Origin: Buttiauxella agrestis
GTDB lineage: Bacteria; Pseudomonadota; Gammaproteobacteria; Enterobacterales; Enterobacteriaceae
Assembly (NCBI RefSeq): GCF_900446255.1
Contig: NZ_UIGI01000001.1
Location: 2,630,763-2,694,762, forward strand
Direction of reading: 5' to 3'
Length of the DNA stretch: 64,000 nucleotides
In this document: one piece after another, positions 1 to 64,000 of the stretch
Layout: the number at the start of each line of letters is the position of its first letter
Numbering within the stretch: position 1 is the stretch's first letter
The notes under the pieces: generated by a model
Database searches by the model: none
What the model was told of the DNA's origin: nothing
Seen by the model: the letters and a program-made list of their open reading frames with translations, nothing else
Made by a program: the position numbers and the translations under genes

Positions 1-931
1 CCAACGCCTGGCGAACTTTCACATTATCCGTTGGTGCTTTTTGCGTGTTAAAGGAGAGGAAACCGGTATTCAGCCCCGCTTTCTGCATCAGGTTAATATC
101 GGCATTTTCCTTCAGGCGCGGGAGATCTGCCGGATTAGGGAATGGCATCACCTGACATTCATTCTTTTCAAGTTTTGCGACGCGTACCGAAGCATCCGGC
201 GTTATCGAGAACACCAGTTTGTCGATTTTTGCTTTGCCCTGCCAGTATTCCGGGAATGCGGTAAACAGAATGCGCGAGTCTTTTTGGTATTGCGCCAGGC
301 GGAACGGCCCGGTGCCAATCGGGTCCATATCCACGCGTTCCGGCGTACCGGCTTTTAACATGTTATCGGCATATTCAGCCGAAAGAATAGACGCGAAATA
401 CCAGCCGAGATCGGCAATAAATGGCGCTTCGGGATGAGTCAGGGTGAAGCGCACCGTATTATCATCGACCTTATCAATAGCGGTGATTAATTTACCGAAT
501 TCTAAACTTTCGAAATTGGAATAGTTTCCGTTGGAAACATTATGGTAGGGATGCTTTGGATCTTTCTGACGCATAAACGAGAAAATGACATCGTCAGCGT
601 TGAAATCGCGCGTCGGTTTAAAATATTTGTTGCTCTGGAATTTCACCCCTTTGCGTAAGTGGAAGGTATAAACCTTACCGTCTTCGCTGACATCCCAGCT
701 TTCTGCGAGGCTTGGCTGTAACTCAGTGGTGCCAACTTTAAAATCCACCAGGCGGTTATAAACTGGCACTGCGCTGGCATCAACACTGGTGCCCGAGGTA
801 TATAACTGCGGGTTAAAGTTTTCTGGCGATCCTTCAGAACAATAAACCAGAGTTTTTGCCGCAACAGTGGAACTGACTGTGACCGCCGCTATTATCAATG
901 CCAACTTTGTGGCTTTTCTTGTGATGTTCAT
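1..931 (-). CDS. DppA-like dipeptide/oligopeptide ABC transporter substrate-binding protein (3' part missing)
   Basis: Periplasmic solute-binding protein of the peptide ABC importer family (SBP_bac_5). The start at 931 gives MNIT followed by a basic-hydrophobic signal peptide ending around VAA. The mature protein begins KTLVYCSEGSPENFNPQ, very close to E. coli DppA, and keeps DppA-type blocks such as VYNRLV, YTFHLRKGVKF, DPIGTGPF and SITPDASVR. It differs from DppA at many positions, so it looks like a paralogue rather than dppA itself. The reading frame is open to base 1, so about 200 C-terminal residues lie outside. It is divergent from a PepT-like peptidase 121 bases away, which suggests linked uptake and cleavage of peptides (inference). 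Confidence 0.88.
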   Translation of the reverse strand, partial: MNITRKATKLALIIAAVTVSSTVAAKTLVYCSEGSPENFNPQLYTSGTSVDASAVPVYNRLVDFKVGTTELQPSLAESWDVSEDGKVYTFHLRKGVKFQSNKYFKPTRDFNADDVIFSFMRQKDPKHPYHNVSNGNYSNFESLEFGKLITAIDKVDDNTVRFTLTHPEAPFIADLGWYFASILSAEYADNMLKAGTPERVDMDPIGTGPFRLAQYQKDSRILFTAFPEYWQGKAKIDKLVFSITPDASVRVAKLEKNECQVMPFPNPADLPRLKENADINLMQKAGLNTGFLSFNTQKAPTDNVKVRQAL

Positions 932-1052
932 GTTTGCCCTATTATTTATAATTTTCCTGACCCAGAAAGAATAACGCTTGTACAAGACAACGTAATACAT
1001 AACATTAAATATCGATTGCAAACAAACGAATATAATCAATAAAGGAATAACA

Positions 1053-2282
1053 ATGTCATCGCCGCTCGCAGACCAATTAACACAACGCTTCTTCCGCTAT
1101 CTGGCGATAACCAGCCAAAGTCAGGCTGGCGCTGCCACCTTGCCGAGCACGCCCGGCCAACATGAAATGGCAAAATTACTGGCGCAAGAGTTGCGCGAAT
1201 TCGGTCTGGATGATGTGGTTATCGACGAGCACGCCACCGTGACCGCCGTCAAAAAAGGCAATGTTCCCGGTGCGCCGCGCGTGGGGTTTATCACACATAT
1301 TGATACGGTTGATGTCGGGCTTTCACCGGATATTCACCCGCAGGTCCTGCGTTTTACCGGCGATGATTTGTGTCTTAACCCAGAGAAAGATATCTGGCTG
1401 CGTATCGCTGAACACCCGGAAATCCTGGCTTATCCGAACGAAGAGATCATTTTCAGCGATGGCACCAGCGTGCTGGGTGCGGATAATAAATCTGCCGTCA
1501 CTGTGGTGATGACGCTGCTGGAAAACCTGACGGATGATATGAAGCACGGCGATATTGTGGTCGCATTTGTCCCGGATGAAGAGATAGGTTTATGCGGTGC
1601 AAAAGCGCTGGATCTGGCCCGTTTTGCCGTTGATTTTGCCTGGACCATCGACTGCTGTGAATTAGGTGAAGTGGTGTACGAAAACTTCAACGCCGCTCAT
1701 GCTGAAATTCGTTTTACCGGCGTCACCGCGCACCCGATGTCCGCCAAAGGTGTATTAGTGAACCCGCTGCTAATGGCGCATGATTTCATCAGCCATTTCG
1801 ACCGTCAGCAAACACCAGAGAATACCGAGGGCCGCGAAGGCTATATTTGGTTTAACGGCATGAACACCACACAAAACGACGCAATATTGAAAGCCAATAT
1901 CCGTGATTTTGACGCGCAGAATTTTGAAGCCCGTAAACAGCAATTACGCGCTGTCGCAGAAAAAATTGCCGCGCAACACCCTACAGCAAAAGTTGAAATT
2001 GCTATCAGCGACACATACAGCAATATCAGTAATGCCATTAAAGACGACCGTCGCGCTATTGATCTTATTTTCGAGGCCATGAAGGAGTTAGATATCGAGC
2101 CTAAGGTCATTCCTATGCGCGGTGGCACCGATGGTGCGGCACTTTCAGCAAAAGGGTTATTAACGCCGAACTTCTTTACCGGTGCGCATAATTTTCATTC
2201 TAAGTTTGAATTTTTGCCGTTGAGAGCGTTTGAAGCCTCTTATAACGTGGCGCTGAAACTTTGTCTGTTAGCGGCTAAATAA
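1053..2282 (+). CDS. Peptidase T-like M20B aminotripeptidase
   Basis: Zinc-dependent cytosolic aminopeptidase of the M20B (PepT) family, 409 aa against about 408 for E. coli PepT. Metal-ligand blocks are visible: THIDTVD (His82, Asp84), GADNKSA, the catalytic PDEEIG pair of glutamates, WTID and, near the C-terminus, FHSKFEF. The family signature MRGGTDGAALS is intact. Identity to E. coli PepT is moderate by eye. The GG after the fourth metal ligand in E. coli is CC here, so this is probably a PepT paralogue and its specificity for tripeptides is not certain. The start is supported by the AAAGGAATAAC ribosome site just upstream. A REP-like hairpin follows the stop codon. Confidence 0.88.
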   Translation: MSSPLADQLTQRFFRYLAITSQSQAGAATLPSTPGQHEMAKLLAQELREFGLDDVVIDEHATVTAVKKGNVPGAPRVGFITHIDTVDVGLSPDIHPQVLRFTGDDLCLNPEKDIWLRIAEHPEILAYPNEEIIFSDGTSVLGADNKSAVTVVMTLLENLTDDMKHGDIVVAFVPDEEIGLCGAKALDLARFAVDFAWTIDCCELGEVVYENFNAAHAEIRFTGVTAHPMSAKGVLVNPLLMAHDFISHFDRQQTPENTEGREGYIWFNGMNTTQNDAILKANIRDFDAQNFEARKQQLRAVAEKIAAQHPTAKVEIAISDTYSNISNAIKDDRRAIDLIFEAMKELDIEPKVIPMRGGTDGAALSAKGLLTPNFFTGAHNFHSKFEFLPLRAFEASYNVALKLCLLAAK

Positions 2283-2301
2283 GTCCGGTCTTTTACAAAA
2301 C

Positions 2302-2327
2302 GGTGGATGAATCGGCATTCATCCACC
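2302..2327. terminator. REP-like hairpin between convergent pepT-like and SDR genes
   Basis: Perfect 11-bp inverted repeat GGTGGATGAAT / ATTCATCCACC with a 4-base loop, followed by CTAC as in enterobacterial REP units. It sits between two convergent genes and can act as a bidirectional transcription stop, though there is no long T tract. Confidence 0.6.
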
Positions 2328-2345
2328 CTACAAAAAGAATAATGA

Positions 2346-3110
2346 CTATACGCCGTTAATCGATGCCCCGCCGTCCACTAAGGACGCAGTACCCGTCACG
2401 AACGACGATTCATCAGACGCCAGCCATAATACGGCGCGCGCGATTTCTTCAGGTTTCCCTACACGTTTGAGCGCGTGCAGCCCGGTAATAAATGCCTGCG
2501 ATTCCGCCGTATCATTCATATCGCGATACATATCGGTATCTACCGCGCCCGGTAAAACAGAATTGACGCGAATATTCTGCGGGCCAAATTCCGATGCTAA
2601 CGCCTGCGTCAGTCCAATTAACCCGGCTTTGCTGGCGGCATACGAGGCGACTTGTGGGAACGCGAAAGAATAGCCGACGAACGTAGACGTAAAGATCACC
2701 GAGCCGCCGCCGTGTTTGAGCATTTCGGCAATTTGGTGTTTAGCTCCGAGGAAAGATCCGGTCAGATTGATGGCAACCGCATTGGCAAACCCTTCCGCTG
2801 AGACTTCAGTACTCGGTCCATTTTCCCCTAACGTCCCCGCATTGTTGAAGGCGATATCAAGACGCCCCCATGTTTGCACCGCTTTATCCACCAGCGCTTT
2901 AGCGTAGGCTTCTTCGCGCACATCGCCCGTTACGGCGACGGCCTCGCCTCCCGCAGCTTTGATTTCATCAACCAGTTGAGCAAGTTCGGCTTCACGCCTG
3001 GCACCGACGACCACTTTTGCGCCTTCAGCGGCGAACAGTTTGGCGGTGACATATCCGATGCCAGAACTGGCTCCGGTAACAATGGCAACTTTATCGGCTA
3101 ATCGTTTCAT
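2346..3110 (-). CDS. SDR family NAD(P)-dependent oxidoreductase
   Basis: Classical short-chain dehydrogenase, 254 aa. The N-terminal Rossmann motif TGASSGIG (residues 13-20), NNAG (about 90), the catalytic Ser in TSTFVGYSF, YAASK (Tyr-x-x-x-Lys) and the C-terminal SFVTGTASLVDGGAS block are all present. An Arg after the second strand (GARREAE) suggests NADP preference. The substrate is unknown; the closest general type is the 3-oxoacyl-ACP reductase/glucose dehydrogenase-like group. It lies 64 bases downstream of hrpA on the same strand, with a 9-bp stem hairpin between them. Confidence 0.88.
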   Translation of the reverse strand: MKRLADKVAIVTGASSGIGYVTAKLFAAEGAKVVVGARREAELAQLVDEIKAAGGEAVAVTGDVREEAYAKALVDKAVQTWGRLDIAFNNAGTLGENGPSTEVSAEGFANAVAINLTGSFLGAKHQIAEMLKHGGGSVIFTSTFVGYSFAFPQVASYAASKAGLIGLTQALASEFGPQNIRVNSVLPGAVDTDMYRDMNDTAESQAFITGLHALKRVGKPEEIARAVLWLASDESSFVTGTASLVDGGASINGV

Positions 3111-3125
3111 GAGAGGACCCCAGTG

Positions 3126-3148
3126 GAGCGGTCAGAATTTGACCGCTC
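3126..3148. other. Inverted repeat between hrpA and the SDR gene
   Basis: Perfect 9-bp arms GAGCGGTCA / TGACCGCTC with a 5-base loop, 16 bases upstream of the SDR start. No T tract follows on either strand, so an operator for SDR expression or a weak transcription pause fits better than a normal terminator. Confidence 0.4.
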
Positions 3149-3173
3149 ATGGAGTATAGAAGTGGAGCCGGGG

Positions 3174-6100
3174 TTACGCCGTAATCTGTTCCATCGCCTG
3201 CAAGATGCGCTTATCGGAAATCGGGTACGGTGTGCCGAGTTGTTGAGCAAAGAAGCTGACGCGCAGCTCTTCAATCATCCAGCGGATTTCCAGCACGTCG
3301 TCGTCAACGCGGCGAGCAGGCGGAAGTTTATTCAGCCACTGCTGCCAGGTTTGCTGCACATGTTCCACTTTCAGCATTTGCACCCGGTCACGATGCGGAT
3401 CGACGGCCATTTTCTCGAGGCGTTTCTCGATGGCATTCAGATAACGCAGCGTATCGCCGAGGCGTTTGTAGCCGTTTCCGGTGACAAAACCGCGATACAC
3501 AAGGCCGCTCATTTGCGCTTTTACATCTGACAAACCGAGCGCCATGGTCATGTCCACGCGGCCTTTCAGGCGTTTGTTGATATTGAACACCGCCGTGAGG
3601 ATTTGTTCGACCTGCTTCGCAATTTCCACCACGGTTTCGTTGAGTTCTGCGCGAACTTTCTCATGCAGAGCCGCAAAACCTTCTTCGCTCCAGACCGGGC
3701 CACCGGCCTGCGCGATCAGTTTATCCACGCCGCAAGAAATGCAGTCATCAATCAAATCCATCACTTTGCCGTACGGGTTAAAGTACAGGCCGAGCTTGGC
3801 TTTATTCGGCAGCTTTTCATGCAGGTATTTAATCGGCGACGGAATGTTTAGCAGCAGCAAACGGCGCAAACCCCGCCACATCGCCTGTTGCTGTTCGAGC
3901 GGATTATCAAACAGCTTGATTGCCACGCTCTCTTTTTCATCCACCAGCGCCGGGAATGCCTTCATGCGGTAATTGCCACGTTTTTGCTCGTAGCTTTCCG
4001 GCAGTGAACCAAAGCTCCAGATGTGCAGGCCGCTTTGTTCGATACCGTCGTCTGCCACCGCCGAGAGGGTTTGCTGAACTTTGTCTTTCAGCCCCCCTTT
4101 CAACTCGGTGAGGTCTTTCCCCTCTTTGAGCTTTTTATTGTGCTCATCAACGATGCGGAATGTCATTTTCAGGTGATCGGGCACCTGATCCCAATGCCAG
4201 TCTTCGCGGTCAATGGTGATGCCTGACATACGGCGGAATTCGCGCTCTAAACTTTCCAGAAGCGGCAATTCCAGCGGCGTGGCACGGCCTAAAAACGCTT
4301 CGGCGTAGTTTGGCGCAGGCACAAAATTGCGGCGCACCGGTTTTGGCAGCGATTTAATCAGCGCAATCACCAGTTCACGGCGCACACCCGGGATCTGCCA
4401 TTCAAAACCGGCCTCTTCAACCTGGTTTAATAGCGGCAGCGGAATATGCACGGTGACACCATCGGCATCCGCGCCCGGTTCAAACTGGTAAGTCAGGCGT
4501 AGCTTGAGATTACCCTGATGCCAGAAGTTCGGGTAGTCGAGCTTGCTGACCTGTTCCGCGCCCTCTTTGATCAACATGCTCTTTTCGAAATTGAGCAGGT
4601 CCGGCGTCTCTTTACTGGTCTTTTTCCACCAGTTATCAAAGTGGCGAGCAGAAATGACATCGTGCGCTATGCGCTGGTCGTAAAACTCAAACAGCGTGTC
4701 GTCGTCCACCAGGATGTCGCGGCGGCGGGACTTGTGCTCAAGTTCTTCAATTTCATTGCGCAACTTGAGATTGTCGCGGAAGAACGCATGGCGGGTCTGC
4801 CAGTCGCCTTCAACTAACGCATGGCGAATAAACAGCTCACGGCAAAGTGCCGGGTCAATCTGGCTGTAGTTCACGCTGCGGGCGGCAACAATCGGCAAAC
4901 CGTACAACGTGACTTTTTCTGTCGCCATGACCGCGCCCTGCGATTTCTCCCAGTGCGGTTCGCTGTATGAGCGTTTGAGTAAGTGCTGTGCCAGCGGCTC
5001 TACCCATTCCGGGTCGATGCGGGCGGCAATCCGCCCCCACAGGCGGCTGGTTTCCACCAGTTCGGCGACCATCGTCCATTTAGGCGGTTTTTTGAATAAA
5101 CCGGAGCCTGGGAAGATGGAAAAACGGGCGTTACGCGCCCCGGTGTATTCCTGTTTATCGGCGTCTTTCTGGCCGATATGGGAAAGTAAACCGGTCAGCA
5201 ATGCGCAGTGAACCGAGCGGAAATCAGCCGGTTCGCTGTTAATCGGCAAGCCAAGTTCTTTCACCACCTGGCGCAACTGGGTGTAGATGTCTTGCCATTC
5301 ACGCACGCGCAGGTAGTTGAGGTAATCGAGCTTGCACTGGCGGCGGAACTGGTTCGATGACAACTCTTTTTGCTGCTCGCCGAGGTAGTTCCACAGATTC
5401 ACGTAGGCCAGGAAATCAGATTCTTTGTCGTGGAAACGACGATGTTTTTCGTCTGACGCCTGCTGTTTGTCCATCGGGCGCTCGCGCGGGTCCTGAATCG
5501 ACAAACCGGCGGTGATGATCATCACTTCACGCACGCAGCCAAATTTCTGCGCTTCCAGCACCATACGTGCGAGGCGTGGGTCGACCGGCAATTGTGCAAG
5601 CTGACGGCCAGAAGACGTTAACTTGTAGACGCTGAGATCGGCCTCGCTGGTAATCGCGCCAAGTTCTTCAAGCAGGCGCACGCCGTCCTGAATATTGCGT
5701 TTATCCGGCGCTTCGACGAACGGGAACGCGGCGATATCGCCAAGCCCCAGGGACGTCATCTGCAAGATAACGGACGCCAGGTTGGTGCGCAGAATTTCCG
5801 GGTCGGTAAATTCCGGGCGCGACTGGAAATCGTCTTCGGAATACAGACGAATACAGATCCCGTCGGAGACACGCCCGCAACGCCCTTTACGCTGGTTTGC
5901 CGACGCCTGCGAAACCGGTTCAATCGGCAAGCGCTGCACTTTAGTGCGGTAGCTGTAACGGCTGATACGCGCCGTGCCTGGGTCGATAACGTATTTAATG
6001 CCCGGCACGGTGAGCGAGGTTTCAGCCACGTTGGTCGCCAGCACAATGCGCCGCCCGACATGCGACTGGAACACGCGGTTTTGCTCGCTATTTGATAAGC

Positions 6101-7073
6101 GTGCGTACAGCGGCAGCACTTCGGTGTGCGGCAGATTCAGCTTGTTGAGCGCATCCGCAGTGTCGCGAATTTCGCGCTCACCGCTCATGAAAATCAGAAT
6201 GTCACCGGCGCTTTCGTGGCCTAACTCATCAACCGCATCAAAAATCGCCTGTAGCTGGTCGCGGTCGGTATCGTCGGCGTCTTCGACAATCGGGCGGTAA
6301 CGCACTTCGACCGGATAGGTCCGGCCTGAAACTTCGATGATCGGCGCATTGTTGAAATGGCGCGAGAAGCGTTCCGGGTCGATGGTCGCCGAGGTAATAA
6401 TGATTTTCAAATCCGGGCGACGTGGCAAGAGTTCACGCAAATAGCCCAGCAGGAAATCGATATTCAGGCTGCGTTCGTGCGCTTCATCGATGATGATGGT
6501 GTCGTACTGCATCAGCAGTCGGTCTTGCTGAATTTCCGCCAGCAAGATGCCGTCGGTCATCAGCTTGACCATGGTGTTTTCACTGACGTGTTCGGTGAAA
6601 CGCACCTTGTACCCGACGCACCCGCCCGGCTCGGTTTGCAACTCTTCGGCAATACGGTTGGCCACAGTTCTTGCCGCCAAACGGCGCGGCTGCGTGTGAC
6701 CAATCAGTCCTGTTAACCCGCGCCCCAGTTCCATGCAGATTTTTGGCAACTGCGTGGTTTTACCTGAGCCGGTTTCACCCGCCACGATAACCACCTGGTG
6801 GTCGCGAATGGCAGCGTAAATATCCTGTTTCTTCTGGCTAACAGGTAGGTTTTCCGGGTAGGTGATTTTAGGCCGCGAGGCTGCGCGCAGCAGAACCTTA
6901 CCGGCTGCCGCTTCGATTTCCTGGGCCAGTGCATCTAACACCGCCTGTTGCGATTCAGGATTTTTCACCTTCTTCGCGCCATGGATACGGCGGGAGAAGC
7001 GTTGTCTGTCGCGTAGCATTAAGCCGTCGAGGCGAGAGAATAATGAGGACAGTGAGGGTTTTATGTTTTCCAT
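3174..7073 (-). CDS. hrpA: ATP-dependent RNA helicase HrpA
   Basis: DEAH-box (DExH) RNA helicase of about 1299 aa, nearly colinear with E. coli HrpA (1300 aa), which acts on stalled or collided ribosomes. Walker A GETGSGKT lies around residue 98 and the DEAH box around 196, followed by SAT (ITSATID) and the conserved QRKGRCGRV motif VI. The HrpA-specific long C-terminal region (DUF3418) runs to the end. An ATG 24 bases further upstream would add 8 residues. I prefer 7073 because E. coli HrpA similarity begins just after it (SSLFSRLDGLMLRDR). It is divergent from azoR, as in E. coli. Confidence 0.97.
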   Translation of the reverse strand: MENIKPSLSSLFSRLDGLMLRDRQRFSRRIHGAKKVKNPESQQAVLDALAQEIEAAAGKVLLRAASRPKITYPENLPVSQKKQDIYAAIRDHQVVIVAGETGSGKTTQLPKICMELGRGLTGLIGHTQPRRLAARTVANRIAEELQTEPGGCVGYKVRFTEHVSENTMVKLMTDGILLAEIQQDRLLMQYDTIIIDEAHERSLNIDFLLGYLRELLPRRPDLKIIITSATIDPERFSRHFNNAPIIEVSGRTYPVEVRYRPIVEDADDTDRDQLQAIFDAVDELGHESAGDILIFMSGEREIRDTADALNKLNLPHTEVLPLYARLSNSEQNRVFQSHVGRRIVLATNVAETSLTVPGIKYVIDPGTARISRYSYRTKVQRLPIEPVSQASANQRKGRCGRVSDGICIRLYSEDDFQSRPEFTDPEILRTNLASVILQMTSLGLGDIAAFPFVEAPDKRNIQDGVRLLEELGAITSEADLSVYKLTSSGRQLAQLPVDPRLARMVLEAQKFGCVREVMIITAGLSIQDPRERPMDKQQASDEKHRRFHDKESDFLAYVNLWNYLGEQQKELSSNQFRRQCKLDYLNYLRVREWQDIYTQLRQVVKELGLPINSEPADFRSVHCALLTGLLSHIGQKDADKQEYTGARNARFSIFPGSGLFKKPPKWTMVAELVETSRLWGRIAARIDPEWVEPLAQHLLKRSYSEPHWEKSQGAVMATEKVTLYGLPIVAARSVNYSQIDPALCRELFIRHALVEGDWQTRHAFFRDNLKLRNEIEELEHKSRRRDILVDDDTLFEFYDQRIAHDVISARHFDNWWKKTSKETPDLLNFEKSMLIKEGAEQVSKLDYPNFWHQGNLKLRLTYQFEPGADADGVTVHIPLPLLNQVEEAGFEWQIPGVRRELVIALIKSLPKPVRRNFVPAPNYAEAFLGRATPLELPLLESLEREFRRMSGITIDREDWHWDQVPDHLKMTFRIVDEHNKKLKEGKDLTELKGGLKDKVQQTLSAVADDGIEQSGLHIWSFGSLPESYEQKRGNYRMKAFPALVDEKESVAIKLFDNPLEQQQAMWRGLRRLLLLNIPSPIKYLHEKLPNKAKLGLYFNPYGKVMDLIDDCISCGVDKLIAQAGGPVWSEEGFAALHEKVRAELNETVVEIAKQVEQILTAVFNINKRLKGRVDMTMALGLSDVKAQMSGLVYRGFVTGNGYKRLGDTLRYLNAIEKRLEKMAVDPHRDRVQMLKVEHVQQTWQQWLNKLPPARRVDDDVLEIRWMIEELRVSFFAQQLGTPYPISDKRILQAMEQITA

Positions 7074-7131
7074 TGCGTAGTCATCTGGGCAGCGCACTGC
7101 CTGGTAAGTCTTTATCGTTAATTGGCGCTAG

Positions 7132-7884
<753 letters not shown>

Positions 7885-7907
7885 TATCCGTGTCGTACTT
7901 TGATTTG

Positions 7908-7938
7908 AAAAACGGCAAACATTTGTTTGCCGTTTTTT
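7908..7938 (+). terminator. Rho-independent terminator of azoR
   Basis: Stem AAAACGGCAAAC / GTTTGCCGTTTT with a 4-base loop and seven consecutive T on the + strand. Because both arms carry A/T runs it can also stop the converging glycan cluster on the minus strand. Confidence 0.85.
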
Positions 7939-7959
7939 TATGCTGATATGTTATTAAGA

Positions 7960-9863
7960 TTAATTAACAGTATCAGGAGAGATTGGATGGTTTTCTGCAC
8001 CTGATAATTCCGGCCGCAATCTTATTGTGGCAAATAATGCGGTGTCGACTACCTCAACATTTGGCTGCTCGCGCAATGCGTGAATAACGGACTGAAGCTC
8101 TAATTTTCTTTTGTCCGGGCAAATAAACTCAGGAAAACTCATGAATATCTCGCGCTGGTCGCTATTTAGCTTTGCTGTAGTTTGCTCAAGGCATGGCCAC
8201 ATCTGCGGAGCCCATTGCATGTTGAAGTAAGGAATAATAAGCACATCAGCAGTTCCTTCGGTTAACAACTTTATTGCAGCTTGAGCTCTAGTAACATCAA
8301 TGCTCCCTCCCAGTGCCAAAAATTCCGTTGGCCAGCTTAACTGCGCGGCATTCAAATTTTTGTCACCGCCGATATTGAAGGTGCGGAACCCTGCTGCAGG
8401 CGCAAGATAGTTGGCCATAAAATCATTCCCCCAAGGTATAAATGCTACCTTCTCAGCGGGATGGACATGTTGGCGAAGAGCAGTCACTAAATCGTTATCA
8501 ATCTGCTTAAACATAGATCGATAATCCCGCCCCTCATGCCAACGTTTCTGAAGATCAGGCAAGTTAAACATTATCAGTGCAATCAATGCCATCACCCATA
8601 GCGGGCTATTTTTCTTATTGTTGCGCGAGATTTGAATCATGACCAAGAACCAAAGTGCAAAGATTCCAAGCACAGACCATCTATACGATGCACGCATCAC
8701 ATTGAAACCCGGTAAATTTTCAGAAATCCATGCATTACCCGTAGGAATTACAGCGTATTCCTCCTGCATCAATGCACTTTCATGGCGGGGATGAGACAGT
8801 TGTAACTCAACAGGTTTAGTCGAGTTAATTTTTAATGAGGGACCTAGTGCCATGTAGAAGCCGAGGATAGCAACAAACAAAATGCCTGTAGCTATAGACA
8901 TTTGGCGTTTAACCCGCCACCAGGAAATCAGTCCTAGCAATAGCACCGGTAGCGCAAAAGTAGTTACCCAAACAGACTCGTCTCCAAAATAAAGTTCATC
9001 TGTGCGTTTTACACTGAGCCCCAGCAAGTCGGGTAGCCAGAGAACACCCTTTGTCGGAATGACAAGAGTCGACAAATCAAGACCCCAACCCCTAAAGAAA
9101 TCCATTTCATACGCGTCAAAACCTGATTTTCCTATATAGGTGCTAAACAGCACATAGGCCACACCAAAGCTTACGACATGTGTTGGCAACGCAATTTTTA
9201 TTAGAGAACTTCTGAGTTCAGGCCGAGTAACGAATGAATAAAGCAACAATATGTTGGCGCCCGTGGCGAACATCATGAAGGTATAGCCATCCATGAATAT
9301 AGCCACTATTGCGGCCATGAAATAAACAGCAACTGCCACAAGGGAAATTCGATTCTCACCCTTTTTTATACAAAATAGTTGGAAGACCGCGAGAAAATAT
9401 AAGGACATTAGCGCCATCCCCAAAGAAAGCATACTGTATCCTGAATGCTTCCAAATGATTGGCATAGTCATCCAAACCAATCCACCGAGTAGGGCTACTG
9501 AACGCGTTGCCCCTAATCTACGAGCGATTTGATAAGCAGATAACATGGCTAATGCCAACCAAAGTACAGCCATGGTTGAATATGAATCGACGGGGGGATA
9601 CTCAAACGAATTAAAATACTTGCAGTCCATACTCCAGCCAAACCAAATGCAATTGAGGCGGGATTTGGAATTCCAAAGTCATGGGCAGAGAAATCTAACA
9701 GTGGACCATTAGCTAAAGATTGCGCGAAACCCATTGACCAGACAGTCTGGCCAAGAGTAGGTACCATCAGGAATGGCACTGCCCCATAGACAAAAATGAC
9801 CAAAAGAAAGGTCAGTATAGCCAATAGTAATTCTCGGAAAGACCAGGGTTTATTTTCAGGCAT
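7960..9863 (-). pseudogene. Large polytopic membrane glycosyltransferase-like protein, frameshifted at a C6 run
   Basis: Two overlapping frames make one protein. The first (9863 to 9549, 104 aa) starts MPENKPWSF and has a TM helix and a FGIPNPASIAFGLAG loop. The second (read from about 9590 to 7960) continues VDSYSTMAVLWLALAM and carries about ten more hydrophobic helices and a soluble C-terminal domain. The natural switch is the six-C run at 9592-9597 (six G on the + strand). One extra C would give a continuous protein of about 634 aa with no internal stop. The architecture (many TM helices, then a globular tail, next to a GT2 enzyme) is that of GT-C-type or Gtr-like enzymes that transfer a sugar from a polyprenyl-phosphate carrier; no exact family is recognised. 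It could be a true pseudogene, a phase-variable gene or a sequencing error. Confidence 0.72.
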
Positions 9864-10776
9864 TGTTTTTCTCTAAAAAACACAGTTTGTTAGGTATTAA
9901 CGACGTGGCGACAAAAAATAGCAAATCGCCAATTACAGTGACCAATCGACCAAGCAAAACAGCCATGAGTAAGTCCATCTCAGCGACCAGCCCCTTCAGT
10001 AATAGAAGGAGTATCATTTCGCGAACACCTACCCCCGCAGGGGCACCTGGGGTCACTAATCCCACCAGCCAGGCAAGAATGTAAGCGCCACCGATCAACA
10101 GGCATTCCTGAAAAGCGAAACCTTTGCCATTTCTTATAAGCACAAGCAAGGCAACAAAAACCATCCCTGAAATGACCAAAAAGAATAACTGATACACAAA
10201 CGACCACATCGGCTGGGGTCCGATAATTCTTCGTAAAAATAATGCAAGTACTGTTGCCGATCCCACAAGAAGAAGGACACTCGCAGCTTCAGGAAAACCT
10301 GGTAATATCAGAGGCAGAATCAACCATGCAAATAGACTTCCCGCAATAACAAACGCACTAAGTTCCCAAATTGTCGACTTAGCCAGCACAAGGGATGGTA
10401 TGCCTGCGGCCATACCCAGTGCTTGCCGCCCTGCAAGATGGAAAATATTCCCCGGTAAATATTTAGCAAGTTGTGATATCCCATAAATTCTAATGGCACC
10501 AGCAAGGGTTATAAACGTACCTAGATAGCGTAATAGCCGCCACCAGGCGGCAGAAAGGAAAAAATTCGCCGAGCCATAAATCAAAGCCAACAAGGCAACC
10601 AGACACCACGCCGATGGTGTAATTTTCGAAATATCGAGTTGGATCCAGTATGAGTGCAACCGAAAAGCAACAAATACAACGCCTGCTAGCGCCAGGATGC
10701 TGCCTCCCCAATGAAGGAAGCGCTTTATCAGCGGAGACAACCTCAATCGCGCGGACGGCATAAGAGCATTGTCCAT
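9856..10776 (-). CDS. Flippase-like / LPG-synthase TM-domain (UPF0104) integral membrane protein
   Basis: A 306-aa polytopic membrane protein with about eight hydrophobic segments. It matches the pattern of the lysylphosphatidylglycerol-synthase transmembrane/UPF0104 (YbhN, AglD-like) family, with blocks such as YLPGNIFHLAGRQ and LVTPGAPAGVGVREM, which are typical of that family. Proteins of this type are often encoded with polyprenyl-phosphate glycosyltransferases and are suspected lipid-linked sugar flippases (inference). It overlaps the upstream methyltransferase gene by 34 bases and the downstream membrane gene by 8, so the set is translationally coupled. A second ATG at residue 6 is an alternative start. 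Confidence 0.82.
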   Translation of the reverse strand: MDNALMPSARLRLSPLIKRFLHWGGSILALAGVVFVAFRLHSYWIQLDISKITPSAWCLVALLALIYGSANFFLSAAWWRLLRYLGTFITLAGAIRIYGISQLAKYLPGNIFHLAGRQALGMAAGIPSLVLAKSTIWELSAFVIAGSLFAWLILPLILPGFPEAASVLLLVGSATVLALFLRRIIGPQPMWSFVYQLFFLVISGMVFVALLVLIRNGKGFAFQECLLIGGAYILAWLVGLVTPGAPAGVGVREMILLLLLKGLVAEMDLLMAVLLGRLVTVIGDLLFFVATSLIPNKLCFLEKNNA

Positions 10777-11384
10777 GGTAGTGGGCTTCTTATTTCAATA
10801 ATCTCAAAGTACTTAGAAACTAACTCAACGAAGCTTCTCTTTGACCAATGCTGTAAGTGACCCGGAGTATTTCCAAAACGGGTAATATATTTGCCTCTTG
10901 CAAGATTTAATGCACACCACAACGGCTCTTGCGGCACGCTGACAATAAGGTGTTTTCTGGCTACTCGTTGAAGAGCTTTCAAACCGGACTCAGGATCTTC
11001 CAAATGCTCAAGTACCTCGCAACAAACCACCAGGTCAGCGCTGTCTTGAACTGTATCAAGATCGTATATGCTACGAGCTTCAAACAGCGAAGGTGACAAC
11101 TCTTGTTTTTTGGCATTTTCTCTTGCGATATCAATAACATCAACAGAGAAGTCACAGCCTCTTGCTGACAGCCCTTTTTCATTCCAGGAGAGCACCCAGT
11201 AACCTTCCCCACAGCCAATTTCGTGTATCGATTCAGGTGATGCCTTATTCACGAGTTCCGATAATGTCGACTCAAATCCATTCATCATCCATTTTACAAT
11301 TGGGTTACGTGAGCCGTACTTATCGTAGGTATTGCCAATAACTATGCCATTTTCTTTTGCACCACCTGCAATTTTGATACTCAT
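10743..11384 (-). CDS. Class I SAM-dependent methyltransferase
   Basis: 213 aa with a Rossmann-type SAM-binding motif I, HEIGCGEGYW, at about residue 56, then an acidic end to strand 2 (CDFSVDVID) and CCEVLEHLEDPE, the usual motif of the UbiG/Methyltransf_11-type fold. The substrate is unknown. Its place between a GT2 glycosyltransferase and a flippase-like protein suggests methylation of a sugar or lipid-linked intermediate (inference). It overlaps the preceding GT2 gene by 4 bases. Confidence 0.86.
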   Translation of the reverse strand: MSIKIAGGAKENGIVIGNTYDKYGSRNPIVKWMMNGFESTLSELVNKASPESIHEIGCGEGYWVLSWNEKGLSARGCDFSVDVIDIARENAKKQELSPSLFEARSIYDLDTVQDSADLVVCCEVLEHLEDPESGLKALQRVARKHLIVSVPQEPLWCALNLARGKYITRFGNTPGHLQHWSKRSFVELVSKYFEIIEIRSPLPWTMLLCRPRD

Positions 11385-12394
11385 AAGTTGTCTCTCGTTT
11401 TTTTATCGACTGTCACGAATGTGAGTTCACTGTCGTTTTTAACCACAGCAGGATCCTGATTTTGAGGCAAATTCGCCGTTTTAAAACGAATATCTTCGAG
11501 CAGTTTTCGGTTCGCTGCCATAAGATCGGCTAGAAAAGCCACAAGTAAAGTCTGAAAACCCATACCAAGCATAATGGACGCCAGGATCAGAGATTGAACA
11601 TATCCATCGCCATTTCCATGCAAGTAATGCCATACAAAACGTAGGCCAATTAGCAAGCCGGCACTAAAAAGAACAGCACCGATGGTCGCAAAAAAACTAA
11701 ATGGTCTATAAATCATGAAAATACGAATGATGGTAACGATACTACGCTTGATATAAGAGGGAATGCTTTTTACAAGACGCGATGGACGGAGGTCTTCATT
11801 GACACGAATGGGAACTGAAACAATGGACATATTTTTCTGTCCAGCCTGAATAATGGTTTCGAGCGTGTACGTATAATCATTGAAAACCATAAGACGCTGG
11901 GCAGCAGCACGACTGATTGCTCGAAAGCCGCTCGGGGCGTCAGGAATATCAGTATTGCTTGCTATGCGAACGACCCAACTCCCTAGCTTCTGCAACATTT
12001 TCTTGACCGGCGAGAAATGTTCGATGACGCCAATAGGTCGTGCACCGACCACTATCTCAGCTTGGTGTTGGATAATTGGTAAGGTCAGCGCGGGTATATC
12101 GTCTGCATTGTACTGGTTGTCAGCATCTGTATTAACAATAACATCAGCCCCTAAACGAAGGCTTGCCTCCAGTCCTGTCATAAAAGCCTTGGCTAATCCT
12201 TTATTACCGGAGTGTCGGACGATGTGATCAACACCGTGTGCACGGGCAACTTCAACGGTATCGTCCTGGCTACCATCATCAATAATTAGCCACTCGACAG
12301 AAGCAAAACCAGGAACTGCACGCGGCAGAGCAGAAAGGGCAACAGAAAGAGTCTGAGCTTCGTTAAAACACGGAATTTGTATAATTAACTTCAT
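11381..12394 (-). CDS. Family 2 glycosyltransferase (polyprenyl-phosphate sugar transferase, DPM1/GtrB type)
   Basis: 337 aa. The cytosolic GT-A domain begins IIQIPCFNEAQTLSVAL and has the DDGS motif, the metal-binding NTDADNQYNADD block and GFRAIS. Two long hydrophobic segments near residues 225-290 anchor it. This is the layout of dolichol/undecaprenyl-phosphate mannosyl- or glucosyltransferases such as GtrB and ArnC relatives, which load one sugar from a nucleotide sugar onto a lipid carrier. It is the first gene of the four-gene unit; the 374 bases upstream up to the small ORF at 12769 must hold its promoter. Confidence 0.88.
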   Translation of the reverse strand: MKLIIQIPCFNEAQTLSVALSALPRAVPGFASVEWLIIDDGSQDDTVEVARAHGVDHIVRHSGNKGLAKAFMTGLEASLRLGADVIVNTDADNQYNADDIPALTLPIIQHQAEIVVGARPIGVIEHFSPVKKMLQKLGSWVVRIASNTDIPDAPSGFRAISRAAAQRLMVFNDYTYTLETIIQAGQKNMSIVSVPIRVNEDLRPSRLVKSIPSYIKRSIVTIIRIFMIYRPFSFFATIGAVLFSAGLLIGLRFVWHYLHGNGDGYVQSLILASIMLGMGFQTLLVAFLADLMAANRKLLEDIRFKTANLPQNQDPAVVKNDSELTFVTVDKKTRDNL

Positions 12395-13257
12395 TTATTC
12401 TCACTTTGCTCTGATAGGGCTCTTGCTGTGATGCCCACGGCAAGAGGAACGCTCTCTTAGGCGCGTCAAGAATTATTAATTATTTTGCCGTTTACTGGAA
12501 GGACAACATTAGAAATCATAAAAGTTTAAATAAGCAGGGGTTATCTAATGAAAGGTTCGTTACTCTTCACATCACAAATATTGTGGTTTTTTTATACAGA
12601 TTTTGAGTGTGGTTTGTAGAGAGGCATACGAACAGCGGGTTACAAAGAAAAGTAAGCCCCATCAAACCATAGAATGTAAATATGCAGTCATGACTCCACT
12701 TAGTCTTCCGGCTAACACAATGTGCTGATGAGTTCTGCCCGGTATATCTATTTTTATTCTTTAAACTTCTACAACAACATAAAGATCAATAAGAACGACG
12801 AGACTAAAAAAGAAAGCCCAAACCATTGGGTATAAAGCAATGCAAAAGCGAACAAGCTATTCATCATCCACCAAAAGAAAATGCGCTTACGCAGTCCATT
12901 CCAGTCATATTGTGGGTAACAGATTTTTAGAATAAAAATAGTTAATGTTGTCAGAATAATCAAAACGTTGTCATCCTTGAAACGCAGGCACAGTCAGTGA
13001 ATGAGCACGGTATAAGCTCATTATGTACGGAATAAATTTTAAGCAATATTAACTGTGTGGAAATTGTTTTGCAATTAGTGTTATTTGATATTAAGAAATA
13101 AAAATAAGCACGTTAAATCAATGGATTGGATTTAATCAAACAGGAAAGAATAACTTTAAAATATATAATTTGAATGATGTATTCACGAAACAAATTACAT
13201 TGAGATAAAGATTTGCAGGGAATGAATGAGACGAGGAATAGAGAGCTGGTGGAATAT
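12395..13257. other. AT-rich, gene-poor gap upstream of the glycan cluster
   Basis: About 860 bases visibly richer in A/T than the flanking ddc gene. The only candidate gene is the small membrane ORF at 12769-12963. I saw no JUMPstart motif, tRNA, IS end or direct repeat marking an insertion edge. The GT2 promoter must lie at the left end. Confidence 0.5.
12769..12963 (-). CDS. Possible small membrane protein (TTG start), unrecognised
   Basis: A 64-aa reading frame with two strongly hydrophobic stretches around a short basic loop (GLRKRIFFWW), so it would be a small integral membrane protein. The initiation codon would be TTG at 12963, with AAGGA about 10 bases upstream. Its composition (W, F, L rich) can also arise by chance in AT-rich DNA, and I do not recognise a family. 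It stands alone and has the same orientation as the glycan cluster. Confidence 0.33.
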   Translation of the reverse strand: MIILTTLTIFILKICYPQYDWNGLRKRIFFWWMMNSLFAFALLYTQWFGLSFLVSSFLLIFMLL

Positions 13258-13285
13258 AAGAGAGGCGGTTTAAACCGCCTCTCTT
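13258..13285 (-). terminator. Terminator-like 28-bp perfect palindrome after ddc
   Basis: AAGAGAGGCGGTTT followed at once by its exact reverse complement, 11 bases after the ddc stop codon. The folded RNA would be a GC-rich stem with a small loop. The T tract is short, but the placement argues for the dat-ddc terminator. Confidence 0.7.
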
Positions 13286-13296
13286 TGGTAACGTCA

Positions 13297-14787
13297 TTAG
13301 CCGATTAATGGCTGGGCTGTTTTCTCAACCAACGCCAGCAGAAGTTTAATATCTTCCAGCGTTACGGTTGGGTTCAGCAATGTCATTTTCAGACAGGTCA
13401 CGCCGTTGTGCTCGGTCACACCCACGTTCGCACGGCCAGAGTCCAGCAGAGCATCACCGATTTTCTGGTTCAGCAGCGCAATGGCTGCATCATCGCTACC
13501 AGCCAGTTGCTCAGGACGGAAACGGAACAGCACGCTCGCCAGTTGTGGTTTCATCACCAGTTCCAGAGACGGTTGTTCAGTCACGTATTGCGCAACTTGC
13601 TGCGCCAGCGTTACACCGTGATCGATGATCGCGGCATATTGCTTCTGACCTAAGGCTTCAAGACCCATCCACAGTTTCAGCGCATCGAAACGACGAGTGG
13701 TCTGCAAAGATTTTGACACCAGATTCGGTACGCCAGCCGCTTCATCGAACTCAGAGTTCAGATAAGCCGCCTGGTAACGCATCAATTCATAGTGACGTGC
13801 TTCTTTGAGCAAGAATGCGCCGCAGCTGATGGTCTGGAAATATTGCTTATGGAAGTCCAGGGTAATGGAATCCACTAATTCAATACCGTCCAGATAGTCA
13901 CGGTACTTCTCGGACATCAGCAATGCCCCGCCCCACGCCGCATCAACATGCACCCAAATCTGGTGCTGCGCCGCAAGGGCCGCGATTTCACGCAGTGGGT
14001 CGATAGCGCCCGCGTCGGTGGTACCGGCAGTCGCGACAATCGCCAGGATTTGCTCGCCGTTAGCCTGAGCCTGTGCCACTTTCTCGCGCAGATCGTTAAT
14101 ATCCATACGCGCGAACTCGTCAGTTTTCACCAACGTCACGGACTGATAGCCAAGGCCCATCAAAGCCATGTTCTTCTGCACGGAGAAGTGCGCATGTTCA
14201 GAACACAGGACTTTAATCTTACGCAGATCGCCGACCAGACCATCTTGTTGGATAGAATGACCCTGACGGGCAAAGAACGCATCACGCGCCAGCATCAGGC
14301 CCATCAGGTTGCTCTGAGTGCCGCCGCTGGTGAATACGCCTGCGTCGCCAGCCTGATAACCAACCTGAGCACGCAGCCATTCAATCAGCTTCATCTCGAT
14401 GATGGTGGCTGACGGGCTTTGGTCCCAGGAGTCCATGCTCTGGTTAGTGGCGTTGATCAGCACTTCTGCCGCCTGGCTGATGACCAGACTTGGGCAATGT
14501 AAGTGCGCAACACACTGCGGGTGATGCACTGACAGACTGTCTTTTAAGAAAAACTCAATCGCACGTTCAATAGCGACCTGGTTGCCCAGGCCCTGAGGAT
14601 TGAAATCCAGCTGAATGCGCTCACGCAATTCAGTCACAGATTTACCCTGATACATCTCAGGTTGCTGTAGCCATTGCACAACAGCCGCGCTGGTCTGTGC
14701 AATCGCCTGCTGGTAGGCTTCAGTGCTTTCGGCTGAGCCTGCCAGAATGGGGTTTAGTTCGGACATCAGATCACTCACTCCACTCAA
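13297..14787 (-). CDS. ddc: L-2,4-diaminobutyrate decarboxylase (PLP-dependent, group II)
   Basis: 496 aa, pyridoxal-phosphate decarboxylase of the DABA/glutamate/aromatic amino-acid decarboxylase family. Visible family blocks are [52 protein letters not shown] and the PLP lysine in LDFHKQYFQ. It removes CO2 from L-2,4-diaminobutyrate to give 1,3-diaminopropane. Assignment rests on overall resemblance to Acinetobacter/Enterobacter Ddc and on the 4-base overlap with dat upstream, which makes the substrate. Confidence 0.92.
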
Positions 14788-16169
14788 ACAGGTTTGATGC
14801 CAGACGCCAGCAGCGCTTGCTCAAACTTATCGAGGAAAATAGCCAGCTCATCGTTGGTGATAAGCAGGGATGGCAGCAGACGCAGTACGCAACCGTTACG
14901 ACCACCGCGCTCCAGAATCAGGCCCGCTTTGAAGCAGTTTTTCTGCAACAGTGCGGACAGCTCTGGGTCAGACGGGTAGCAACCCATGTGATCTTTCGCT
15001 TCGTTTGGTTTAACAATCTCAATCCCGATCATTAAGCCCAGACCACGAACCTGGCCGATAACCGGGTAACGTTTTTGCAGGTTAGCCAGTTGGCCTTTCA
15101 GCCATTCGCCCTGTGCCGCAACTTTGTCAGCGATCTTGTTTTCAGTCAGATGCTTAAGCGTAGTCAGGCCGGTTGCCATCGCCAGTTGGTTACCACGGAA
15201 AGTACCGGTGTGGTGGCCAGGTGACCATGCATCGAACTCTTTCTTAATGCCCAATACAGCCAGTGGCAAGCCGCCGCCTACTGCTTTAGACATAACGATG
15301 ATGTCTGGCTCAATACCGGCGTGCTCGTAAGCAAACAGTTTACCGGTACGGCAGAAGCCAGCCTGGACTTCATCGATGATCAGCAGAATGCCGTGTTCTT
15401 TAGTGACTTTACGAATGCGCTGCAACCACTCGGCAGGTGCCGGGTTAACGCCGCCTTCGCCCTGAACCGCTTCCAGAATGACTGCCGCAGGTTTGCGCAC
15501 GCCACTCTCAACGTCGTTAATCAGGTTTTCGAAGTAGTAAGTTAATGCTTTAACGCCAGCGTCACCGCCAATACCCAGTGGGCAGCGGTACTGATGCGGG
15601 TAAGGCATGAACTGAACTTCTGGCATCATGCCGTCAACCGCTTCTTTCGGAGACAAATTACCTGTCACAGAAAGTGCGCCATGGGTCATGCCATGGTAGC
15701 CGCCGGAGAAGCTGATAATGCCTGCACGGCCTGTGACTTTTTTAGCCAGTTTCAGCGCCGCTTCAACCGCATCCGCACCGGATGGGCCAGTGAATTGCAG
15801 GCAATACTCTTTACCCTGTCCCGGCAATAAAGAGAGAAGATATTCAGAGAACTGATCTTTCAACGGAGTTGTCAGATCCAAAGTATGTAACGGCAAGCCG
15901 CTGGTAATGACGTTTTGGATGCTTTGCAGCACATCAGGGTGATTATGACCAAGGGCAAGCGTACCTGCACCAGCCAGACAATCAAGATATTGATTATTCT
16001 CCACATCGGTAATCCAAACGCCGTTTGCCTGAGCGATAGCTAAAGGCAGTTTGCGCGGATAACTCCTGACATTCGATTCAAATTCAGCCTGTCGGGCCAA
16101 ATAGGTTTCATTGTTACCATTTAATGAATTAGCACCTAAACTATCAATACGGACTTTATCCGTCATCAT
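14784..16169 (-). CDS. dat: L-2,4-diaminobutyrate:2-oxoglutarate 4-aminotransferase
   Basis: 461 aa class III PLP aminotransferase. It matches Acinetobacter Dat closely by eye, for example [67 protein letters not shown] and the PLP lysine in [14 protein letters not shown]. It converts aspartate semialdehyde plus glutamate to diaminobutyrate. It is first in a two-gene operon with ddc (overlap ATGA). Two consecutive ATG codons follow the GGGAGAGAT ribosome site; either could be used. Confidence 0.93.
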
Positions 16170-16694
16170 ATCTCTCCCACAACTGCCGATTCGTTAATCA
16201 GCCGTTGAATAATTAAATGTAGAAAAACTGACCACTCTGTAAAAAACGCCGTCAATATAGGTTCTTTTCTCTCTCTACTCAATATTTTATTTTGTTAATG
16301 TCTGTATGTTGTCTTAATGTTTTTATCTTGTGTTTATTTTATGAAAATCAGTGCGTTATCTATACTGTAGTGATTTACTCTAAAAATCAGTGTTTGGGTG
16401 GACTTTACGTTCAGCACTTTGCTAATTTTCAGACATATCATTCAAGATATTGGCGCTGCATAAAGAATACAAACAGGCATTTTCTCGTCCGTCAGGCGGG
16501 GAAGTTGTGTGGCTTTATGAGGGAAGATCATTCTTAATAAGGAAAGAACGTATAAAATATAAGGCGAATATAATAAATAGAATAAAAACCAGCCGCTGCG
16601 TTTAAATTAGCCAGCTGATAAAATAAGCTTTTATTTCAAATAACATCTCAACAAGCAAAAAAATTGTATGGCGATAAGGCCATGACATTCATTT
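16170..16694. other. Intergenic region upstream of dat
   Basis: 525 bases, AT-rich. It must hold the dat promoter near its left end. An 81-codon frame on the + strand (16292-16537) has no ribosome site and an odd composition, so I do not call it. I see no other gene or clear terminator. Confidence 0.5.
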
Positions 16695-17006
16695 TTAATG
16701 ACGGATTGAACCAGGCTGCCTGAGATTGCCCGTGTGCCCGAATGCGGGCATCGGTGAGGATGTCGACGTTGGGTTAATCGTCTGCGAGTCGCTACCGCTC
16801 AGTCCGGCTACCGTATCGCTTGTGCCGATACCGGCCACCGTATCGCTCCCGAGCAAGTCGCTGGTTCCCTGCGCTGTAATTGTTTGCTTGCTGCTGCTCG
16901 ATGAATTGCCTGAAGCAGAGTTATTAATGGTTGGAGTCATCGTTAATTGCGCGAAGGTTGCGGTGCTAACCAGGGCCAGCACCACGGTCAAAATGAGCTT
17001 TTTCAT
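16695..17006 (-). CDS. Small secreted/periplasmic protein of unknown function
   Basis: 103 aa with a clean signal peptide, MKKLILTVVLALVSTATFA, cut before QLTMTP. There is no lipobox. The mature part is low-complexity, rich in Ser, Thr, Gly and Asn. It holds an imperfect tandem repeat, GSDTVAGIG / TSDTVAGLS. The ribosome site TGAGGAACC is well placed. It lies 60 bases downstream of ydbL on the same strand with no strong terminator between, so it may be the last gene of the ydbH operon. I do not recognise it, and E. coli has no counterpart at this position to my knowledge. Confidence 0.7.
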   Translation of the reverse strand: MKKLILTVVLALVSTATFAQLTMTPTINNSASGNSSSSSKQTITAQGTSDLLGSDTVAGIGTSDTVAGLSGSDSQTINPTSTSSPMPAFGHTGNLRQPGSIRH

Positions 17007-17066
17007 TTATGGTTCCTCACATGCCTTAAGAGCCATTTGAGTGTAGCCCAGCGCCTTACCGTGCGC

Positions 17067-17399
17067 TTATTTTTTCATCCACTGCCCATTTATTCCACGG
17101 ACATACTCACCCGCTTGTGCACGCGCGACTAATTTTTGCCCAGCCAACTCGGCAACCTGATTTGCCGAGATATTATTGCTATCCGCCAGTTTCTGATAAT
17201 TTTGTGAACGCGCTTCGTTGATGCTTTTGACCAGGGCCAGCGTCTCTTTATCTTGTTTGATGGGCGCAATATAGCCGCTATAGGTTTCACCTACGCGCCC
17301 TTGCTGACGCGCCTCGGTGAGCGTCAACGCCATAACCTGCTGGCTCATCAACAAGCTCGTCAATAAAACAGCCTTGAGGATAGTTTTCATCAGGCTCAC
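17067..17399 (-). CDS. ydbL: YdbL, DUF1318 periplasmic protein
   Basis: 110 aa with signal peptide (MSLMKTILKAVLLTSLLMS...VMA) and the DUF1318 block LTLTEARQQGRVGET...GYIAP, ending in a C-terminal RAQAGEYVRGINGQW segment. In E. coli YdbL is a periplasmic partner that helps the YdbH-YnbE bridge between inner and outer membrane work properly. Its start overlaps the ynbE stop by 4 bases. Confidence 0.93.
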   Translation of the reverse strand: MSLMKTILKAVLLTSLLMSQQVMALTLTEARQQGRVGETYSGYIAPIKQDKETLALVKSINEARSQNYQKLADSNNISANQVAELAGQKLVARAQAGEYVRGINGQWMKK

Positions 17400-17596
17400 T
17401 CCTGGCCGAACAGATCACTGCGGTTTTTAAGCAGTGTTTCAACGTCTTTATCTACCTTAATATGAATCTCATGCTCAATTTTCACGTTCATATTAATGGT
17501 GATGGGTTCCTTGGGCGCGGCGACTTCAATACGCGGCGTGCATCCCGTCAGGGTGGCAAACCCTAAAATCATGAGCGTGGCGATGACGATTTTCAT
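17396..17596 (-). CDS. ynbE: YnbE outer-membrane lipoprotein
   Basis: 66 aa lipoprotein with lipobox LTGC (cleavage before Cys19) and a short mature chain of amphipathic beta character (TINMNVKIEHEIHIKVDKDVE). In E. coli YnbE oligomerises and completes the YdbH phospholipid-transport bridge at the outer membrane. It lies between ydbH and ydbL with 4-base overlaps on both sides. Confidence 0.93.
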   Translation of the reverse strand: MKIVIATLMILGFATLTGCTPRIEVAAPKEPITINMNVKIEHEIHIKVDKDVETLLKNRSDLFGQE

Positions 17597-20235
17597 TGTG
17601 TTTCCTCACAAGCTTTATCCCGTGTCTGACAACGCACATCCGGCAATTCGGTATGTTGCTCAAGCCAGGTTTGCAAATTATCCCCAAAACGCAAACTGCG
17701 CCAAAGCGTAAAGAGGTTTTCCTGATGGCTATAGTTCAGCCGAACCGCATTCCTTTTCCCTTCAACCTGGCTTATGCCCTGCACATTCGCCTGCAAAGTT
17801 AGCACGCCCAGATTATCTAAATTGATATGGGTCCAGGAATGGGAAATTTCCATGTATCGCAACCAGTTAACCGCAACACCTGCGGCAATATTGTTTTCGA
17901 CAATGGCATCTGCCATGTCTTTATCCAACCTTAACGTCAACGGCCCAGGGTTGGTTAGCCAGCCATCTTTAATGATCCACTGCGGATGGTTGAGCCACAG
18001 AGGCAGCGCCCCGTTAACGCGCCCGGACATAGTGAATTGTTTAGGATTGACCGCCGTTACCAACTCACTCGAAGAGATGTTCTCTAAGCGTAGCAAGGCG
18101 GCATCGTGCTGAGGCAGGCGGAGCTGTTGCACACGAAGTTTTCCGCCCAGAATATCGACATTAACATTACTGAGCATCAGTGGCTGCGCTTCGCTCCACG
18201 GATACCAGCCTTCAAGATCGGCGGTAATATTGGTGGAACTGAATTGGTTTTTAACTTCGGCAATGCGCAGCGTGACCGGGCCGTCCGTTCCCAACTGCCA
18301 CGTGCTATGACTAAAGCGGAACGGCAGCACAAAATCGACGCCATTAATCTGGTTATCGGGCATCCAGACGCTGCCGTTTTTCACCACGCCATGACCGCCT
18401 GCTTCAAAGCCTTGTCCGGCCGCCGCGGAAAATGCGATCTGCGAATACAGCGTTCCCTCTTTTAAGGTCATCTTCCAGTCGGCGGGGATCAGCGGCTGGA
18501 ACACGGTCAGGCCCTGTTGCGGCCACCACGCATTGCCTCGCAGGCGCTCGCCATCCCAGCGGCCATTCACGCGCACCGGGCCAATCGCCCCCGCGTGTAA
18601 GTCTCCTTTATACTGGAACGAAGTCGGGTCTTCGCCGTTCACGCTGAACGTTAATATTGATGGAGGGAGCGTGCTGCCACCGCTAAAAGTGGTTTCTCCG
18701 GCATTCAGCGTGAATGTTCCATCAAACGACGGGGCATTCACGGCACGTTGCCAGTGCAAGGGTTTTTCCAGTTTCAGGCGCGGTTGAGTGACTAACATCG
18801 AGCCATACTGAAGTTTATCGAACCCTGTGGAAAGCGAGCTAAGTTCGATGACGCTATCGCGCCATTCACCCTGACCACGCACATCCCACTTCGCCTGCAT
18901 TGGATTGAACTCGCCATTACCCCAGTATTTCCAGCGCCACAATCCGGCATCGGGTAAAAAGTTGTCCGCTCGCCCGTCCAGATGGAGCACGAAACTTCCC
19001 ATCTCGTTTTCATGAGCGCGAACAATCGCCTGCAAACGCCCATCCACACCCTGCTGCGAGACACTGACACCCGCCAGCGGCCAACGAATTTCATCCACAT
19101 CTATAGAATCAATCACCCGTCCACGTGAACGTAAAAGCGCGCCCGGGCGGAACAGCAGTTTAGGGTCGGCAATGGCACCGCTAATTTCCCCGGGCAACAT
19201 CGCGTAAAACACCATCCCATTTTGCTTTGCCTCACCGGTTAACTGCACCGGCAATGCGCTATTTTCGAGGCTGAGTTTCCCAGGGCCAATATTGAGCACC
19301 GCATTGCCTTTACCAGCGCTGCCCTGAGTGATGACGTTCATCCGACCGCTGATCACCGCGTTTTCGAGCCCCTTCCTCCAGTCATCTACCCGCAGGGCAA
19401 CACCCCCACGCAACGGGAAACCGGCGTACGGCCAGAACCACTGTCCACCATTCACTTCAAAAATGTTTTCACTGATTGCCCAGGGCAAACTGAGCAGCGC
19501 TTCGGCCGAGCCAGGTTTAGACACAATAAAAGTGCCCTCTTCTTCGCTCCAGTCCAGCACCAGATCCACCAGTTCAGGCTCCTGCGGAATGCGCAACTTC
19601 GTGGATAAATGCCCCTGTTCCGGCACTCCATCGGTCATTAACGGCAGCGTGACCGTTCCGGCTAACTCCACGGGTTCCATGCCCGCCAGTGCCTGAATTT
19701 TTAGCTTTTTCAGCTCCAGTATTTGCCCGTTCAACTGCGCATCAACAGTTATTGATGCCCCATCGTAATGCAGAGACTGTTGCTGGGGAGTCAGCGTCAG
19801 ACGCAAAGCGCCGGAGAACTGTTGAAACGGGGTCACATTGACCCTATCTATAGTTAACAAGCTTTCAGGCAGCAATGATTGCCACTCTTGCAAAGAGCGA
19901 GGTGCCGCAGGTGCGGAGGCGTCAGATGGGATTTTACTCAGGCAATCAATGTTCAGATTCAGCGTGTTCAGATGGATGCGCCAGCGTTTTGGGTGACTCA
20001 GCGTGGCGTCTTTGAGGGTGGCGAGTTCACAATCCCCGGCAAGGTAGCGCAGATCGGGCACCAGAATGGCACCACGGGCAAAGCGTGGGCTGGCCTCCAT
20101 GGCGATTCGCGTCCCTTGCGGCAGCCAAATCCCGGCAAGCGTCGGTAGCCAATGGGCTATAGTCATCAAGAGCGTTAGTGGCAACAGGATGAGTATCAGC
20201 ACCAGTGCAATAATGGCTTTATATTTACCCTTCAT
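17593..20235 (-). CDS. ydbH: YdbH, AsmA-like intermembrane phospholipid transport protein
   Basis: 880 aa (about 879 in E. coli). One N-terminal membrane anchor (residues 6-28) is followed by a very long beta-rich region of the AsmA-like/TamB-YhdP-YdbH class. These proteins form a hydrophobic groove carrying phospholipids across the periplasm. It is first of the ydbH-ynbE-ydbL operon and divergent from ldhA, as in E. coli. The stop overlaps the ynbE start by 4 bases. Confidence 0.94.
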   Translation of the reverse strand: MKGKYKAIIALVLILILLPLTLLMTIAHWLPTLAGIWLPQGTRIAMEASPRFARGAILVPDLRYLAGDCELATLKDATLSHPKRWRIHLNTLNLNIDCLSKIPSDASAPAAPRSLQEWQSLLPESLLTIDRVNVTPFQQFSGALRLTLTPQQQSLHYDGASITVDAQLNGQILELKKLKIQALAGMEPVELAGTVTLPLMTDGVPEQGHLSTKLRIPQEPELVDLVLDWSEEEGTFIVSKPGSAEALLSLPWAISENIFEVNGGQWFWPYAGFPLRGGVALRVDDWRKGLENAVISGRMNVITQGSAGKGNAVLNIGPGKLSLENSALPVQLTGEAKQNGMVFYAMLPGEISGAIADPKLLFRPGALLRSRGRVIDSIDVDEIRWPLAGVSVSQQGVDGRLQAIVRAHENEMGSFVLHLDGRADNFLPDAGLWRWKYWGNGEFNPMQAKWDVRGQGEWRDSVIELSSLSTGFDKLQYGSMLVTQPRLKLEKPLHWQRAVNAPSFDGTFTLNAGETTFSGGSTLPPSILTFSVNGEDPTSFQYKGDLHAGAIGPVRVNGRWDGERLRGNAWWPQQGLTVFQPLIPADWKMTLKEGTLYSQIAFSAAAGQGFEAGGHGVVKNGSVWMPDNQINGVDFVLPFRFSHSTWQLGTDGPVTLRIAEVKNQFSSTNITADLEGWYPWSEAQPLMLSNVNVDILGGKLRVQQLRLPQHDAALLRLENISSSELVTAVNPKQFTMSGRVNGALPLWLNHPQWIIKDGWLTNPGPLTLRLDKDMADAIVENNIAAGVAVNWLRYMEISHSWTHINLDNLGVLTLQANVQGISQVEGKRNAVRLNYSHQENLFTLWRSLRFGDNLQTWLEQHTELPDVRCQTRDKACEETQ

Positions 20236-20447
20236 GGGTGGTTAATATCCTGATTCAGCGACAATTTAAGCCGACATATGCAATGATTCTTGCATGATTC
20301 GGTCCGGGCGTGAAGGTCATGTCTGGTTTAAGCGTAGCTAACCTTCAGTTAGCAGCAGAATTATGTCGCTAAAATTAAATTTTAAAATTTGTAAGAATTT
20401 TTTAAGCGTGGTAATTTTACACTAATATCATTCTGGAGATAAGTCCC

Positions 20448-21437
20448 ATGAAACTCGCAGTGTATAGCACAAAACAGTACGACAAAAAGTATCTGGAGCA
20501 GGTTAACAATGAATATGGCTTCTCTCTTGAATTTTATGACTTCTTACTAACAGAGAAAACAGCCAAAACGGCACATGGCTGTGACGGGGTCTGTATCTTC
20601 GTCAATGACGACGGTAGCCGCCCGGTTCTCGAAGAGCTTAAAAAGCAAGGTGTGAAGTTTATCGCGCTGCGCTGTGCGGGCTTTAACAACGTCGATCTTG
20701 ACGCGGCCAAAGAACTCGGCTTGCCTGTGGTACGCGTTCCAGCCTACTCCCCTGAAGCGGTTGCCGAGCACGCCATCGGTATGATGATGTGCCTGAACCG
20801 TCGTATTCACCGCGCTTATCAACGTACCCGTGATGCCAACTTCTCACTCGAAGGGCTGACCGGCTTTACCATGTACGGTAAAACGGCGGGTGTAATTGGT
20901 ACCGGTAAAATTGGCATCGCAACGCTGCGAATTTTGAAAGGCTTTGGTATGCGTTTGTTGGCATTCGATCCCTACCCAAGTGCAGCAGCGCTTGAGCTTG
21001 GCGTGGAATATGTTGATTTGCCGACGCTGTTTGCGCAGTCAGATGTAATTTCCCTGCACTGCCCGCTGACGCCGGAAAACTACCATTTACTTAACCATGC
21101 TGCGTTTGATCAAATGAAAGATGGCGTGATGGTGATCAACACCAGCCGTGGTGGTTTGATTGATTCCCAAGCCGCAATTGATGCGCTGAAAAACCAAAAA
21201 ATTGGTGCATTGGGCATGGACGTCTATGAAAACGAACGTGATTTATTCTTCGAGGATAAATCAAATGACGTGATTCAGGATGACGTATTCCGTCGCCTGT
21301 CAGCCTGCCACAACGTGCTGTTTACCGGGCATCAGGCGTTCCTGACAGCAGAAGCGTTGACCAGCATTTCCGAGACAACGCTGGAAAACCTGCGTCAGTT
21401 AGAGAATGGCGAGCCTTGTGTTAATCAGGTGAACTAA
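20448..21437 (+). CDS. ldhA: Fermentative D-lactate dehydrogenase LdhA
   Basis: 329 aa, equal to E. coli LdhA, reducing pyruvate to D-lactate with NADH in mixed-acid fermentation. D-2-hydroxyacid dehydrogenase features are intact: NAD-binding GVIGTGKIG near residue 152, substrate Arg in INTSRGGLID, Glu in MDVYENERD, and catalytic His in FTGHQAFLT. The ribosome site CTGGAGATAAG precedes the ATG. Confidence 0.97.
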   Translation: MKLAVYSTKQYDKKYLEQVNNEYGFSLEFYDFLLTEKTAKTAHGCDGVCIFVNDDGSRPVLEELKKQGVKFIALRCAGFNNVDLDAAKELGLPVVRVPAYSPEAVAEHAIGMMMCLNRRIHRAYQRTRDANFSLEGLTGFTMYGKTAGVIGTGKIGIATLRILKGFGMRLLAFDPYPSAAALELGVEYVDLPTLFAQSDVISLHCPLTPENYHLLNHAAFDQMKDGVMVINTSRGGLIDSQAAIDALKNQKIGALGMDVYENERDLFFEDKSNDVIQDDVFRRLSACHNVLFTGHQAFLTAEALTSISETTLENLRQLENGEPCVNQVN

Positions 21438-21451
21438 GTTTCAGTATTAAT

Positions 21452-21537
21452 GCCCTCACCCTAACCCTCTCCCCCAGGAGAGGGGATTAACCGCTCTGCC
21501 CCTTCTCCCTCAGGGAGAAGGCTGGGATGAGGGTGGT
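21452..21537. repeat. Enterobacterial intergenic palindromic repeat (CCCTCACCCTAACCCTCTCCC family)
   Basis: A compound inverted repeat after ldhA. CCTCTCCC...GGAGAGGGG and CCTTCTCCCT...AGGGAGAAGG form two hairpins, and the outer CCCTCACCC / GGGATGAGGGT arms close the whole. Sequences of this type are scattered through many enterobacterial genomes as small non-coding repeats. Here it can also stop ldhA transcription. Confidence 0.75.
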
Positions 21538-21625
21538 TTTAAGATTATCCTTACAGAATCACGCGACACTTTTTGCCAAAGTGTCGCCAACTCATTGATG
21601 AACTGAATAACTTAGGGAAAAGAAC

Positions 21626-22051
21626 ATGAAAAAATTAGCTTCACTGGCTCTGGCTGCAATGGTACTGGCCGGTTGCGCACAATCGAACGACAAATCCACC
21701 GTCACCGCGCAAGATCTGCAACACCATCGTTATGTCCTGCAAAGCGTTGATGGCAAGCCGTTAACGGGCATTGATCGCACGCCGGAACTGAGCTTCGGTG
21801 AGAACATGCATGTTTCAGGTGCGATGTGTAACCGCTTTATGGGCCAGGCCACACTTGAAGACGGTACGCTGAAAGCGAAAGGTCTGGGAATGACCATGAT
21901 GATGTGTGCCGAGCCGCAGCTTAACGGGCTTGACCATATGATTAACGATATGCTGACCAGCGGCGCAAAAGTGGATTTAGCCCCGCAACAGCTGACGCTG
22001 AAAACCAGCCAGCATATTTTAGTTTATAAACTGGCCGACCTGGTCAACTAG
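21626..22051 (+). CDS. hslJ: HslJ, META-domain heat-inducible lipoprotein
   Basis: 141 aa outer-membrane lipoprotein with signal peptide and lipobox LAGC (Cys17), followed by a META domain (HHRYVLQSVDGKPL, MCNRFMGQATL, MTMMMCAEPQLNG). E. coli HslJ (140 aa) is linked to novobiocin tolerance and heat shock. It sits between ldhA and nifJ as in E. coli. Confidence 0.94.
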   Translation: MKKLASLALAAMVLAGCAQSNDKSTVTAQDLQHHRYVLQSVDGKPLTGIDRTPELSFGENMHVSGAMCNRFMGQATLEDGTLKAKGLGMTMMMCAEPQLNGLDHMINDMLTSGAKVDLAPQQLTLKTSQHILVYKLADLVN

Positions 22052-22061
22052 ATCTGATCAG

Positions 22062-22328
22062 CTAGTACGTTCCACATGTTCCGGCGGCAAGCGCGTTTTC
22101 ACTACAACGTTTGCCGTTGGGCATCGCACACATACCGATAGCCGAACCATCCAGCTGACGAGCAACACTCAGCGTCCCACCAATCATTGCACAACTTGCT
22201 TCACCCTGATTCGACATTGCCGCACGCATTCCTGGCGGAACGTGAGCCGCGGTGGCTTGTTGTGGTGGTTCATTACTACATGCCGACAATAATATTGCCG
22301 CACAACCGGCTAAAAACGCAGCGCGCAT
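22062..22328 (-). CDS. DUF333 lipoprotein
   Basis: 88 aa. The start at 22328 (MRAAFLAGC) gives a proper signal peptide with lipobox LLSAC and follows a GGGGAGAAGAG ribosome site; the frame extends 11 codons further upstream without a better site. The mature domain, CAMIGGTLSVARQLDGSAIGMC and a later KRCSENALAAGTC, is the DUF333 pattern with conserved cysteines. Function is unknown. It is convergent with hslJ. Confidence 0.85.
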   Translation of the reverse strand: MRAAFLAGCAAILLSACSNEPPQQATAAHVPPGMRAAMSNQGEASCAMIGGTLSVARQLDGSAIGMCAMPNGKRCSENALAAGTCGTY

Positions 22329-22614
22329 GACTCTTCTCCCCCTAAACGTTGCAAAACCCAAGAATCATAAGCGCAGGCGTTAGGTTCCGTCGAGGCCGTA
22401 AGGCCATAAAATGTGTGTGATTTTGCAAAGCAGATCACTTTATTGCGCAAAACATCACCAATTACCGTTTTTACAACCTCAATCAAAGCGCAACGCAGGA
22501 CACAAAAGCGAAAATCACCTTTTGTGTCCTTTGCTAGAATTAAAAGATTATTCTTCGACTCGCGCAAGCATGCGGGTCTTTTCAGTTTTTATTGCGCAAT
22601 GTAAGGGTGTTCTC

Positions 22615-25600
22615 ATGATCACAACCGACGGCAATGGTGCAGTCGCGTCTGTCGCGTTTCGTGCCAGCGAAGTAATTGCCATCTACCCGATAACTCCCAG
22701 CTCCACCATGGCGGAACTTGCCGATGCGTGGTCAGGGGACGGGCGCAAAAACGTCTGGGGCGATACGCCTCGCGTGGTAGAAATGCAGTCCGAAGCCGGT
22801 GCCATCGCCGCCGTTCACGGTGCTCTGCAAACCGGCGCGCTCTCCACCTCGTTCACTTCATCGCAGGGTTTACTGCTGATGATCCCAACACTTTACAAAC
22901 TGGCCGGGCAGCTCACGCCGTTTGTATTGCATGTCGCGGCGCGAACGGTTGCGACTCACGCACTTTCGATTTTCGGCGACCATTCCGATGTGATGGCTAT
23001 TCGCCAGACGGGCTGCGCCATGTTGTGTGCCAGCAGCGTACAAGAAGCTCAAGACTTCGCGCTGATTTCACACATTGCGACACTCAAAAGCCGTGTGCCA
23101 TTTATTCATTTCTTCGATGGTTTCCGCACTTCGCATGAAATCAACAAAATCGTCCCGCTGGCCGACAGCACCCTTCTGGAACTGCTGCCGCAAAAAGAGA
23201 TTGATGAACACCGCGCTCGGGCATTAAACCCAGAGCACCCTGTGATTCGCGGAACTTCTGCAAACCCGGATACCTATTTCCAGTCTCGCGAAGCCAGCAA
23301 CCTGTGGTACGACGCGGTTTACCAACACGTTGAGCAGGCGATGGACAGCTTTGCCACAGCCACTGGCCGCCAGTATCGCCCGTTTGAATACTACGGCCAC
23401 CCGCAAGCCGAACGCGTGATTATCCTGATGGGTTCCGCCATCGGCACGTGCGAGGAAGTGGTTGATGAACTCCTGACGCGTGGCGAAAAAGTGGGCGTGC
23501 TGAAAGTTCGTCTGTTCCGCCCTTTCTCCGCCGACCATTTGCTGGAAGTGTTGCCAGAAAGCGCGCGTCAGATTGCCGTGCTCGACCGCACCAAAGAACC
23601 GGGTGCACTCGCAGAACCGCTGTATCTCGATGTAATGACCTCTCTTGCCGAAGCCTTTAACCGCGGCGAGCGCGAAACGCTGCCACGCGTGATTGGCGGG
23701 CGCTATGGTTTGTCATCGAAAGAGTTTGGCCCGGATTGTGTGCTGGCGGTGTTCAACGAACTGACTCAAGCGAAACCGCGCCCGCGCTTTACCGTCGGTA
23801 TTTACGACGACGTGACAAATTTGTCGCTGCCGTTACCTGAAAACACCCTGCCCAACCGCGCCAAACTTGAAGCGCTGTTTTATGGCCTGGGCAGCGATGG
23901 CAGCGTGTCAGCAACCAAAAACAACATCAAAATTATTGGTAACTCGACGCCGTTTTATACTCAGGGTTATTTCGTCTATGACTCGAAAAAAGCGGGCGGC
24001 CTGACGGTTTCACATCTGCGCGTCAGCGAACAACCGATTAATTCCACCTACCTGATTGATAAAGCAGATTTTGTCGGCTGCCACCAGTTGCAGTTTATCG
24101 ACAAATATCAGATGGCCGAACGCCTGAAACCCGGCGGCATTTTCCTGCTCAACACGCCGTATGGCGCGGATGAGGTGTGGCACCGATTACCGCAAGAAGT
24201 TCAGGCGGTGCTGAACCAGAAAAAAGCGCGTTTCTTCGTGGTGAATGCGGCGAAAATTGCCCGTGAATGCCAGTTGGGTGCGCGTATCAACACCGTCATG
24301 CAGATGGCGTTCTTCCATCTCACCCACATTCTGCCGGGCGACAGCGCGCTGGCTGAGTTGCAAGGTGCGATTGCCAAAAGCTACAGCAGCAAAGGCCAGG
24401 AGCTGGTTGAGCGTAACTGGCAGGCGCTGGCGTTAGCGCGTGAATCGCTCGCCGAAGTCACGCTGCAAGAAGTCAACGAAACCAGTCCGATGCGCCCACC
24501 GGTCGTTTCTGACGCCGCGCCAGATTTCGTCAAAACCGTCACCGCCGCCATGCTCGCGGGACTTGGCGACGCGCTGCCGGTTTCCGCACTGCCGCCAGAC
24601 GGCACCTGGCCGATGGGCACTACGCAGTGGGAAAAACGCAACATCGCCGAAGAAATTCCCATCTGGAAACCGGACATTTGTACCCAGTGTAACCACTGCG
24701 TCGCCGCCTGCCCGCACTCGGCGATTCGTGCCAAAGTTGTGCAGCCAGAAGAGATGGAAAACGCCCCTGCCGCACTGCAATCACTGGATGTGAAATCCCG
24801 CGATATGCGCGGGCAGAAATACGTGTTGCAGGTGGCACCGGAAGATTGCACTGGCTGTAATTTATGCGTCGAAGTGTGCCCGGCGAAAGACCGCCAGAAC
24901 CCAGAAATCAAGGCCATCAACATGATGTCGCGCCTTGAGCATGTGGAAGAAGAAAAAGAGAATTACGACTTCTTCCTCAGTCTGCCGGAAATGGACCGCA
25001 CCAGCCTCGAACGCATCGATATCCGTACTTCGCAGCTGCTGCAACCGCTGTTTGAATATTCAGGCGCGTGTTCCGGCTGTGGCGAAACGCCGTACATTAA
25101 ATTGCTGACGCAGCTGTATGGCGACCGTATGTTGATTGCCAACGCCACCGGTTGCTCGTCAATTTATGGCGGTAACTTGCCTTCTACGCCGTACACCACC
25201 GATGGCAACGGACGCGGCCCGGCATGGGCTAACTCACTGTTTGAAGATAACGCCGAATTTGGCCTCGGTTTCCGCTTAACCGTTGACCAGCACCGCGCCC
25301 GCGTGATGCGTCTGGTGGATAAATTTGCTGATCAACTGCCCGCCGAACTTAATGAGCAGCTTCACGCAGAAGCCACGTCAGAAGTTCGCCGCGAACAGGT
25401 TATCGAACTGCGCAAACATCTGGCAAATATCGACGACCCGGACGCACGCCAGCTCCTCACCGACGCCGATGCGATGGTTGATAAATCTATCTGGCTGATT
25501 GGTGGTGACGGCTGGGCGTATGACATCGGTTTCGGCGGCCTGGATCACGTGTTAAGCCTGACCGAAAACGTCAATATTCTGGTGCTCGATACGCAGTGTT

Positions 25601-26145
25601 ATTCCAACACTGGCGGCCAGGCGTCGAAAGCCACACCATTGGGTGCGGTGACTAAATTTGGCGAACACGGCAAGCGTAAAGCGCGTAAAGATCTCGGCGT
25701 CAGCATGATGATGTACGGGCATGTTTATGTGGCGCAGATTTCACTCGGCGCACAGCTTAACCAGACGGTGAAAGCCATTCAGGAAGCCGAAGCCTATCCT
25801 GGCCCGTCGCTAATTATTGCTTACAGCCCTTGCGAAGAGCACGGTTACGACCTCGCATTGAGCCATGACCAGATGCGCCAACTCACCGCCACCGGTTTCT
25901 GGCCACTGTACCGCTTCGACCCGCGCCGTGCCGATGAAGGTAAATTGCCGCTGGCGCTGGATTCGCGTCCACCGTCTGATGCGCTGGCCGATACGCTAAT
26001 GAAAGAGCAGCGTTTCCGCCGTTTGAATGCGCAGCAACCGGAAGTCGCCGAGCAACTGTGGAAAGACGCCGCCGTCGATTTGCAAAAACGCTATGATTTC
26101 CTGGCGCAAATGGCCGGGAAAGCGGAAAAAGCGGATAGCGAGTAA
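22615..26145 (+). CDS. nifJ: Pyruvate:ferredoxin (flavodoxin) oxidoreductase
   Basis: 1176 aa single-chain PFOR, almost identical in layout to E. coli YdbK (1174 aa). It oxidises pyruvate with CoA to acetyl-CoA, CO2 and reduced flavodoxin/ferredoxin. Domains in order: N-terminal thiamine-pyrimidine domain (YPITPSSTMAE), CoA/gamma domain (GGLTVSHLR), two 4Fe-4S clusters (CTQCNHCVAACP near residue 689, CTGCNLCVEVCP near 745), the proximal cluster CSGCGETPY and the ThDP-phosphate domain (GDGWAYDIGFGG, CYSNTGGQ). The frame is open 68 codons upstream, but homology and the TAAGGGTG ribosome site place the start at 22615. Confidence 0.97.
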   Translation: MITTDGNGAVASVAFRASEVIAIYPITPSSTMAELADAWSGDGRKNVWGDTPRVVEMQSEAGAIAAVHGALQTGALSTSFTSSQGLLLMIPTLYKLAGQLTPFVLHVAARTVATHALSIFGDHSDVMAIRQTGCAMLCASSVQEAQDFALISHIATLKSRVPFIHFFDGFRTSHEINKIVPLADSTLLELLPQKEIDEHRARALNPEHPVIRGTSANPDTYFQSREASNLWYDAVYQHVEQAMDSFATATGRQYRPFEYYGHPQAERVIILMGSAIGTCEEVVDELLTRGEKVGVLKVRLFRPFSADHLLEVLPESARQIAVLDRTKEPGALAEPLYLDVMTSLAEAFNRGERETLPRVIGGRYGLSSKEFGPDCVLAVFNELTQAKPRPRFTVGIYDDVTNLSLPLPENTLPNRAKLEALFYGLGSDGSVSATKNNIKIIGNSTPFYTQGYFVYDSKKAGGLTVSHLRVSEQPINSTYLIDKADFVGCHQLQFIDKYQMAERLKPGGIFLLNTPYGADEVWHRLPQEVQAVLNQKKARFFVVNAAKIARECQLGARINTVMQMAFFHLTHILPGDSALAELQGAIAKSYSSKGQELVERNWQALALARESLAEVTLQEVNETSPMRPPVVSDAAPDFVKTVTAAMLAGLGDALPVSALPPDGTWPMGTTQWEKRNIAEEIPIWKPDICTQCNHCVAACPHSAIRAKVVQPEEMENAPAALQSLDVKSRDMRGQKYVLQVAPEDCTGCNLCVEVCPAKDRQNPEIKAINMMSRLEHVEEEKENYDFFLSLPEMDRTSLERIDIRTSQLLQPLFEYSGACSGCGETPYIKLLTQLYGDRMLIANATGCSSIYGGNLPSTPYTTDGNGRGPAWANSLFEDNAEFGLGFRLTVDQHRARVMRLVDKFADQLPAELNEQLHAEATSEVRREQVIELRKHLANIDDPDARQLLTDADAMVDKSIWLIGGDGWAYDIGFGGLDHVLSLTENVNILVLDTQCYSNTGGQASKATPLGAVTKFGEHGKRKARKDLGVSMMMYGHVYVAQISLGAQLNQTVKAIQEAEAYPGPSLIIAYSPCEEHGYDLALSHDQMRQLTATGFWPLYRFDPRRADEGKLPLALDSRPPSDALADTLMKEQRFRRLNAQQPEVAEQLWKDAAVDLQKRYDFLAQMAGKAEKADSE

Positions 26146-26166
26146 ATGGGGCTGAACCAGTGATAA

Positions 26167-26203
26167 AAGACGGATACACAACTGTGTTATCCGTCTTTTT
26201 TTT
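26167..26203 (+). terminator. Rho-independent terminator of nifJ
   Basis: Stem AGACGGATA-CAC / GTG-TTATCCGTCT with one bulge, followed by eight T. It lies 22 bases after the nifJ stop codon. Confidence 0.85.
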
Positions 26204-26242
26204 GCAGCCAGGTGGCCGTTTCAGAGGCTCGAACATGCAAGA

Positions 26243-26839
26243 TTAATGCGTTGTTGAAGCACGTAGCGGCTGGCTATTTTCGCAAAGATACTTAATGAAT
26301 TTATCCGGCAACATATAGATATCACGTGTTTTCCGTATCCCCAGTTTTTTGAACACACTTCGCTGATGAGCGTAAGCCGTTTTCACCGTCATCCCCAGCC
26401 GAGAACCAATAAACGTCACAGGTGTTCCCTTGATGGTTAACTGGAGAACTTTTTTCTCTGTGGCCGTAATTCTGGGCAGTCTGACCTCTTTATTTTTGGC
26501 TGATTTTAAAAGATGAATGCTTTTCAGCAAATCGCTTAAATAAAATCGACGAGGAATAGTTGAAAATCTAAAAAGGCCGCCAACGTTCCAGTCATAATGA
26601 TTATTGGCAATAATAACTGAGGCGTTAGTTTCATTAATCGCCATCAGCATGGAAAAATCCAGCCGGGTATATTCAGGAACCACAATGAAAATATCTTGCG
26701 GATCGTTTTTATCCGCAATGGAGGGATAACGTTCATCGTCAGGCTTGAGTTGTATACAATGACAGTCTGGCCTGGATTTTAAAGCGCACTCTATCCCATT
26801 AAATAGAAAATAGTTTTCTGTCAAAACATAGATATTCAT
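26243..26839 (-). CDS. LuxR-type transcriptional regulator (adhesin locus)
   Basis: 198 aa. The C-terminal helix-turn-helix (about residues 123-185: ITATEKKVLQLTIKGTPV, then SRLGMTVKTAYAHQRSVFKK) is of the LuxR/GerE class. The N-terminal half resembles a degenerate receiver fold (MNIYVLTENYFLFNGIECAL) without an obvious phospho-Asp set, as in RcsA/BglJ/FimZ-like co-regulators. It has the ribosome site ATAAGGACATT. It is the last minus-strand gene of the adhesin locus, separated by a hairpin from the gene upstream. Control of the adhesin genes is inferred from position. Confidence 0.82.
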   Translation of the reverse strand: MNIYVLTENYFLFNGIECALKSRPDCHCIQLKPDDERYPSIADKNDPQDIFIVVPEYTRLDFSMLMAINETNASVIIANNHYDWNVGGLFRFSTIPRRFYLSDLLKSIHLLKSAKNKEVRLPRITATEKKVLQLTIKGTPVTFIGSRLGMTVKTAYAHQRSVFKKLGIRKTRDIYMLPDKFIKYLCENSQPLRASTTH

Positions 26840-26885
26840 AATGTCCTTATTTCAATATTTATTGATATCTGAAATTTATAACAGA

Positions 26886-26928
26886 CTCCGGCCTGTCAGC
26901 ATCCCATTGCTGGTGACTAGCCGGAGAG
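26886..26928 (-). terminator. Hairpin between the periplasmic protein and luxR-type genes
   Basis: Outer stem CTCCGGC / GCCGGAG with an inner stem-loop (GTCAGCA...TTGCTGGTGAC). It follows the stop codon at 26943 on the minus strand. The T tract on that strand is weak, so termination may be partial. Confidence 0.5.
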
Positions 26929-26942
26929 TTTTGGTATTGGCA

Positions 26943-27848
26943 TTATTTTGATTTTGTCTTCTTTTTCTTCTCTTGCGGCGCTGCCGTATTTTCCAGTGTT
27001 TGCTCAGGTTGTACCGGTTGTACCGGTTGTACCGACTCAATAATTTTCACCGGAGAAAAATAGTCCATCCCCAGAATTTTACCCTGGCCTAACCACACCA
27101 CGCCGCGTGAAATTAATACCGGGCCAAGCGGTGTAATTTGTAGTTCCTTGCCCTGGTTGTCTGCCACACTCAGCGTAGATTTAGTAATATTACCGGCAGT
27201 ATATTGCGCGGTATCGGAGGTATAGAGCACCTTCATAAGCCTGAGGTATTCCGGCGCATAGTTATAAACGGTACGAGCCACACTTTGTTGGTATTCACTA
27301 AAGCTTGTATTTTGACTGTATGGCAAATTACCGGCTATCACCGCGTATAACTGAGCGGTAGCTTGTGCCAGGGACATCTTTAACCTCATTTCACCGGCAA
27401 AATTAACCGCATTTAACGAGGCTTGTTTGTTCCCCTTTTTGTCAGTCTTATAGTCAAACAGGGTTGAGTTATTTGCCGGTTGATTAAGCAGCGTGGCAAG
27501 GTAAGTTGCACACACGTAAGCCTGTCCAGGCTTGTTACCATTGATTAATAACGAAAGTATCGATCCCTCGGCAGGAATGGTGTTGATATCAACGTTATGT
27601 TTCCCCAACAATAATGTGACTTCCTGCTGGCTTTTATCCCCGCGGGCTAAATCACAAATTTGCTGCATCACAAAACTATTATTCTTACCGTTAGCGGCAT
27701 TCATACTCATCAATGTGTCGGTAATGACGTTGTACACCGGCAGATTGATTGATTTGACACTCAGATCCGTAGCGGCGGCAAAGGTCTGGCTGCTGCCGAG
27801 GATTAAAAGACCGCCAACGGCGGTCTTAATTACATTATTCATACGCAT
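26943..27848 (-). CDS. Exported protein of unknown function in the adhesin locus
   Basis: 301 aa if started at MRMNNVIK (27848); MNNVIK at 27842 is also possible, and the frame is open 13 codons further upstream inside the previous gene. A signal peptide (VGGLLILGSSQTFA) is followed by a soluble domain with no recognised motif. The C-terminus holds a VQP VQP VQP tandem repeat, coded by the 9-base repeat near 27010, and a Lys-rich tail (EKKKKTKSK). Its start is 8 bases from the stop of the OmpA-like lipoprotein gene, so the two are co-expressed. A role in adhesin display or cell-wall contact is only a guess. Confidence 0.8.
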   Translation of the reverse strand: MRMNNVIKTAVGGLLILGSSQTFAAATDLSVKSINLPVYNVITDTLMSMNAANGKNNSFVMQQICDLARGDKSQQEVTLLLGKHNVDINTIPAEGSILSLLINGNKPGQAYVCATYLATLLNQPANNSTLFDYKTDKKGNKQASLNAVNFAGEMRLKMSLAQATAQLYAVIAGNLPYSQNTSFSEYQQSVARTVYNYAPEYLRLMKVLYTSDTAQYTAGNITKSTLSVADNQGKELQITPLGPVLISRGVVWLGQGKILGMDYFSPVKIIESVQPVQPVQPEQTLENTAAPQEKKKKTKSK

Positions 27849-27855
27849 AGAGTGA

Positions 27856-28656
27856 TTATTTACCTGCGGTGATATCAACAATATCAATCGTCATACGACG
27901 ATTTGGTGCCAGACAGTCAATAACAGCGGGCGACTTTTTACCTGGACACATCACACGAGGCGCTGAATCACCCAGGCCGCGGGTTTCAATAATTGAAGAT
28001 GGAATGCCCTTTTCAGTCAGCAGTTGTTTAACTGACTCTGCACGTGCCAATGAAAGTTGCATATTTTGAGCCGGATTACCGATGCGATCGGTATAACCGG
28101 TGATCACCACATGCTTATTTTCCAGATTGTCACTTTTCAGATCTTCCGCCAGCTGATTAACTTGCGCATACCCTTCACTGCTGAGAGAAGCACTGCTAAA
28201 AGCAAATAAGCTTTCGGCATTTAACTCTTTATGCATGGCTTGCTTCATGGCAGGTGCTGTTGGTTTTTCCAGACAGTTCGCCGGTGCAAAGAAGAAACTC
28301 TGCGCTTTCATTTCTGAATCAAATAAAACCTTGTACTGGCAGGTTCGCACTGAGTTATCCGGCTGTGTGAATTTGAAGATATAATCCCACTCTTTTACCC
28401 GGAATACGCCTTCATTAAAGTGTGGCGTGCCAATTAATTCATAAACCTCTGCTTTAGTGAGACCTGTGCGCATTTGTTTTAGATTATCCAGATTAACGAA
28501 ACTGCCTTCATCTCTAACAGCGTGAGAGGCATCCGGGAATACTGGGTTTTCTGTTTTACCTGCTGAGTCCACATTACTGACTGAGCGCGTACAAGCTGAA
28601 AGCAAGACAACTCCGCTGATAATAAGTGCCAGACGTGCATATTTAGCGTATTTCAT
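27856..28656 (-). CDS. Lipoprotein joining BamE-like (SmpA/OmlA) and OmpA-like domains
   Basis: 266 aa. Signal peptide with lipobox LLSAC (Cys22). Residues about 55-130 look like a BamE/SmpA-OmlA fold (LKQMRTGLTKAEVYELIGTP, HFNEGVFRVKEWDYIF). Residues about 150-262 are an OmpA-like peptidoglycan-binding domain (FAFSSASLSSEG, ITGYTDRIGNPAQNMQLSLA, RAESVKQLL, NRRMTID). It would be an outer-membrane lipoprotein gripping the cell wall. It lies 77 bases downstream of the trimeric autotransporter and may help its assembly, as BamE helps the Bam complex (inference). Confidence 0.88.
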   Translation of the reverse strand: MKYAKYARLALIISGVVLLSACTRSVSNVDSAGKTENPVFPDASHAVRDEGSFVNLDNLKQMRTGLTKAEVYELIGTPHFNEGVFRVKEWDYIFKFTQPDNSVRTCQYKVLFDSEMKAQSFFFAPANCLEKPTAPAMKQAMHKELNAESLFAFSSASLSSEGYAQVNQLAEDLKSDNLENKHVVITGYTDRIGNPAQNMQLSLARAESVKQLLTEKGIPSSIIETRGLGDSAPRVMCPGKKSPAVIDCLAPNRRMTIDIVDITAGK

Positions 28657-28733
28657 TTTTATATCTCATCTTAATATTGGGAAATAATTCCCCGGCATTC
28701 CCGCCGGGGAATTTATTATTTAACTAAACAGGT

Positions 28734-31700
28734 TTACCACTGATAACCGACGCCGACTGCTGCGCCCAGATCACCCTGGCTGGTTGTGGTTCCTGAAAGC
28801 TTAGTTACCCACTTACCGTTATCAGAAATGGTTGAAACACCCAGCGCGACCGCTGATTCACCCTGATAGGTGCCGCCACCCATACTGACCATGCTCGCAC
28901 CCGGTTGATAAGGCTGCGGCAAACTTGCCATCGCCATCGCACCGGAAATACCCGCGCTCATTTTGTCTTTCTGATCGTCAACCATATTTTTGAGATCGTT
29001 AAACTTGTTGTCAGTGTAGTTGTAAGCATTACCCACACCTTGCTTCAGCTGATTCACGTTCACTGCATCCGTACCCTGCGTACCCGCAGCGACGTTGGCA
29101 ATCTGGCGCTCACCGCCGACGGAACCGACAGACACGCTGTTATCGCGATCGGTGACTGAGTTATTACCCAGCGCGACCGAGTTGTTATGCGTGGCTTTAG
29201 AACTCGTCCCCAGCGCCAGGCTGTTATCACCGCTGGCAACCGCACCCGCACCACCAGCAACTGCATCTTTACCGGTTGGTTTTGGCTTAGGCAGATTGCT
29301 GGTATTGTTCACCTGGAACATGCCATCAGTACCATTGGAAATGTTGGTCACGCTGTTGTTAACCACATCCAACTGGTGCTTGTTCACTGCATCACTTGGA
29401 TTCACACCCTCAGCTACGTTAGTGATGGTAGTGCCGCCGGTATGCGTGGAGTTATCGTAAGTGTCTCCGCCCATCACTACTTTGTTGTAGTTCACCGTAC
29501 CGTCAACGTTGGTCTCATACTTCACCGAGCCTTTATCAATGGTACTGATAACGCCGCTGATATTGCCAATCGCCTGGTTGGTCGCATTCAACTGGGAACC
29601 GTTCACCGCGTCAGTGCTGTTAGCATCAATACGGCCCGCCGCCACGTTGGTGATGGTGCGCTCTGCCCCTTCGCTACCAATACTCAGCGTGCTGGTTGGT
29701 GTTGTGCCTGCAAAATCATAGTGATTACCGGCGATAGAGATACCGGTTGTCGCCACCGCTGCCGCAGTGGTTGAACCCGCACCCAGTGCGATGTCACCCG
29801 TATTGCTGGCAATCGCGCCTACACCCATTGCAACACTGTTCTCACCCACTGATTGAGCATTTTGCCCCAGTGCCATGCTGCCATTGCCGATAGATTTAGC
29901 TTCATCGCCCATCGCAATAGAGCCGTTGCCCATGGACTGTGCGTTCGGCCCGACCGCGATAGAATCCATACCGCTCGCCACGGAATCAGCTTTCACCGAA
30001 TTCGCATGGAAGTACTTGGTGCCGCCGGTGTAAATATTGGTGGTCGCATCATTAAGTTGCTGAACGTTCACCACATCGCTGTCATCAATACCGTAGGCCA
30101 CGTTGGTAATACGTGTGCCGCCCGTTTTGGTGACGTTGTTGTAGGTATCGCCCGCTAATTTAATGCTGTTGTAGTTCACCGAGCCGTCATTATTGATTTC
30201 GTACTTAACAGACCCTTTATCCAGCGTGTTGATGGCTGAATTGGTGGCGAAAAGTTGAGAACCATTGATAGCGTCAGTGCTTTGCGCGCTTAAACGTCCG
30301 GCGGCTACGTTAGTGATGGTCCGCTCACGGCCCAGACTGCCCACGCTGACGGTGCTTAATGGGTTGATACCAGCAAACACATAATCGACATCGGCAATTT
30401 TCGCGCCGCTGGTGCCAACGGCAATATCAGTGATAGAGCCTGAACCCAGTGCCACATCGTCGGCATTATTCGCCTGCGCTTCACGCCCCATCGCCAGGCT
30501 GCTTTCACCCTTAGAAACCGCGTTATAACCCAGGGCGGTGCTGCCCTGACCTTCCGCAGAAGAATCGCTCGCCGCCAGACCCGCTTCGTTGGTACGAACA
30601 TAACGGATGCCCGTGCCGTGAACATTGGTATAAGACGTGCTGGTGTCACCTGCGATGTTTGTCAGCGTGTCACCAATATTAGTCACGTTGGTGTTGGTCT
30701 CATTAAGCTGAGACACGTTCACCGCATCGCTGTCATCCACGCCACGTGCCAGGTTGGTGATTTTCGTACCACCAGTTTTGGTGACGCTGTTGTACGTATC
30801 GCCGCCCATCGTGACGCTGTTGTAGTTGATCGTGCCGTCCGGGTTGAGGTCGTATTTAACGGCGTTTTGATCAAGGACATCGATAGCGGTGTTGGTGGCA
30901 AACAGTTGCGAACCGTTCACGCCATCAGTGCTGGTTGCACTTAAACGCCCTGCCGCCACATTGGTCAGCGTACGTTCAGCGCCAGCAGCACCGATACTGA
31001 CTGTGCCAATCGGAGCCATACCTGCAAACAGGTAATCAGTGCCTGCAATGTTGGTGCCGGTCGTCGCTACAGCGGCTTCAGTTTTTGCACCATCACCCAA
31101 AGCCACACTGCGTGCGACATCCGCAACCGCACCCATACCGATAGCAATTGAATCCAGAGCCGAGGCCACGGAATCAGTTCCGGTTGAGTTAGCGTGGAAG
31201 TATTTGGTACCCGTCGCGTAAATATTGCTGATGTTGGTATTGGTTTCAGTCAACTGTGAATAGTTAACCGCATCGCTTGGTGCAACACCGTTTGCCACGT
31301 TAGTGATGGTTGTGCCACCCACATGCGTGGAGTTGTCGTAAGTTGTACCACCCAGGGTCACGCTGTTGTGGTTGGTGCCTGGGTCATACATTACGGCGTC
31401 AGCGGTTGCGCTACCGACAGCACCTTTAAGCTGCGCCACGTTGACGGCGTCGCTGTCCACTGTACCGGCAGCCAGGCCGTTTAACTGACGGAACTTCCCG
31501 GTTGATGCATCACCGATGCTCATCGCACCCAGAGTACTGGTGGTGGCAGTAATCGCTGCGATTTGCGCCGCTGTGGCGCCGGTTGGCATAAACCCGGTGA
31601 TACCACCGGCGGTATTGGCTACCGAGAAACTCCCTAACGCGATTGAGTCATTAGCGGATGCATTTGCGCTGGCGCCACGTAGCTCGTTAGACCCGAGAGC

Positions 31701-33848
31701 CACCGAACCGGCGCCGCTGGCAACAGTTCCACTACCTAATGCGGCAGAGAAATAACCCTGAGCCTTACTTTCGAAGCCCAGACCAATTGAAAAACCGCCG
31801 TCTGCGACAGAGTTACGCCCCATGGCAATGTTGTTACCGCTCGTGTTGGTAAGTGCCTTACCAGCAACACCACCAGCAAGTGAAATATTATTTACACCGT
31901 AGCTTTTGGAGCCTTCACCCAGAGCCAGCGCACTCGTGCCTGTTGCTATCGTGTCCGCACCAATTGCTGTCGCCGCACGAGAACCCGATGTGGCACTTGC
32001 ATTATTACCCATTGCAATCGAATTCGAACCATTTGCCGTGGCAGACAAGCCCTGAGCAATGGAGTTAACCCCATTCGCCATTGCCTGTGGACCAACGGCA
32101 ATACTGTCTACGCCAAGCGCCTGAGAATCAGCCTTCGTTGAATTCGCATGGAAATACTTGGTGCCGGTGGTGTAGATATTGTTAATCGACTGATTTGTCT
32201 CATTCAACTGGGAGACGTTCACCGCATCGCTGTCGTCCACACCACGTGCAACGTTGGTGATTTTAGTTCCGCCAGTTTTGTTGACGCTGTTATAGGTGTC
32301 GCCGCCCATCGTGACGGAGTTGTAGTTCACTGAGCCATCTGGATTCAGGTCATACTTAACAGCGTTTTCATCCAAAAGATTAATGGCTGAATTGGTTGCG
32401 TAAAGCTGAGAACCGTTAATGCCATCAGTGCTGGTATCACTCACACGACCTGCCGCCACATTGGTGATGGTGCGTTCAGCGCCTACATCACCAATGCTAA
32501 GGGTACTGAGTGGAGAAATACCTGCAAAATCATACGACTTACCGGCAATGATCGTGCTAGCTGTTGCTACAGCAGCCGTGGTGATGGAGTCAGAACCTAA
32601 AGCGATGCTGCCATCTTCGTTGGCTTGCGCGCCATCGCCCAGGGCAAGCGCTTTATCACCGATGGCTTTGGTGCTGCCACCAATGCCAATGGCACCTTCG
32701 CCCATAGCAACCGCGCGATCACCCACTGCAATACTGTTAATCGCTTCTGCACTGGCATAGGCGCCAATTGCCGTGCTTGATGCCTCATGAGCTTTAGCTC
32801 CAGAGCCAATAGCGGTGGAGTCAACATCACTTGACTCAGCTTCCCATCCAATTGCAATCGCCCCAGTACTATTTGGGTTTGACGCCGCCGCGAGTGTTTT
32901 AGCATCCACACCAATTGCAATGCTATTGGTTGCATCAGCATTTGCACCAAAACCGGTCGCGATACTCGATTCTTTGGTTGCCTTTGCTTGATAACCCGTA
33001 GCAATGGAGCGCTGTGCCTGAGCAGATGCCTTGTTGCCAATCGCTATAGAGTCCATTGCTTGAGCATCCGCATACGTACCAATAGCGGCTGAATTCGCAC
33101 CGGAAGATGTGGAGTAATTACCAAAAGCGAGTGAGTTTTCACCAATACCTTGCGTATACCAACCCACGGCAGTACTGGTACTACCTGTAGCTTTTGAACC
33201 GCCACCAATGGCGGTACTGTGCATAGCCGTAGCATCAGTTTTATCACCAATTGCCACCGCACTGTCACCATAAGCCTTTGTTGTTCGGCCAATAGCCACA
33301 GAGTTCAGGTGAGTTGACTCAGCATTGGCACCAATTGCCGTTGCGCCATCAAAGCTGGCGATTGATTCCACACCAAGGGCAATCGCACCCGCCGATTTTA
33401 AAGAAGATGCAGAGGCACGAGCACCGATGGCTATGGTGTAAATACCCGTAGTTGTAGAATCTGTACCTAACGCAATCGACGACACGCCATTGGCTGTTGC
33501 TGTGTCACCTAATGCCACGCTCGATACACCAACGGAATTGCTGCTTTGGCCCACGGCGGTCGACCTGAATCCAGTGGCTGACGCACCACTACCAAAAGCC
33601 GTATTGCTTGCAGAACCATTATCAGATGCCGCAGTGCCACCGTTTACCAGAGAAGCGCCTGCCACTGTATAAGCATTCGCCAGTTGTGAGGTTCCCAGGG
33701 CTGCTAAAACAAGCCCACCCGCGGTAATAGCTTTAAGGGACAAACGACGTGGACAGTTTTTGCCCTTGCCTTTTGCCGCAGAAAATTCACCCGCGACAAC
33801 CCAGGCGCGCTGCGCCGAGTTCCATACCAAACGATAAATCTTATTCAT
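28734..33848 (-). CDS. Trimeric autotransporter adhesin (YadA-like)
   Basis: 1704 aa type Vc adhesin. The N-terminus MNKIYRLVWNSAQRAWVV is the extended signal peptide (ESPR). Cleavage is expected after the QLANA segment. A long head of Hep_Hag/YadA-head repeats (AIG/ALG every 14-16 residues) covers about residues 60-430. Neck/stalk modules with the ERTITNVAAGR...NGSQL signature recur near residues 450, 955, 1170 and 1390, separated by further head repeats. The C-terminal ~90 residues are the YadA anchor (AGISGAMAMASLPQ, ending GAAVGVGYQW), a four-strand contribution to a 12-strand barrel. It binds host or environmental surfaces or makes biofilm; no ligand can be read from sequence. It has the ribosome site ATGGAG, preceded by a small hairpin at 33866-33879. 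Confidence 0.96.
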   Translation of the reverse strand: MNKIYRLVWNSAQRAWVVAGEFSAAKGKGKNCPRRLSLKAITAGGLVLAALGTSQLANAYTVAGASLVNGGTAASDNGSASNTAFGSGASATGFRSTAVGQSSNSVGVSSVALGDTATANGVSSIALGTDSTTTGIYTIAIGARASASSLKSAGAIALGVESIASFDGATAIGANAESTHLNSVAIGRTTKAYGDSAVAIGDKTDATAMHSTAIGGGSKATGSTSTAVGWYTQGIGENSLAFGNYSTSSGANSAAIGTYADAQAMDSIAIGNKASAQAQRSIATGYQAKATKESSIATGFGANADATNSIAIGVDAKTLAAASNPNSTGAIAIGWEAESSDVDSTAIGSGAKAHEASSTAIGAYASAEAINSIAVGDRAVAMGEGAIGIGGSTKAIGDKALALGDGAQANEDGSIALGSDSITTAAVATASTIIAGKSYDFAGISPLSTLSIGDVGAERTITNVAAGRVSDTSTDGINGSQLYATNSAINLLDENAVKYDLNPDGSVNYNSVTMGGDTYNSVNKTGGTKITNVARGVDDSDAVNVSQLNETNQSINNIYTTGTKYFHANSTKADSQALGVDSIAVGPQAMANGVNSIAQGLSATANGSNSIAMGNNASATSGSRAATAIGADTIATGTSALALGEGSKSYGVNNISLAGGVAGKALTNTSGNNIAMGRNSVADGGFSIGLGFESKAQGYFSAALGSGTVASGAGSVALGSNELRGASANASANDSIALGSFSVANTAGGITGFMPTGATAAQIAAITATTSTLGAMSIGDASTGKFRQLNGLAAGTVDSDAVNVAQLKGAVGSATADAVMYDPGTNHNSVTLGGTTYDNSTHVGGTTITNVANGVAPSDAVNYSQLTETNTNISNIYATGTKYFHANSTGTDSVASALDSIAIGMGAVADVARSVALGDGAKTEAAVATTGTNIAGTDYLFAGMAPIGTVSIGAAGAERTLTNVAAGRLSATSTDGVNGSQLFATNTAIDVLDQNAVKYDLNPDGTINYNSVTMGGDTYNSVTKTGGTKITNLARGVDDSDAVNVSQLNETNTNVTNIGDTLTNIAGDTSTSYTNVHGTGIRYVRTNEAGLAASDSSAEGQGSTALGYNAVSKGESSLAMGREAQANNADDVALGSGSITDIAVGTSGAKIADVDYVFAGINPLSTVSVGSLGRERTITNVAAGRLSAQSTDAINGSQLFATNSAINTLDKGSVKYEINNDGSVNYNSIKLAGDTYNNVTKTGGTRITNVAYGIDDSDVVNVQQLNDATTNIYTGGTKYFHANSVKADSVASGMDSIAVGPNAQSMGNGSIAMGDEAKSIGNGSMALGQNAQSVGENSVAMGVGAIASNTGDIALGAGSTTAAAVATTGISIAGNHYDFAGTTPTSTLSIGSEGAERTITNVAAGRIDANSTDAVNGSQLNATNQAIGNISGVISTIDKGSVKYETNVDGTVNYNKVVMGGDTYDNSTHTGGTTITNVAEGVNPSDAVNKHQLDVVNNSVTNISNGTDGMFQVNNTSNLPKPKPTGKDAVAGGAGAVASGDNSLALGTSSKATHNNSVALGNNSVTDRDNSVSVGSVGGERQIANVAAGTQGTDAVNVNQLKQGVGNAYNYTDNKFNDLKNMVDDQKDKMSAGISGAMAMASLPQPYQPGASMVSMGGGTYQGESAVALGVSTISDNGKWVTKLSGTTTSQGDLGAAVGVGYQW

Positions 33849-33911
33849 ACAAACTCCATTTCGTGCCCTTCAGGGCTTTAGGTCTTGCTGTTTATGAGCA
33901 GTCTGTGTTTT

Positions 33912-34688
33912 TTACAGCGCTGCTTTTTCCCGGGTGATTAAAGGTATTTCCAGTGAGACGGAGCTCAACTGGTGGCTTTTCTTCTGCAACAGATCTTTTG
34001 CAGCAGGGCTGTCTTGTTTGACGTATCGCAGGTAGCCACTTGTGAAGAATGTTGCTTCGGTTAGCGCATCCGTGCGCTGAAGTTCGCTGGCATCAGGCAT
34101 CGCAGAAACAGCGGCAAACACTGCATCCACGCTGCCTTTACCGGCATAAAGGTTAATAATTTCTTGCTGATAGGACGCCGTGGCCTGTAAGCCTCCGGCC
34201 ATATCTCTCAATGATTTATCCAGCTGTTGCGGATTGGCGGTTCCACGGCGCGCCGTTAGCCACAGTTGCCATAGATGGGCGTAATCACGGTCACGGGCAT
34301 CAGGGCTTTTTGCTAAGGCGTTAAATGCGCGGCGAGCTTCAGAAAATCGGTCCAGTGCCACCAAATTGACGGCTGATGGCACCGCGATGTTTTCTGAAAT
34401 ATCGCTATTCTTTAACGCGTCATAAGCCTGACGGGCTTCGCCATGCCGCCCGTTCAGGTCATTGGTGACAGCCTGCTGGAACAGGGACATTTGCTGTTCA
34501 TAGGTCATGGATGCAGTATTTGTCTGCACCGCGGGCACTGATTCAGCGCGAGCAATAACAGGAGGGACGACAATAGTTAATGCCAAAGCAAATACCGCCC
34601 AGCGGAATAACGAACGGCTGGGAGTCGGCGACATTGAGATTGAGTCCAGCGGTGAATTACCGCTGGATTTAAAACAATAACGTTTCAT
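33912..34688 (-). CDS. Exported helical-repeat (TPR-like) protein upstream of the adhesin
   Basis: 258 aa. A hydrophobic segment (about residues 27-46, WAVFALALTIVVPPVIA) followed by ARAES suggests a signal peptide or anchor. The rest is alpha-helical with TPR-like pairs (FQQAVTNDLNGRHGEARQAYDAL, LVALDRFSEARRAFNALAKS when read in parts). Its stop is 63 bases from the adhesin start, in the same direction. A periplasmic chaperone or assembly factor for the autotransporter is plausible, in the way SadB helps SadA (inference, not homology). MSPTPSRS at residue 19 is an alternative start; neither has a strong ribosome site. Confidence 0.8.
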   Translation of the reverse strand: MKRYCFKSSGNSPLDSISMSPTPSRSLFRWAVFALALTIVVPPVIARAESVPAVQTNTASMTYEQQMSLFQQAVTNDLNGRHGEARQAYDALKNSDISENIAVPSAVNLVALDRFSEARRAFNALAKSPDARDRDYAHLWQLWLTARRGTANPQQLDKSLRDMAGGLQATASYQQEIINLYAGKGSVDAVFAAVSAMPDASELQRTDALTEATFFTSGYLRYVKQDSPAAKDLLQKKSHQLSSVSLEIPLITREKAAL

Positions 34689-34863
34689 TTAATACACACT
34701 CATATAAATATAGAAACCTCGCACTTGAGGCCTTTGAAAAATAGCAGTCCATACCTGGGGTTATTCACCCCATGTCGTAAAGCGTTCTTTGTAATTTAAG
34801 AGAAAACAAAATACGGCGAAGAAAATAACCTCAATGAATATTAAAAATAATCAGTATTAATTG

Positions 34864-35289
34864 TTATAATTCCCTGGCGTTGACACCAAAATCGTAGTGG
34901 CACTCATTGTATTTATAATAAAGTGGCATTATCTCATCGTAAGTTATTACGTAACCTCTGCCCTTATTGTTTTTTATAAAATCTTCCGGCAAACCCAACA
35001 ACGATAACTTCATCGATAAGCCGTTTAAAACCTGCCATAACCTCTGAGTAGATGAAGTGAGATTATGCTCCTCCCAAATTTTTTTAAGCAACTCCTCCTT
35101 TGTCACCACTTTGGCTCTGGCATTCTGCAACAGATAAAGAAGAAGATGCATCATAGTGTCGTTGATATTGGTGGCGCAAAAAGTCACATTCTTCTCATTC
35201 CCTGATAAAGAAACCCGATATAATCTTTTGTTATCGATATCTAAATGAATATCTTTACCAATCAGGTACCCATATAACTGAAGTCCCAT
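34864..35289 (-). CDS. Winged-helix (OmpR/ToxR/CadC type) DNA-binding protein, no membrane segment
   Basis: 141 aa. Residues about 35-115 form a Trans_reg_C winged helix (NDTMMHLLLYLLQNARAKVV, TKEELLKKIWEEH, TQRLWQVLNGLSMKL, IKNNKGRGYVI). There is no receiver domain and no transmembrane segment. It follows a good GAGGGG ribosome site. It lies 175 bases upstream of the TPR-like gene in the same direction and across a 751-base gap from a second winged-helix gene. It probably controls the adhesin genes. Confidence 0.82.
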   Translation of the reverse strand: MGLQLYGYLIGKDIHLDIDNKRLYRVSLSGNEKNVTFCATNINDTMMHLLLYLLQNARAKVVTKEELLKKIWEEHNLTSSTQRLWQVLNGLSMKLSLLGLPEDFIKNNKGRGYVITYDEIMPLYYKYNECHYDFGVNAREL

Positions 35290-36040
35290 ATCCCCTCAGA
35301 CTTATCTATAAAGATGCATTGATGCAGGAAGAATTTACTCTGTTTATTAATTAACCCCATTAATGTTGTGTGATGATTATATGTTGCAAAGGATTACTTT
35401 CAATACACACTGAGGTCTTTCAATTAAAAGCATCATCCTGTATCCCATTATCATTTGTATTATTAAACTCACCCTGAGCAGTGACATAAACCGACAGCAC
35501 CACTTTTAACAACACATATGACTGAATCTCCACTAAACGGCACAACTCAGCATTACATTCTGTATTTATGATTTTTTTAGAAATTATTAGCTACTAAGCT
35601 TCATATCATACTGTTTTTATTAGCATAAACTTTAACTTTCAGGTGAAAGTCTTAATAACTCCGTGCAACCGTTTCCTCAGTACCACAATTCAAAAGTGTC
35701 TTCGCCTTCACATCTTTCACAGTTCACAGCGAAATCACGCTACGGTCAGTAGCCGTGGGCTTACTTCGATGTAGAGCAGACTACCCCCGAACACCTGAAA
35801 AGCGTCCTTTAGTAATCTTAATTTTTCTTTTCTAAAGAAAATTCCCCAGTCTATCAGTGAGTTATAAAAAACTGGCAAGGTAAGGCTTTGAAATAAATAT
35901 TTATTTGCTATCCATTTGATTTAACAAAGAAAACAAAGCCAAAAAAGAATTCCTTGCGACTTTTTGTTGCCCTAAACCCCTACGGAAATTTTCAACCAGG
36001 TAATACTTCAAAGGATTAAACTGATAAGCGAGGTAGCAAA
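35290..36040. other. Long AT-rich divergent promoter region between two winged-helix regulators
   Basis: 751 bases with no credible coding frame. It must carry the promoters of both regulators. A GC-richer island at about 35725-35805 (CGCTACGGTCAGTAGCCGTGG and neighbours) contains short inverted repeats and could encode a small RNA or a regulator-binding site. Nothing specific is identified. AT-rich curved DNA of this kind in enterics is often bound by H-NS (general knowledge). Confidence 0.5.
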
Positions 36041-36859
36041 ATGAAGAAAGTCTTCGTCATCAATAACTGTGTGCGGTTTGATCCTTACTCCCGGACACTA
36101 ACGTCTATTGAAACACCGGAAAACAGCGTGCAGCTGCACACACCCGCCTGCGAATGTTTGCTGCTGTTATTAATACATAACGGCGAAACGTTGAGTCATA
36201 CCTTTCTTTCTGAAGAAGTCTGGATTAAAAAAGGGAGTTATGTGACGACCAATTCGCTTTATCAAAATATCGCAGCAATTCGTCGTGGCCTGAAGACCGT
36301 GGGGCTGGAAGAGGATATTCTAAAAACTGTTCCTAAACTTGGGTTTCAGATTTATGCGTCAATAGAAGAAGAACAACTGCCTTTAGTTAATGGACGCAAA
36401 GTTGAGGCGGTGGCTGCATTGAGCGAATCAAAAACATCTGACGCCAGCGAAGAAGTCACCCGCCCCCCTACGCTTGAGTTAACAAAAGAAAAAACAGGTA
36501 TTAATATCCGGTTTAAGTTATTTTTTCTTTTGTTAACTCTCATTTTCATCAGCGGATTATTCTTCGCATACCAGCAATTGAGGAATGACGATCAATTTTT
36601 CTCTGCCTACAATCCTATCGGGGCGATTAACCAATGCGACCTGTACTCGTCTTATCCTGATAAACAGAAAAGCAAAGCCACTTTTTTAAGCATCGTAACG
36701 TCCGGGGATGTGAAATGCCCGGCAGGAGGGAAAGCATATTTGACCTTTAATCTTGATAATCGGCTGTCATCCGTTTTACTGTGTGAAAAAAAAGTAGAAG
36801 ACGTCAACACTGACTGTATGACGGTGGTGTATTCCGGAGTGACACATGAAAAACTATAA
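36041..36859 (+). CDS. Membrane-anchored winged-helix transcription regulator (ToxR/CadC-like)
   Basis: 272 aa. N-terminal cytosolic Trans_reg_C domain (residues about 10-110, with HTPACECLLLLLIHNGE, LSEEVW, NSLYQNIAAIRRGLK, TVPKLGFQI), a linker, one transmembrane helix (about 157-178) and a periplasmic domain of about 90 residues with four cysteines. This is the one-component ToxR-like design in which a periplasmic signal controls DNA binding. It overlaps the following small membrane gene by 14 bases. Strong ribosome site CGAGGTAGC. Confidence 0.87.
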   Translation: MKKVFVINNCVRFDPYSRTLTSIETPENSVQLHTPACECLLLLLIHNGETLSHTFLSEEVWIKKGSYVTTNSLYQNIAAIRRGLKTVGLEEDILKTVPKLGFQIYASIEEEQLPLVNGRKVEAVAALSESKTSDASEEVTRPPTLELTKEKTGINIRFKLFFLLLTLIFISGLFFAYQQLRNDDQFFSAYNPIGAINQCDLYSSYPDKQKSKATFLSIVTSGDVKCPAGGKAYLTFNLDNRLSSVLLCEKKVEDVNTDCMTVVYSGVTHEKL

Positions 36860-37328
36860 ACTTTACCTTTGGATGTCATTTTTTTCGCTTATCGCCATTC
36901 TCCCTTTTCTTGGCGGCTACTATCTGCAACATAAAAACACCAACTTCGCTTGCGATGGTGAAATGGTCCTGCATGATAGCCATGCACATACGCATGTATT
37001 TTTGCATTTTAGATTTTATAAAAACACCGGGACTTATAATGTCTCTGGAAATTCAATTTTTAACAATGGACAACGCATTGTCATTAGCCAGAATTCCAGT
37101 TTCAGTTACACAACGGTCGAGAGTAGTACCGGGAGCGATCTGGTATTAGTGTCACTTGAGGATATTATTTACCCGGGTAATTTAGGCCACGCCAATGCCG
37201 TCATCCCTGATTTCTTCCGTTTCAGAGGCAGAGGTGTTTCTCTTCGAATATCGCGGGTAAATGATACAGGGTATCTATTTCAACGTGATGCGACACCGGT
37301 GCTCTATTGCAAACGCTCACTACTTTAA
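36846..37328 (+). CDS. Small membrane-anchored periplasmic protein paired with the ToxR-like regulator
   Basis: 160 aa with one N-terminal transmembrane segment (about residues 8-27) and a periplasmic beta-rich domain with one Cys near each end (FACDGE, LYCKRS). It is encoded in overlap with the membrane-bound winged-helix regulator, the arrangement of toxRS-type pairs in which the small partner stabilises or senses for the regulator. No sequence resemblance to ToxS is claimed. Function inferred from position and topology. Confidence 0.75.
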   Translation: MKNYKLYLWMSFFSLIAILPFLGGYYLQHKNTNFACDGEMVLHDSHAHTHVFLHFRFYKNTGTYNVSGNSIFNNGQRIVISQNSSFSYTTVESSTGSDLVLVSLEDIIYPGNLGHANAVIPDFFRFRGRGVSLRISRVNDTGYLFQRDATPVLYCKRSLL

Positions 37329-37458
37329 TACGACATTATTAACCCGACAAGATCGCAGCGCGAAACAATTGATTGTCTGAAACATGAAAGTGTTCACAGC
37401 ATTGTTATTTTAGGAATTCTTCGTGTATTTAAATATTCAATAATGATTCAGCATAGAC

Positions 37459-37480
37459 ATGCATGAAAAACTTCATGCAT
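37459..37480. repeat. Palindrome upstream of the DUF1471 gene
   Basis: ATGCATGAA / TTCATGCAT, perfect 9-bp arms with 4-base spacer, 90 bases before the DUF1471 start. It could be an operator; GCAATGCATTGA follows 13 bases later and repeats part of it. Confidence 0.4.
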
Positions 37481-37569
37481 AATCGAATGCAATGCATTGA
37501 TTACAAAACATTTTATGACAAACACAAATTACAAAATCCGATTCAATATACAAAAGGATATTGCACACC

Positions 37570-37848
37570 ATGAATAAACTCTTAGCTATTGCCTTCACCT
37601 TGCTCGCAAGCACCTGGTCTCTTAGCGCATTGTCTGCTGAGATGATGACAAAAAATGAGTTCAAAAAAGTTCAAAGCCAATATATTGAAATAGGTAATAT
37701 TTCGACCAGCGGCGAAAGTGACGCCTCCGCTGCGAAGGCAGAATTATCCAAAAAAGCAGATAAACTCGGCGGGGATATTTATATTTTGTCCTCAGGTAAC
37801 ACCAATAACAAAATACATGGTACCGCCAAAGTCTATAAGAAGAAGTAA
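37570..37848 (+). CDS. DUF1471 (YhcN/BhsA/McbA-like) periplasmic stress protein
   Basis: 92 aa with signal peptide (MNKLLAIAFTLLASTWSLSALSA read as a cleavable leader) and the DUF1471 core KVQSQYIEIGNISTSG, then AKAELSKKADKLGGDIY and a beta strand HGTAKVYKK. Family members in E. coli (BhsA, McbA, YhcN, YdgH) respond to stress and affect biofilm. The ATG at 37570 follows AAAGGAT. It may belong with the regulator pair, 241 bases upstream, or be independent. Confidence 0.88.
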   Translation: MNKLLAIAFTLLASTWSLSALSAEMMTKNEFKKVQSQYIEIGNISTSGESDASAAKAELSKKADKLGGDIYILSSGNTNNKIHGTAKVYKKK

Positions 37849-37860
37849 TTTATAATAAAA

Positions 37861-37892
37861 GAGGCAGCAAGGGATTTCCCCTGCTGCCCTCT
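37861..37892 (-). terminator. Terminator between convergent DUF1471 and yncE genes
   Basis: Imperfect stem GAGGCAGCAAGGG / CCCTGCTGCCCTC followed on the minus strand by TTTTATTATAAA, so it best serves yncE but may work both ways. Confidence 0.7.
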
Positions 37893-37897
37893 GATTA

Positions 37898-38971
37898 TCA
37901 GGATGATGATGGCTTAAAGCTAATGCGCACGATATCGTCCGGGCTGGTTGGCTCTTTTTCGCGGCTGCCCGGCTGTTTCACGCTGACATACAACTGCTGC
38001 CCATCCGGAGACAATGCGAGGCTATTTGGCAGCGCTGGTGTGTCGATGGTTTCCAGCACTTTGTAGCTTTTCGCATCAATCACACTGACTTTACCGGCTT
38101 TGCGGTGTGTCACGTAAATCTCATTACGCACCGGGTTAAACAGCACATCCAGACCCAGCGGCACATCCACTTTGTTCAGCACTTTGCTGGTTTTGGTATC
38201 CACAACCAGCAACTGCGGTGTTTTAGAATCGCTGACGAACGCGCGGTTATTTGCGGCATCCAGCGCAATATTGAGATAGAAATGCTCGCCTTCGGTGTCC
38301 AGTTTTGTGCGCGTGACAACTTTGTCGGTTTTGCTATCGATCACAATAAATTCGTTGTCGGCGTTGGTCATGTAAATGCGTGATGCTTTCGCATCAATCG
38401 CCAGTCCCGTCGCCATTTTACCGAGATCTTTAATCGTATCGCGCAGCGTTAACGTGTCGCCGTTAATGACCCATAGCACGCTGGATTCGCCCAACCCGCC
38501 CATGTACAGCGTATTAGTCGCCTCATCCACCACTAACTGGCGCGGCATCAGCGGACGCGTGGTTTCGGTGCGTTTGGTTTCATCCACCACCAGCGTCTTA
38601 ATCACATCTCCCGTTTTGCTGTTAATCGCCGTCACCGCGCTGCTGGTGGTGTTGCCGAGGAACAGCGTACCTGTTGTTTTGTTGAGCGCCACACCGAACG
38701 GTTTCAGGTTGTTATGAATCGCCTGAGTCACTTCGAGAGTTGCGGGATCAAGGCGATAAACCACCCCGCCTTTGTCCGTTTTTCGGCTCTGGGAAGTGGC
38801 AACATACAGGGCAGATTGGTCTGCGCTATAGGCCATTTCGTACGCGCCTTTGCCAACGGGTTTTCTTTCAACCGTGAATGAGGTGTCGGCAAATAAAGAA
38901 GTGGAAAACAGCAGGCTGGAAAGCATGAGCGCAGGCAAAACGCGCAGACGGGTTTGTGGTAAAGCGGGCAT
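37898..38971 (-). CDS. yncE: YncE, secreted seven-bladed beta-propeller protein
   Basis: 357 aa, against 353 for E. coli YncE. Signal peptide MPALPQTRLRVLPALML...LFA, then YVTN-type beta-propeller repeats (GKGAYEMAYSADQSALYVAT, GVVYRLDPATLEVTQAIHN, KPFGVALNKTTG, RNEIYVTHRKAGKVSVIDAK). It is periplasmic and iron-regulated in E. coli; its biochemical role is unclear. The frame extends to 39013, but AAGGACATTT directly before 38971 and the E. coli length favour this start. A near-perfect Fur box lies about 70 bases upstream. Confidence 0.93.
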   Translation of the reverse strand: MPALPQTRLRVLPALMLSSLLFSTSLFADTSFTVERKPVGKGAYEMAYSADQSALYVATSQSRKTDKGGVVYRLDPATLEVTQAIHNNLKPFGVALNKTTGTLFLGNTTSSAVTAINSKTGDVIKTLVVDETKRTETTRPLMPRQLVVDEATNTLYMGGLGESSVLWVINGDTLTLRDTIKDLGKMATGLAIDAKASRIYMTNADNEFIVIDSKTDKVVTRTKLDTEGEHFYLNIALDAANNRAFVSDSKTPQLLVVDTKTSKVLNKVDVPLGLDVLFNPVRNEIYVTHRKAGKVSVIDAKSYKVLETIDTPALPNSLALSPDGQQLYVSVKQPGSREKEPTSPDDIVRISFKPSSS

Positions 38972-38998
38972 AAATGTCCTTATCAATAGCATGGATAA

Positions 38999-39029
38999 AC
39001 CCTTAGCTAACATAACGTTAGCTAAGGGT
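38999..39029. promoter_or_regulatory. 13-bp-arm palindrome in the yncE leader
   Basis: ACCCTTAGCTAAC and its exact complement GTTAGCTAAGGGT separated by 5 bases, lying between the Fur box and the yncE start. It could be a second operator or a 5' UTR hairpin. Confidence 0.55.
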
Positions 39030-39038
39030 GAAAGTACT

Positions 39039-39057
39039 ATTGATAATTATTATCATT
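39039..39057. promoter_or_regulatory. Fur box upstream of yncE
   Basis: TTGATAATTATTATCATTT is a close match to the 19-bp Fur consensus and is symmetric around its centre. yncE is known to be Fur-repressed in E. coli, which agrees. Confidence 0.85.
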
Positions 39058-39078
39058 TATAGATGAGAAAGTAAATCA

Positions 39079-40518
39079 TTACACCTGCAAATAGACCATC
39101 TGCGTTTGCAAATACTCATTCAGTCCGTGGCGACCATCCGCTCCGCCAATTCCTGATTTACGCCAGCCCGCGTGGAAGCCCTGCATCGCTTCAAAGTTTT
39201 CACGGTTGATGTAAGTTTCGCCGAACTTCAGCCCTTTTATCGCTTTCATGGCGGTGTTTAAATCGCGGGTATAGACCGACGATGTCAGGCCGTAGTCGCT
39301 GTCGTTCGCCATTTCCAGCGCTTGCTCCAGCGTTTCAAACGTCGTGACAGGCAGCACGGGACCGAAGGTTTCGTCGTGCATAATCGCCATTTCCTGATGC
39401 ACATCCACCAGCAGCGTCGGCGGGTAGAAATACCCTTTTCCCTCCGGCGCTTTGCCGCCCACTACCACACGTGCGCCTTCGCTTACCGCATGAGCGACTT
39501 TCTGCTCCACGCGCTCAAGTGCGGCGGCGTTAATCAACGGTCCCATCGACACATCGTTACGCTCGCCGGTGTCGCCAAAACTCACCTGTTTGAAGGCTTC
39601 GCTCAGGCGAGTAATGAATTCGTCGTAAATCCCTTTTTGCACATACACGCGCTCGGCACAGTTACACACCTGCCCAGTGTTAATCATGCGCGAGTCAACA
39701 ATCGCTTTCACAGCGATATCCAGATCCGCATCGTCCATCACAATCGCTGGCGCTTTACCACCCAATTCCAGACACACTTTGGTGATATTTTTGGCCGCCG
39801 CCGCCATGATTTTCTCGCCCGCACCAACGCTGCCCGTCATGCTGACCATCGCCACTTTCGGGTTGCCTGCCAGTTCCTGTCCGACCGTTTCACCGCGTCC
39901 CAGCACCAGGTTAAATACGCCTTTTGGCAGCCCGATATCATGGACAATTTCCGCAAAAGCGATGGCGTTATTCGGGGTGAATTCACTCGGTTTGATAACA
40001 ATGGTATTGCCGGTAATCAGCGCGGGTGCTAGTTTGCGGGCAATCAGGAAGAACGGGAAGTTCCACGGCAAAATCCCGGTCGTCACGCCCAGCGCGCGTT
40101 TGAACACCAGAATGTTTTCCCCTGGGCGGTCACTTTGCAGAATTTCACCTTCATAACGACGCGCCCATTCGGACATGTAATCAAGATAATCGGCGGTGAA
40201 CGCCACTTCGACCTCTGCCAGCTGCTGCGTTTTACCGCCTTCGGCAACAATCAGCGCGCTGATACTTTTTGCACGCTCACGAATACCAGCAGAGATCTTA
40301 CGCAGCCAGCCAGCGCGCTCGATGGCAGGTAACGCTTCCCATCCCGCATGTGCTTTTGCAGCGGCATCAATCGCATCACGCGCCTGCTGCGCGGTGCCGT
40401 CAGGAATGCGCGAAATCAGCGCTTCAGTGGCCGGATTAATCACATCAATCCACTTCTCGCCCTGCCATTGAACAAATTGACCATCAATATACATCGGGTG
40501 TTGTACAGGTGCTGTCAT
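39079..40518 (-). CDS. aldA: Aldehyde dehydrogenase A (lactaldehyde/glycolaldehyde dehydrogenase)
   Basis: 479 aa, the same length as E. coli AldA, starting MTAPVQHPMYIDGQFV after the ribosome site AAAGGAGCCGG. The frame extends 24 codons upstream but without homology. The NAD+ domain has GILPWNFPFFLIARKLAPAL, the catalytic Glu block CLELGGKAP and the catalytic Cys in NTGQVCNCAERV. It oxidises lactaldehyde to lactate and glycolaldehyde to glycolate. The adjoining sugar operon would release a C2 unit to an acceptor rather than free glycolaldehyde, so a direct link is not required. Confidence 0.96.
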   Translation of the reverse strand: MTAPVQHPMYIDGQFVQWQGEKWIDVINPATEALISRIPDGTAQQARDAIDAAAKAHAGWEALPAIERAGWLRKISAGIRERAKSISALIVAEGGKTQQLAEVEVAFTADYLDYMSEWARRYEGEILQSDRPGENILVFKRALGVTTGILPWNFPFFLIARKLAPALITGNTIVIKPSEFTPNNAIAFAEIVHDIGLPKGVFNLVLGRGETVGQELAGNPKVAMVSMTGSVGAGEKIMAAAAKNITKVCLELGGKAPAIVMDDADLDIAVKAIVDSRMINTGQVCNCAERVYVQKGIYDEFITRLSEAFKQVSFGDTGERNDVSMGPLINAAALERVEQKVAHAVSEGARVVVGGKAPEGKGYFYPPTLLVDVHQEMAIMHDETFGPVLPVTTFETLEQALEMANDSDYGLTSSVYTRDLNTAMKAIKGLKFGETYINRENFEAMQGFHAGWRKSGIGGADGRHGLNEYLQTQMVYLQV

Positions 40519-40681
40519 GACCGGCTCCTTTGCGTTCGCTGTTTTGTTTCGTCTATGTAAAGCATTTGTGAATACTTTAGAGTTCGACAACAGCTATTCG
40601 GGCAAAACGGTCATGAAGTGTGATGGGACTCAATAAAAACAACAGAAAAGAAGCAAATTAGCTACATATTAGAAACATAGG

Positions 40682-40720
40682 AATGACCGTTTTCAGTGCG
40701 GAGGGATGAAAACGGTCATT
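40682..40720 (-). terminator. Hairpin after the SorC-family regulator gene
   Basis: Perfect 14-bp arms AATGACCGTTTTCA / TGAAAACGGTCATT with an 11-base loop, 10 bases after the regulator stop codon. The T tract is poor. The half-motif AAAACGGTCAT occurs again at about 40605, so an operator role near aldA is also possible. Confidence 0.5.
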
Positions 40721-40729
40721 ATGAGAGAA

Positions 40730-41674
40730 TTAGAGCAGTTGCCGGGCTGTCGGGTAGTCAGTTATCAGCACGTCGATATAACCGCCGTGCAGCGCTCCAC
40801 GAATGGCATTGGCTTTGTCATCTCCGCCTGCAAGCGCCACCACATGCGGGCAGTCACGAACCTGGCTCAGTTCCATGCCGATAACCGGATCTTCTTCTTT
40901 GCTCAAAACCGGCTCGCCCTGCGCATTGAAATAATGCAGGCAGATATCCCCCACTGCACCGCGTTCGGCCAGCGTTTTCAGCATCGCTTCGCCATAATAG
41001 TTACCCGAATTTTTCAGCAATTGGGACGGTTCAAGCTCACCGATACCGAGAATAGCCACATCGACTTCAGCAAACTTTTTCACGACTTCGGCCACATCGT
41101 CACTGGCGACCAGTTTTGCTCGCTCTTCTACGGAATGCTCAATACTTTGCGACGGTAGCAGCCAGGCCGGGCAGTCGAGTTGGGCCGCCAGGTTCTGCGT
41201 CAGAATCGTCGCCTGCACGTTGCCATTTGGCCCCACACCACCGAGCAGTTGAATCACACCGCGTGCTTTAATGCTCTGCGGGTGCAGCTCGTCAACCATT
41301 GCTCGAATGGTGGAACTCCAGGATGAAATCCCCACCAGGTCGTTTGGTCGTAAACGTGTTTCAACATAGTGCGCCGCCGCACTGCCTATCGCATGTTTGA
41401 TTTGCGAGGCTGGGGCTGATTCGTCGACATCCACCACAATCGCCTGGCGAATACCGTACTTTTTCTCCAGCGCCTGTTCGAGCGAGAGAAAAATATTGGC
41501 GGGCTGGATAACACTGATTTTTACCACGCCCTCTTTCTGGCAGCGTGTGATGGCGCGTGAGACAAATGATTGCGACAGGTGCAATAACCCGGCGATTTCT
41601 GACTGCTTCATCCCTTCTACAAAGTAGAGCGTCGCAATCTTGACCAACAAACGTTGTTCATCCTGCTTTGACAT
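40730..41674 (-). CDS. SorC/DeoR-type sugar-binding transcriptional regulator
   Basis: 314 aa. N-terminal helix-turn-helix (VKIATLYFVEGMKQSEIAGL, LHLSQSFVSRAI) and a C-terminal sugar-phosphate-binding domain of the SorC family (VIQLLGGVG, VAILGIGELEP, GDICLHYFNAQG, VVALAGGDDKANAI). It is divergent from the sugar ABC transporter operon 211 bases away and most likely represses it until a phosphorylated pathway intermediate binds. Ribosome site CAGGAGGCGC. Confidence 0.92.
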   Translation of the reverse strand: MSKQDEQRLLVKIATLYFVEGMKQSEIAGLLHLSQSFVSRAITRCQKEGVVKISVIQPANIFLSLEQALEKKYGIRQAIVVDVDESAPASQIKHAIGSAAAHYVETRLRPNDLVGISSWSSTIRAMVDELHPQSIKARGVIQLLGGVGPNGNVQATILTQNLAAQLDCPAWLLPSQSIEHSVEERAKLVASDDVAEVVKKFAEVDVAILGIGELEPSQLLKNSGNYYGEAMLKTLAERGAVGDICLHYFNAQGEPVLSKEEDPVIGMELSQVRDCPHVVALAGGDDKANAIRGALHGGYIDVLITDYPTARQLL

Positions 41675-41835
41675 GTGCGCCTCCTGATTCTCTACCTGAT
41701 ATTTTTATTCAAGGCCGCATAAATAACAAGACAGCATTCCTTTTGCCGCTAATTCGGACGATTTGTGATCACATTCGCCTTTTTATCATTTTGATCAATT
41801 CCACATGGACAGAACCATAAGTGGGGCATATCGTT

Positions 41836-42827
<992 letters not shown>

Positions 42828-42840
42828 TCCAGGAGGCTGT

Positions 42841-43443
42841 ATGTCGCTCAAACAATGGGGTATTGGCTGGTTATGTTGCAGTGCCCTGTTGCTCACTGCC
42901 TGCCGGGTGGTGGATCTGGATGAAAACGGGCAACCGATTATTCCGCCAGATCCGAATGCGAAAGCGAGTTTCGCAAACCAGACCCCCGCGCAGATAGCGC
43001 AACAAACCTGGAACAGCAAAGTACTGACTCCCGCGCAGAGCCATGCACTGGATAGTACTACCCTGAAAACCCGCGCCGCCAACGCCAACAACGAAAGCGT
43101 ATTCGTCAAAATACAAGGCAAAGTCGATAGCGTTTCTCTGGATAACGAACGCGAGCGCATGTTGACCGTGACCGTCAATGACCAACCACTGCAGGTACAA
43201 GTTGGGCCGATGATTCGCGGCAACGCAATCCGTGATGCGACCGGCTACAAGTTCGAAGATTTCACCAACCAGGTGCAGTTCGCGCAGCTGTCAAAAGCCT
43301 ATAACCGCGAAGCAGCAAAACACCTGCCGAAAGTCGATGAAAGCTGGCAGCAGCAACCGGTCACCGTAGTGATGGCCGTAACGATGCGTAACGGTGCATT
43401 AAGTGACGCGGCGGCAATTTCACTGGAACGGGGGCAACCATAA
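42841..43443 (+). CDS. DUF2291 periplasmic lipoprotein of the sugar ABC operon
   Basis: 200 aa with lipobox LLTAC (Cys21) and the DUF2291 region (FVKIQGKVDSVSLDNERERM, VQVGPMIRGNAIRDATGYK, FTNQVQFAQLSKAYNREA). DUF2291 proteins are regularly encoded with CUT2-type sugar importers and split transketolases; their function is not known to me. Good ribosome site CCAGGAGGCTGT; the end overlaps the ATPase start. Confidence 0.88.
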   Translation: MSLKQWGIGWLCCSALLLTACRVVDLDENGQPIIPPDPNAKASFANQTPAQIAQQTWNSKVLTPAQSHALDSTTLKTRAANANNESVFVKIQGKVDSVSLDNERERMLTVTVNDQPLQVQVGPMIRGNAIRDATGYKFEDFTNQVQFAQLSKAYNREAAKHLPKVDESWQQQPVTVVMAVTMRNGALSDAAAISLERGQP

Positions 43444-44960
43444 TGTCGCAAGATCCTGTCATTCTGCGCACCCGTGGTATTTCGATGCTGTTCCCCGGCA
43501 CCGTGGCGCTGGACAACATTGATTACAACGTCTGGCGCGGCAAAGTGAACGTCATCATCGGTGAAAACGGTGCGGGTAAATCGACGCTGATGAAGATTCT
43601 GGCGGGCGTTCAACAGCCGAGCCTCGGTGAAATGCGCCTGAATGGTGAAGTCGTGCAGTTTAACAGCACCCGCCAGGCGGCCGCGCATGGCATCGGCATG
43701 GTTCACCAGGAGCTCAATCTTTTCGAAAACCTGACGGTTGCCGAGAACATTTTCCTCGGGCGCGAACTGCAACACGGTTTGTCGCCCATTGATGAAGCCA
43801 CGCAGCAGGCACGCAGCGCGGAATTGCTCAAGCGCCTGGATCAGCCTATTTCCCCGAAAGAAATAGTGGCAAACCTGAAAGTCGGTCAACAGCAATTGGT
43901 AGAAATCGCCAAAGCGCTGGCTGAAGACGCGGACATCTTAATTCTTGATGAACCGACCTCGGCATTAAGCAAAACCGAAGTGGAAATTCTGTTCCGGGTG
44001 ATTCGCGAACTCACTCGCCAGGGCGTCACCATTATTTATATTTCCCACCGCCTCGAAGAGTTAATGGCGATTGGCGACGTGATAACCATTTTGCGCGATG
44101 GCAAATTTCAGGCCGAAGCACAGGTGTGTGATATCGACGTGCCATGGATCGTGCGCGAAATGCTCGGCAGTGAACCGGTATCCAGCTTCCTTAAACCGGG
44201 GCGCGATTTTGGTGCCGCGATTCTGGAAGCGGAACACATCACCTGCGTCAATTCCGCAGGAAACACGGTAGTGAACGACGTCAGTTTTCAAGTACGCGCA
44301 GGTGAAATCGTCGGCATTTATGGGCTGATGGGCGCCGGACGCACGGAGTTGTTTGAATGCCTGTTGGGTACGCAACGCAACTATCTGGGCAAATTATGGC
44401 TCGACAGCAAACCGGTGCCGCCGCGCCTTGCCACCGCCGAACGCATTCGCATGGGAATGAGTCTGGTGCCAGAAGATCGCAAACGCACCGGGATTTTCCC
44501 GATATCGTCGGTCGCCAGCAACCTGACGATTGCCAGTTTATGGCGGCGTTTACAGCGTGGTTTTGCGATTTCACAGGTCGATGAAACCGCGGTCGTGGCC
44601 AGCACCATTGGCAATCTCTCGATTAAAGTCTCATCACCGGATGTGGAAATTCAGGCACTGAGCGGCGGGAACCAGCAAAAAGTGGTGATTGGCCGCTCGC
44701 TGCTGACCAACCCGAAACTGCTGCTGCTCGATGAGCCCACGCGTGGGATCGACGTGGGCGCGAAAGCCGACGTGTTCCGCATGATGGTTCAGCTTTCCGA
44801 ACAAGGGATAGCCGTGGTGTTTTCCACCTCCGATCTCAAAGAGATTATGGCGGTTTCTGACCGCATTCTGGTGATGTCCGGCGGCAAAGTCACCGCCGAT
44901 ATTCCCCGCGAACACGCCGAAGAGTCGGCATTGGTTTCCGCTAGTGCACAAGGGTTCTGA
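43443..44960 (+). CDS. Sugar ABC transporter ATPase with two nucleotide-binding domains (RbsA-like)
   Basis: 505 aa. First ABC domain: Walker A GENGAGKST (about residue 39), signature VGQQQLVEIAKAL, Walker B ILILDEPTSAL. Second domain: degenerate Walker A GLMGAGRTE, signature ALSGGNQQKVVIGRSLL, Walker B LLLLDEPTRGID. This is the RbsA/MglA/AraG pattern of CUT2 importers. It starts on the last base of the DUF2291 stop codon. Confidence 0.95.
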   Translation: MSQDPVILRTRGISMLFPGTVALDNIDYNVWRGKVNVIIGENGAGKSTLMKILAGVQQPSLGEMRLNGEVVQFNSTRQAAAHGIGMVHQELNLFENLTVAENIFLGRELQHGLSPIDEATQQARSAELLKRLDQPISPKEIVANLKVGQQQLVEIAKALAEDADILILDEPTSALSKTEVEILFRVIRELTRQGVTIIYISHRLEELMAIGDVITILRDGKFQAEAQVCDIDVPWIVREMLGSEPVSSFLKPGRDFGAAILEAEHITCVNSAGNTVVNDVSFQVRAGEIVGIYGLMGAGRTELFECLLGTQRNYLGKLWLDSKPVPPRLATAERIRMGMSLVPEDRKRTGIFPISSVASNLTIASLWRRLQRGFAISQVDETAVVASTIGNLSIKVSSPDVEIQALSGGNQQKVVIGRSLLTNPKLLLLDEPTRGIDVGAKADVFRMMVQLSEQGIAVVFSTSDLKEIMAVSDRILVMSGGKVTADIPREHAEESALVSASAQGF

Positions 44961-44961
44961 T

Positions 44962-46062
44962 ATGAAAACGAATGATACTGTCGCGCTCAACGCCAGACCA
45001 GGCTCGCCGTTCAGCTCGCGGGAAAATCTGCTGCTGTTACTGCTCAAACTGCGCACCTTTATTGCGCTGTTTTTGATTGTCGGTTTCTTCGCCATCATGG
45101 TGCCGGATTTCCTCGCCATGGGCAGCATGGTGATCATGATTAAACACATTGCTATCAACGCCTTCCTGGCGCTCGGCATCACGTTTGTCATCATCACGGC
45201 GGGCATTGACCTGTCGATTGGCGCCACACTTGGGCTATGCGGCATGATTGCCGGTTGGCTTATCACCAAAGGTATTGTGCTGCCGATGTTTGGTATCGCC
45301 ATTTTCCCAAGTGTGTGGGTGATTGTGCCGCTGGTATTACTGATTGGCGGGCTGATTGGCGCGGGCAACGGCTGGATTATCACCCGCTATAACGTCGCAC
45401 CGTTTATCTGCACGCTCGGCACCATGTATGTGCTGCGCGGGGCCGCCATGTTGACCTCGGGCGGTGAAACCTTCCCGGGACTTTCCGGCAATCCACAGCT
45501 CGGCAATACCGGTTTCGACCTGATTGGATCCGGCAATTTGTTCGGTATCCCGTGGGCTATCTGGATGATGATTGTGCTCGCCATCGCCATTGCTTATGTC
45601 GCCCGCCGCCTGCCCTTTGGCCGCCATGTTTACGCCATTGGCGATAACGAACGCGCCGCTGAACTTTCAGGCGTCAAAGTCCGCCAGGTGAAAATTTGGG
45701 TCTACACGCTGTCCGGTTTTTGCGCCGCCATTGCCGGGATCGTGGTTTCCGCTCAACTGGTTGCCAGCCACCCGGCAAACGGCACGGCATTTGAAATGAA
45801 CGCCATCGCCGCTGTGGTGCTCGGCGGAACATCGCTGGCAGGAGGGCGCGGCACCATTCTTGGCACCCTCGTCGGCGCATTCGTGATTGGCTTCCTGGCT
45901 GACGGCCTGGTGATGATGGGCGTCAGTGAATTCTGGCAAATGGTCATCAAAGGCATCGTGATTATTGTGGCGGTCATCATTGACCAGATGCAAAACCGCA
46001 TGCAGCAAAAAGCAGCGGTCGTGGCCCAGAAAGCGATTATGGAAAGCAGCGGGAAAGTGTAG
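44962..46062 (+). CDS. Sugar ABC transporter permease (RbsC-like)
   Basis: 366 aa from MKTNDTVALN, one base after the ATPase stop. About nine to ten hydrophobic segments with BPD_transp_2 family blocks: NAFLALGITFVIITAGIDLSIG, GAGNGWIITRYNVAPFICTLG (read in parts), YAIGDNERAAELSGVKV, AIAAVVLGGTSLAGGRGT. Inner-membrane pore for the substrate delivered by the binding protein. Confidence 0.94.
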   Translation: MKTNDTVALNARPGSPFSSRENLLLLLLKLRTFIALFLIVGFFAIMVPDFLAMGSMVIMIKHIAINAFLALGITFVIITAGIDLSIGATLGLCGMIAGWLITKGIVLPMFGIAIFPSVWVIVPLVLLIGGLIGAGNGWIITRYNVAPFICTLGTMYVLRGAAMLTSGGETFPGLSGNPQLGNTGFDLIGSGNLFGIPWAIWMMIVLAIAIAYVARRLPFGRHVYAIGDNERAAELSGVKVRQVKIWVYTLSGFCAAIAGIVVSAQLVASHPANGTAFEMNAIAAVVLGGTSLAGGRGTILGTLVGAFVIGFLADGLVMMGVSEFWQMVIKGIVIIVAVIIDQMQNRMQQKAAVVAQKAIMESSGKV

Positions 46063-46148
46063 CGCATCACAAATCCTGAACGGCGGGTATTTTTTTACCC
46101 GCTCGGAATAATTATTCATCTATGATTTTTAATGCAAGGGGTAACACT

Positions 46149-46979
46149 ATGAATCCGTTCGCACTGTCAGTTACGGATCTGGAAAAGAGAGCACGCGCCG
46201 TCCGTCGCCGCATCGTCCTGCTTAATGCCAACAGCCCGGCAGGCGGCCATACCGGGGCCGATTTATCGCAGGTAGAAATCTTAACCGCCCTGTACTTCCG
46301 GATCCTGAATTGTTCGCCGCAGCTGATTAACAGCGATGAACGTGACATCTACATTCAGTCTAAAGGCCATGCGGTAGGCGGTTATTACTGCGTGCTGGCC
46401 GAAGCCGGGTTTATTCCCGTGGAGTGGCTACCGACCTATCAGCATGCCGACTCTCACCTGCCCGGCCACCCGGTGAAACACAAAACGCCGGGTGTTGAAC
46501 TGAACACAGGTGCGCTCGGCCACGGTCTGCCGGTCGCCGTTGGCATCGCGCTGGCGGCCAAACGCAACAACAGCCAGCGCCGCGTCTTTGTCGTGACTGG
46601 CGATGGTGAACTGGCGGAAGGCAGCAACTGGGAAGCGGCGCTGGTCGCGGCACATTACCAGCTCGATAACCTGATCATCATTAACGACAAAAACAATCTG
46701 CAACTCGCGGGCTCGACCAAAGACATTCTCAATACCGACCCGCTGGATGAGAAATGGCGCGCGTTCGGCATGGAAGTGACCGAGTGCCGTGGCAACGACA
46801 TGGCTGATGTGGTCGCCACAATTGAAGGATTACAGCCGCACGGTAAACCGCACGTTGTCATTGCCAACACCACGAAAGGCGCGGGCATCTCCTTTATTCA
46901 GGGACGCGCGGAGTGGCACCACCGGATACCGAAAGGTGACGAAATCGAACTGGCGCTGGAGGAACTGAAAGATGAGTAA
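46149..46979 (+). CDS. Transketolase N-terminal subunit (split transketolase)
   Basis: 276 aa from MNPFALSVTDLE (ribosome site AAGGGG; the frame extends 9 codons up). It carries the ThDP-pyrophosphate half of transketolase: GGHTGADLSQVEILTAL, KGHAVGGYYCVLAE, LGHGLPVAVGIALAAK, and the GDGELAEGSNWEAAL...NDKNNLQL metal-ThDP motif. With the next gene it forms one transketolase moving a two-carbon unit. The pair resembles AptA/AptB (apulose-4-phosphate transketolase) in size and context. Its stop overlaps the next start by 8 bases. Confidence 0.92.
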   Translation: MNPFALSVTDLEKRARAVRRRIVLLNANSPAGGHTGADLSQVEILTALYFRILNCSPQLINSDERDIYIQSKGHAVGGYYCVLAEAGFIPVEWLPTYQHADSHLPGHPVKHKTPGVELNTGALGHGLPVAVGIALAAKRNNSQRRVFVVTGDGELAEGSNWEAALVAAHYQLDNLIIINDKNNLQLAGSTKDILNTDPLDEKWRAFGMEVTECRGNDMADVVATIEGLQPHGKPHVVIANTTKGAGISFIQGRAEWHHRIPKGDEIELALEELKDE

Positions 46980-47916
46980 TAGCGAACACCTGGCAACCGT
47001 AATGGTGAATGCCTTTATTGACGCCGTCGAGCGCGGCGTAGACCTGGTACCGGTCGTTGCAGACTCAACCTCTACGGCAAAAATTTCACCGTTTATGAAG
47101 CAGTTTCCTGACCGACTGGTGAATGTCGGGATTGCAGAGCAGACGCTGGTGGGCACGGCGGTCGGCTTATCGATGGGCGGCAAAATCGCCGTCACCTGCA
47201 ACGCGGCACCGTTTTTGATTTCGCGCGCCAACGAACAGATCAAAGTCGACGTTTGCTACAACAACAGCAACGTCAAACTGTTTGGCCTCAATGCTGGCGC
47301 CAGCTACGGCCCGCTCGCCAGTACCCACCACAGCATTGACGACATCGCCGTGCTGCGCGGTTTTGGCAACATCGAAATCTATGCGCCATCGTGCCCGATT
47401 GAATGCCGCCAGATTATTGACTACGCGCTGGAACACGTTGGCCCGGTCTATATTCGTCTTGACGGCAAAGCATTGCCGGAACTGCACGATGCGGATTACC
47501 AGTTCAAACCCGGTGCCATTAATCAGCTGCGCGAAGGCGATGATGTGGCATTAGTCGCCATGGGCTCAACAGTGCATGAAATCGTCACGGCGGCGGCACA
47601 ACTCGCAGATTTGGGTATTAATGCGGCGGTGATCAACGTTCCGTCTATCCGCCCTTGCGATACCGCACAACTTCTCACCATGCTTAAAAATTCACGCCAC
47701 GTGATAACTGTTGAAGAGCACAACGTGAATGGCGGTGTCGGCAGCCTGGTCGCTGAAGTGTTAGCGGAAGCCGGATGCGGTATTCCGTTGTTGCGGCTCG
47801 GCATTGCAGACGGTAGCTATGCTATTGCGGCGGATCGCAAGGAGATGCGTGCTCATCATGGAATTGATGCCGCAGGCGTCACACGTTCCGCCACGGCGCT
47901 TTGCAAAGGAGCATAG
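46972..47916 (+). CDS. Transketolase C-terminal subunit (split transketolase)
   Basis: 314 aa with the pyrimidine-binding domain (NVGIAEQTLVGTAVGLSMGG, carrying the catalytic Glu) and the C-terminal regulatory domain (VALVAMGSTVHEIVTAA, VITVEEHNVNGGVGSLVAEV). Translationally coupled to the N-terminal subunit. A split enzyme beside a kinase and isomerase implies a dedicated sugar-phosphate substrate rather than the housekeeping pentose pathway. Confidence 0.92.
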   Translation: MSNSEHLATVMVNAFIDAVERGVDLVPVVADSTSTAKISPFMKQFPDRLVNVGIAEQTLVGTAVGLSMGGKIAVTCNAAPFLISRANEQIKVDVCYNNSNVKLFGLNAGASYGPLASTHHSIDDIAVLRGFGNIEIYAPSCPIECRQIIDYALEHVGPVYIRLDGKALPELHDADYQFKPGAINQLREGDDVALVAMGSTVHEIVTAAAQLADLGINAAVINVPSIRPCDTAQLLTMLKNSRHVITVEEHNVNGGVGSLVAEVLAEAGCGIPLLRLGIADGSYAIAADRKEMRAHHGIDAAGVTRSATALCKGA

Positions 47917-47918
47917 CC

Positions 47919-49409
47919 ATGTCCAGCCCGGTAATTCTGGCTATTGATGAGGGCACCACTAACGCCAAAGTGGTGGCGGTGAATAGTAACGGGGAAATCT
48001 GCGCCCGTTACAGTGTCGCCGTGGCAATGACGCACCCGGCTCCAGGGCTTGCGGAACAAGACCCCGTTGCGCTGTGGCATGCCGTGTGTGAAGCGCTGCG
48101 CGGCTGCCTGCAACAACTTGGCTCCGTCACCATCGCAGGCGTTGCGATAAGCAACCAGCGTGAGTCAGTGTTGGTGTGGCAGCGCAATAACGGCCAACCG
48201 CTCACGCCCGTCGTGAGCTGGCAGGATCGTCGTTCAGAACAGACTTGCGAGCAACTGTTAGCGCTGGGCCACGGTGAGCTGATCGCCCGCCTGACGGGCC
48301 TGCCCGTTGATCCTCTGTTCCCGGCGGCGAAAATCCGCGCCCTGCTCGATGCCATTCCGGACGGCATGAAACGTGCCGATGCGGGCGAGCTGTGTATCGG
48401 GACAATCGACTCCTGGTTGAACTGGCAACTGACTGCCGGGCATTCGTTCACTACCGACTACTCCAATGCCGCCCGCACCCAGCTGTTTAATATTTACCGG
48501 GGCGAATGGGACGACGAATTACTCAAATTATTCGGCATTCCGCGTACGGCGCTGGCGGAGGTGCGCGCATCTTCCGGGCACCATGGCGAAGTGCAAATCA
48601 ACACCATTTCAGGTTTGCCGATTGGCACGCCAGTTCTGGCGCTTATCGGTGATTCACACGCGGCACTCTACGCGCAACGCAGCGTCTGTGGCCACGTGGT
48701 GAAAGCCACTTATGGCACCGGTTCTTCTTTGATGCTTTCGCTCCCGGAGCCGGTAAACCGCAGTAACCGCCTGAGCACTACGCTTGCCTGGCATGACGGC
48801 GAGCTGAACTACGCGCTGGAAGGCAATATCACTCACACCGGTTCCGGTGCCGCCTGGCTGGGGAAAATGCTAAATATCAACGACCCGGCAAAACTCACCG
48901 AGCTTGCACAATCGGCAGAAAGTAACCAGGGCGTCTATTACGTGCCTGCGCTTTCCGGGCTGGGTGCGCCGTGGTGGGATCTCCACGCACGCGGCATGAT
49001 TTGTGGCCTGACGGACGCCGCTACGCCTGCGGTGCTGGCGCGAGCCGCACTGGAATCACTGGTCTATCAAATTGCAGATGTGTTTTTCGCTATGGAACAG
49101 GCGACCGGCGAGCGTCTCGAATCATTGTGCGTGGATGGCACCGCTACCCAAAACCACTGGCTGATGCAATTACAGGCTGATGTGCTGCAACGCCCGTTAA
49201 TCATTCAACCCGCAGCCGAAATATCCGCACTCGGCGCGACGCTGTTAGCCGGGAAAACTCTCGGCTGGTGGCAAGACGGCACACCGCTTGCGGCACTGGC
49301 CAACTGTGGCGAGCGTTTGCTGCCGCAGGCAGAACAACAAAAAACCATGCAACAAAACTATAAACAATGGCTTGAAGCCGTGGCCCGTTGCCGCTTTCAG
49401 CCAAATTAA
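47919..49409 (+). CDS. FGGY-family carbohydrate kinase
   Basis: 496 aa starting MSSPVILAIDEGTTNAK after AAAGGAGCATAGCC. It has the phosphate-1 loop of FGGY kinases (DEGTTNAK), SWQDRRSEQ, IDSWLNWQLT, GDSHAALYAQR, TYGTGSSLML and, for the C-terminal signature, SLCVDGTATQNHWLMQLQAD. It phosphorylates the keto-sugar made by the downstream isomerase, before cleavage by the transketolase pair (inference). Substrate is not readable; apulose is the favoured guess. Confidence 0.92.
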   Translation: MSSPVILAIDEGTTNAKVVAVNSNGEICARYSVAVAMTHPAPGLAEQDPVALWHAVCEALRGCLQQLGSVTIAGVAISNQRESVLVWQRNNGQPLTPVVSWQDRRSEQTCEQLLALGHGELIARLTGLPVDPLFPAAKIRALLDAIPDGMKRADAGELCIGTIDSWLNWQLTAGHSFTTDYSNAARTQLFNIYRGEWDDELLKLFGIPRTALAEVRASSGHHGEVQINTISGLPIGTPVLALIGDSHAALYAQRSVCGHVVKATYGTGSSLMLSLPEPVNRSNRLSTTLAWHDGELNYALEGNITHTGSGAAWLGKMLNINDPAKLTELAQSAESNQGVYYVPALSGLGAPWWDLHARGMICGLTDAATPAVLARAALESLVYQIADVFFAMEQATGERLESLCVDGTATQNHWLMQLQADVLQRPLIIQPAAEISALGATLLAGKTLGWWQDGTPLAALANCGERLLPQAEQQKTMQQNYKQWLEAVARCRFQPN

Positions 49410-49433
49410 ATCTATTTTGAGCGGAGTGAAGCT

Positions 49434-50852
49434 ATGTCCAGAATCCCTAAACAACTGACCTTCGGTGTGATCATCGGAAACCGCGGGTTCTTCCCAAGCT
49501 ATCTGGTCGCGCAGGCGCATGAACAGGCCGAAGCCCTGTTTAGCAAACTGGGCATTAAAACGATAATGCTGAAAGACGGAGAAACGCATCTCGGTGGCGT
49601 CGAAACCCGTCAGGATGCCAAAGTCTGTGCCGAACTTTTCCGCCAGCATCGTGACGACATTAATGGAGTGGTGGTGCTGTTGCCAAACTTTGGCGATGAA
49701 AAAGCGGTAGCAGAAGCGATTCGCCTTTCCGGTTTGAAAGTCCCGGTGTTAATCCAGGCCGAAGAGGACAATCTCGACAAAATGGGCCTGGCGACACGCC
49801 GCGACAGCTTCTGCGGGAAAATTTCCCTGTGCAACAACCTGCGCCAGTACAACATTCCCTTCACGCTCACCACGCAGCATGTTTGCGCGTTAAGCGGGGA
49901 AGTGTTCGAACAAGATTTACAGCGCTTCGCGCAAATCTGCCGGGTGGTGAAATCGATGCAGGGCGTGCGCATCGGGGCGATTGGTGCGCGCCCGGCCAGC
50001 TTTAACACCGTGCGTTACAGCGAAAAACTGCTCGAAAAAATGGGCGTGGCGGTTGAAACACTCGACCTGTCTGAAATTTTCACCCGCATCAAACACATCA
50101 GCGATGACGATCTGCGGGTGCATGAGAAGCGCGGCATCTTAATTGAAAACGCCGATGCCAGCGGCATTCCCGCCGATAAGTTAACCCAAATGGCAAAACT
50201 GTTTGTGGTGATCAGCGAATGGGTCGTGGCAAACGACATCGACACCACGGCGATCCAGTGCTGGACATCGCTTCAGGAAAACCTCGGCATTAATGTTTGT
50301 TCGATTATGAGCGTGATGTCCGGGCAGTTGATGCCAAGCGCCTGTGAAGTCGACGTGATGGGCGCATTGTCGATGTATGCCCTCGCAAGTGCGTCGCTTA
50401 ACCCGGCCTCAATTGCCGACTGGAACAACAACTTCGGTGACGATCGCAACAAATGCGTGTTGTTCCACTGCGGGAACTTTGCCAGCAGTAGCCTGGAATC
50501 CCCATCGATGGGCACCGCCGATATTATCGGCACGACGGTCGGCAAAGAGAACACCTGCGGCGCAGTACATGGCCGTCTGAAAAGTGGCCCGCTGACTTAC
50601 TTCCGCCTCTCTTCTGATGATTTTACCGGTGAGGTGAAAGCCTATGTCGGCGAAGGGCAATCCGTTGATGACGCGTTAGATACCGTCGGCTGCCGTGCGG
50701 TCATAGAAGTGCCGCATCTGGAAAATTTACTGGCGTGGATTTGTAACAATGGCTTTGAGCACCACGTCGCCATGAACCATTCGGCGACGGGTGTGGTTTT
50801 GCAGGAAGCGTTCAGTAAGTATTTAGGGGTTAACTGTTATCTGCATCGTTAA
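49434..50852 (+). CDS. L-fucose/L-arabinose isomerase-like ketol isomerase
   Basis: 472 aa of the fucose-isomerase fold. Visible features include VVVLLPNFGDEKAVAEAI, IGARPASFNTVRYSEKLLEK, the putative metal-ligand Glu region PSACEVDVMGALSMYAL, a second ligand Asp in DWNNNFGDDRNKC, and a late His in FEHHVAMNHS. It probably converts an aldose to a ketose, feeding the kinase. It is shorter than E. coli FucI (591 aa) and belongs to the smaller COG2407-type group. Last gene of the operon. Confidence 0.87.
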   Translation: MSRIPKQLTFGVIIGNRGFFPSYLVAQAHEQAEALFSKLGIKTIMLKDGETHLGGVETRQDAKVCAELFRQHRDDINGVVVLLPNFGDEKAVAEAIRLSGLKVPVLIQAEEDNLDKMGLATRRDSFCGKISLCNNLRQYNIPFTLTTQHVCALSGEVFEQDLQRFAQICRVVKSMQGVRIGAIGARPASFNTVRYSEKLLEKMGVAVETLDLSEIFTRIKHISDDDLRVHEKRGILIENADASGIPADKLTQMAKLFVVISEWVVANDIDTTAIQCWTSLQENLGINVCSIMSVMSGQLMPSACEVDVMGALSMYALASASLNPASIADWNNNFGDDRNKCVLFHCGNFASSSLESPSMGTADIIGTTVGKENTCGAVHGRLKSGPLTYFRLSSDDFTGEVKAYVGEGQSVDDALDTVGCRAVIEVPHLENLLAWICNNGFEHHVAMNHSATGVVLQEAFSKYLGVNCYLHR

Positions 50853-50856
50853 TCAT

Positions 50857-51657
50857 TTACAAGCCGCGCTCGTGCATTAATCGCGCCAGCGCGGCGTCAT
50901 TAGCCAGAATTTCCCATGCACTACTCACCGCAAGCGGAATATCAACATGGCTAATAAAGTCACGCCCTTTCGGCCCGTAGCCCTGCGCATCATCTCTGAT
51001 ACGCGGGATTTCCCCCAGCGCCAACGAAATATACCGTTCAACCGGCCATAAGCCCTTTTCATGCAGGCTAAACGCGGTATGGGTTTCGTCACTGACTAAC
51101 CGAGGCACAAAACCCGGCCAACTGCGCCATTGCGGCTGATGCGCATCGCCCTGCCAGACGCGTTCAAAGGTCGCGACGGTACGGCGCTGCATGGTCGGGT
51201 CCTGAATGAGTATCGCGCGAGCGGGCGTTATTTCCCGCGTTTGCATCAAATCATGAGTGAAGCGCGCGTTCTCACCGCAGTTAGTCGACTTCTCTTCGGT
51301 CAGCACTTTTTCTGCTGGGACTTTCCAGAACTCGGTCGCAATGTCTTTAATAATTGCGGCTTCTGCGCGGCCAGTGGTGGGAATCGTGTTGTAACGGGGA
51401 TGTTTTGCAATCGCGGCGTATAAGAATGTTGTGGAATGACCAATCCCGCCGGTTATCAGCAGCGGCAGTTCGGTGTTTGCAGCAAGTTCACATGCCGCGT
51501 CAATGGTGGGGATAACGGCATTGCCTGCGAGGATAATCATATCTGCATCAGCCACCGCTGGCGGAGCGGCAAACTCATTGTGAGAAAGCCACTCACCAAG
51601 CGTATTAATGGCATTGATGGTCGTCGGCTGCAAAGCTGGAAATGTTGTCGTCAACAT
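50857..51657 (-). CDS. ydcF: YdcF, DUF218 domain protein
   Basis: 266 aa, identical in length to E. coli YdcF, with ADMIILAGNAVIPTIDAA, LLITGGIGHSTTFLY, STNCGENARFT, IQDPTMQRRTVATF and YGPKGRDFISHVD. DUF218 proteins bind nucleotides (S-adenosylmethionine is reported for E. coli YdcF); the role is unknown. In E. coli it lies beside hrpA and aldA. Here it is convergent with the sugar operon, only 4 bases from its end. Confidence 0.95.
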   Translation of the reverse strand: MLTTTFPALQPTTINAINTLGEWLSHNEFAAPPAVADADMIILAGNAVIPTIDAACELAANTELPLLITGGIGHSTTFLYAAIAKHPRYNTIPTTGRAEAAIIKDIATEFWKVPAEKVLTEEKSTNCGENARFTHDLMQTREITPARAILIQDPTMQRRTVATFERVWQGDAHQPQWRSWPGFVPRLVSDETHTAFSLHEKGLWPVERYISLALGEIPRIRDDAQGYGPKGRDFISHVDIPLAVSSAWEILANDAALARLMHERGL

Positions 51658-51737
51658 AACCCCTCCTTGTTAAAAACCAGCGTACATCATAACGCAGGCC
51701 GCGCCGTTACTGTATAGGGTTGCTCTGAGACTTGTGT

Positions 51738-53387
51738 TTACGCGAGCTTATAAATTCGCGCCTCCCACGGGTGCAGCCGATAGAGTTCATCAACCTGCGG
51801 ATAATTCCCTAGCACACATTCTGCCCATTCGAGCGGCAACTCATCGCTCGTCCAGCGCGCCGATTTCGAGGACATATTGCACAGCACCACAAATTTCGTC
51901 CCATCCAGCACGCGGCTATAGGCATAAATTTGCGCGTGTTCTTCCAGTTCCAGCACGTAACGCCCGTAAATCAGCGTGCGTTCCTGGCGGCGCAACTGGA
52001 TCAGGGCGCGATAGAAATTCAGCACGGAATCCGGGTCTTGCTGCTGGCTGGCCACGTTGATCATTTCAAAGTTGGCATTCACCTTAAACCACGGTTCGCC
52101 ATCGCTAAAACCGGCATTCGGCCAGGCGTTCCACTGCATTGGCGTGCGGGAGTTATCGCGCCCGGTATTGGTCAGGAAAGCGATAATCTCGTCTTCGCTT
52201 TTGCCTTGCGCTTCCATCTCTCGCCACATGTTTTTCGCTGACACATCATCAAAATTTTCTCGCCCCTCGAAGCGGGTATTGGTCATACCGATTTCCTGCC
52301 CCTGGTAGATAAACGGCGTGCCCTGCATCAGAAAATAGAGCGCGGCAATACAGGTGGCGCTTTCACGCCAGTGATGTTCGGTGTCGCCCCAACGCGAGGT
52401 AATACGCGTCAGATCGTGGTTTTCCACATACAGCGCATTCCAGCCCTTACCTTCCAGCGCCTCTTGCCAGGCAGTGAAGATTTTCTTTAACACCGCAGGT
52501 TCCGGGCGCAAACCGGCTTCCGGTTCCCACAACCGCACATGCTCAAACTGGAACACCATGCTCAGACGATTACGGTGCTCCCCGACCCATTCTTCGGCGT
52601 GATCGGCAAACAGACCGTTCATCTCGCCGACGGTGACAATATCGTAGTGCTGCAAGACGTTACGGCTCATGTCATCGACATAATCCAATAGTCCGTCGTA
52701 GTTCAGGTGGCTTTTCATCGACGGCGCGTAGCGCAGTTTGTCAGGATTAGGCACATCAGCCAGCAGCGGCTCTTTTTTCAGATGCGCGATGGCGTCGATG
52801 CGGAAACCGTCGATACCTTTATCCAGCCACCAGCGCATCATGTCGTACACGGCGCGGCGCACATCGTGGTTTTCCCAGTTGAGATCCGGCTGGCGGCGGG
52901 TAAACAGATGCAGAAAATATTGCTCTGTTACCGGGTCAAACTCCCAGGTTGAGCCTTTAAAAATCCCTTCCCAGTTGTTCGGCTCCGCACCGTTTTTGCC
53001 ATCGCGCCAGGTATACCAGTCACGTTTTGGGTTATCGCGCGACGAACGAGACTCAAGGAACCATGGGTGTTCATCGGAGGTATGATTCACGACAAGATCG
53101 ATAATTAGCCGCATTCCACGCGCATGAACTTCACTCAGCAGGCGGTCAAAATCCGCCATCGTGCCAAACTCCGCCATGATCTCCTGATAATCGCTGATGT
53201 CGTAGCCGTTATCGTCATTCGGCGATTTGTACATCGGGCAGATCCAAATCAGATCGATGCCCAGGTCTTTGAGGTAATCGAGCTTTTCGGTGATACCGTT
53301 CAGGTCGCCAATCCCATCCCCGTTGCTGTCCTTAAAACTGCGCGGATAAATCTGATAGGCCACCGCCTCTTTCCACCAGTTCGCCAT
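51738..53387 (-). CDS. GH13 alpha-glucosidase (oligo-1,6-glucosidase / palatinase-like)
   Basis: 549 aa cytosolic glycoside hydrolase family 13. Conserved regions: DLVVNHTSDEHPWF (region I), GFRIDAIAHL (nucleophile Asp), TVGEMNG (acid/base Glu) and YVENHDLTRI (stabilising Asp). The N-terminal WWKEAVAYQIYPRSFKDSNGDG is typical of oligo-1,6-glucosidases and alpha-glucosidases. It probably hydrolyses imported isomaltulose, trehalulose or isomaltose-like sugars. Three bases separate it from the second hydrolase upstream. Confidence 0.92.
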   Translation of the reverse strand: MANWWKEAVAYQIYPRSFKDSNGDGIGDLNGITEKLDYLKDLGIDLIWICPMYKSPNDDNGYDISDYQEIMAEFGTMADFDRLLSEVHARGMRLIIDLVVNHTSDEHPWFLESRSSRDNPKRDWYTWRDGKNGAEPNNWEGIFKGSTWEFDPVTEQYFLHLFTRRQPDLNWENHDVRRAVYDMMRWWLDKGIDGFRIDAIAHLKKEPLLADVPNPDKLRYAPSMKSHLNYDGLLDYVDDMSRNVLQHYDIVTVGEMNGLFADHAEEWVGEHRNRLSMVFQFEHVRLWEPEAGLRPEPAVLKKIFTAWQEALEGKGWNALYVENHDLTRITSRWGDTEHHWRESATCIAALYFLMQGTPFIYQGQEIGMTNTRFEGRENFDDVSAKNMWREMEAQGKSEDEIIAFLTNTGRDNSRTPMQWNAWPNAGFSDGEPWFKVNANFEMINVASQQQDPDSVLNFYRALIQLRRQERTLIYGRYVLELEEHAQIYAYSRVLDGTKFVVLCNMSSKSARWTSDELPLEWAECVLGNYPQVDELYRLHPWEARIYKLA

Positions 53388-53390
53388 CGT

Positions 53391-55031
53391 TTATCTCCCG
53401 ATTAATAAAGCAAAAGATTCATAAGGTTGTAGCTCAAGGCTCACCGCCAACTGGTCGCGCGGTGCGTAGTTGCTGATCAAACATTCGCCGTGCCAGTTCT
53501 GCATAGATTCTGGGATGTGGAGCGTGAGATGTTGCGCCGTGAAATTGTTCACGACCAATAAACGCTCGTCTTGCAGCGTTCTGAGCCAGGCGAAAACCTG
53601 CGGATGTTCTGGTAAGACTTGCTGGAAATCACCATAAACCAGCACCGGGTACTGTTTGCGCAAGGCGATGAGCTTTTGGTAATGCCAGAGAATGGAGTCC
53701 GGTTGTGCGAGCGCTGTCGCAACGTTGATATCGCGGTAGTTTGGGTTGACGGCAATCCACGGCGTGCCCGACGTAAAACCAGCATTCGGGCTGGCGTCCC
53801 ACTGCATCGGCGTGCGAGCATTATCGCGCCCGTTAGCATGAATCCCGAGCATCATGTCCTCGTGGCTGACGCCTTGCGCCAGCCGCTCTTTGTACAGATT
53901 CAGACTCTCGATGTCGCGGTATTCATCGATATTCCCGAAGCGCACGTTGGTCATGCCGATCTCTTCGCCCTGATAGATATACGGCGTCCCTTTCAGACCA
54001 TGCAGCACCGTGGCGAGCATTTTGGCCGACACTTCGCGGAACTCGCCCTCGTCACCAAATTTCGACACCGCGCGCGGTAAATCATGGTTGCTCCAGAACA
54101 GCGAATTCCAGCCCTGATGCGCCAGAGCGGTTTGCCATTTGTCGATAACCGCTTTAAAACTTGCGAGTTCAAACGGCTTGCTGCGCCATTTCCCGGCGTG
54201 CTCATCCCAGAACTGTTTGATGTGGTCGAACTGGAAAACCATCGAGAGTTCTTCGCGCTCGGCCCCGCTATACAGCAGCGCGTCTTCAGGCGTGGCACTC
54301 CAGGCTTCACCGACCGTTACAGTGTCCCCATTGCCAAAGGTGGCGCGGTTCATCTGGCGAATTAACGCGTGCAGATGTTTGCCGTTCGCCATAATCTGCG
54401 CGTCCACTTCTTTACCAATCAGGTCGATAACGTCCATGCGAAAACCGCCGATACCTTTCGCCAGCCAGCGGTTCATCATGGCATGGACTTCTTCGTGTAC
54501 GCGTGGGTTTTCCCAGTTCAGATCTGGCTGGCGCACAGAAAACTGGTGCAGATAATATTCGCCGCTGGCCTCGTCAAGCGCCCAGCCGCTGCCGCCAAAG
54601 TAAGAATGGAAATCATTCGGCGGGCCGCCGTCAGCCGCAGGTTTGCGCCAGATATAGAAATCGCGATACGGGTTATTTTTCGATTTCAGCGCTTGGATAA
54701 ACCAGGGGTGTTCATCAGAGGTGTGGTTGACGACTAAATCCATCAGGATATGAATATCGCGCTGTTTCGCCTGCGCAATCAGCGCCTCCATCTGCGCCAT
54801 GGTGCCAAATTCGGCGGCAATATCTTCGTAGTCGGAAATGTCGTAGCCGTTGTCATCCATCGGCGAGCGGTAAACCGGCGAGAGCCAAATCAGATTGATG
54901 CCGAGCTGTTGCAGGTAGTCGAGTTTGCTGATGATGCCGGGAATATCGCCGATACCATCGCCGTTGCTGTCCATAAAACTGCGCGGATAGATTTGGTACA
55001 CCACCGCATTGTGCCACCATTTTTTTTCCAC
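53391..55031 (-). CDS. GH13 alpha-glucosidase, second copy type (trehalulose hydrolase/oligo-1,6-glucosidase-like)
   Basis: 546 aa with GTG start at 55031 after GGAGAAATCA. Same GH13 signatures: DLVVNHTSDEHPWF, GFRMDVIDLIGK, TVGEAWSATP, WSNHDLPRAV. It is clearly diverged from its neighbour in the substrate-facing loops (NHDLPRA against NHDLTRI), so the two enzymes probably split related alpha-glucosides, as PalQ and PalZ do in Erwinia rhapontici (family knowledge; assignment to one or the other is not possible). Confidence 0.91.
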   Translation of the reverse strand: MEKKWWHNAVVYQIYPRSFMDSNGDGIGDIPGIISKLDYLQQLGINLIWLSPVYRSPMDDNGYDISDYEDIAAEFGTMAQMEALIAQAKQRDIHILMDLVVNHTSDEHPWFIQALKSKNNPYRDFYIWRKPAADGGPPNDFHSYFGGSGWALDEASGEYYLHQFSVRQPDLNWENPRVHEEVHAMMNRWLAKGIGGFRMDVIDLIGKEVDAQIMANGKHLHALIRQMNRATFGNGDTVTVGEAWSATPEDALLYSGAEREELSMVFQFDHIKQFWDEHAGKWRSKPFELASFKAVIDKWQTALAHQGWNSLFWSNHDLPRAVSKFGDEGEFREVSAKMLATVLHGLKGTPYIYQGEEIGMTNVRFGNIDEYRDIESLNLYKERLAQGVSHEDMMLGIHANGRDNARTPMQWDASPNAGFTSGTPWIAVNPNYRDINVATALAQPDSILWHYQKLIALRKQYPVLVYGDFQQVLPEHPQVFAWLRTLQDERLLVVNNFTAQHLTLHIPESMQNWHGECLISNYAPRDQLAVSLELQPYESFALLIGR

Positions 55032-55047
55032 TGATTTCTCCTTTTTT

Positions 55048-55077
55048 GTCGGATGACGCTGCGCTTATCCGACCTAC
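55048..55077. repeat. REP element
   Basis: GTCGGATGACGCTGCGCTTATCCGAC followed by CTAC, the standard enterobacterial REP pattern, lying between the hydrolase and the ATPase genes. Such elements inside operons can stabilise upstream mRNA or cause partial termination. Confidence 0.8.
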
Positions 55078-55086
55078 AATACCTCG

Positions 55087-56181
55087 TTAGATCCGCACAA
55101 ACGCCCGCCCGTCGCTGTTAAACAAGTAGCAATTCTCAGGCGGCAGACGCAGGCCGATGCGTCGGTCAGCTTTTATCTCAAGCCTGAAAGTATGGCGCAT
55201 CACCAGCGGTTCGCTACCGTAACCGCTATTTACATACAGCAGCGTCTCGTTGCCCATTTGCTCAACAAACAACACTTCCGCTTCAATGTCTGCCTGCGCC
55301 AGTTCGGTTATCTGAACATGTTCGGGGCGAATACCGAGGCGCACAGCTTGCCCTTCAGGTACACCAGCCCCGTTCATCGGCAGCGAAATAAGCTGGCGGT
55401 TTTCCAGCAACACATCCGTGCGCTGGGCGTTGCCGCTCACCAGAACGCCGGGGATCAGGTTCATTTTTGGCGAACCGATAAACTGCGCCACAAACACGTT
55501 CGCCGGACGGTCGTACAGCTCAAGCGGCGTCCCAACCTGCTCGATTTGCCCTTGATTAAGTACCACGATGCGATCGGCAAGCGTCATCGCTTCGACCTGA
55601 TCGTGGGTGACGTACAAAATCGTGGCGTTGATACGTTTATGCAGGGCAGCGATTTCCATGCGCATCTGCACACGCAGCGAAGCGTCAAGGTTTGAGAGCG
55701 GTTCATCAAACAAAAACAGGCTTGGCTCGCGCACAATCGCCCGCCCGATAGCCACGCGCTGGCGCTGACCGCCGGAGAGATCTTTAGGTCGCCGGTCAAG
55801 CAAATGCTCGAGTTGCAAAATACGCGCGCTTTCCCGCACTTTTTCATCAATGGTTTTGACGGGCAGTTTCGCCATTTCCAGCGCAAATGCCATATTCTGG
55901 TACACCGTCATATGCGGATAGAGCGCGTAGGACTGGAACACCATGCCGATGCCGCGCTCTGACGGAGAATCGTCGTTGACGCAAACCCCGTCGATACGCA
56001 TCTCGCCGCCGCTTATCTCCTCAAGACCCGCGACCATCCGCAGCAAGGTTGATTTCCCGCAGCCGGACGGCCCAACCACCACCACAAACTCCCCGCTGTT
56101 GACTTCGAGATCGAGCGGTTTGATCACCTCAGATGCCGCGCCGTAGCGTTTTTGAATTTTATCGAGTACGAGTTGCGCCAT
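55087..56181 (-). CDS. MalK/UgpC-type sugar ABC transporter ATPase
   Basis: 364 aa. Walker A GPSGCGKST (residues 37-45), signature LSGGQRQRVAIGRAIV, Walker B LFLFDEPLSNLD and switch His in YVTHDQVEAMTLAD, then a C-terminal TOBE regulatory domain (IPGVLVSGNAQ, VRLGIRPEHV, QMGNETLLYV). It energises the CUT1 alpha-glucoside importer encoded upstream. Confidence 0.94.
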   Translation of the reverse strand: MAQLVLDKIQKRYGAASEVIKPLDLEVNSGEFVVVVGPSGCGKSTLLRMVAGLEEISGGEMRIDGVCVNDDSPSERGIGMVFQSYALYPHMTVYQNMAFALEMAKLPVKTIDEKVRESARILQLEHLLDRRPKDLSGGQRQRVAIGRAIVREPSLFLFDEPLSNLDASLRVQMRMEIAALHKRINATILYVTHDQVEAMTLADRIVVLNQGQIEQVGTPLELYDRPANVFVAQFIGSPKMNLIPGVLVSGNAQRTDVLLENRQLISLPMNGAGVPEGQAVRLGIRPEHVQITELAQADIEAEVLFVEQMGNETLLYVNSGYGSEPLVMRHTFRLEIKADRRIGLRLPPENCYLFNSDGRAFVRI

Positions 56182-56183
56182 GG

Positions 56184-57032
56184 TTATCCCTTAATCGCTC
56201 CACTGGTAAGCCCGCTGACAATGCGTTTCTGGAAGATAAGCACCAGCACGATAATCGGCAGCGTTACCACGACGGACGCCGCCATAATGCTGCCCCACGG
56301 CAGCTCAAAGGTTGAAGCGCCGCTGAACATACTGATGGCGACCGGCACCGTGCGTTTGTCGCCAGAAATAATAAACGTCAGCGCGAACATGAATTCATTC
56401 CACGCACCGATAAACGCCAGCAGCCCGGTAGTCACCAGCGCAGGCGCCAGAATCGGAGCAAACACCCGGCGTATAATGGTCCAGGTTTTGGCGCCATCAA
56501 CAATTGCCGCCTCTTCCAATTCAACGGGAATCGACTTCATAAACGTGGTCAGCACCCAAACGGTGAACGGCAGCGAAAAGGTGGTGTATGAGAGCACCAG
56601 CGCACCGAGCGAGTCATACAGCCCAAGAAAACGCACCAGCTCAAACATGCCTGTTAGCACCGCCACCTGCGGGAACATTGAGACACACAGAATGGTGAAC
56701 AGCAGGAATTTGCGCCCGCGAAACTGAACGCGTGCCAGCGCGAAAGAGGCCGTGATCGACACCAGCAGGCAGATGCCCACGGTTATCGTCGCCACCAGCA
56801 CCGAGTTCAACAGGCTGCGGGCGATACCGTTATCGACCAGCGCGGTGACATAGTTTTGCCAGTGCCAACCGCTGGGTAAATAGGCCGGAAGGAACAGCTC
56901 CTGCCCGGTGCGCAATGACGTAATAATCGCGTAGTAAAACGGGAAAACGCAAAACAGCACCGCGCAGGTCGCACCAAAGTAGATAACCAGGCTATGGCCG
57001 AATTTCCGTTGCTGACGGGTCATTTTCATCAC
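56184..57032 (-). CDS. Carbohydrate ABC permease (MalG-like)
   Basis: 282 aa, about six transmembrane helices, with the ABC permease EAA loop (VELEEAAIVDGAKTWTIIRR) that docks on the ATPase. GTG at 57032 overlaps the previous stop (GTGA); an ATG follows at once and could be used instead. Partner of the MalF-like permease. Confidence 0.93.
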   Translation of the reverse strand: MMKMTRQQRKFGHSLVIYFGATCAVLFCVFPFYYAIITSLRTGQELFLPAYLPSGWHWQNYVTALVDNGIARSLLNSVLVATITVGICLLVSITASFALARVQFRGRKFLLFTILCVSMFPQVAVLTGMFELVRFLGLYDSLGALVLSYTTFSLPFTVWVLTTFMKSIPVELEEAAIVDGAKTWTIIRRVFAPILAPALVTTGLLAFIGAWNEFMFALTFIISGDKRTVPVAISMFSGASTFELPWGSIMAASVVVTLPIIVLVLIFQKRIVSGLTSGAIKG

Positions 57033-57946
57033 CGCTTCTCCTTCTCGTTTAAACGTGAGACGCGGATAAAGCAGGCGGCAATGCCCGCTACCATCATAAA
57101 CACCAGCACAGACGCCGCCGAACCCATGCCCATATCCTGATACGAAATAATCTGCTCGCGGGCGTAACCAGACACCGACATCGTGGCCTCGCTGTTGGAG
57201 GTCAGCACAAAGATCAGATCGAAAATGCGCATCGCGTCCATCACGCGGAAAATCAGCGCCACAATCATCGCTGGCATAATCAGCGGCAGCGTAATACGTT
57301 TAAACCGCTGCCACGGGCTGGCACCATCCACGCGCGCCGCTTCGTAAAGATCGTTGGGGATCAATTGCAGTGCGGCCAGCAGCATCAGCGCCATAAACGG
57401 CGTAGTTTTCCAGACATCGGCAATCACCACCGCCCACATGGACAGCGACGGTTCGGCAATCCACGCCAGATGCGCCTGATAACCAAAGATTTTCGCCAGC
57501 AGATCGTTCACCACGCCGTACTGATCGTGGAACATCCAGCCCCACATTTTGGCGCTCACAATGGTCGGAATCGCCCACGGCACCAGAATCGCGGTGCGCA
57601 CTAAGCCCTGGCCGCGAAATTTCTGGTTCATTAACAGCGCCAGCAACATGCCAAGAAACAGCTCAATGCCGACCGATACCACGGTAAACCACAGCGTATT
57701 GCCGACCGCCTGCCACCACAGCGGGTCCACCAGCACACCGCTGCTATCGCCGTCATGGGTGGCGTAATAGTTCGCCAGCCCCACCATCTGGTATTCGGAA
57801 GGGTTATCGAGCATCGCGTTGGTGAAGCTGAAAAAGAAGGTGCGCACCAGCGGCCAACCCGCCGCCAGTGCCAGAAGTAAAAGCGCTGGCGCCACCAGTA
57901 TCCACGCGATACGGTGGCGTCGCTGTTGATAGCCTGAGTGCGCCAA
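57029..57946 (-). CDS. Carbohydrate ABC permease (MalF-like)
   Basis: 305 aa, six or so helices with the EAA loop DLYEAARVDGASPWQRFKRI. The start is TTG immediately after the stop of the binding-protein gene, with AAGGA about 10 bases upstream; no nearby ATG gives a full first helix (residues about 14-33). First permease of the alpha-glucoside importer. Confidence 0.92.
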   Translation of the reverse strand: MAHSGYQQRRHRIAWILVAPALLLLALAAGWPLVRTFFFSFTNAMLDNPSEYQMVGLANYYATHDGDSSGVLVDPLWWQAVGNTLWFTVVSVGIELFLGMLLALLMNQKFRGQGLVRTAILVPWAIPTIVSAKMWGWMFHDQYGVVNDLLAKIFGYQAHLAWIAEPSLSMWAVVIADVWKTTPFMALMLLAALQLIPNDLYEAARVDGASPWQRFKRITLPLIMPAMIVALIFRVMDAMRIFDLIFVLTSNSEATMSVSGYAREQIISYQDMGMGSAASVLVFMMVAGIAACFIRVSRLNEKEKR

Positions 57947-59212
57947 TTAATGCCAGTCCTTACCTTTGACACGCTCGAGGCGTTTTTGCAGATCCGCCAC
58001 GGCAGTTTTGCCGTCGGTTCCACCATTTAGCACTTTAAAGGTCACGTTAAAGATGGCGTTAGAGACGCGCGGATACTGGCTTTGGGTTGCCGTTGCCGGG
58101 CGAGGAACCGCATTGGCGAAGATATCTTTAAACATGGTTAAATGCGGTGCAGCTTCCAGAACCGCTTTATCCTCATACAGCGCTGAACGCGTCGGGGCGA
58201 AGCCTAAATACTTAAGCTGCATCTTCTGCGAATCGGCATCGGTGAGGATTTTCAGCAGCGCAATCGCTGCATCTTTGTTTTTGGTATTGGCGTTAATCGA
58301 CCACTGCCAGCCACCCAGGGCGTTGGCTGATTTACCCTCCGGCCCGGCAGGAAGTGGCGCTACGCCGACTTTGCCTTTGAGCGGGCTGTCAGCGCCTTGC
58401 GAGAGCAGATACGCATACGGCCAGTTGCGCATAAACAGCGCATCGCCATTCTGGAACACCGCTCGCGACTCTTCTTCTTTGTAACCCAGTGCGCCTTTCG
58501 GCGTGATTTTACCCATCCAGCCTGCGACCATATCCAGCGCTGCCGCAGCCTTCGGATTATTAATGGTCACGTTCCCTTTTTCGTCGATAAAGGTGCCGCC
58601 GCCGTAGGAATCAATCCACTCCAGCGCGTTACAAGTCAGCCCTTCATACGATTTCCCCTGGAAGATCATCCCCCAGAAGTTTTTGTGTCCGGCCTTGCGT
58701 TCTTCGGCCTGGATTTTGGTGGCGATACGCGTCAGATCTTCCCAGGTTTTCGGCGGCTGCTCGTTGTATTTTTCCAGCAGGTCTTTGCGGTAATAGAGCA
58801 CGCCGGTATCCAGATACGCTGGCACCGCTTTCACTTTGCCGTTCACCGTGTCATTCGCCCACGGGCCGGGGAAGAAATCACCTTTCATATCGCCCACGGC
58901 ATCGGTTAAATCGAGGGTTTGCTTATCGAGCAGGCCGACCCAGATGGTGTCGGACTGGAACAGATCCACCGCTTTTTCATCTTTGGCGGCAAACAGTTGC
59001 TGGAGCAGCGCCAGTTTTTCGTCAGACGCCGCCGGGAACTCGATAAACTCCAGCTTGTTGCTGGTCTGTTTTTCAAAACGGTCTTTGACGTAGTTGCAGT
59101 ATTCCTTACCGCCAGGGGAGATCGGGCATTCCATACGCAGAGTATCGGCAAGCGCGGCGTTAGAAACGCCCGCCAGCGCTAAGGTAATAAGACTTAACGT
59201 CAGCTTTTTCAT
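57947..59212 (-). CDS. Extracellular sugar-binding protein of a CUT1 ABC transporter
   Basis: 421 aa with signal peptide (MKKLTLSLITLALAGVSNAALA) and SBP_bac_1 fold: VDLFQSDTIWVGLL, VPAYLDTGVLYYRKDLLEKY, PPKTWEDLTRIATK, FQNGDALFMRNWPYAYLL, GGWQWSINANTKNKDAAI. It resembles binding proteins for trehalose/maltose/palatinose-type disaccharides. First gene of a six-gene unit with two permeases, an ATPase and two GH13 hydrolases. Confidence 0.93.
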   Translation of the reverse strand: MKKLTLSLITLALAGVSNAALADTLRMECPISPGGKEYCNYVKDRFEKQTSNKLEFIEFPAASDEKLALLQQLFAAKDEKAVDLFQSDTIWVGLLDKQTLDLTDAVGDMKGDFFPGPWANDTVNGKVKAVPAYLDTGVLYYRKDLLEKYNEQPPKTWEDLTRIATKIQAEERKAGHKNFWGMIFQGKSYEGLTCNALEWIDSYGGGTFIDEKGNVTINNPKAAAALDMVAGWMGKITPKGALGYKEEESRAVFQNGDALFMRNWPYAYLLSQGADSPLKGKVGVAPLPAGPEGKSANALGGWQWSINANTKNKDAAIALLKILTDADSQKMQLKYLGFAPTRSALYEDKAVLEAAPHLTMFKDIFANAVPRPATATQSQYPRVSNAIFNVTFKVLNGGTDGKTAVADLQKRLERVKGKDWH

Positions 59213-59513
59213 TGTTTCCTCTTTTGTTCAGACCAAACCGGAGGGAGTGCGTTTTAAACGCACCAATAAAAAAGCTAGTTAACAATCGAACCAGACGGCA
59301 ACTTAGCTGGCTAACCTTTGCGCGATTTCTCGACGTGGTGCACGTAACGCTATTTTTTATTGAGCTTTTGTGTGGGACGGGCTACGGGGGTCATTGAGTG
59401 GGCGTTTGTACACGGAATGCTGTATTTCGAACGAGTTAATAAGTTCAGATTAAAAGTCGGTTTATCCAGGGTATATTCCAATCAATAACGTTTCTTTAAT
59501 TAATGGATTAATT
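59213..59513. other. Divergent intergenic region between the alpha-glucoside operon and the candidate toxin gene
   Basis: 301 bases holding promoters for both directions. A palindrome GTGCGTTT-T-AAACGCAC at 59247-59263, about 35 bases before the binding-protein start, is a possible operator. The DNA turns AT-rich towards the right. Confidence 0.5.
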
Positions 59514-60695
59514 ATGACTATTTATCAACTCAGCACGCGTATCAAATCGAATGCTCCACCCGATTCCCTGGTCTATGATTTATCTATTTATCGGATGGAT
59601 TCGGATAGAAATAAATACTCTCTGATAGATGTGAAGCAACAACCTATTCAGGGAAATTATGAAACTCTAAAACACCCAACCGATAATATTAGCGAGTCAC
59701 TTTCGACAATTTATATTATGGAAGTCACGCTTTATCGCAAAACGATGCTGCATACGCTGTGTGTTACTGCTTCACCGTTTACCCGGATGTACACATTAGA
59801 AGAGTTTGTATCCGGGAAAGCCTGGTCTATCGTTAAACGAGAAAACCCTTGTTATTTTGTATCAACGGGCACATCAAAACTGGAAAGTGAAGGTGGAAAG
59901 GTTGTAAAAGTAAATATATCCAGACCGGAAAGGCCGTTTATTGCCGAACAATATCCTATTGGAGACCCGCAGGATCCATTTGAAAAAAACATTATTGAAG
60001 AGCAAATAAAAAATAGATTTAACCAAGCTACATTCCCCGATCAGAATGCAAGTAGCTTATGTGGACCAGCGGCATTTTTCTATTGCCTGCAAATGGACAG
60101 GCCAGATGTTTATGCGCAAGCTGCAAAAGAAATTTGGCAATTTGGGAAAACTAAAATTGGCGCACTTGAGATCGCACCGGGGGACGGTTGTCGGCATCCT
60201 GAGGGTTCATTTTTTAGAAATGGAACCCGCCCCAAAATACTGGGACTGGACTGGATGACACTGGCGAGTCTGAGAGACTCCGAAAATAGCATATTGGACT
60301 TCGATACACTCGATTCCCCCGTTGCTGGAATCACCCTATGGCAAACGCTAACAGAATGGTTTGAGAAAGCGGGATATATAAAAGTGTTCAGTAATGTCGG
60401 AGCTACCCAGGCTGGAATTCAAGGCATGCAAGATCTAAATAACTATGTGCAGAAGGGATATAAAGTTGTTTCACTCATCAATGACAGCTTATTAGAAGGG
60501 AGTTCTTCCGAACGGGCGACATATCCTACTCACTGGATTGTCTGGGGTGGCCCGGCTGTTCAGGGAATAGACAGGGCGGTACATCTAAATTTATTTTCAT
60601 GGGGTCAGATGCAAGATCAGATAAAACCTGGCAAAGATCTCTCTTTTTTCATTAATCGATTTTTCGGAGGGCTGGTTTTTAAACCAATCAAATAA
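59514..60695 (+). CDS. Unrecognised protein with papain-like Cys/His arrangement; candidate toxin/effector
   Basis: 393 aa, no signal peptide and no membrane helix. The N-terminal ~180 residues are beta-rich and unrecognised. From about residue 175 the motif SSLCGPAAFFYCL (Cys183) and later THWIVWGGP (His340) match the Cys-Gly-Pro-Ala and His-W/hydrophobic arrangement of papain/C39-like or NlpC-like cysteine hydrolases. A possible third residue is Asn or Asp in HLNLFSWG. Codon use is more AT-rich than the flanks and the ribosome site is weak. It is followed 2 bases later by a lipoprotein gene. Taken together this looks like an interbacterial (for example type VI-delivered) peptidase/amidase with immunity protein, but no delivery domain (PAAR, Rhs, MIX) is visible. 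Confidence 0.75.
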   Translation: MTIYQLSTRIKSNAPPDSLVYDLSIYRMDSDRNKYSLIDVKQQPIQGNYETLKHPTDNISESLSTIYIMEVTLYRKTMLHTLCVTASPFTRMYTLEEFVSGKAWSIVKRENPCYFVSTGTSKLESEGGKVVKVNISRPERPFIAEQYPIGDPQDPFEKNIIEEQIKNRFNQATFPDQNASSLCGPAAFFYCLQMDRPDVYAQAAKEIWQFGKTKIGALEIAPGDGCRHPEGSFFRNGTRPKILGLDWMTLASLRDSENSILDFDTLDSPVAGITLWQTLTEWFEKAGYIKVFSNVGATQAGIQGMQDLNNYVQKGYKVVSLINDSLLEGSSSERATYPTHWIVWGGPAVQGIDRAVHLNLFSWGQMQDQIKPGKDLSFFINRFFGGLVFKPIK

Positions 60696-60697
60696 AC

Positions 60698-61138
60698 ATG
60701 TGGATATTACGTAGTCTTATATTAGGTGGGCTTTTCTGTGTTTCAGCATGCAGCATGTTAAGCCCGAAGGCTGAATATATTCCAGAGGGGGACGAACTAA
60801 AAGCAGCCGTTGTTGGCGTTCCTTATCTTTTAAAGATCAACATCCTGGGGGGAAGAGTTATTGGCGGATGGTACGAATCCGAACCTGATTACAAACCAGG
60901 TTTAGTCACACCTAATGATGCTGGAATTTTCCTTCGCAACTGTCGTTTACCCGAGAGCAAAACGGAATCTTTCTTGCCTAAGACTCCACTATATAATGGT
61001 AATTGTATTGAAGTTTATGGCACTCCTACAAAAGCAGGAGAGCTAAAAATAAAAATTGATGGCGGTATGTACGGCAGCATGATCGCGCCAGCCAGCGAAT
61101 TTAGCAAAGAATACAAAATAAACGTTATTCAGCCATAA
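60698..61138 (+). CDS. Small lipoprotein downstream of the candidate toxin; candidate immunity protein
   Basis: 146 aa with lipoprotein signal (GLFCVSAC, Cys18); Ser at +2 predicts outer-membrane sorting. The mature part is beta-rich with a short Ig-like start (VVGVPYLLKINILGG) and two further Cys (NCRLPES, GNCIEVYG) that may form a disulphide, and a GTPTKAGELKIKI strand typical of Ig-like repeats. The start lies 2 bases after the previous stop, so the two proteins are made together. An exported partner of a non-exported enzyme fits self-protection in the periplasm (inference). Confidence 0.78.
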   Translation: MWILRSLILGGLFCVSACSMLSPKAEYIPEGDELKAAVVGVPYLLKINILGGRVIGGWYESEPDYKPGLVTPNDAGIFLRNCRLPESKTESFLPKTPLYNGNCIEVYGTPTKAGELKIKIDGGMYGSMIAPASEFSKEYKINVIQP

Positions 61139-61152
61139 AATCTACCCCCTAA

Positions 61153-61186
61153 ACAGAAGGATCTCTGAGAGATCCTTTCTGTTTTT
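61153..61186 (+). terminator. Rho-independent terminator of the candidate toxin-immunity unit
   Basis: Stem ACAGAA-GGATCTCT / GAGATCC-TTTCTGT followed by a run of five T, 15 bases after the stop codon. Confidence 0.85.
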
Positions 61187-61193
61187 CAAATGG

Positions 61194-62309
61194 TCACCAC
61201 GCCAGCCACTCCCCGCCCCGGTTGCTGCTCTCACGCACGGTTTCGATAAACCTCATGCCCGCAAGCCCTTCGGCGATACCCGGCAGCCAGGGCGCGTCGC
61301 CACCGCGAATTTTAACCGCCGCTTCACGGTAAATTTGCGCGAAACCTTCCAGATATCCTTCCGGATGCCCGGCGGGTGTACGGCACTGATGGCGTACGGA
61401 ATCATGATTATTCACACCGTTTCGCGTGACAACGTAACTATTGCCATGATGAGGGTGAATTTCAAGAATTTCAGGCTGTTGCTGGCGGAAACCTATCGTC
61501 GCCCTGCTTCCCACAATGCGCAGACGCAGGTCGTTTTCGAAACCGGGAGCCACCTGGCTTGCCCATAACCGCCCACGAGCGCCGTTGGCGTAACGCATTT
61601 CAGCGTACACTTCGTCGTCCAAAACGCGTCCCGGAATGCGCGTCAGCAGTTCGCCGCGCACGGTTTCCGGTTCCATGCCGCTGACAAACGCTGCCAGTTG
61701 CCAGGCGTGAGTGCCGATATCCCCAATCGCACCGGCCCCCGCCATGGCCGGATTGCCACGCCAGCTCGCCTGTTTGTTGTCGGTCAACTCCAGCCTGTCG
61801 TTGAGCCAGTCCTGCAAATACTCTACTTCGATGGCACGAATATCACCGATTTCACTGTTGGCGATGCGTGCTCGGGCTTCGCGCACCATCGGTAGCGCGC
61901 TGTAATTATGCGTCAGAATAAATTGCAGGCCGGTTGCGTCGATAATCTGCGCCAGCTCCTGGGCCTCGGCGAGCGTTACCCCGAGCGGTTTGTCGCAGAT
62001 CACATGAATGTCGTGTTGCAGAAATACTTTGGCTACCGGAACGTGAAGATGGTTGGGGGTGACAATCGAGACAACTTCAATGCCATCAGGCCGCGCGGCT
62101 TCACGCTCGGCCATCTCCTGCCAACTGGCATAACAGCGGTCGGCTGCGATAAACAGCGCTTCACCGCTGCGTTTTGCCACTTCCGGCGAGGACGAAAACG
62201 CCCCGGCAACCAGTTCAAACTGGTCATCAAGCCGGGCTGCGATACGGTGCACGCCGCCGATAAACGAGCCTTCACCGCCCCCTACCATTCCTAAACGAAG
62301 TCGTTTCAT
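61194..62309 (-). CDS. Gfo/Idh/MocA-family sugar dehydrogenase
   Basis: 371 aa. N-terminal Rossmann motif GMVGGGEGSFIGGVHRIAAR and the family block VSIVTPNHLHVPVAKVFL, followed by CDKPLGVTLAEA (the EKP/CKP catalytic-Lys motif) and the C-terminal oxidoreductase domain with GDIGTHAWQLA (catalytic His). NAD(P)-linked oxidation of a sugar or inositol is expected; substrate unknown. It is last of at least three co-directional genes. Three bases separate it from the isomerase. Confidence 0.92.
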   Translation of the reverse strand: MKRLRLGMVGGGEGSFIGGVHRIAARLDDQFELVAGAFSSSPEVAKRSGEALFIAADRCYASWQEMAEREAARPDGIEVVSIVTPNHLHVPVAKVFLQHDIHVICDKPLGVTLAEAQELAQIIDATGLQFILTHNYSALPMVREARARIANSEIGDIRAIEVEYLQDWLNDRLELTDNKQASWRGNPAMAGAGAIGDIGTHAWQLAAFVSGMEPETVRGELLTRIPGRVLDDEVYAEMRYANGARGRLWASQVAPGFENDLRLRIVGSRATIGFRQQQPEILEIHPHHGNSYVVTRNGVNNHDSVRHQCRTPAGHPEGYLEGFAQIYREAAVKIRGGDAPWLPGIAEGLAGMRFIETVRESSNRGGEWLAW

Positions 62310-62311
62310 GG

Positions 62312-63370
62312 TTACTCCTCCAGCCCGAGCATGCGACGCGCCGCTGATTTGTCGCTGTCGCGCAGCGCAAAATCGTCAAAGGCATATTCGGCAACCGGAA
62401 TAATGTGTTCCGCGATAAATTTTGCCCCTTCGCGCGCGCCTGCGTCACCTGATTTCAGGCAACACTCCCATTCAAGCGTAGCCCATCCGCTGTAGTCATA
62501 TTGCGCCAATTTGCTGAAGATCCCGTTGAAATTAACCTGCCCGTCACCGAGGGAGCGAAAACGCCCAGGGCGATCAATCCATGGCTGATAACCCGCATAA
62601 ACGCCGCTTTTTGGCGATGTCTGAAACTCGGCGTCTTTGACGTGAAAGGCTTTGATTCGTGCGTGGTAATGGTCGATAAAACCGAGGTAATCCATGTGTT
62701 GCAGCAGCATATGGCTTGGATCGTAGAGAATATTGCAGCGCGGGTGGTTATCGACCAGCGCCAGAAAACGCTCGAACGTGACGCCATCATGCAAATCTTC
62801 ACCAGGATGTAGCTCAAAACAGACATCAACACCCGCGTCGTCAAAGCAGTCCAGAATTGGCTTCCAGCGGGCAGCAAGTTCATGAAATGCTTCATCCAGC
62901 AGTTGCTCATTGCGCGGTGGCCACGGGTAAAAATAAGGCCAGGCCAGTGCGCCAGAAAACGTCGCGTGGGCCTTTAGCCCGAGATTTTGTGAGGCTCGAG
63001 CGGCCTGTTTCAGGCTATCGACCGCCCATTGCTGACGCGCAACGGCATCGTGCGCCAGTTCAGGCGGAGCGAAACCGGCAAATGCTGCGTCATACGCCGG
63101 ATGTACGGCCACCAGTTGCCCTTGCAGATGAGTTGAAAGCTCGCTGATTTCCAGTCCAACATTACCCAAAATGCCTCGGATTTCCGTGCAGTACTCCTGG
63201 CTTTCAGCGGCTTTGGCGAGGTCAAAAATATGTGGCAGGTGCGTGGGGATTTGCACCGCTTTGTAGCCCAACCCTGCCGCCCAGGCGGCTAGCGTGTCGA
63301 GCGAGTTGAACGGGGGTTTATCGGATATAAACTGTGAGAGAAATATGGACGGCCCTTTCAGGGTTTTCAT
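62312..63370 (-). CDS. Sugar phosphate isomerase/epimerase (AP endonuclease 2 TIM-barrel family)
   Basis: 352 aa of the xylose-isomerase-like TIM barrel family. Metal-ligand signatures: CFELHPGEDLHDG (Glu), ILYDPSHMLLQHMDYLG (Asp, His), IKAFHVKDAEF (His) and TLEWECCLKSG (Glu). In related operons such enzymes act on 3-keto-sugars or inositols made by Gfo/Idh/MocA dehydrogenases. Its ATG overlaps the stop of the upstream dehydrogenase gene. Confidence 0.9.
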   Translation of the reverse strand: MKTLKGPSIFLSQFISDKPPFNSLDTLAAWAAGLGYKAVQIPTHLPHIFDLAKAAESQEYCTEIRGILGNVGLEISELSTHLQGQLVAVHPAYDAAFAGFAPPELAHDAVARQQWAVDSLKQAARASQNLGLKAHATFSGALAWPYFYPWPPRNEQLLDEAFHELAARWKPILDCFDDAGVDVCFELHPGEDLHDGVTFERFLALVDNHPRCNILYDPSHMLLQHMDYLGFIDHYHARIKAFHVKDAEFQTSPKSGVYAGYQPWIDRPGRFRSLGDGQVNFNGIFSKLAQYDYSGWATLEWECCLKSGDAGAREGAKFIAEHIIPVAEYAFDDFALRDSDKSAARRMLGLEE

Positions 63371-64000
63371 TACAACATCTCCTTAATTAAAACCGTGCGT
63401 TGCTCGCGAACGGCAAGGTCTGCCGCCAGCACCACGGCCAGGCTTTCAACCGCCTGCTGCTGGTGTAACGTCAAATCGCTGTCGTCAAAAATGGCACGAG
63501 CAAAAAACTGTTGTTCGAGTTGGCATAAAGCAAAGTGATCGGGTTCGTCGCTCGCCGTCACCCATTCATCCTGGTGAACAAATTCGCCCTGGGCGTTTAA
63601 TTCGCCATGATGGACACGCAGTGATTCGGTGCGCGTGTGCGCCTCGACATTAGCTGACTGCCCTTCGCCAGCGGCTTCCCGGGCGACAATAGAAACAGAA
63701 CCTTGCGGGCCAATCACATCTTTAATAAAGAACGCCGTCTGACTCATCATCGGCCCCCATCCCGCCTCGTACCAGCCGACGGAGCCGTCTTCAAAACGTA
63801 CCTGAAGCTGGCCGTAGTTGAACTGCTCGGATGGAATTTCATCGCTTAAGCGCACGCCAATAGCACTCACCGAGTGCGGGGTGGATTGCGCCATCTGGCA
63901 CATCACATCCAGATAATGCACGCCGCAATCGACAATCGGCGAGAGCGACTGCATCAGCATTTTGTGGGTGTGCCAGGCGCTACCGCTGCTTTGCTGGTTG
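63370..64000 (-). CDS. Second Gfo/Idh/MocA-family dehydrogenase (N-terminal part outside the window)
   Basis: The C-terminal oxidoreductase domain is seen: SAWHTHKMLMQSLSPIVDCG, VHYLDVMCQM (catalytic His), VRFEDGSVGWYEAGWGPM. The frame runs open through base 64000, so the internal ATG at 63960 is not the start. About 210 residues are inside the window. It probably works with the isomerase and the other dehydrogenase on a three-step sugar conversion. Confidence 0.88.
   Translation of the reverse strand, partial: NQQSSGSAWHTHKMLMQSLSPIVDCGVHYLDVMCQMAQSTPHSVSAIGVRLSDEIPSEQFNYGQLQVRFEDGSVGWYEAGWGPMMSQTAFFIKDVIGPQGSVSIVAREAAGEGQSANVEAHTRTESLRVHHGELNAQGEFVHQDEWVTASDEPDHFALCQLEQQFFARAIFDDSDLTLHQQQAVESLAVVLAADLAVREQRTVLIKEML

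Follow-up and report, generated by a model that had tools for sequence, protein, structure and literature searches.

A two-gene cassette inserted between two sugar operons

The window, that is, the whole stretch of 64,000 nucleotides of Buttiauxella agrestis DNA analysed here, carries two co-oriented genes separated by 2 bases; these open reading frames and the gap between them are as a preliminary description of this DNA had reported them. The first (59514..60695, forward strand, as are all features given below unless noted) is the candidate effector gene, encoding a 393-aa predicted papain-like cysteine hydrolase, as judged from the reading frame, family conservation and an AlphaFold model with fold comparison. 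The second (60698..61138) encodes a 146-aa putative immunity lipoprotein with an Ig/cadherin-like sandwich, as judged from lipobox conservation and the fold matches of its model. The pair was said to be AT-richer than its flanks, and indeed both genes have a G+C content of 0.42, against 0.54 and 0.58 in the flanking genes and 0.51 in the window. A stem-loop with a 10-pair stem and a T-rich tail (61156..61178) follows as an intrinsic terminator; the claim of a strong terminator holds for this structure but gains nothing from the scan for terminator-like sites, which found 3 against a mean of 2.5 in shuffles and is by itself no evidence.

Comparison of window positions 58001-62400 with Buttiauxella loci by blastn places the cassette in an inserted block with approximate ends at 59386..61195 (no strand assigned). 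Among 12 Buttiauxella genomes, nine lack the pair at this site, and in these the homology breaks off at 59384-59392 and picks up again at 61191-61196. The position between two sugar operons was thus correctly described: the block is an insert of about 1.8 kb in intergenic space, and the flanking homologies meet elsewhere in the genus. The site holds this pair in two of the 12 genomes, G001 (B. agrestis) and G010, while six have only 0-105 bases between the flanking homologies and one further genome reaches a contig end there. G006 and G011, which carry the effector elsewhere, have at this site a TacA1-antitoxin and a GNAT gene (Pfam; loci among L062, L066 and L067), and G004 has a ParD and ParE-like pair (Pfam, the ParE match being slightly under the cut-off), so that the intergenic site looks like a chromosomal hotspot for toxin-antidote pairs.

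Searches of Pfam, NCBIfam and PADLOC gave no match for either protein at E up to 1, and the sole PHROGs match (E 0.095) concerned the lipoprotein. No PDB sequence matched the effector at E up to 1, and sequence-profile searches of the PDB with effector and immunity protein gave matches only at E of at least 0.7, which were taken as chance. The effector-immunity family has neither a name nor a model in these libraries, and in enterobacteria and plasmid records its members go under the label 'hypothetical protein'. A chance origin of the two reading frames is excluded, because the family is conserved across loci and plasmids with an invariant Cys183 and His340.

One scan of the genome collection returned 36 loci at 48-79% effector identity, every one of them bearing the name of a genus of Enterobacterales. 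Twelve matches came from plasmid records, 6 of them covering 80% or more of the query, one from phage records (a contig of Salmonella houtenae) and eight from viral contigs; the E. coli genomes gave no DNA match to the cassette. In whole-genome samples the effector matched 5 of 40 relatives, 11 of 394 genomes of the order and 4 of 12 of the genus, as well as 2 of 398 genomes of the phylum, both again of that same order. The patchy presence within order and genus, together with the insertion, rules out an ordinary housekeeping gene. The order sample added six more full-length relatives (L093-L098) from one family with 2.2-2.9 Mb genomes, and two loci (L099 and L100) that share only the catalytic part with the effector; a class sample of 369, searched with the catalytic profile, yielded 3 matches, of which L102 and the marginal L103 (E 4e-5) were new.

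Two arrangements seen among the relatives may be recorded here. In Serratia inhibens (L035, 5489-14263) the vgrG-effector-immunity unit occurs twice in tandem, the second effector being near-identical in its N-terminal part and strongly divergent beyond roughly residue 140. In Klebsiella pneumoniae, a circular 'plasmid' record of 2724 bp (L037, 1-2724) carries a TTR-tail fragment, a split effector and two lipoprotein genes, with no replication gene among the four genes of its incomplete gene table; it may be a circle that was excised, or it may have arisen in the assembly of a tandem array.

The predicted effector and its lipoprotein partner

The AlphaFold model of the effector comprises a beta-sandwich (residues 1 to about 100, moderate confidence), a disordered linker and a C-terminal domain. 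The first ~180 residues, previously set down as being of no known type, are now covered by the modelled sandwich and linker, and residues 1-114 (59514..59855) were delimited as the proposed docking part. No hydrophobic N-terminal signal is apparent by eye, in agreement with the reported lack of an export signal. For residues 170-393 (60021..60692), the predicted catalytic domain and the only part common to distant relatives, a papain, C39 or NlpC/P60 fold had been anticipated, and the model is papain-like by fold comparison. Most of the matches listed are protein peptidases; PCAT1 is a fold match which, like ComA and LahT, we take to be a C39 peptidase. NlpC/P60 or Tae amidase folds are absent among the matches listed, which excludes nothing. 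Pfam gave no match to Peptidase_C39_2 (PF13529), NlpC/P60 or Tae amidases, and hhalign of the effector with PF13529 returned a probability of 7.7% with the CGP motif aligned.

The model also displays the other traits of clan CA, a Cys at the start of a helix and a His at the start of a strand: Cys183 (codon 60060..60062), the nucleophile candidate, opens helix 183-195, and His340 (60531..60533) opens strand 340-344. Both residues, which the preliminary description had picked out, are invariant in 33 of 33 aligned rows and in 11 of 11 when relatives at 26% identity are included, so that neither an unconserved Cys/His nor a non-enzymatic fold, the outcomes named beforehand as speaking against an enzyme, occurred. 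Gln177 (60042..60044), invariant in the same 33 and 11 rows, is a candidate for the oxyanion hole and precedes the Cys by six residues, the spacing of Gln19 and Cys25 in papain. The segment F361-S-W-G364 (60594..60605), with F361, W363 and G364 invariant in 33/33, we equate by motif with the NSWG of papain. At the place of the papain Asn, residue 361 is Phe in the main family and Gln in the distant relatives L099 and L100, and the third catalytic residue of the papain type is apparently not conserved in this family. Given this, a papain-like fold without catalytic acid might serve as a binding protein, a transglutaminase or an acyltransferase, and Tox-Act1, an NlpC/P60-like toxin, is described in the accessible part of one report as able to act on lipids (PMC12994826). 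We regard such a non-hydrolytic role as unlikely, since Gln, Cys and His are all invariant and D246, R254, D255 and N258, polar residues likewise invariant in the alignment with distant relatives, could be helpers of catalysis; a hydrolase is preferred.

The lipoprotein model (mean pLDDT 85) is an Ig/cadherin-like sandwich by its fold matches; membership in the Pfam He_PIG/Ig families, expected by motif, was rejected, as 0 of 39 members match. All 39 aligned relatives have the lipobox Cys18 (..VSA-C18; codon 60749..60751). Sixty-three loci were scanned with effector, immunity and tail profiles, a set that was not de-duplicated (several viral contigs repeat Xenorhabdus loci, and L043 and L044 are near-identical), and in 58 of them a family lipoprotein lies within 90 bases 3' of the effector, the gap being 1 or 2 bases in 42 of the 58. 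The co-translated lipoprotein of the earlier account is, then, a conserved adjacent partner with a location suited to immunity. The five loci without it are two at contig edges (L015, L026), one decayed (L036) and the distant relatives L099 and L100, which have another protein instead; in 11 of 63 the immunity-like frames number two or more, with fragments among them. From its position, export signal and divergence, the lipoprotein is inferred to be an exported immunity protein.

As to divergence, the immunity proteins are less alike than the effectors in 463 of 465 comparisons among 31 pairs. Two immunity lineages can be distinguished among 23 close pairs, A (n=8, including the window) and B (n=15), with immunity identities of 54% and 60% inside A and B, respectively, and 37% across the two; the corresponding effector values are 72%, 81% and 73%. 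Since A effectors resemble B effectors as much as they resemble one another, B being tighter, these values hint at, without proving, an exchange of immunity genes. A single effector column (residue 332) tracks the immunity lineages, against none in 500 relabellings, a weak lead in a gapped region with phylogeny uncontrolled.

The three distant relatives L099 (1381-3430), L100 (192-2154) and L102 (1585-3315) are without the N-terminal domain, and beside them, in place of the Ig lipoprotein, lies a protein whose start looks signal-like by eye; that of L099 has weak beta-propeller matches in Pfam, all under the cut-offs. This arrangement is perhaps a second effector-immunity layout of the same superfamily.

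Immunity proteins against cytosolic toxins are usually cytosolic themselves. The invariant lipobox, and the signal-like start of the partner in the distant relatives, hence speak against an effector of the same delivery and fold that acts in the cytosol while the lipoprotein intercepts it in the periplasm. The papain-like type VI protease Cpe1 does cleave cytosolic topoisomerases, according to the available part of its description (PMC12136450), and the prevalence of protein peptidases among the fold matches listed would also suit that reading, which we nevertheless judge quite improbable. A periplasmic site of action is favoured over a Cpe1-like cytosolic one because the immunity protein is exported.

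Type VI carriers and the Buttiauxella genomes

The gene upstream of the effector ends in a common transthyretin-like (TTR) tail of 55-60 residues, or a remnant of it, in 47 of the 63 loci. The tail is cut or frame-shifted in L004, L006, L011, L015 and L037, and in L041 it lies three kilobases upstream, beyond an insertion sequence. The 16 loci without it comprise five at contig ends (L012, L024, L031, L033, L078), the decayed L036, two distant relatives and eight orphans (the window, L001, L005, L009, L014, L030, L040, L057). It is borne by PAAR proteins, often two in a row, by an Hcp in Xenorhabdus and, in Pantoea, Klebsiella and Serratia, by a VgrG of 839 aa. Eight upstream proteins were classified with Pfam, six as PAAR and one each as Hcp and VgrG, and all but one of the eight have the tail; the other carriers were assigned by similarity, record annotation or eye. 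PAAR, Hcp and VgrG tails are mutually homologous (phmmer; 11 invariant positions in an alignment of 18), and the tail profile matches the solved VgrG2b 6h56 (E 1.5e-5) and VgrG 6sjl (E 1.6e-3). Over the whole sequence, ankyrin proteins score comparably (5y4f, 2.1e-5), but through the sum of their repeats, no single stretch passing. In Buttiauxella, TTR tails also precede other genes and are not specific to this effector.

At the family level, then, the gene adjoins hcp, vgrG or PAAR genes, directly upstream, and the carrier has a predicted cargo-binding extension. The type VI link proposed earlier is strongly supported for the family on these sequence grounds, but not by the window copy itself, an orphan with no carrier gene beside the effector. 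TssB and TssC sheath genes were found in 10 of 12 Buttiauxella genomes and not detected in G001 or G003. The nearest genome, G001, has PAAR and tail-bearing VgrG-like genes, and G002, with eight Hcp matches, shares the L014 contig with G001; the two probably represent one assembly. Because TssB and TssC are undetected in G001, it is possible that the cassette is not fired, in B. agrestis at any rate, although gaps in the draft assembly could also account for their absence. In two G001 loci (L082 and L089), tail-bearing VgrG-like frames are followed by HExxH-type putative effectors (by eye).

The Buttiauxella pair might accordingly be an orphan immunity store, not fired and kept against neighbours that have the family. 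This idea, which is compatible with the main explanation, draws on the missing sheath genes of G001, on the lack of a tail-bearing carrier beside the pair in the window, L014, L057, L001 and L030, and on a site that also takes TacA/GNAT and ParDE-like pairs. We consider it doubtful, given that the effector frame is intact and Gln, Cys and His are kept in the window and five genus copies (L054-L058), that the effector-bearing G006, G010 and G011 have sheath genes, and that tail matches occur in long VgrG-like frames (VgrG by eye) in 8 of 12 genomes.

Proposed mechanism and known systems

The reading as an effector-immunity pair is supported by the papain-like model, the invariant Cys and His and the adjacent lipoprotein, and of the contrary outcomes foreseen for it, neither a non-enzymatic fold, an unconserved Cys/His nor a consistent absence of the lipoprotein appeared. 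The family most probably represents a type VI secretion cargo effector, with predicted toxicity, and its lipoprotein immunity gene. In the RIX paper, as far as its available text goes, a TTR-bearing carrier is required for the delivery of another effector, and the TTR domain, in a module also found on PAAR and VgrG, is predicted to bind the first 25 residues of its effector (PMC10435454). Following this precedent (Rte1), we propose that in complete loci the effector is held, probably by its N-terminal beta-sandwich, on the TTR-like tail of a PAAR, Hcp or VgrG protein. The projectile would bring the effector into a rival's periplasm; there the papain-like domain would cleave envelope peptide or amide bonds by means of Cys183 and His340, a proposal in which the fold and the two residues are supported and the substrate is inferred. 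Peptidoglycan peptides or amides and envelope protein are about equally probable substrates, lipid or transfer chemistry being less likely than either. The lipoprotein would be exported, anchored probably in the outer membrane of the producer, and there bind and block incoming effector. The window cassette would be a carrier-less orphan at a site taking toxin-antidote pairs, which could be delivered by a tail-bearing VgrG encoded at another place or act chiefly in protection.

TseH and the Tae amidases resemble this pair in being periplasm-acting cysteine hydrolases with exported immunity. The effector shows no relation to them in Pfam or PDB-sequence searches, and none is among the fold matches listed, which excludes nothing. 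Tle1, in turn, is a phospholipase cargo, unlike the effector described here. It is bound by a VgrG TTR domain, a tail that likewise acts as cargo holder (cited in the available part of PMC11148199). In the parts of the following reports accessible to us, TTR-Rte1-Rti1 of Vibrio (PMC10435454) is alike in that the tail travels together with its cargo effector and immunity gene, as one module, among carriers (RIX, PAAR, VgrG), and a TseH homologue also follows a TTR-type carrier; Rte1, however, is an ADP-ribosyltransferase-like toxin, whereas here the domain is papain-like and the tail is also on Hcp. Cpe1-Cpi1 (type VI/CDI; PMC12136450) shares the papain-like cysteine peptidase toxin, whose closest structures are the peptidases ComA and LahT, and the adjacent immunity gene. 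Compared by description, Cpe1 cuts cytosolic GyrB/ParE with a Cys-His-Asp triad, in contrast to the lipoprotein immunity, N-terminal beta domain and lack of a conserved acid seen here. Tox-PL1/2/3 and Tox-PLC39 (PMC3482391) are papain-like toxin domains of polymorphic systems as well, set apart by description through their C, H, D or [DE] signatures.

The principles of type VI cargo effectors, TTR loading tails and papain-like toxins are already known. Literature searches, mostly at listing level and with supplements outside their scope, found no published description of the effector family; the Salmonella STox catalogue, with its 45 STox models, could include it (PMC12994826). What may be particular, and we put this tentatively, is the combination: a portable cassette of TTR docking tail, papain-like peptidase and Ig-like lipoprotein on all three type VI projectile parts, Hcp included, with an enzyme devoid of the canonical third catalytic residue, and carrier-less at a Buttiauxella toxin-antidote hotspot. 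The work adds an effector-immunity family that has no name in the libraries consulted and occurs in many enterobacteria and plasmids, and it supplies an annotation profile and a test case of whether a papain-like toxin might function in the absence of the customary Asn/Asp. One tail on PAAR, Hcp and VgrG before one effector family amounts to a natural experiment on cargo recruitment, in which specificity should be set by the tail and not by the carrier.

Elsewhere in the window, positions 28734-33848 encode a 1704-aa trimeric autotransporter adhesin-like protein, with YadA-type repeats by eye, that adjoins an OmpA-like lipoprotein.
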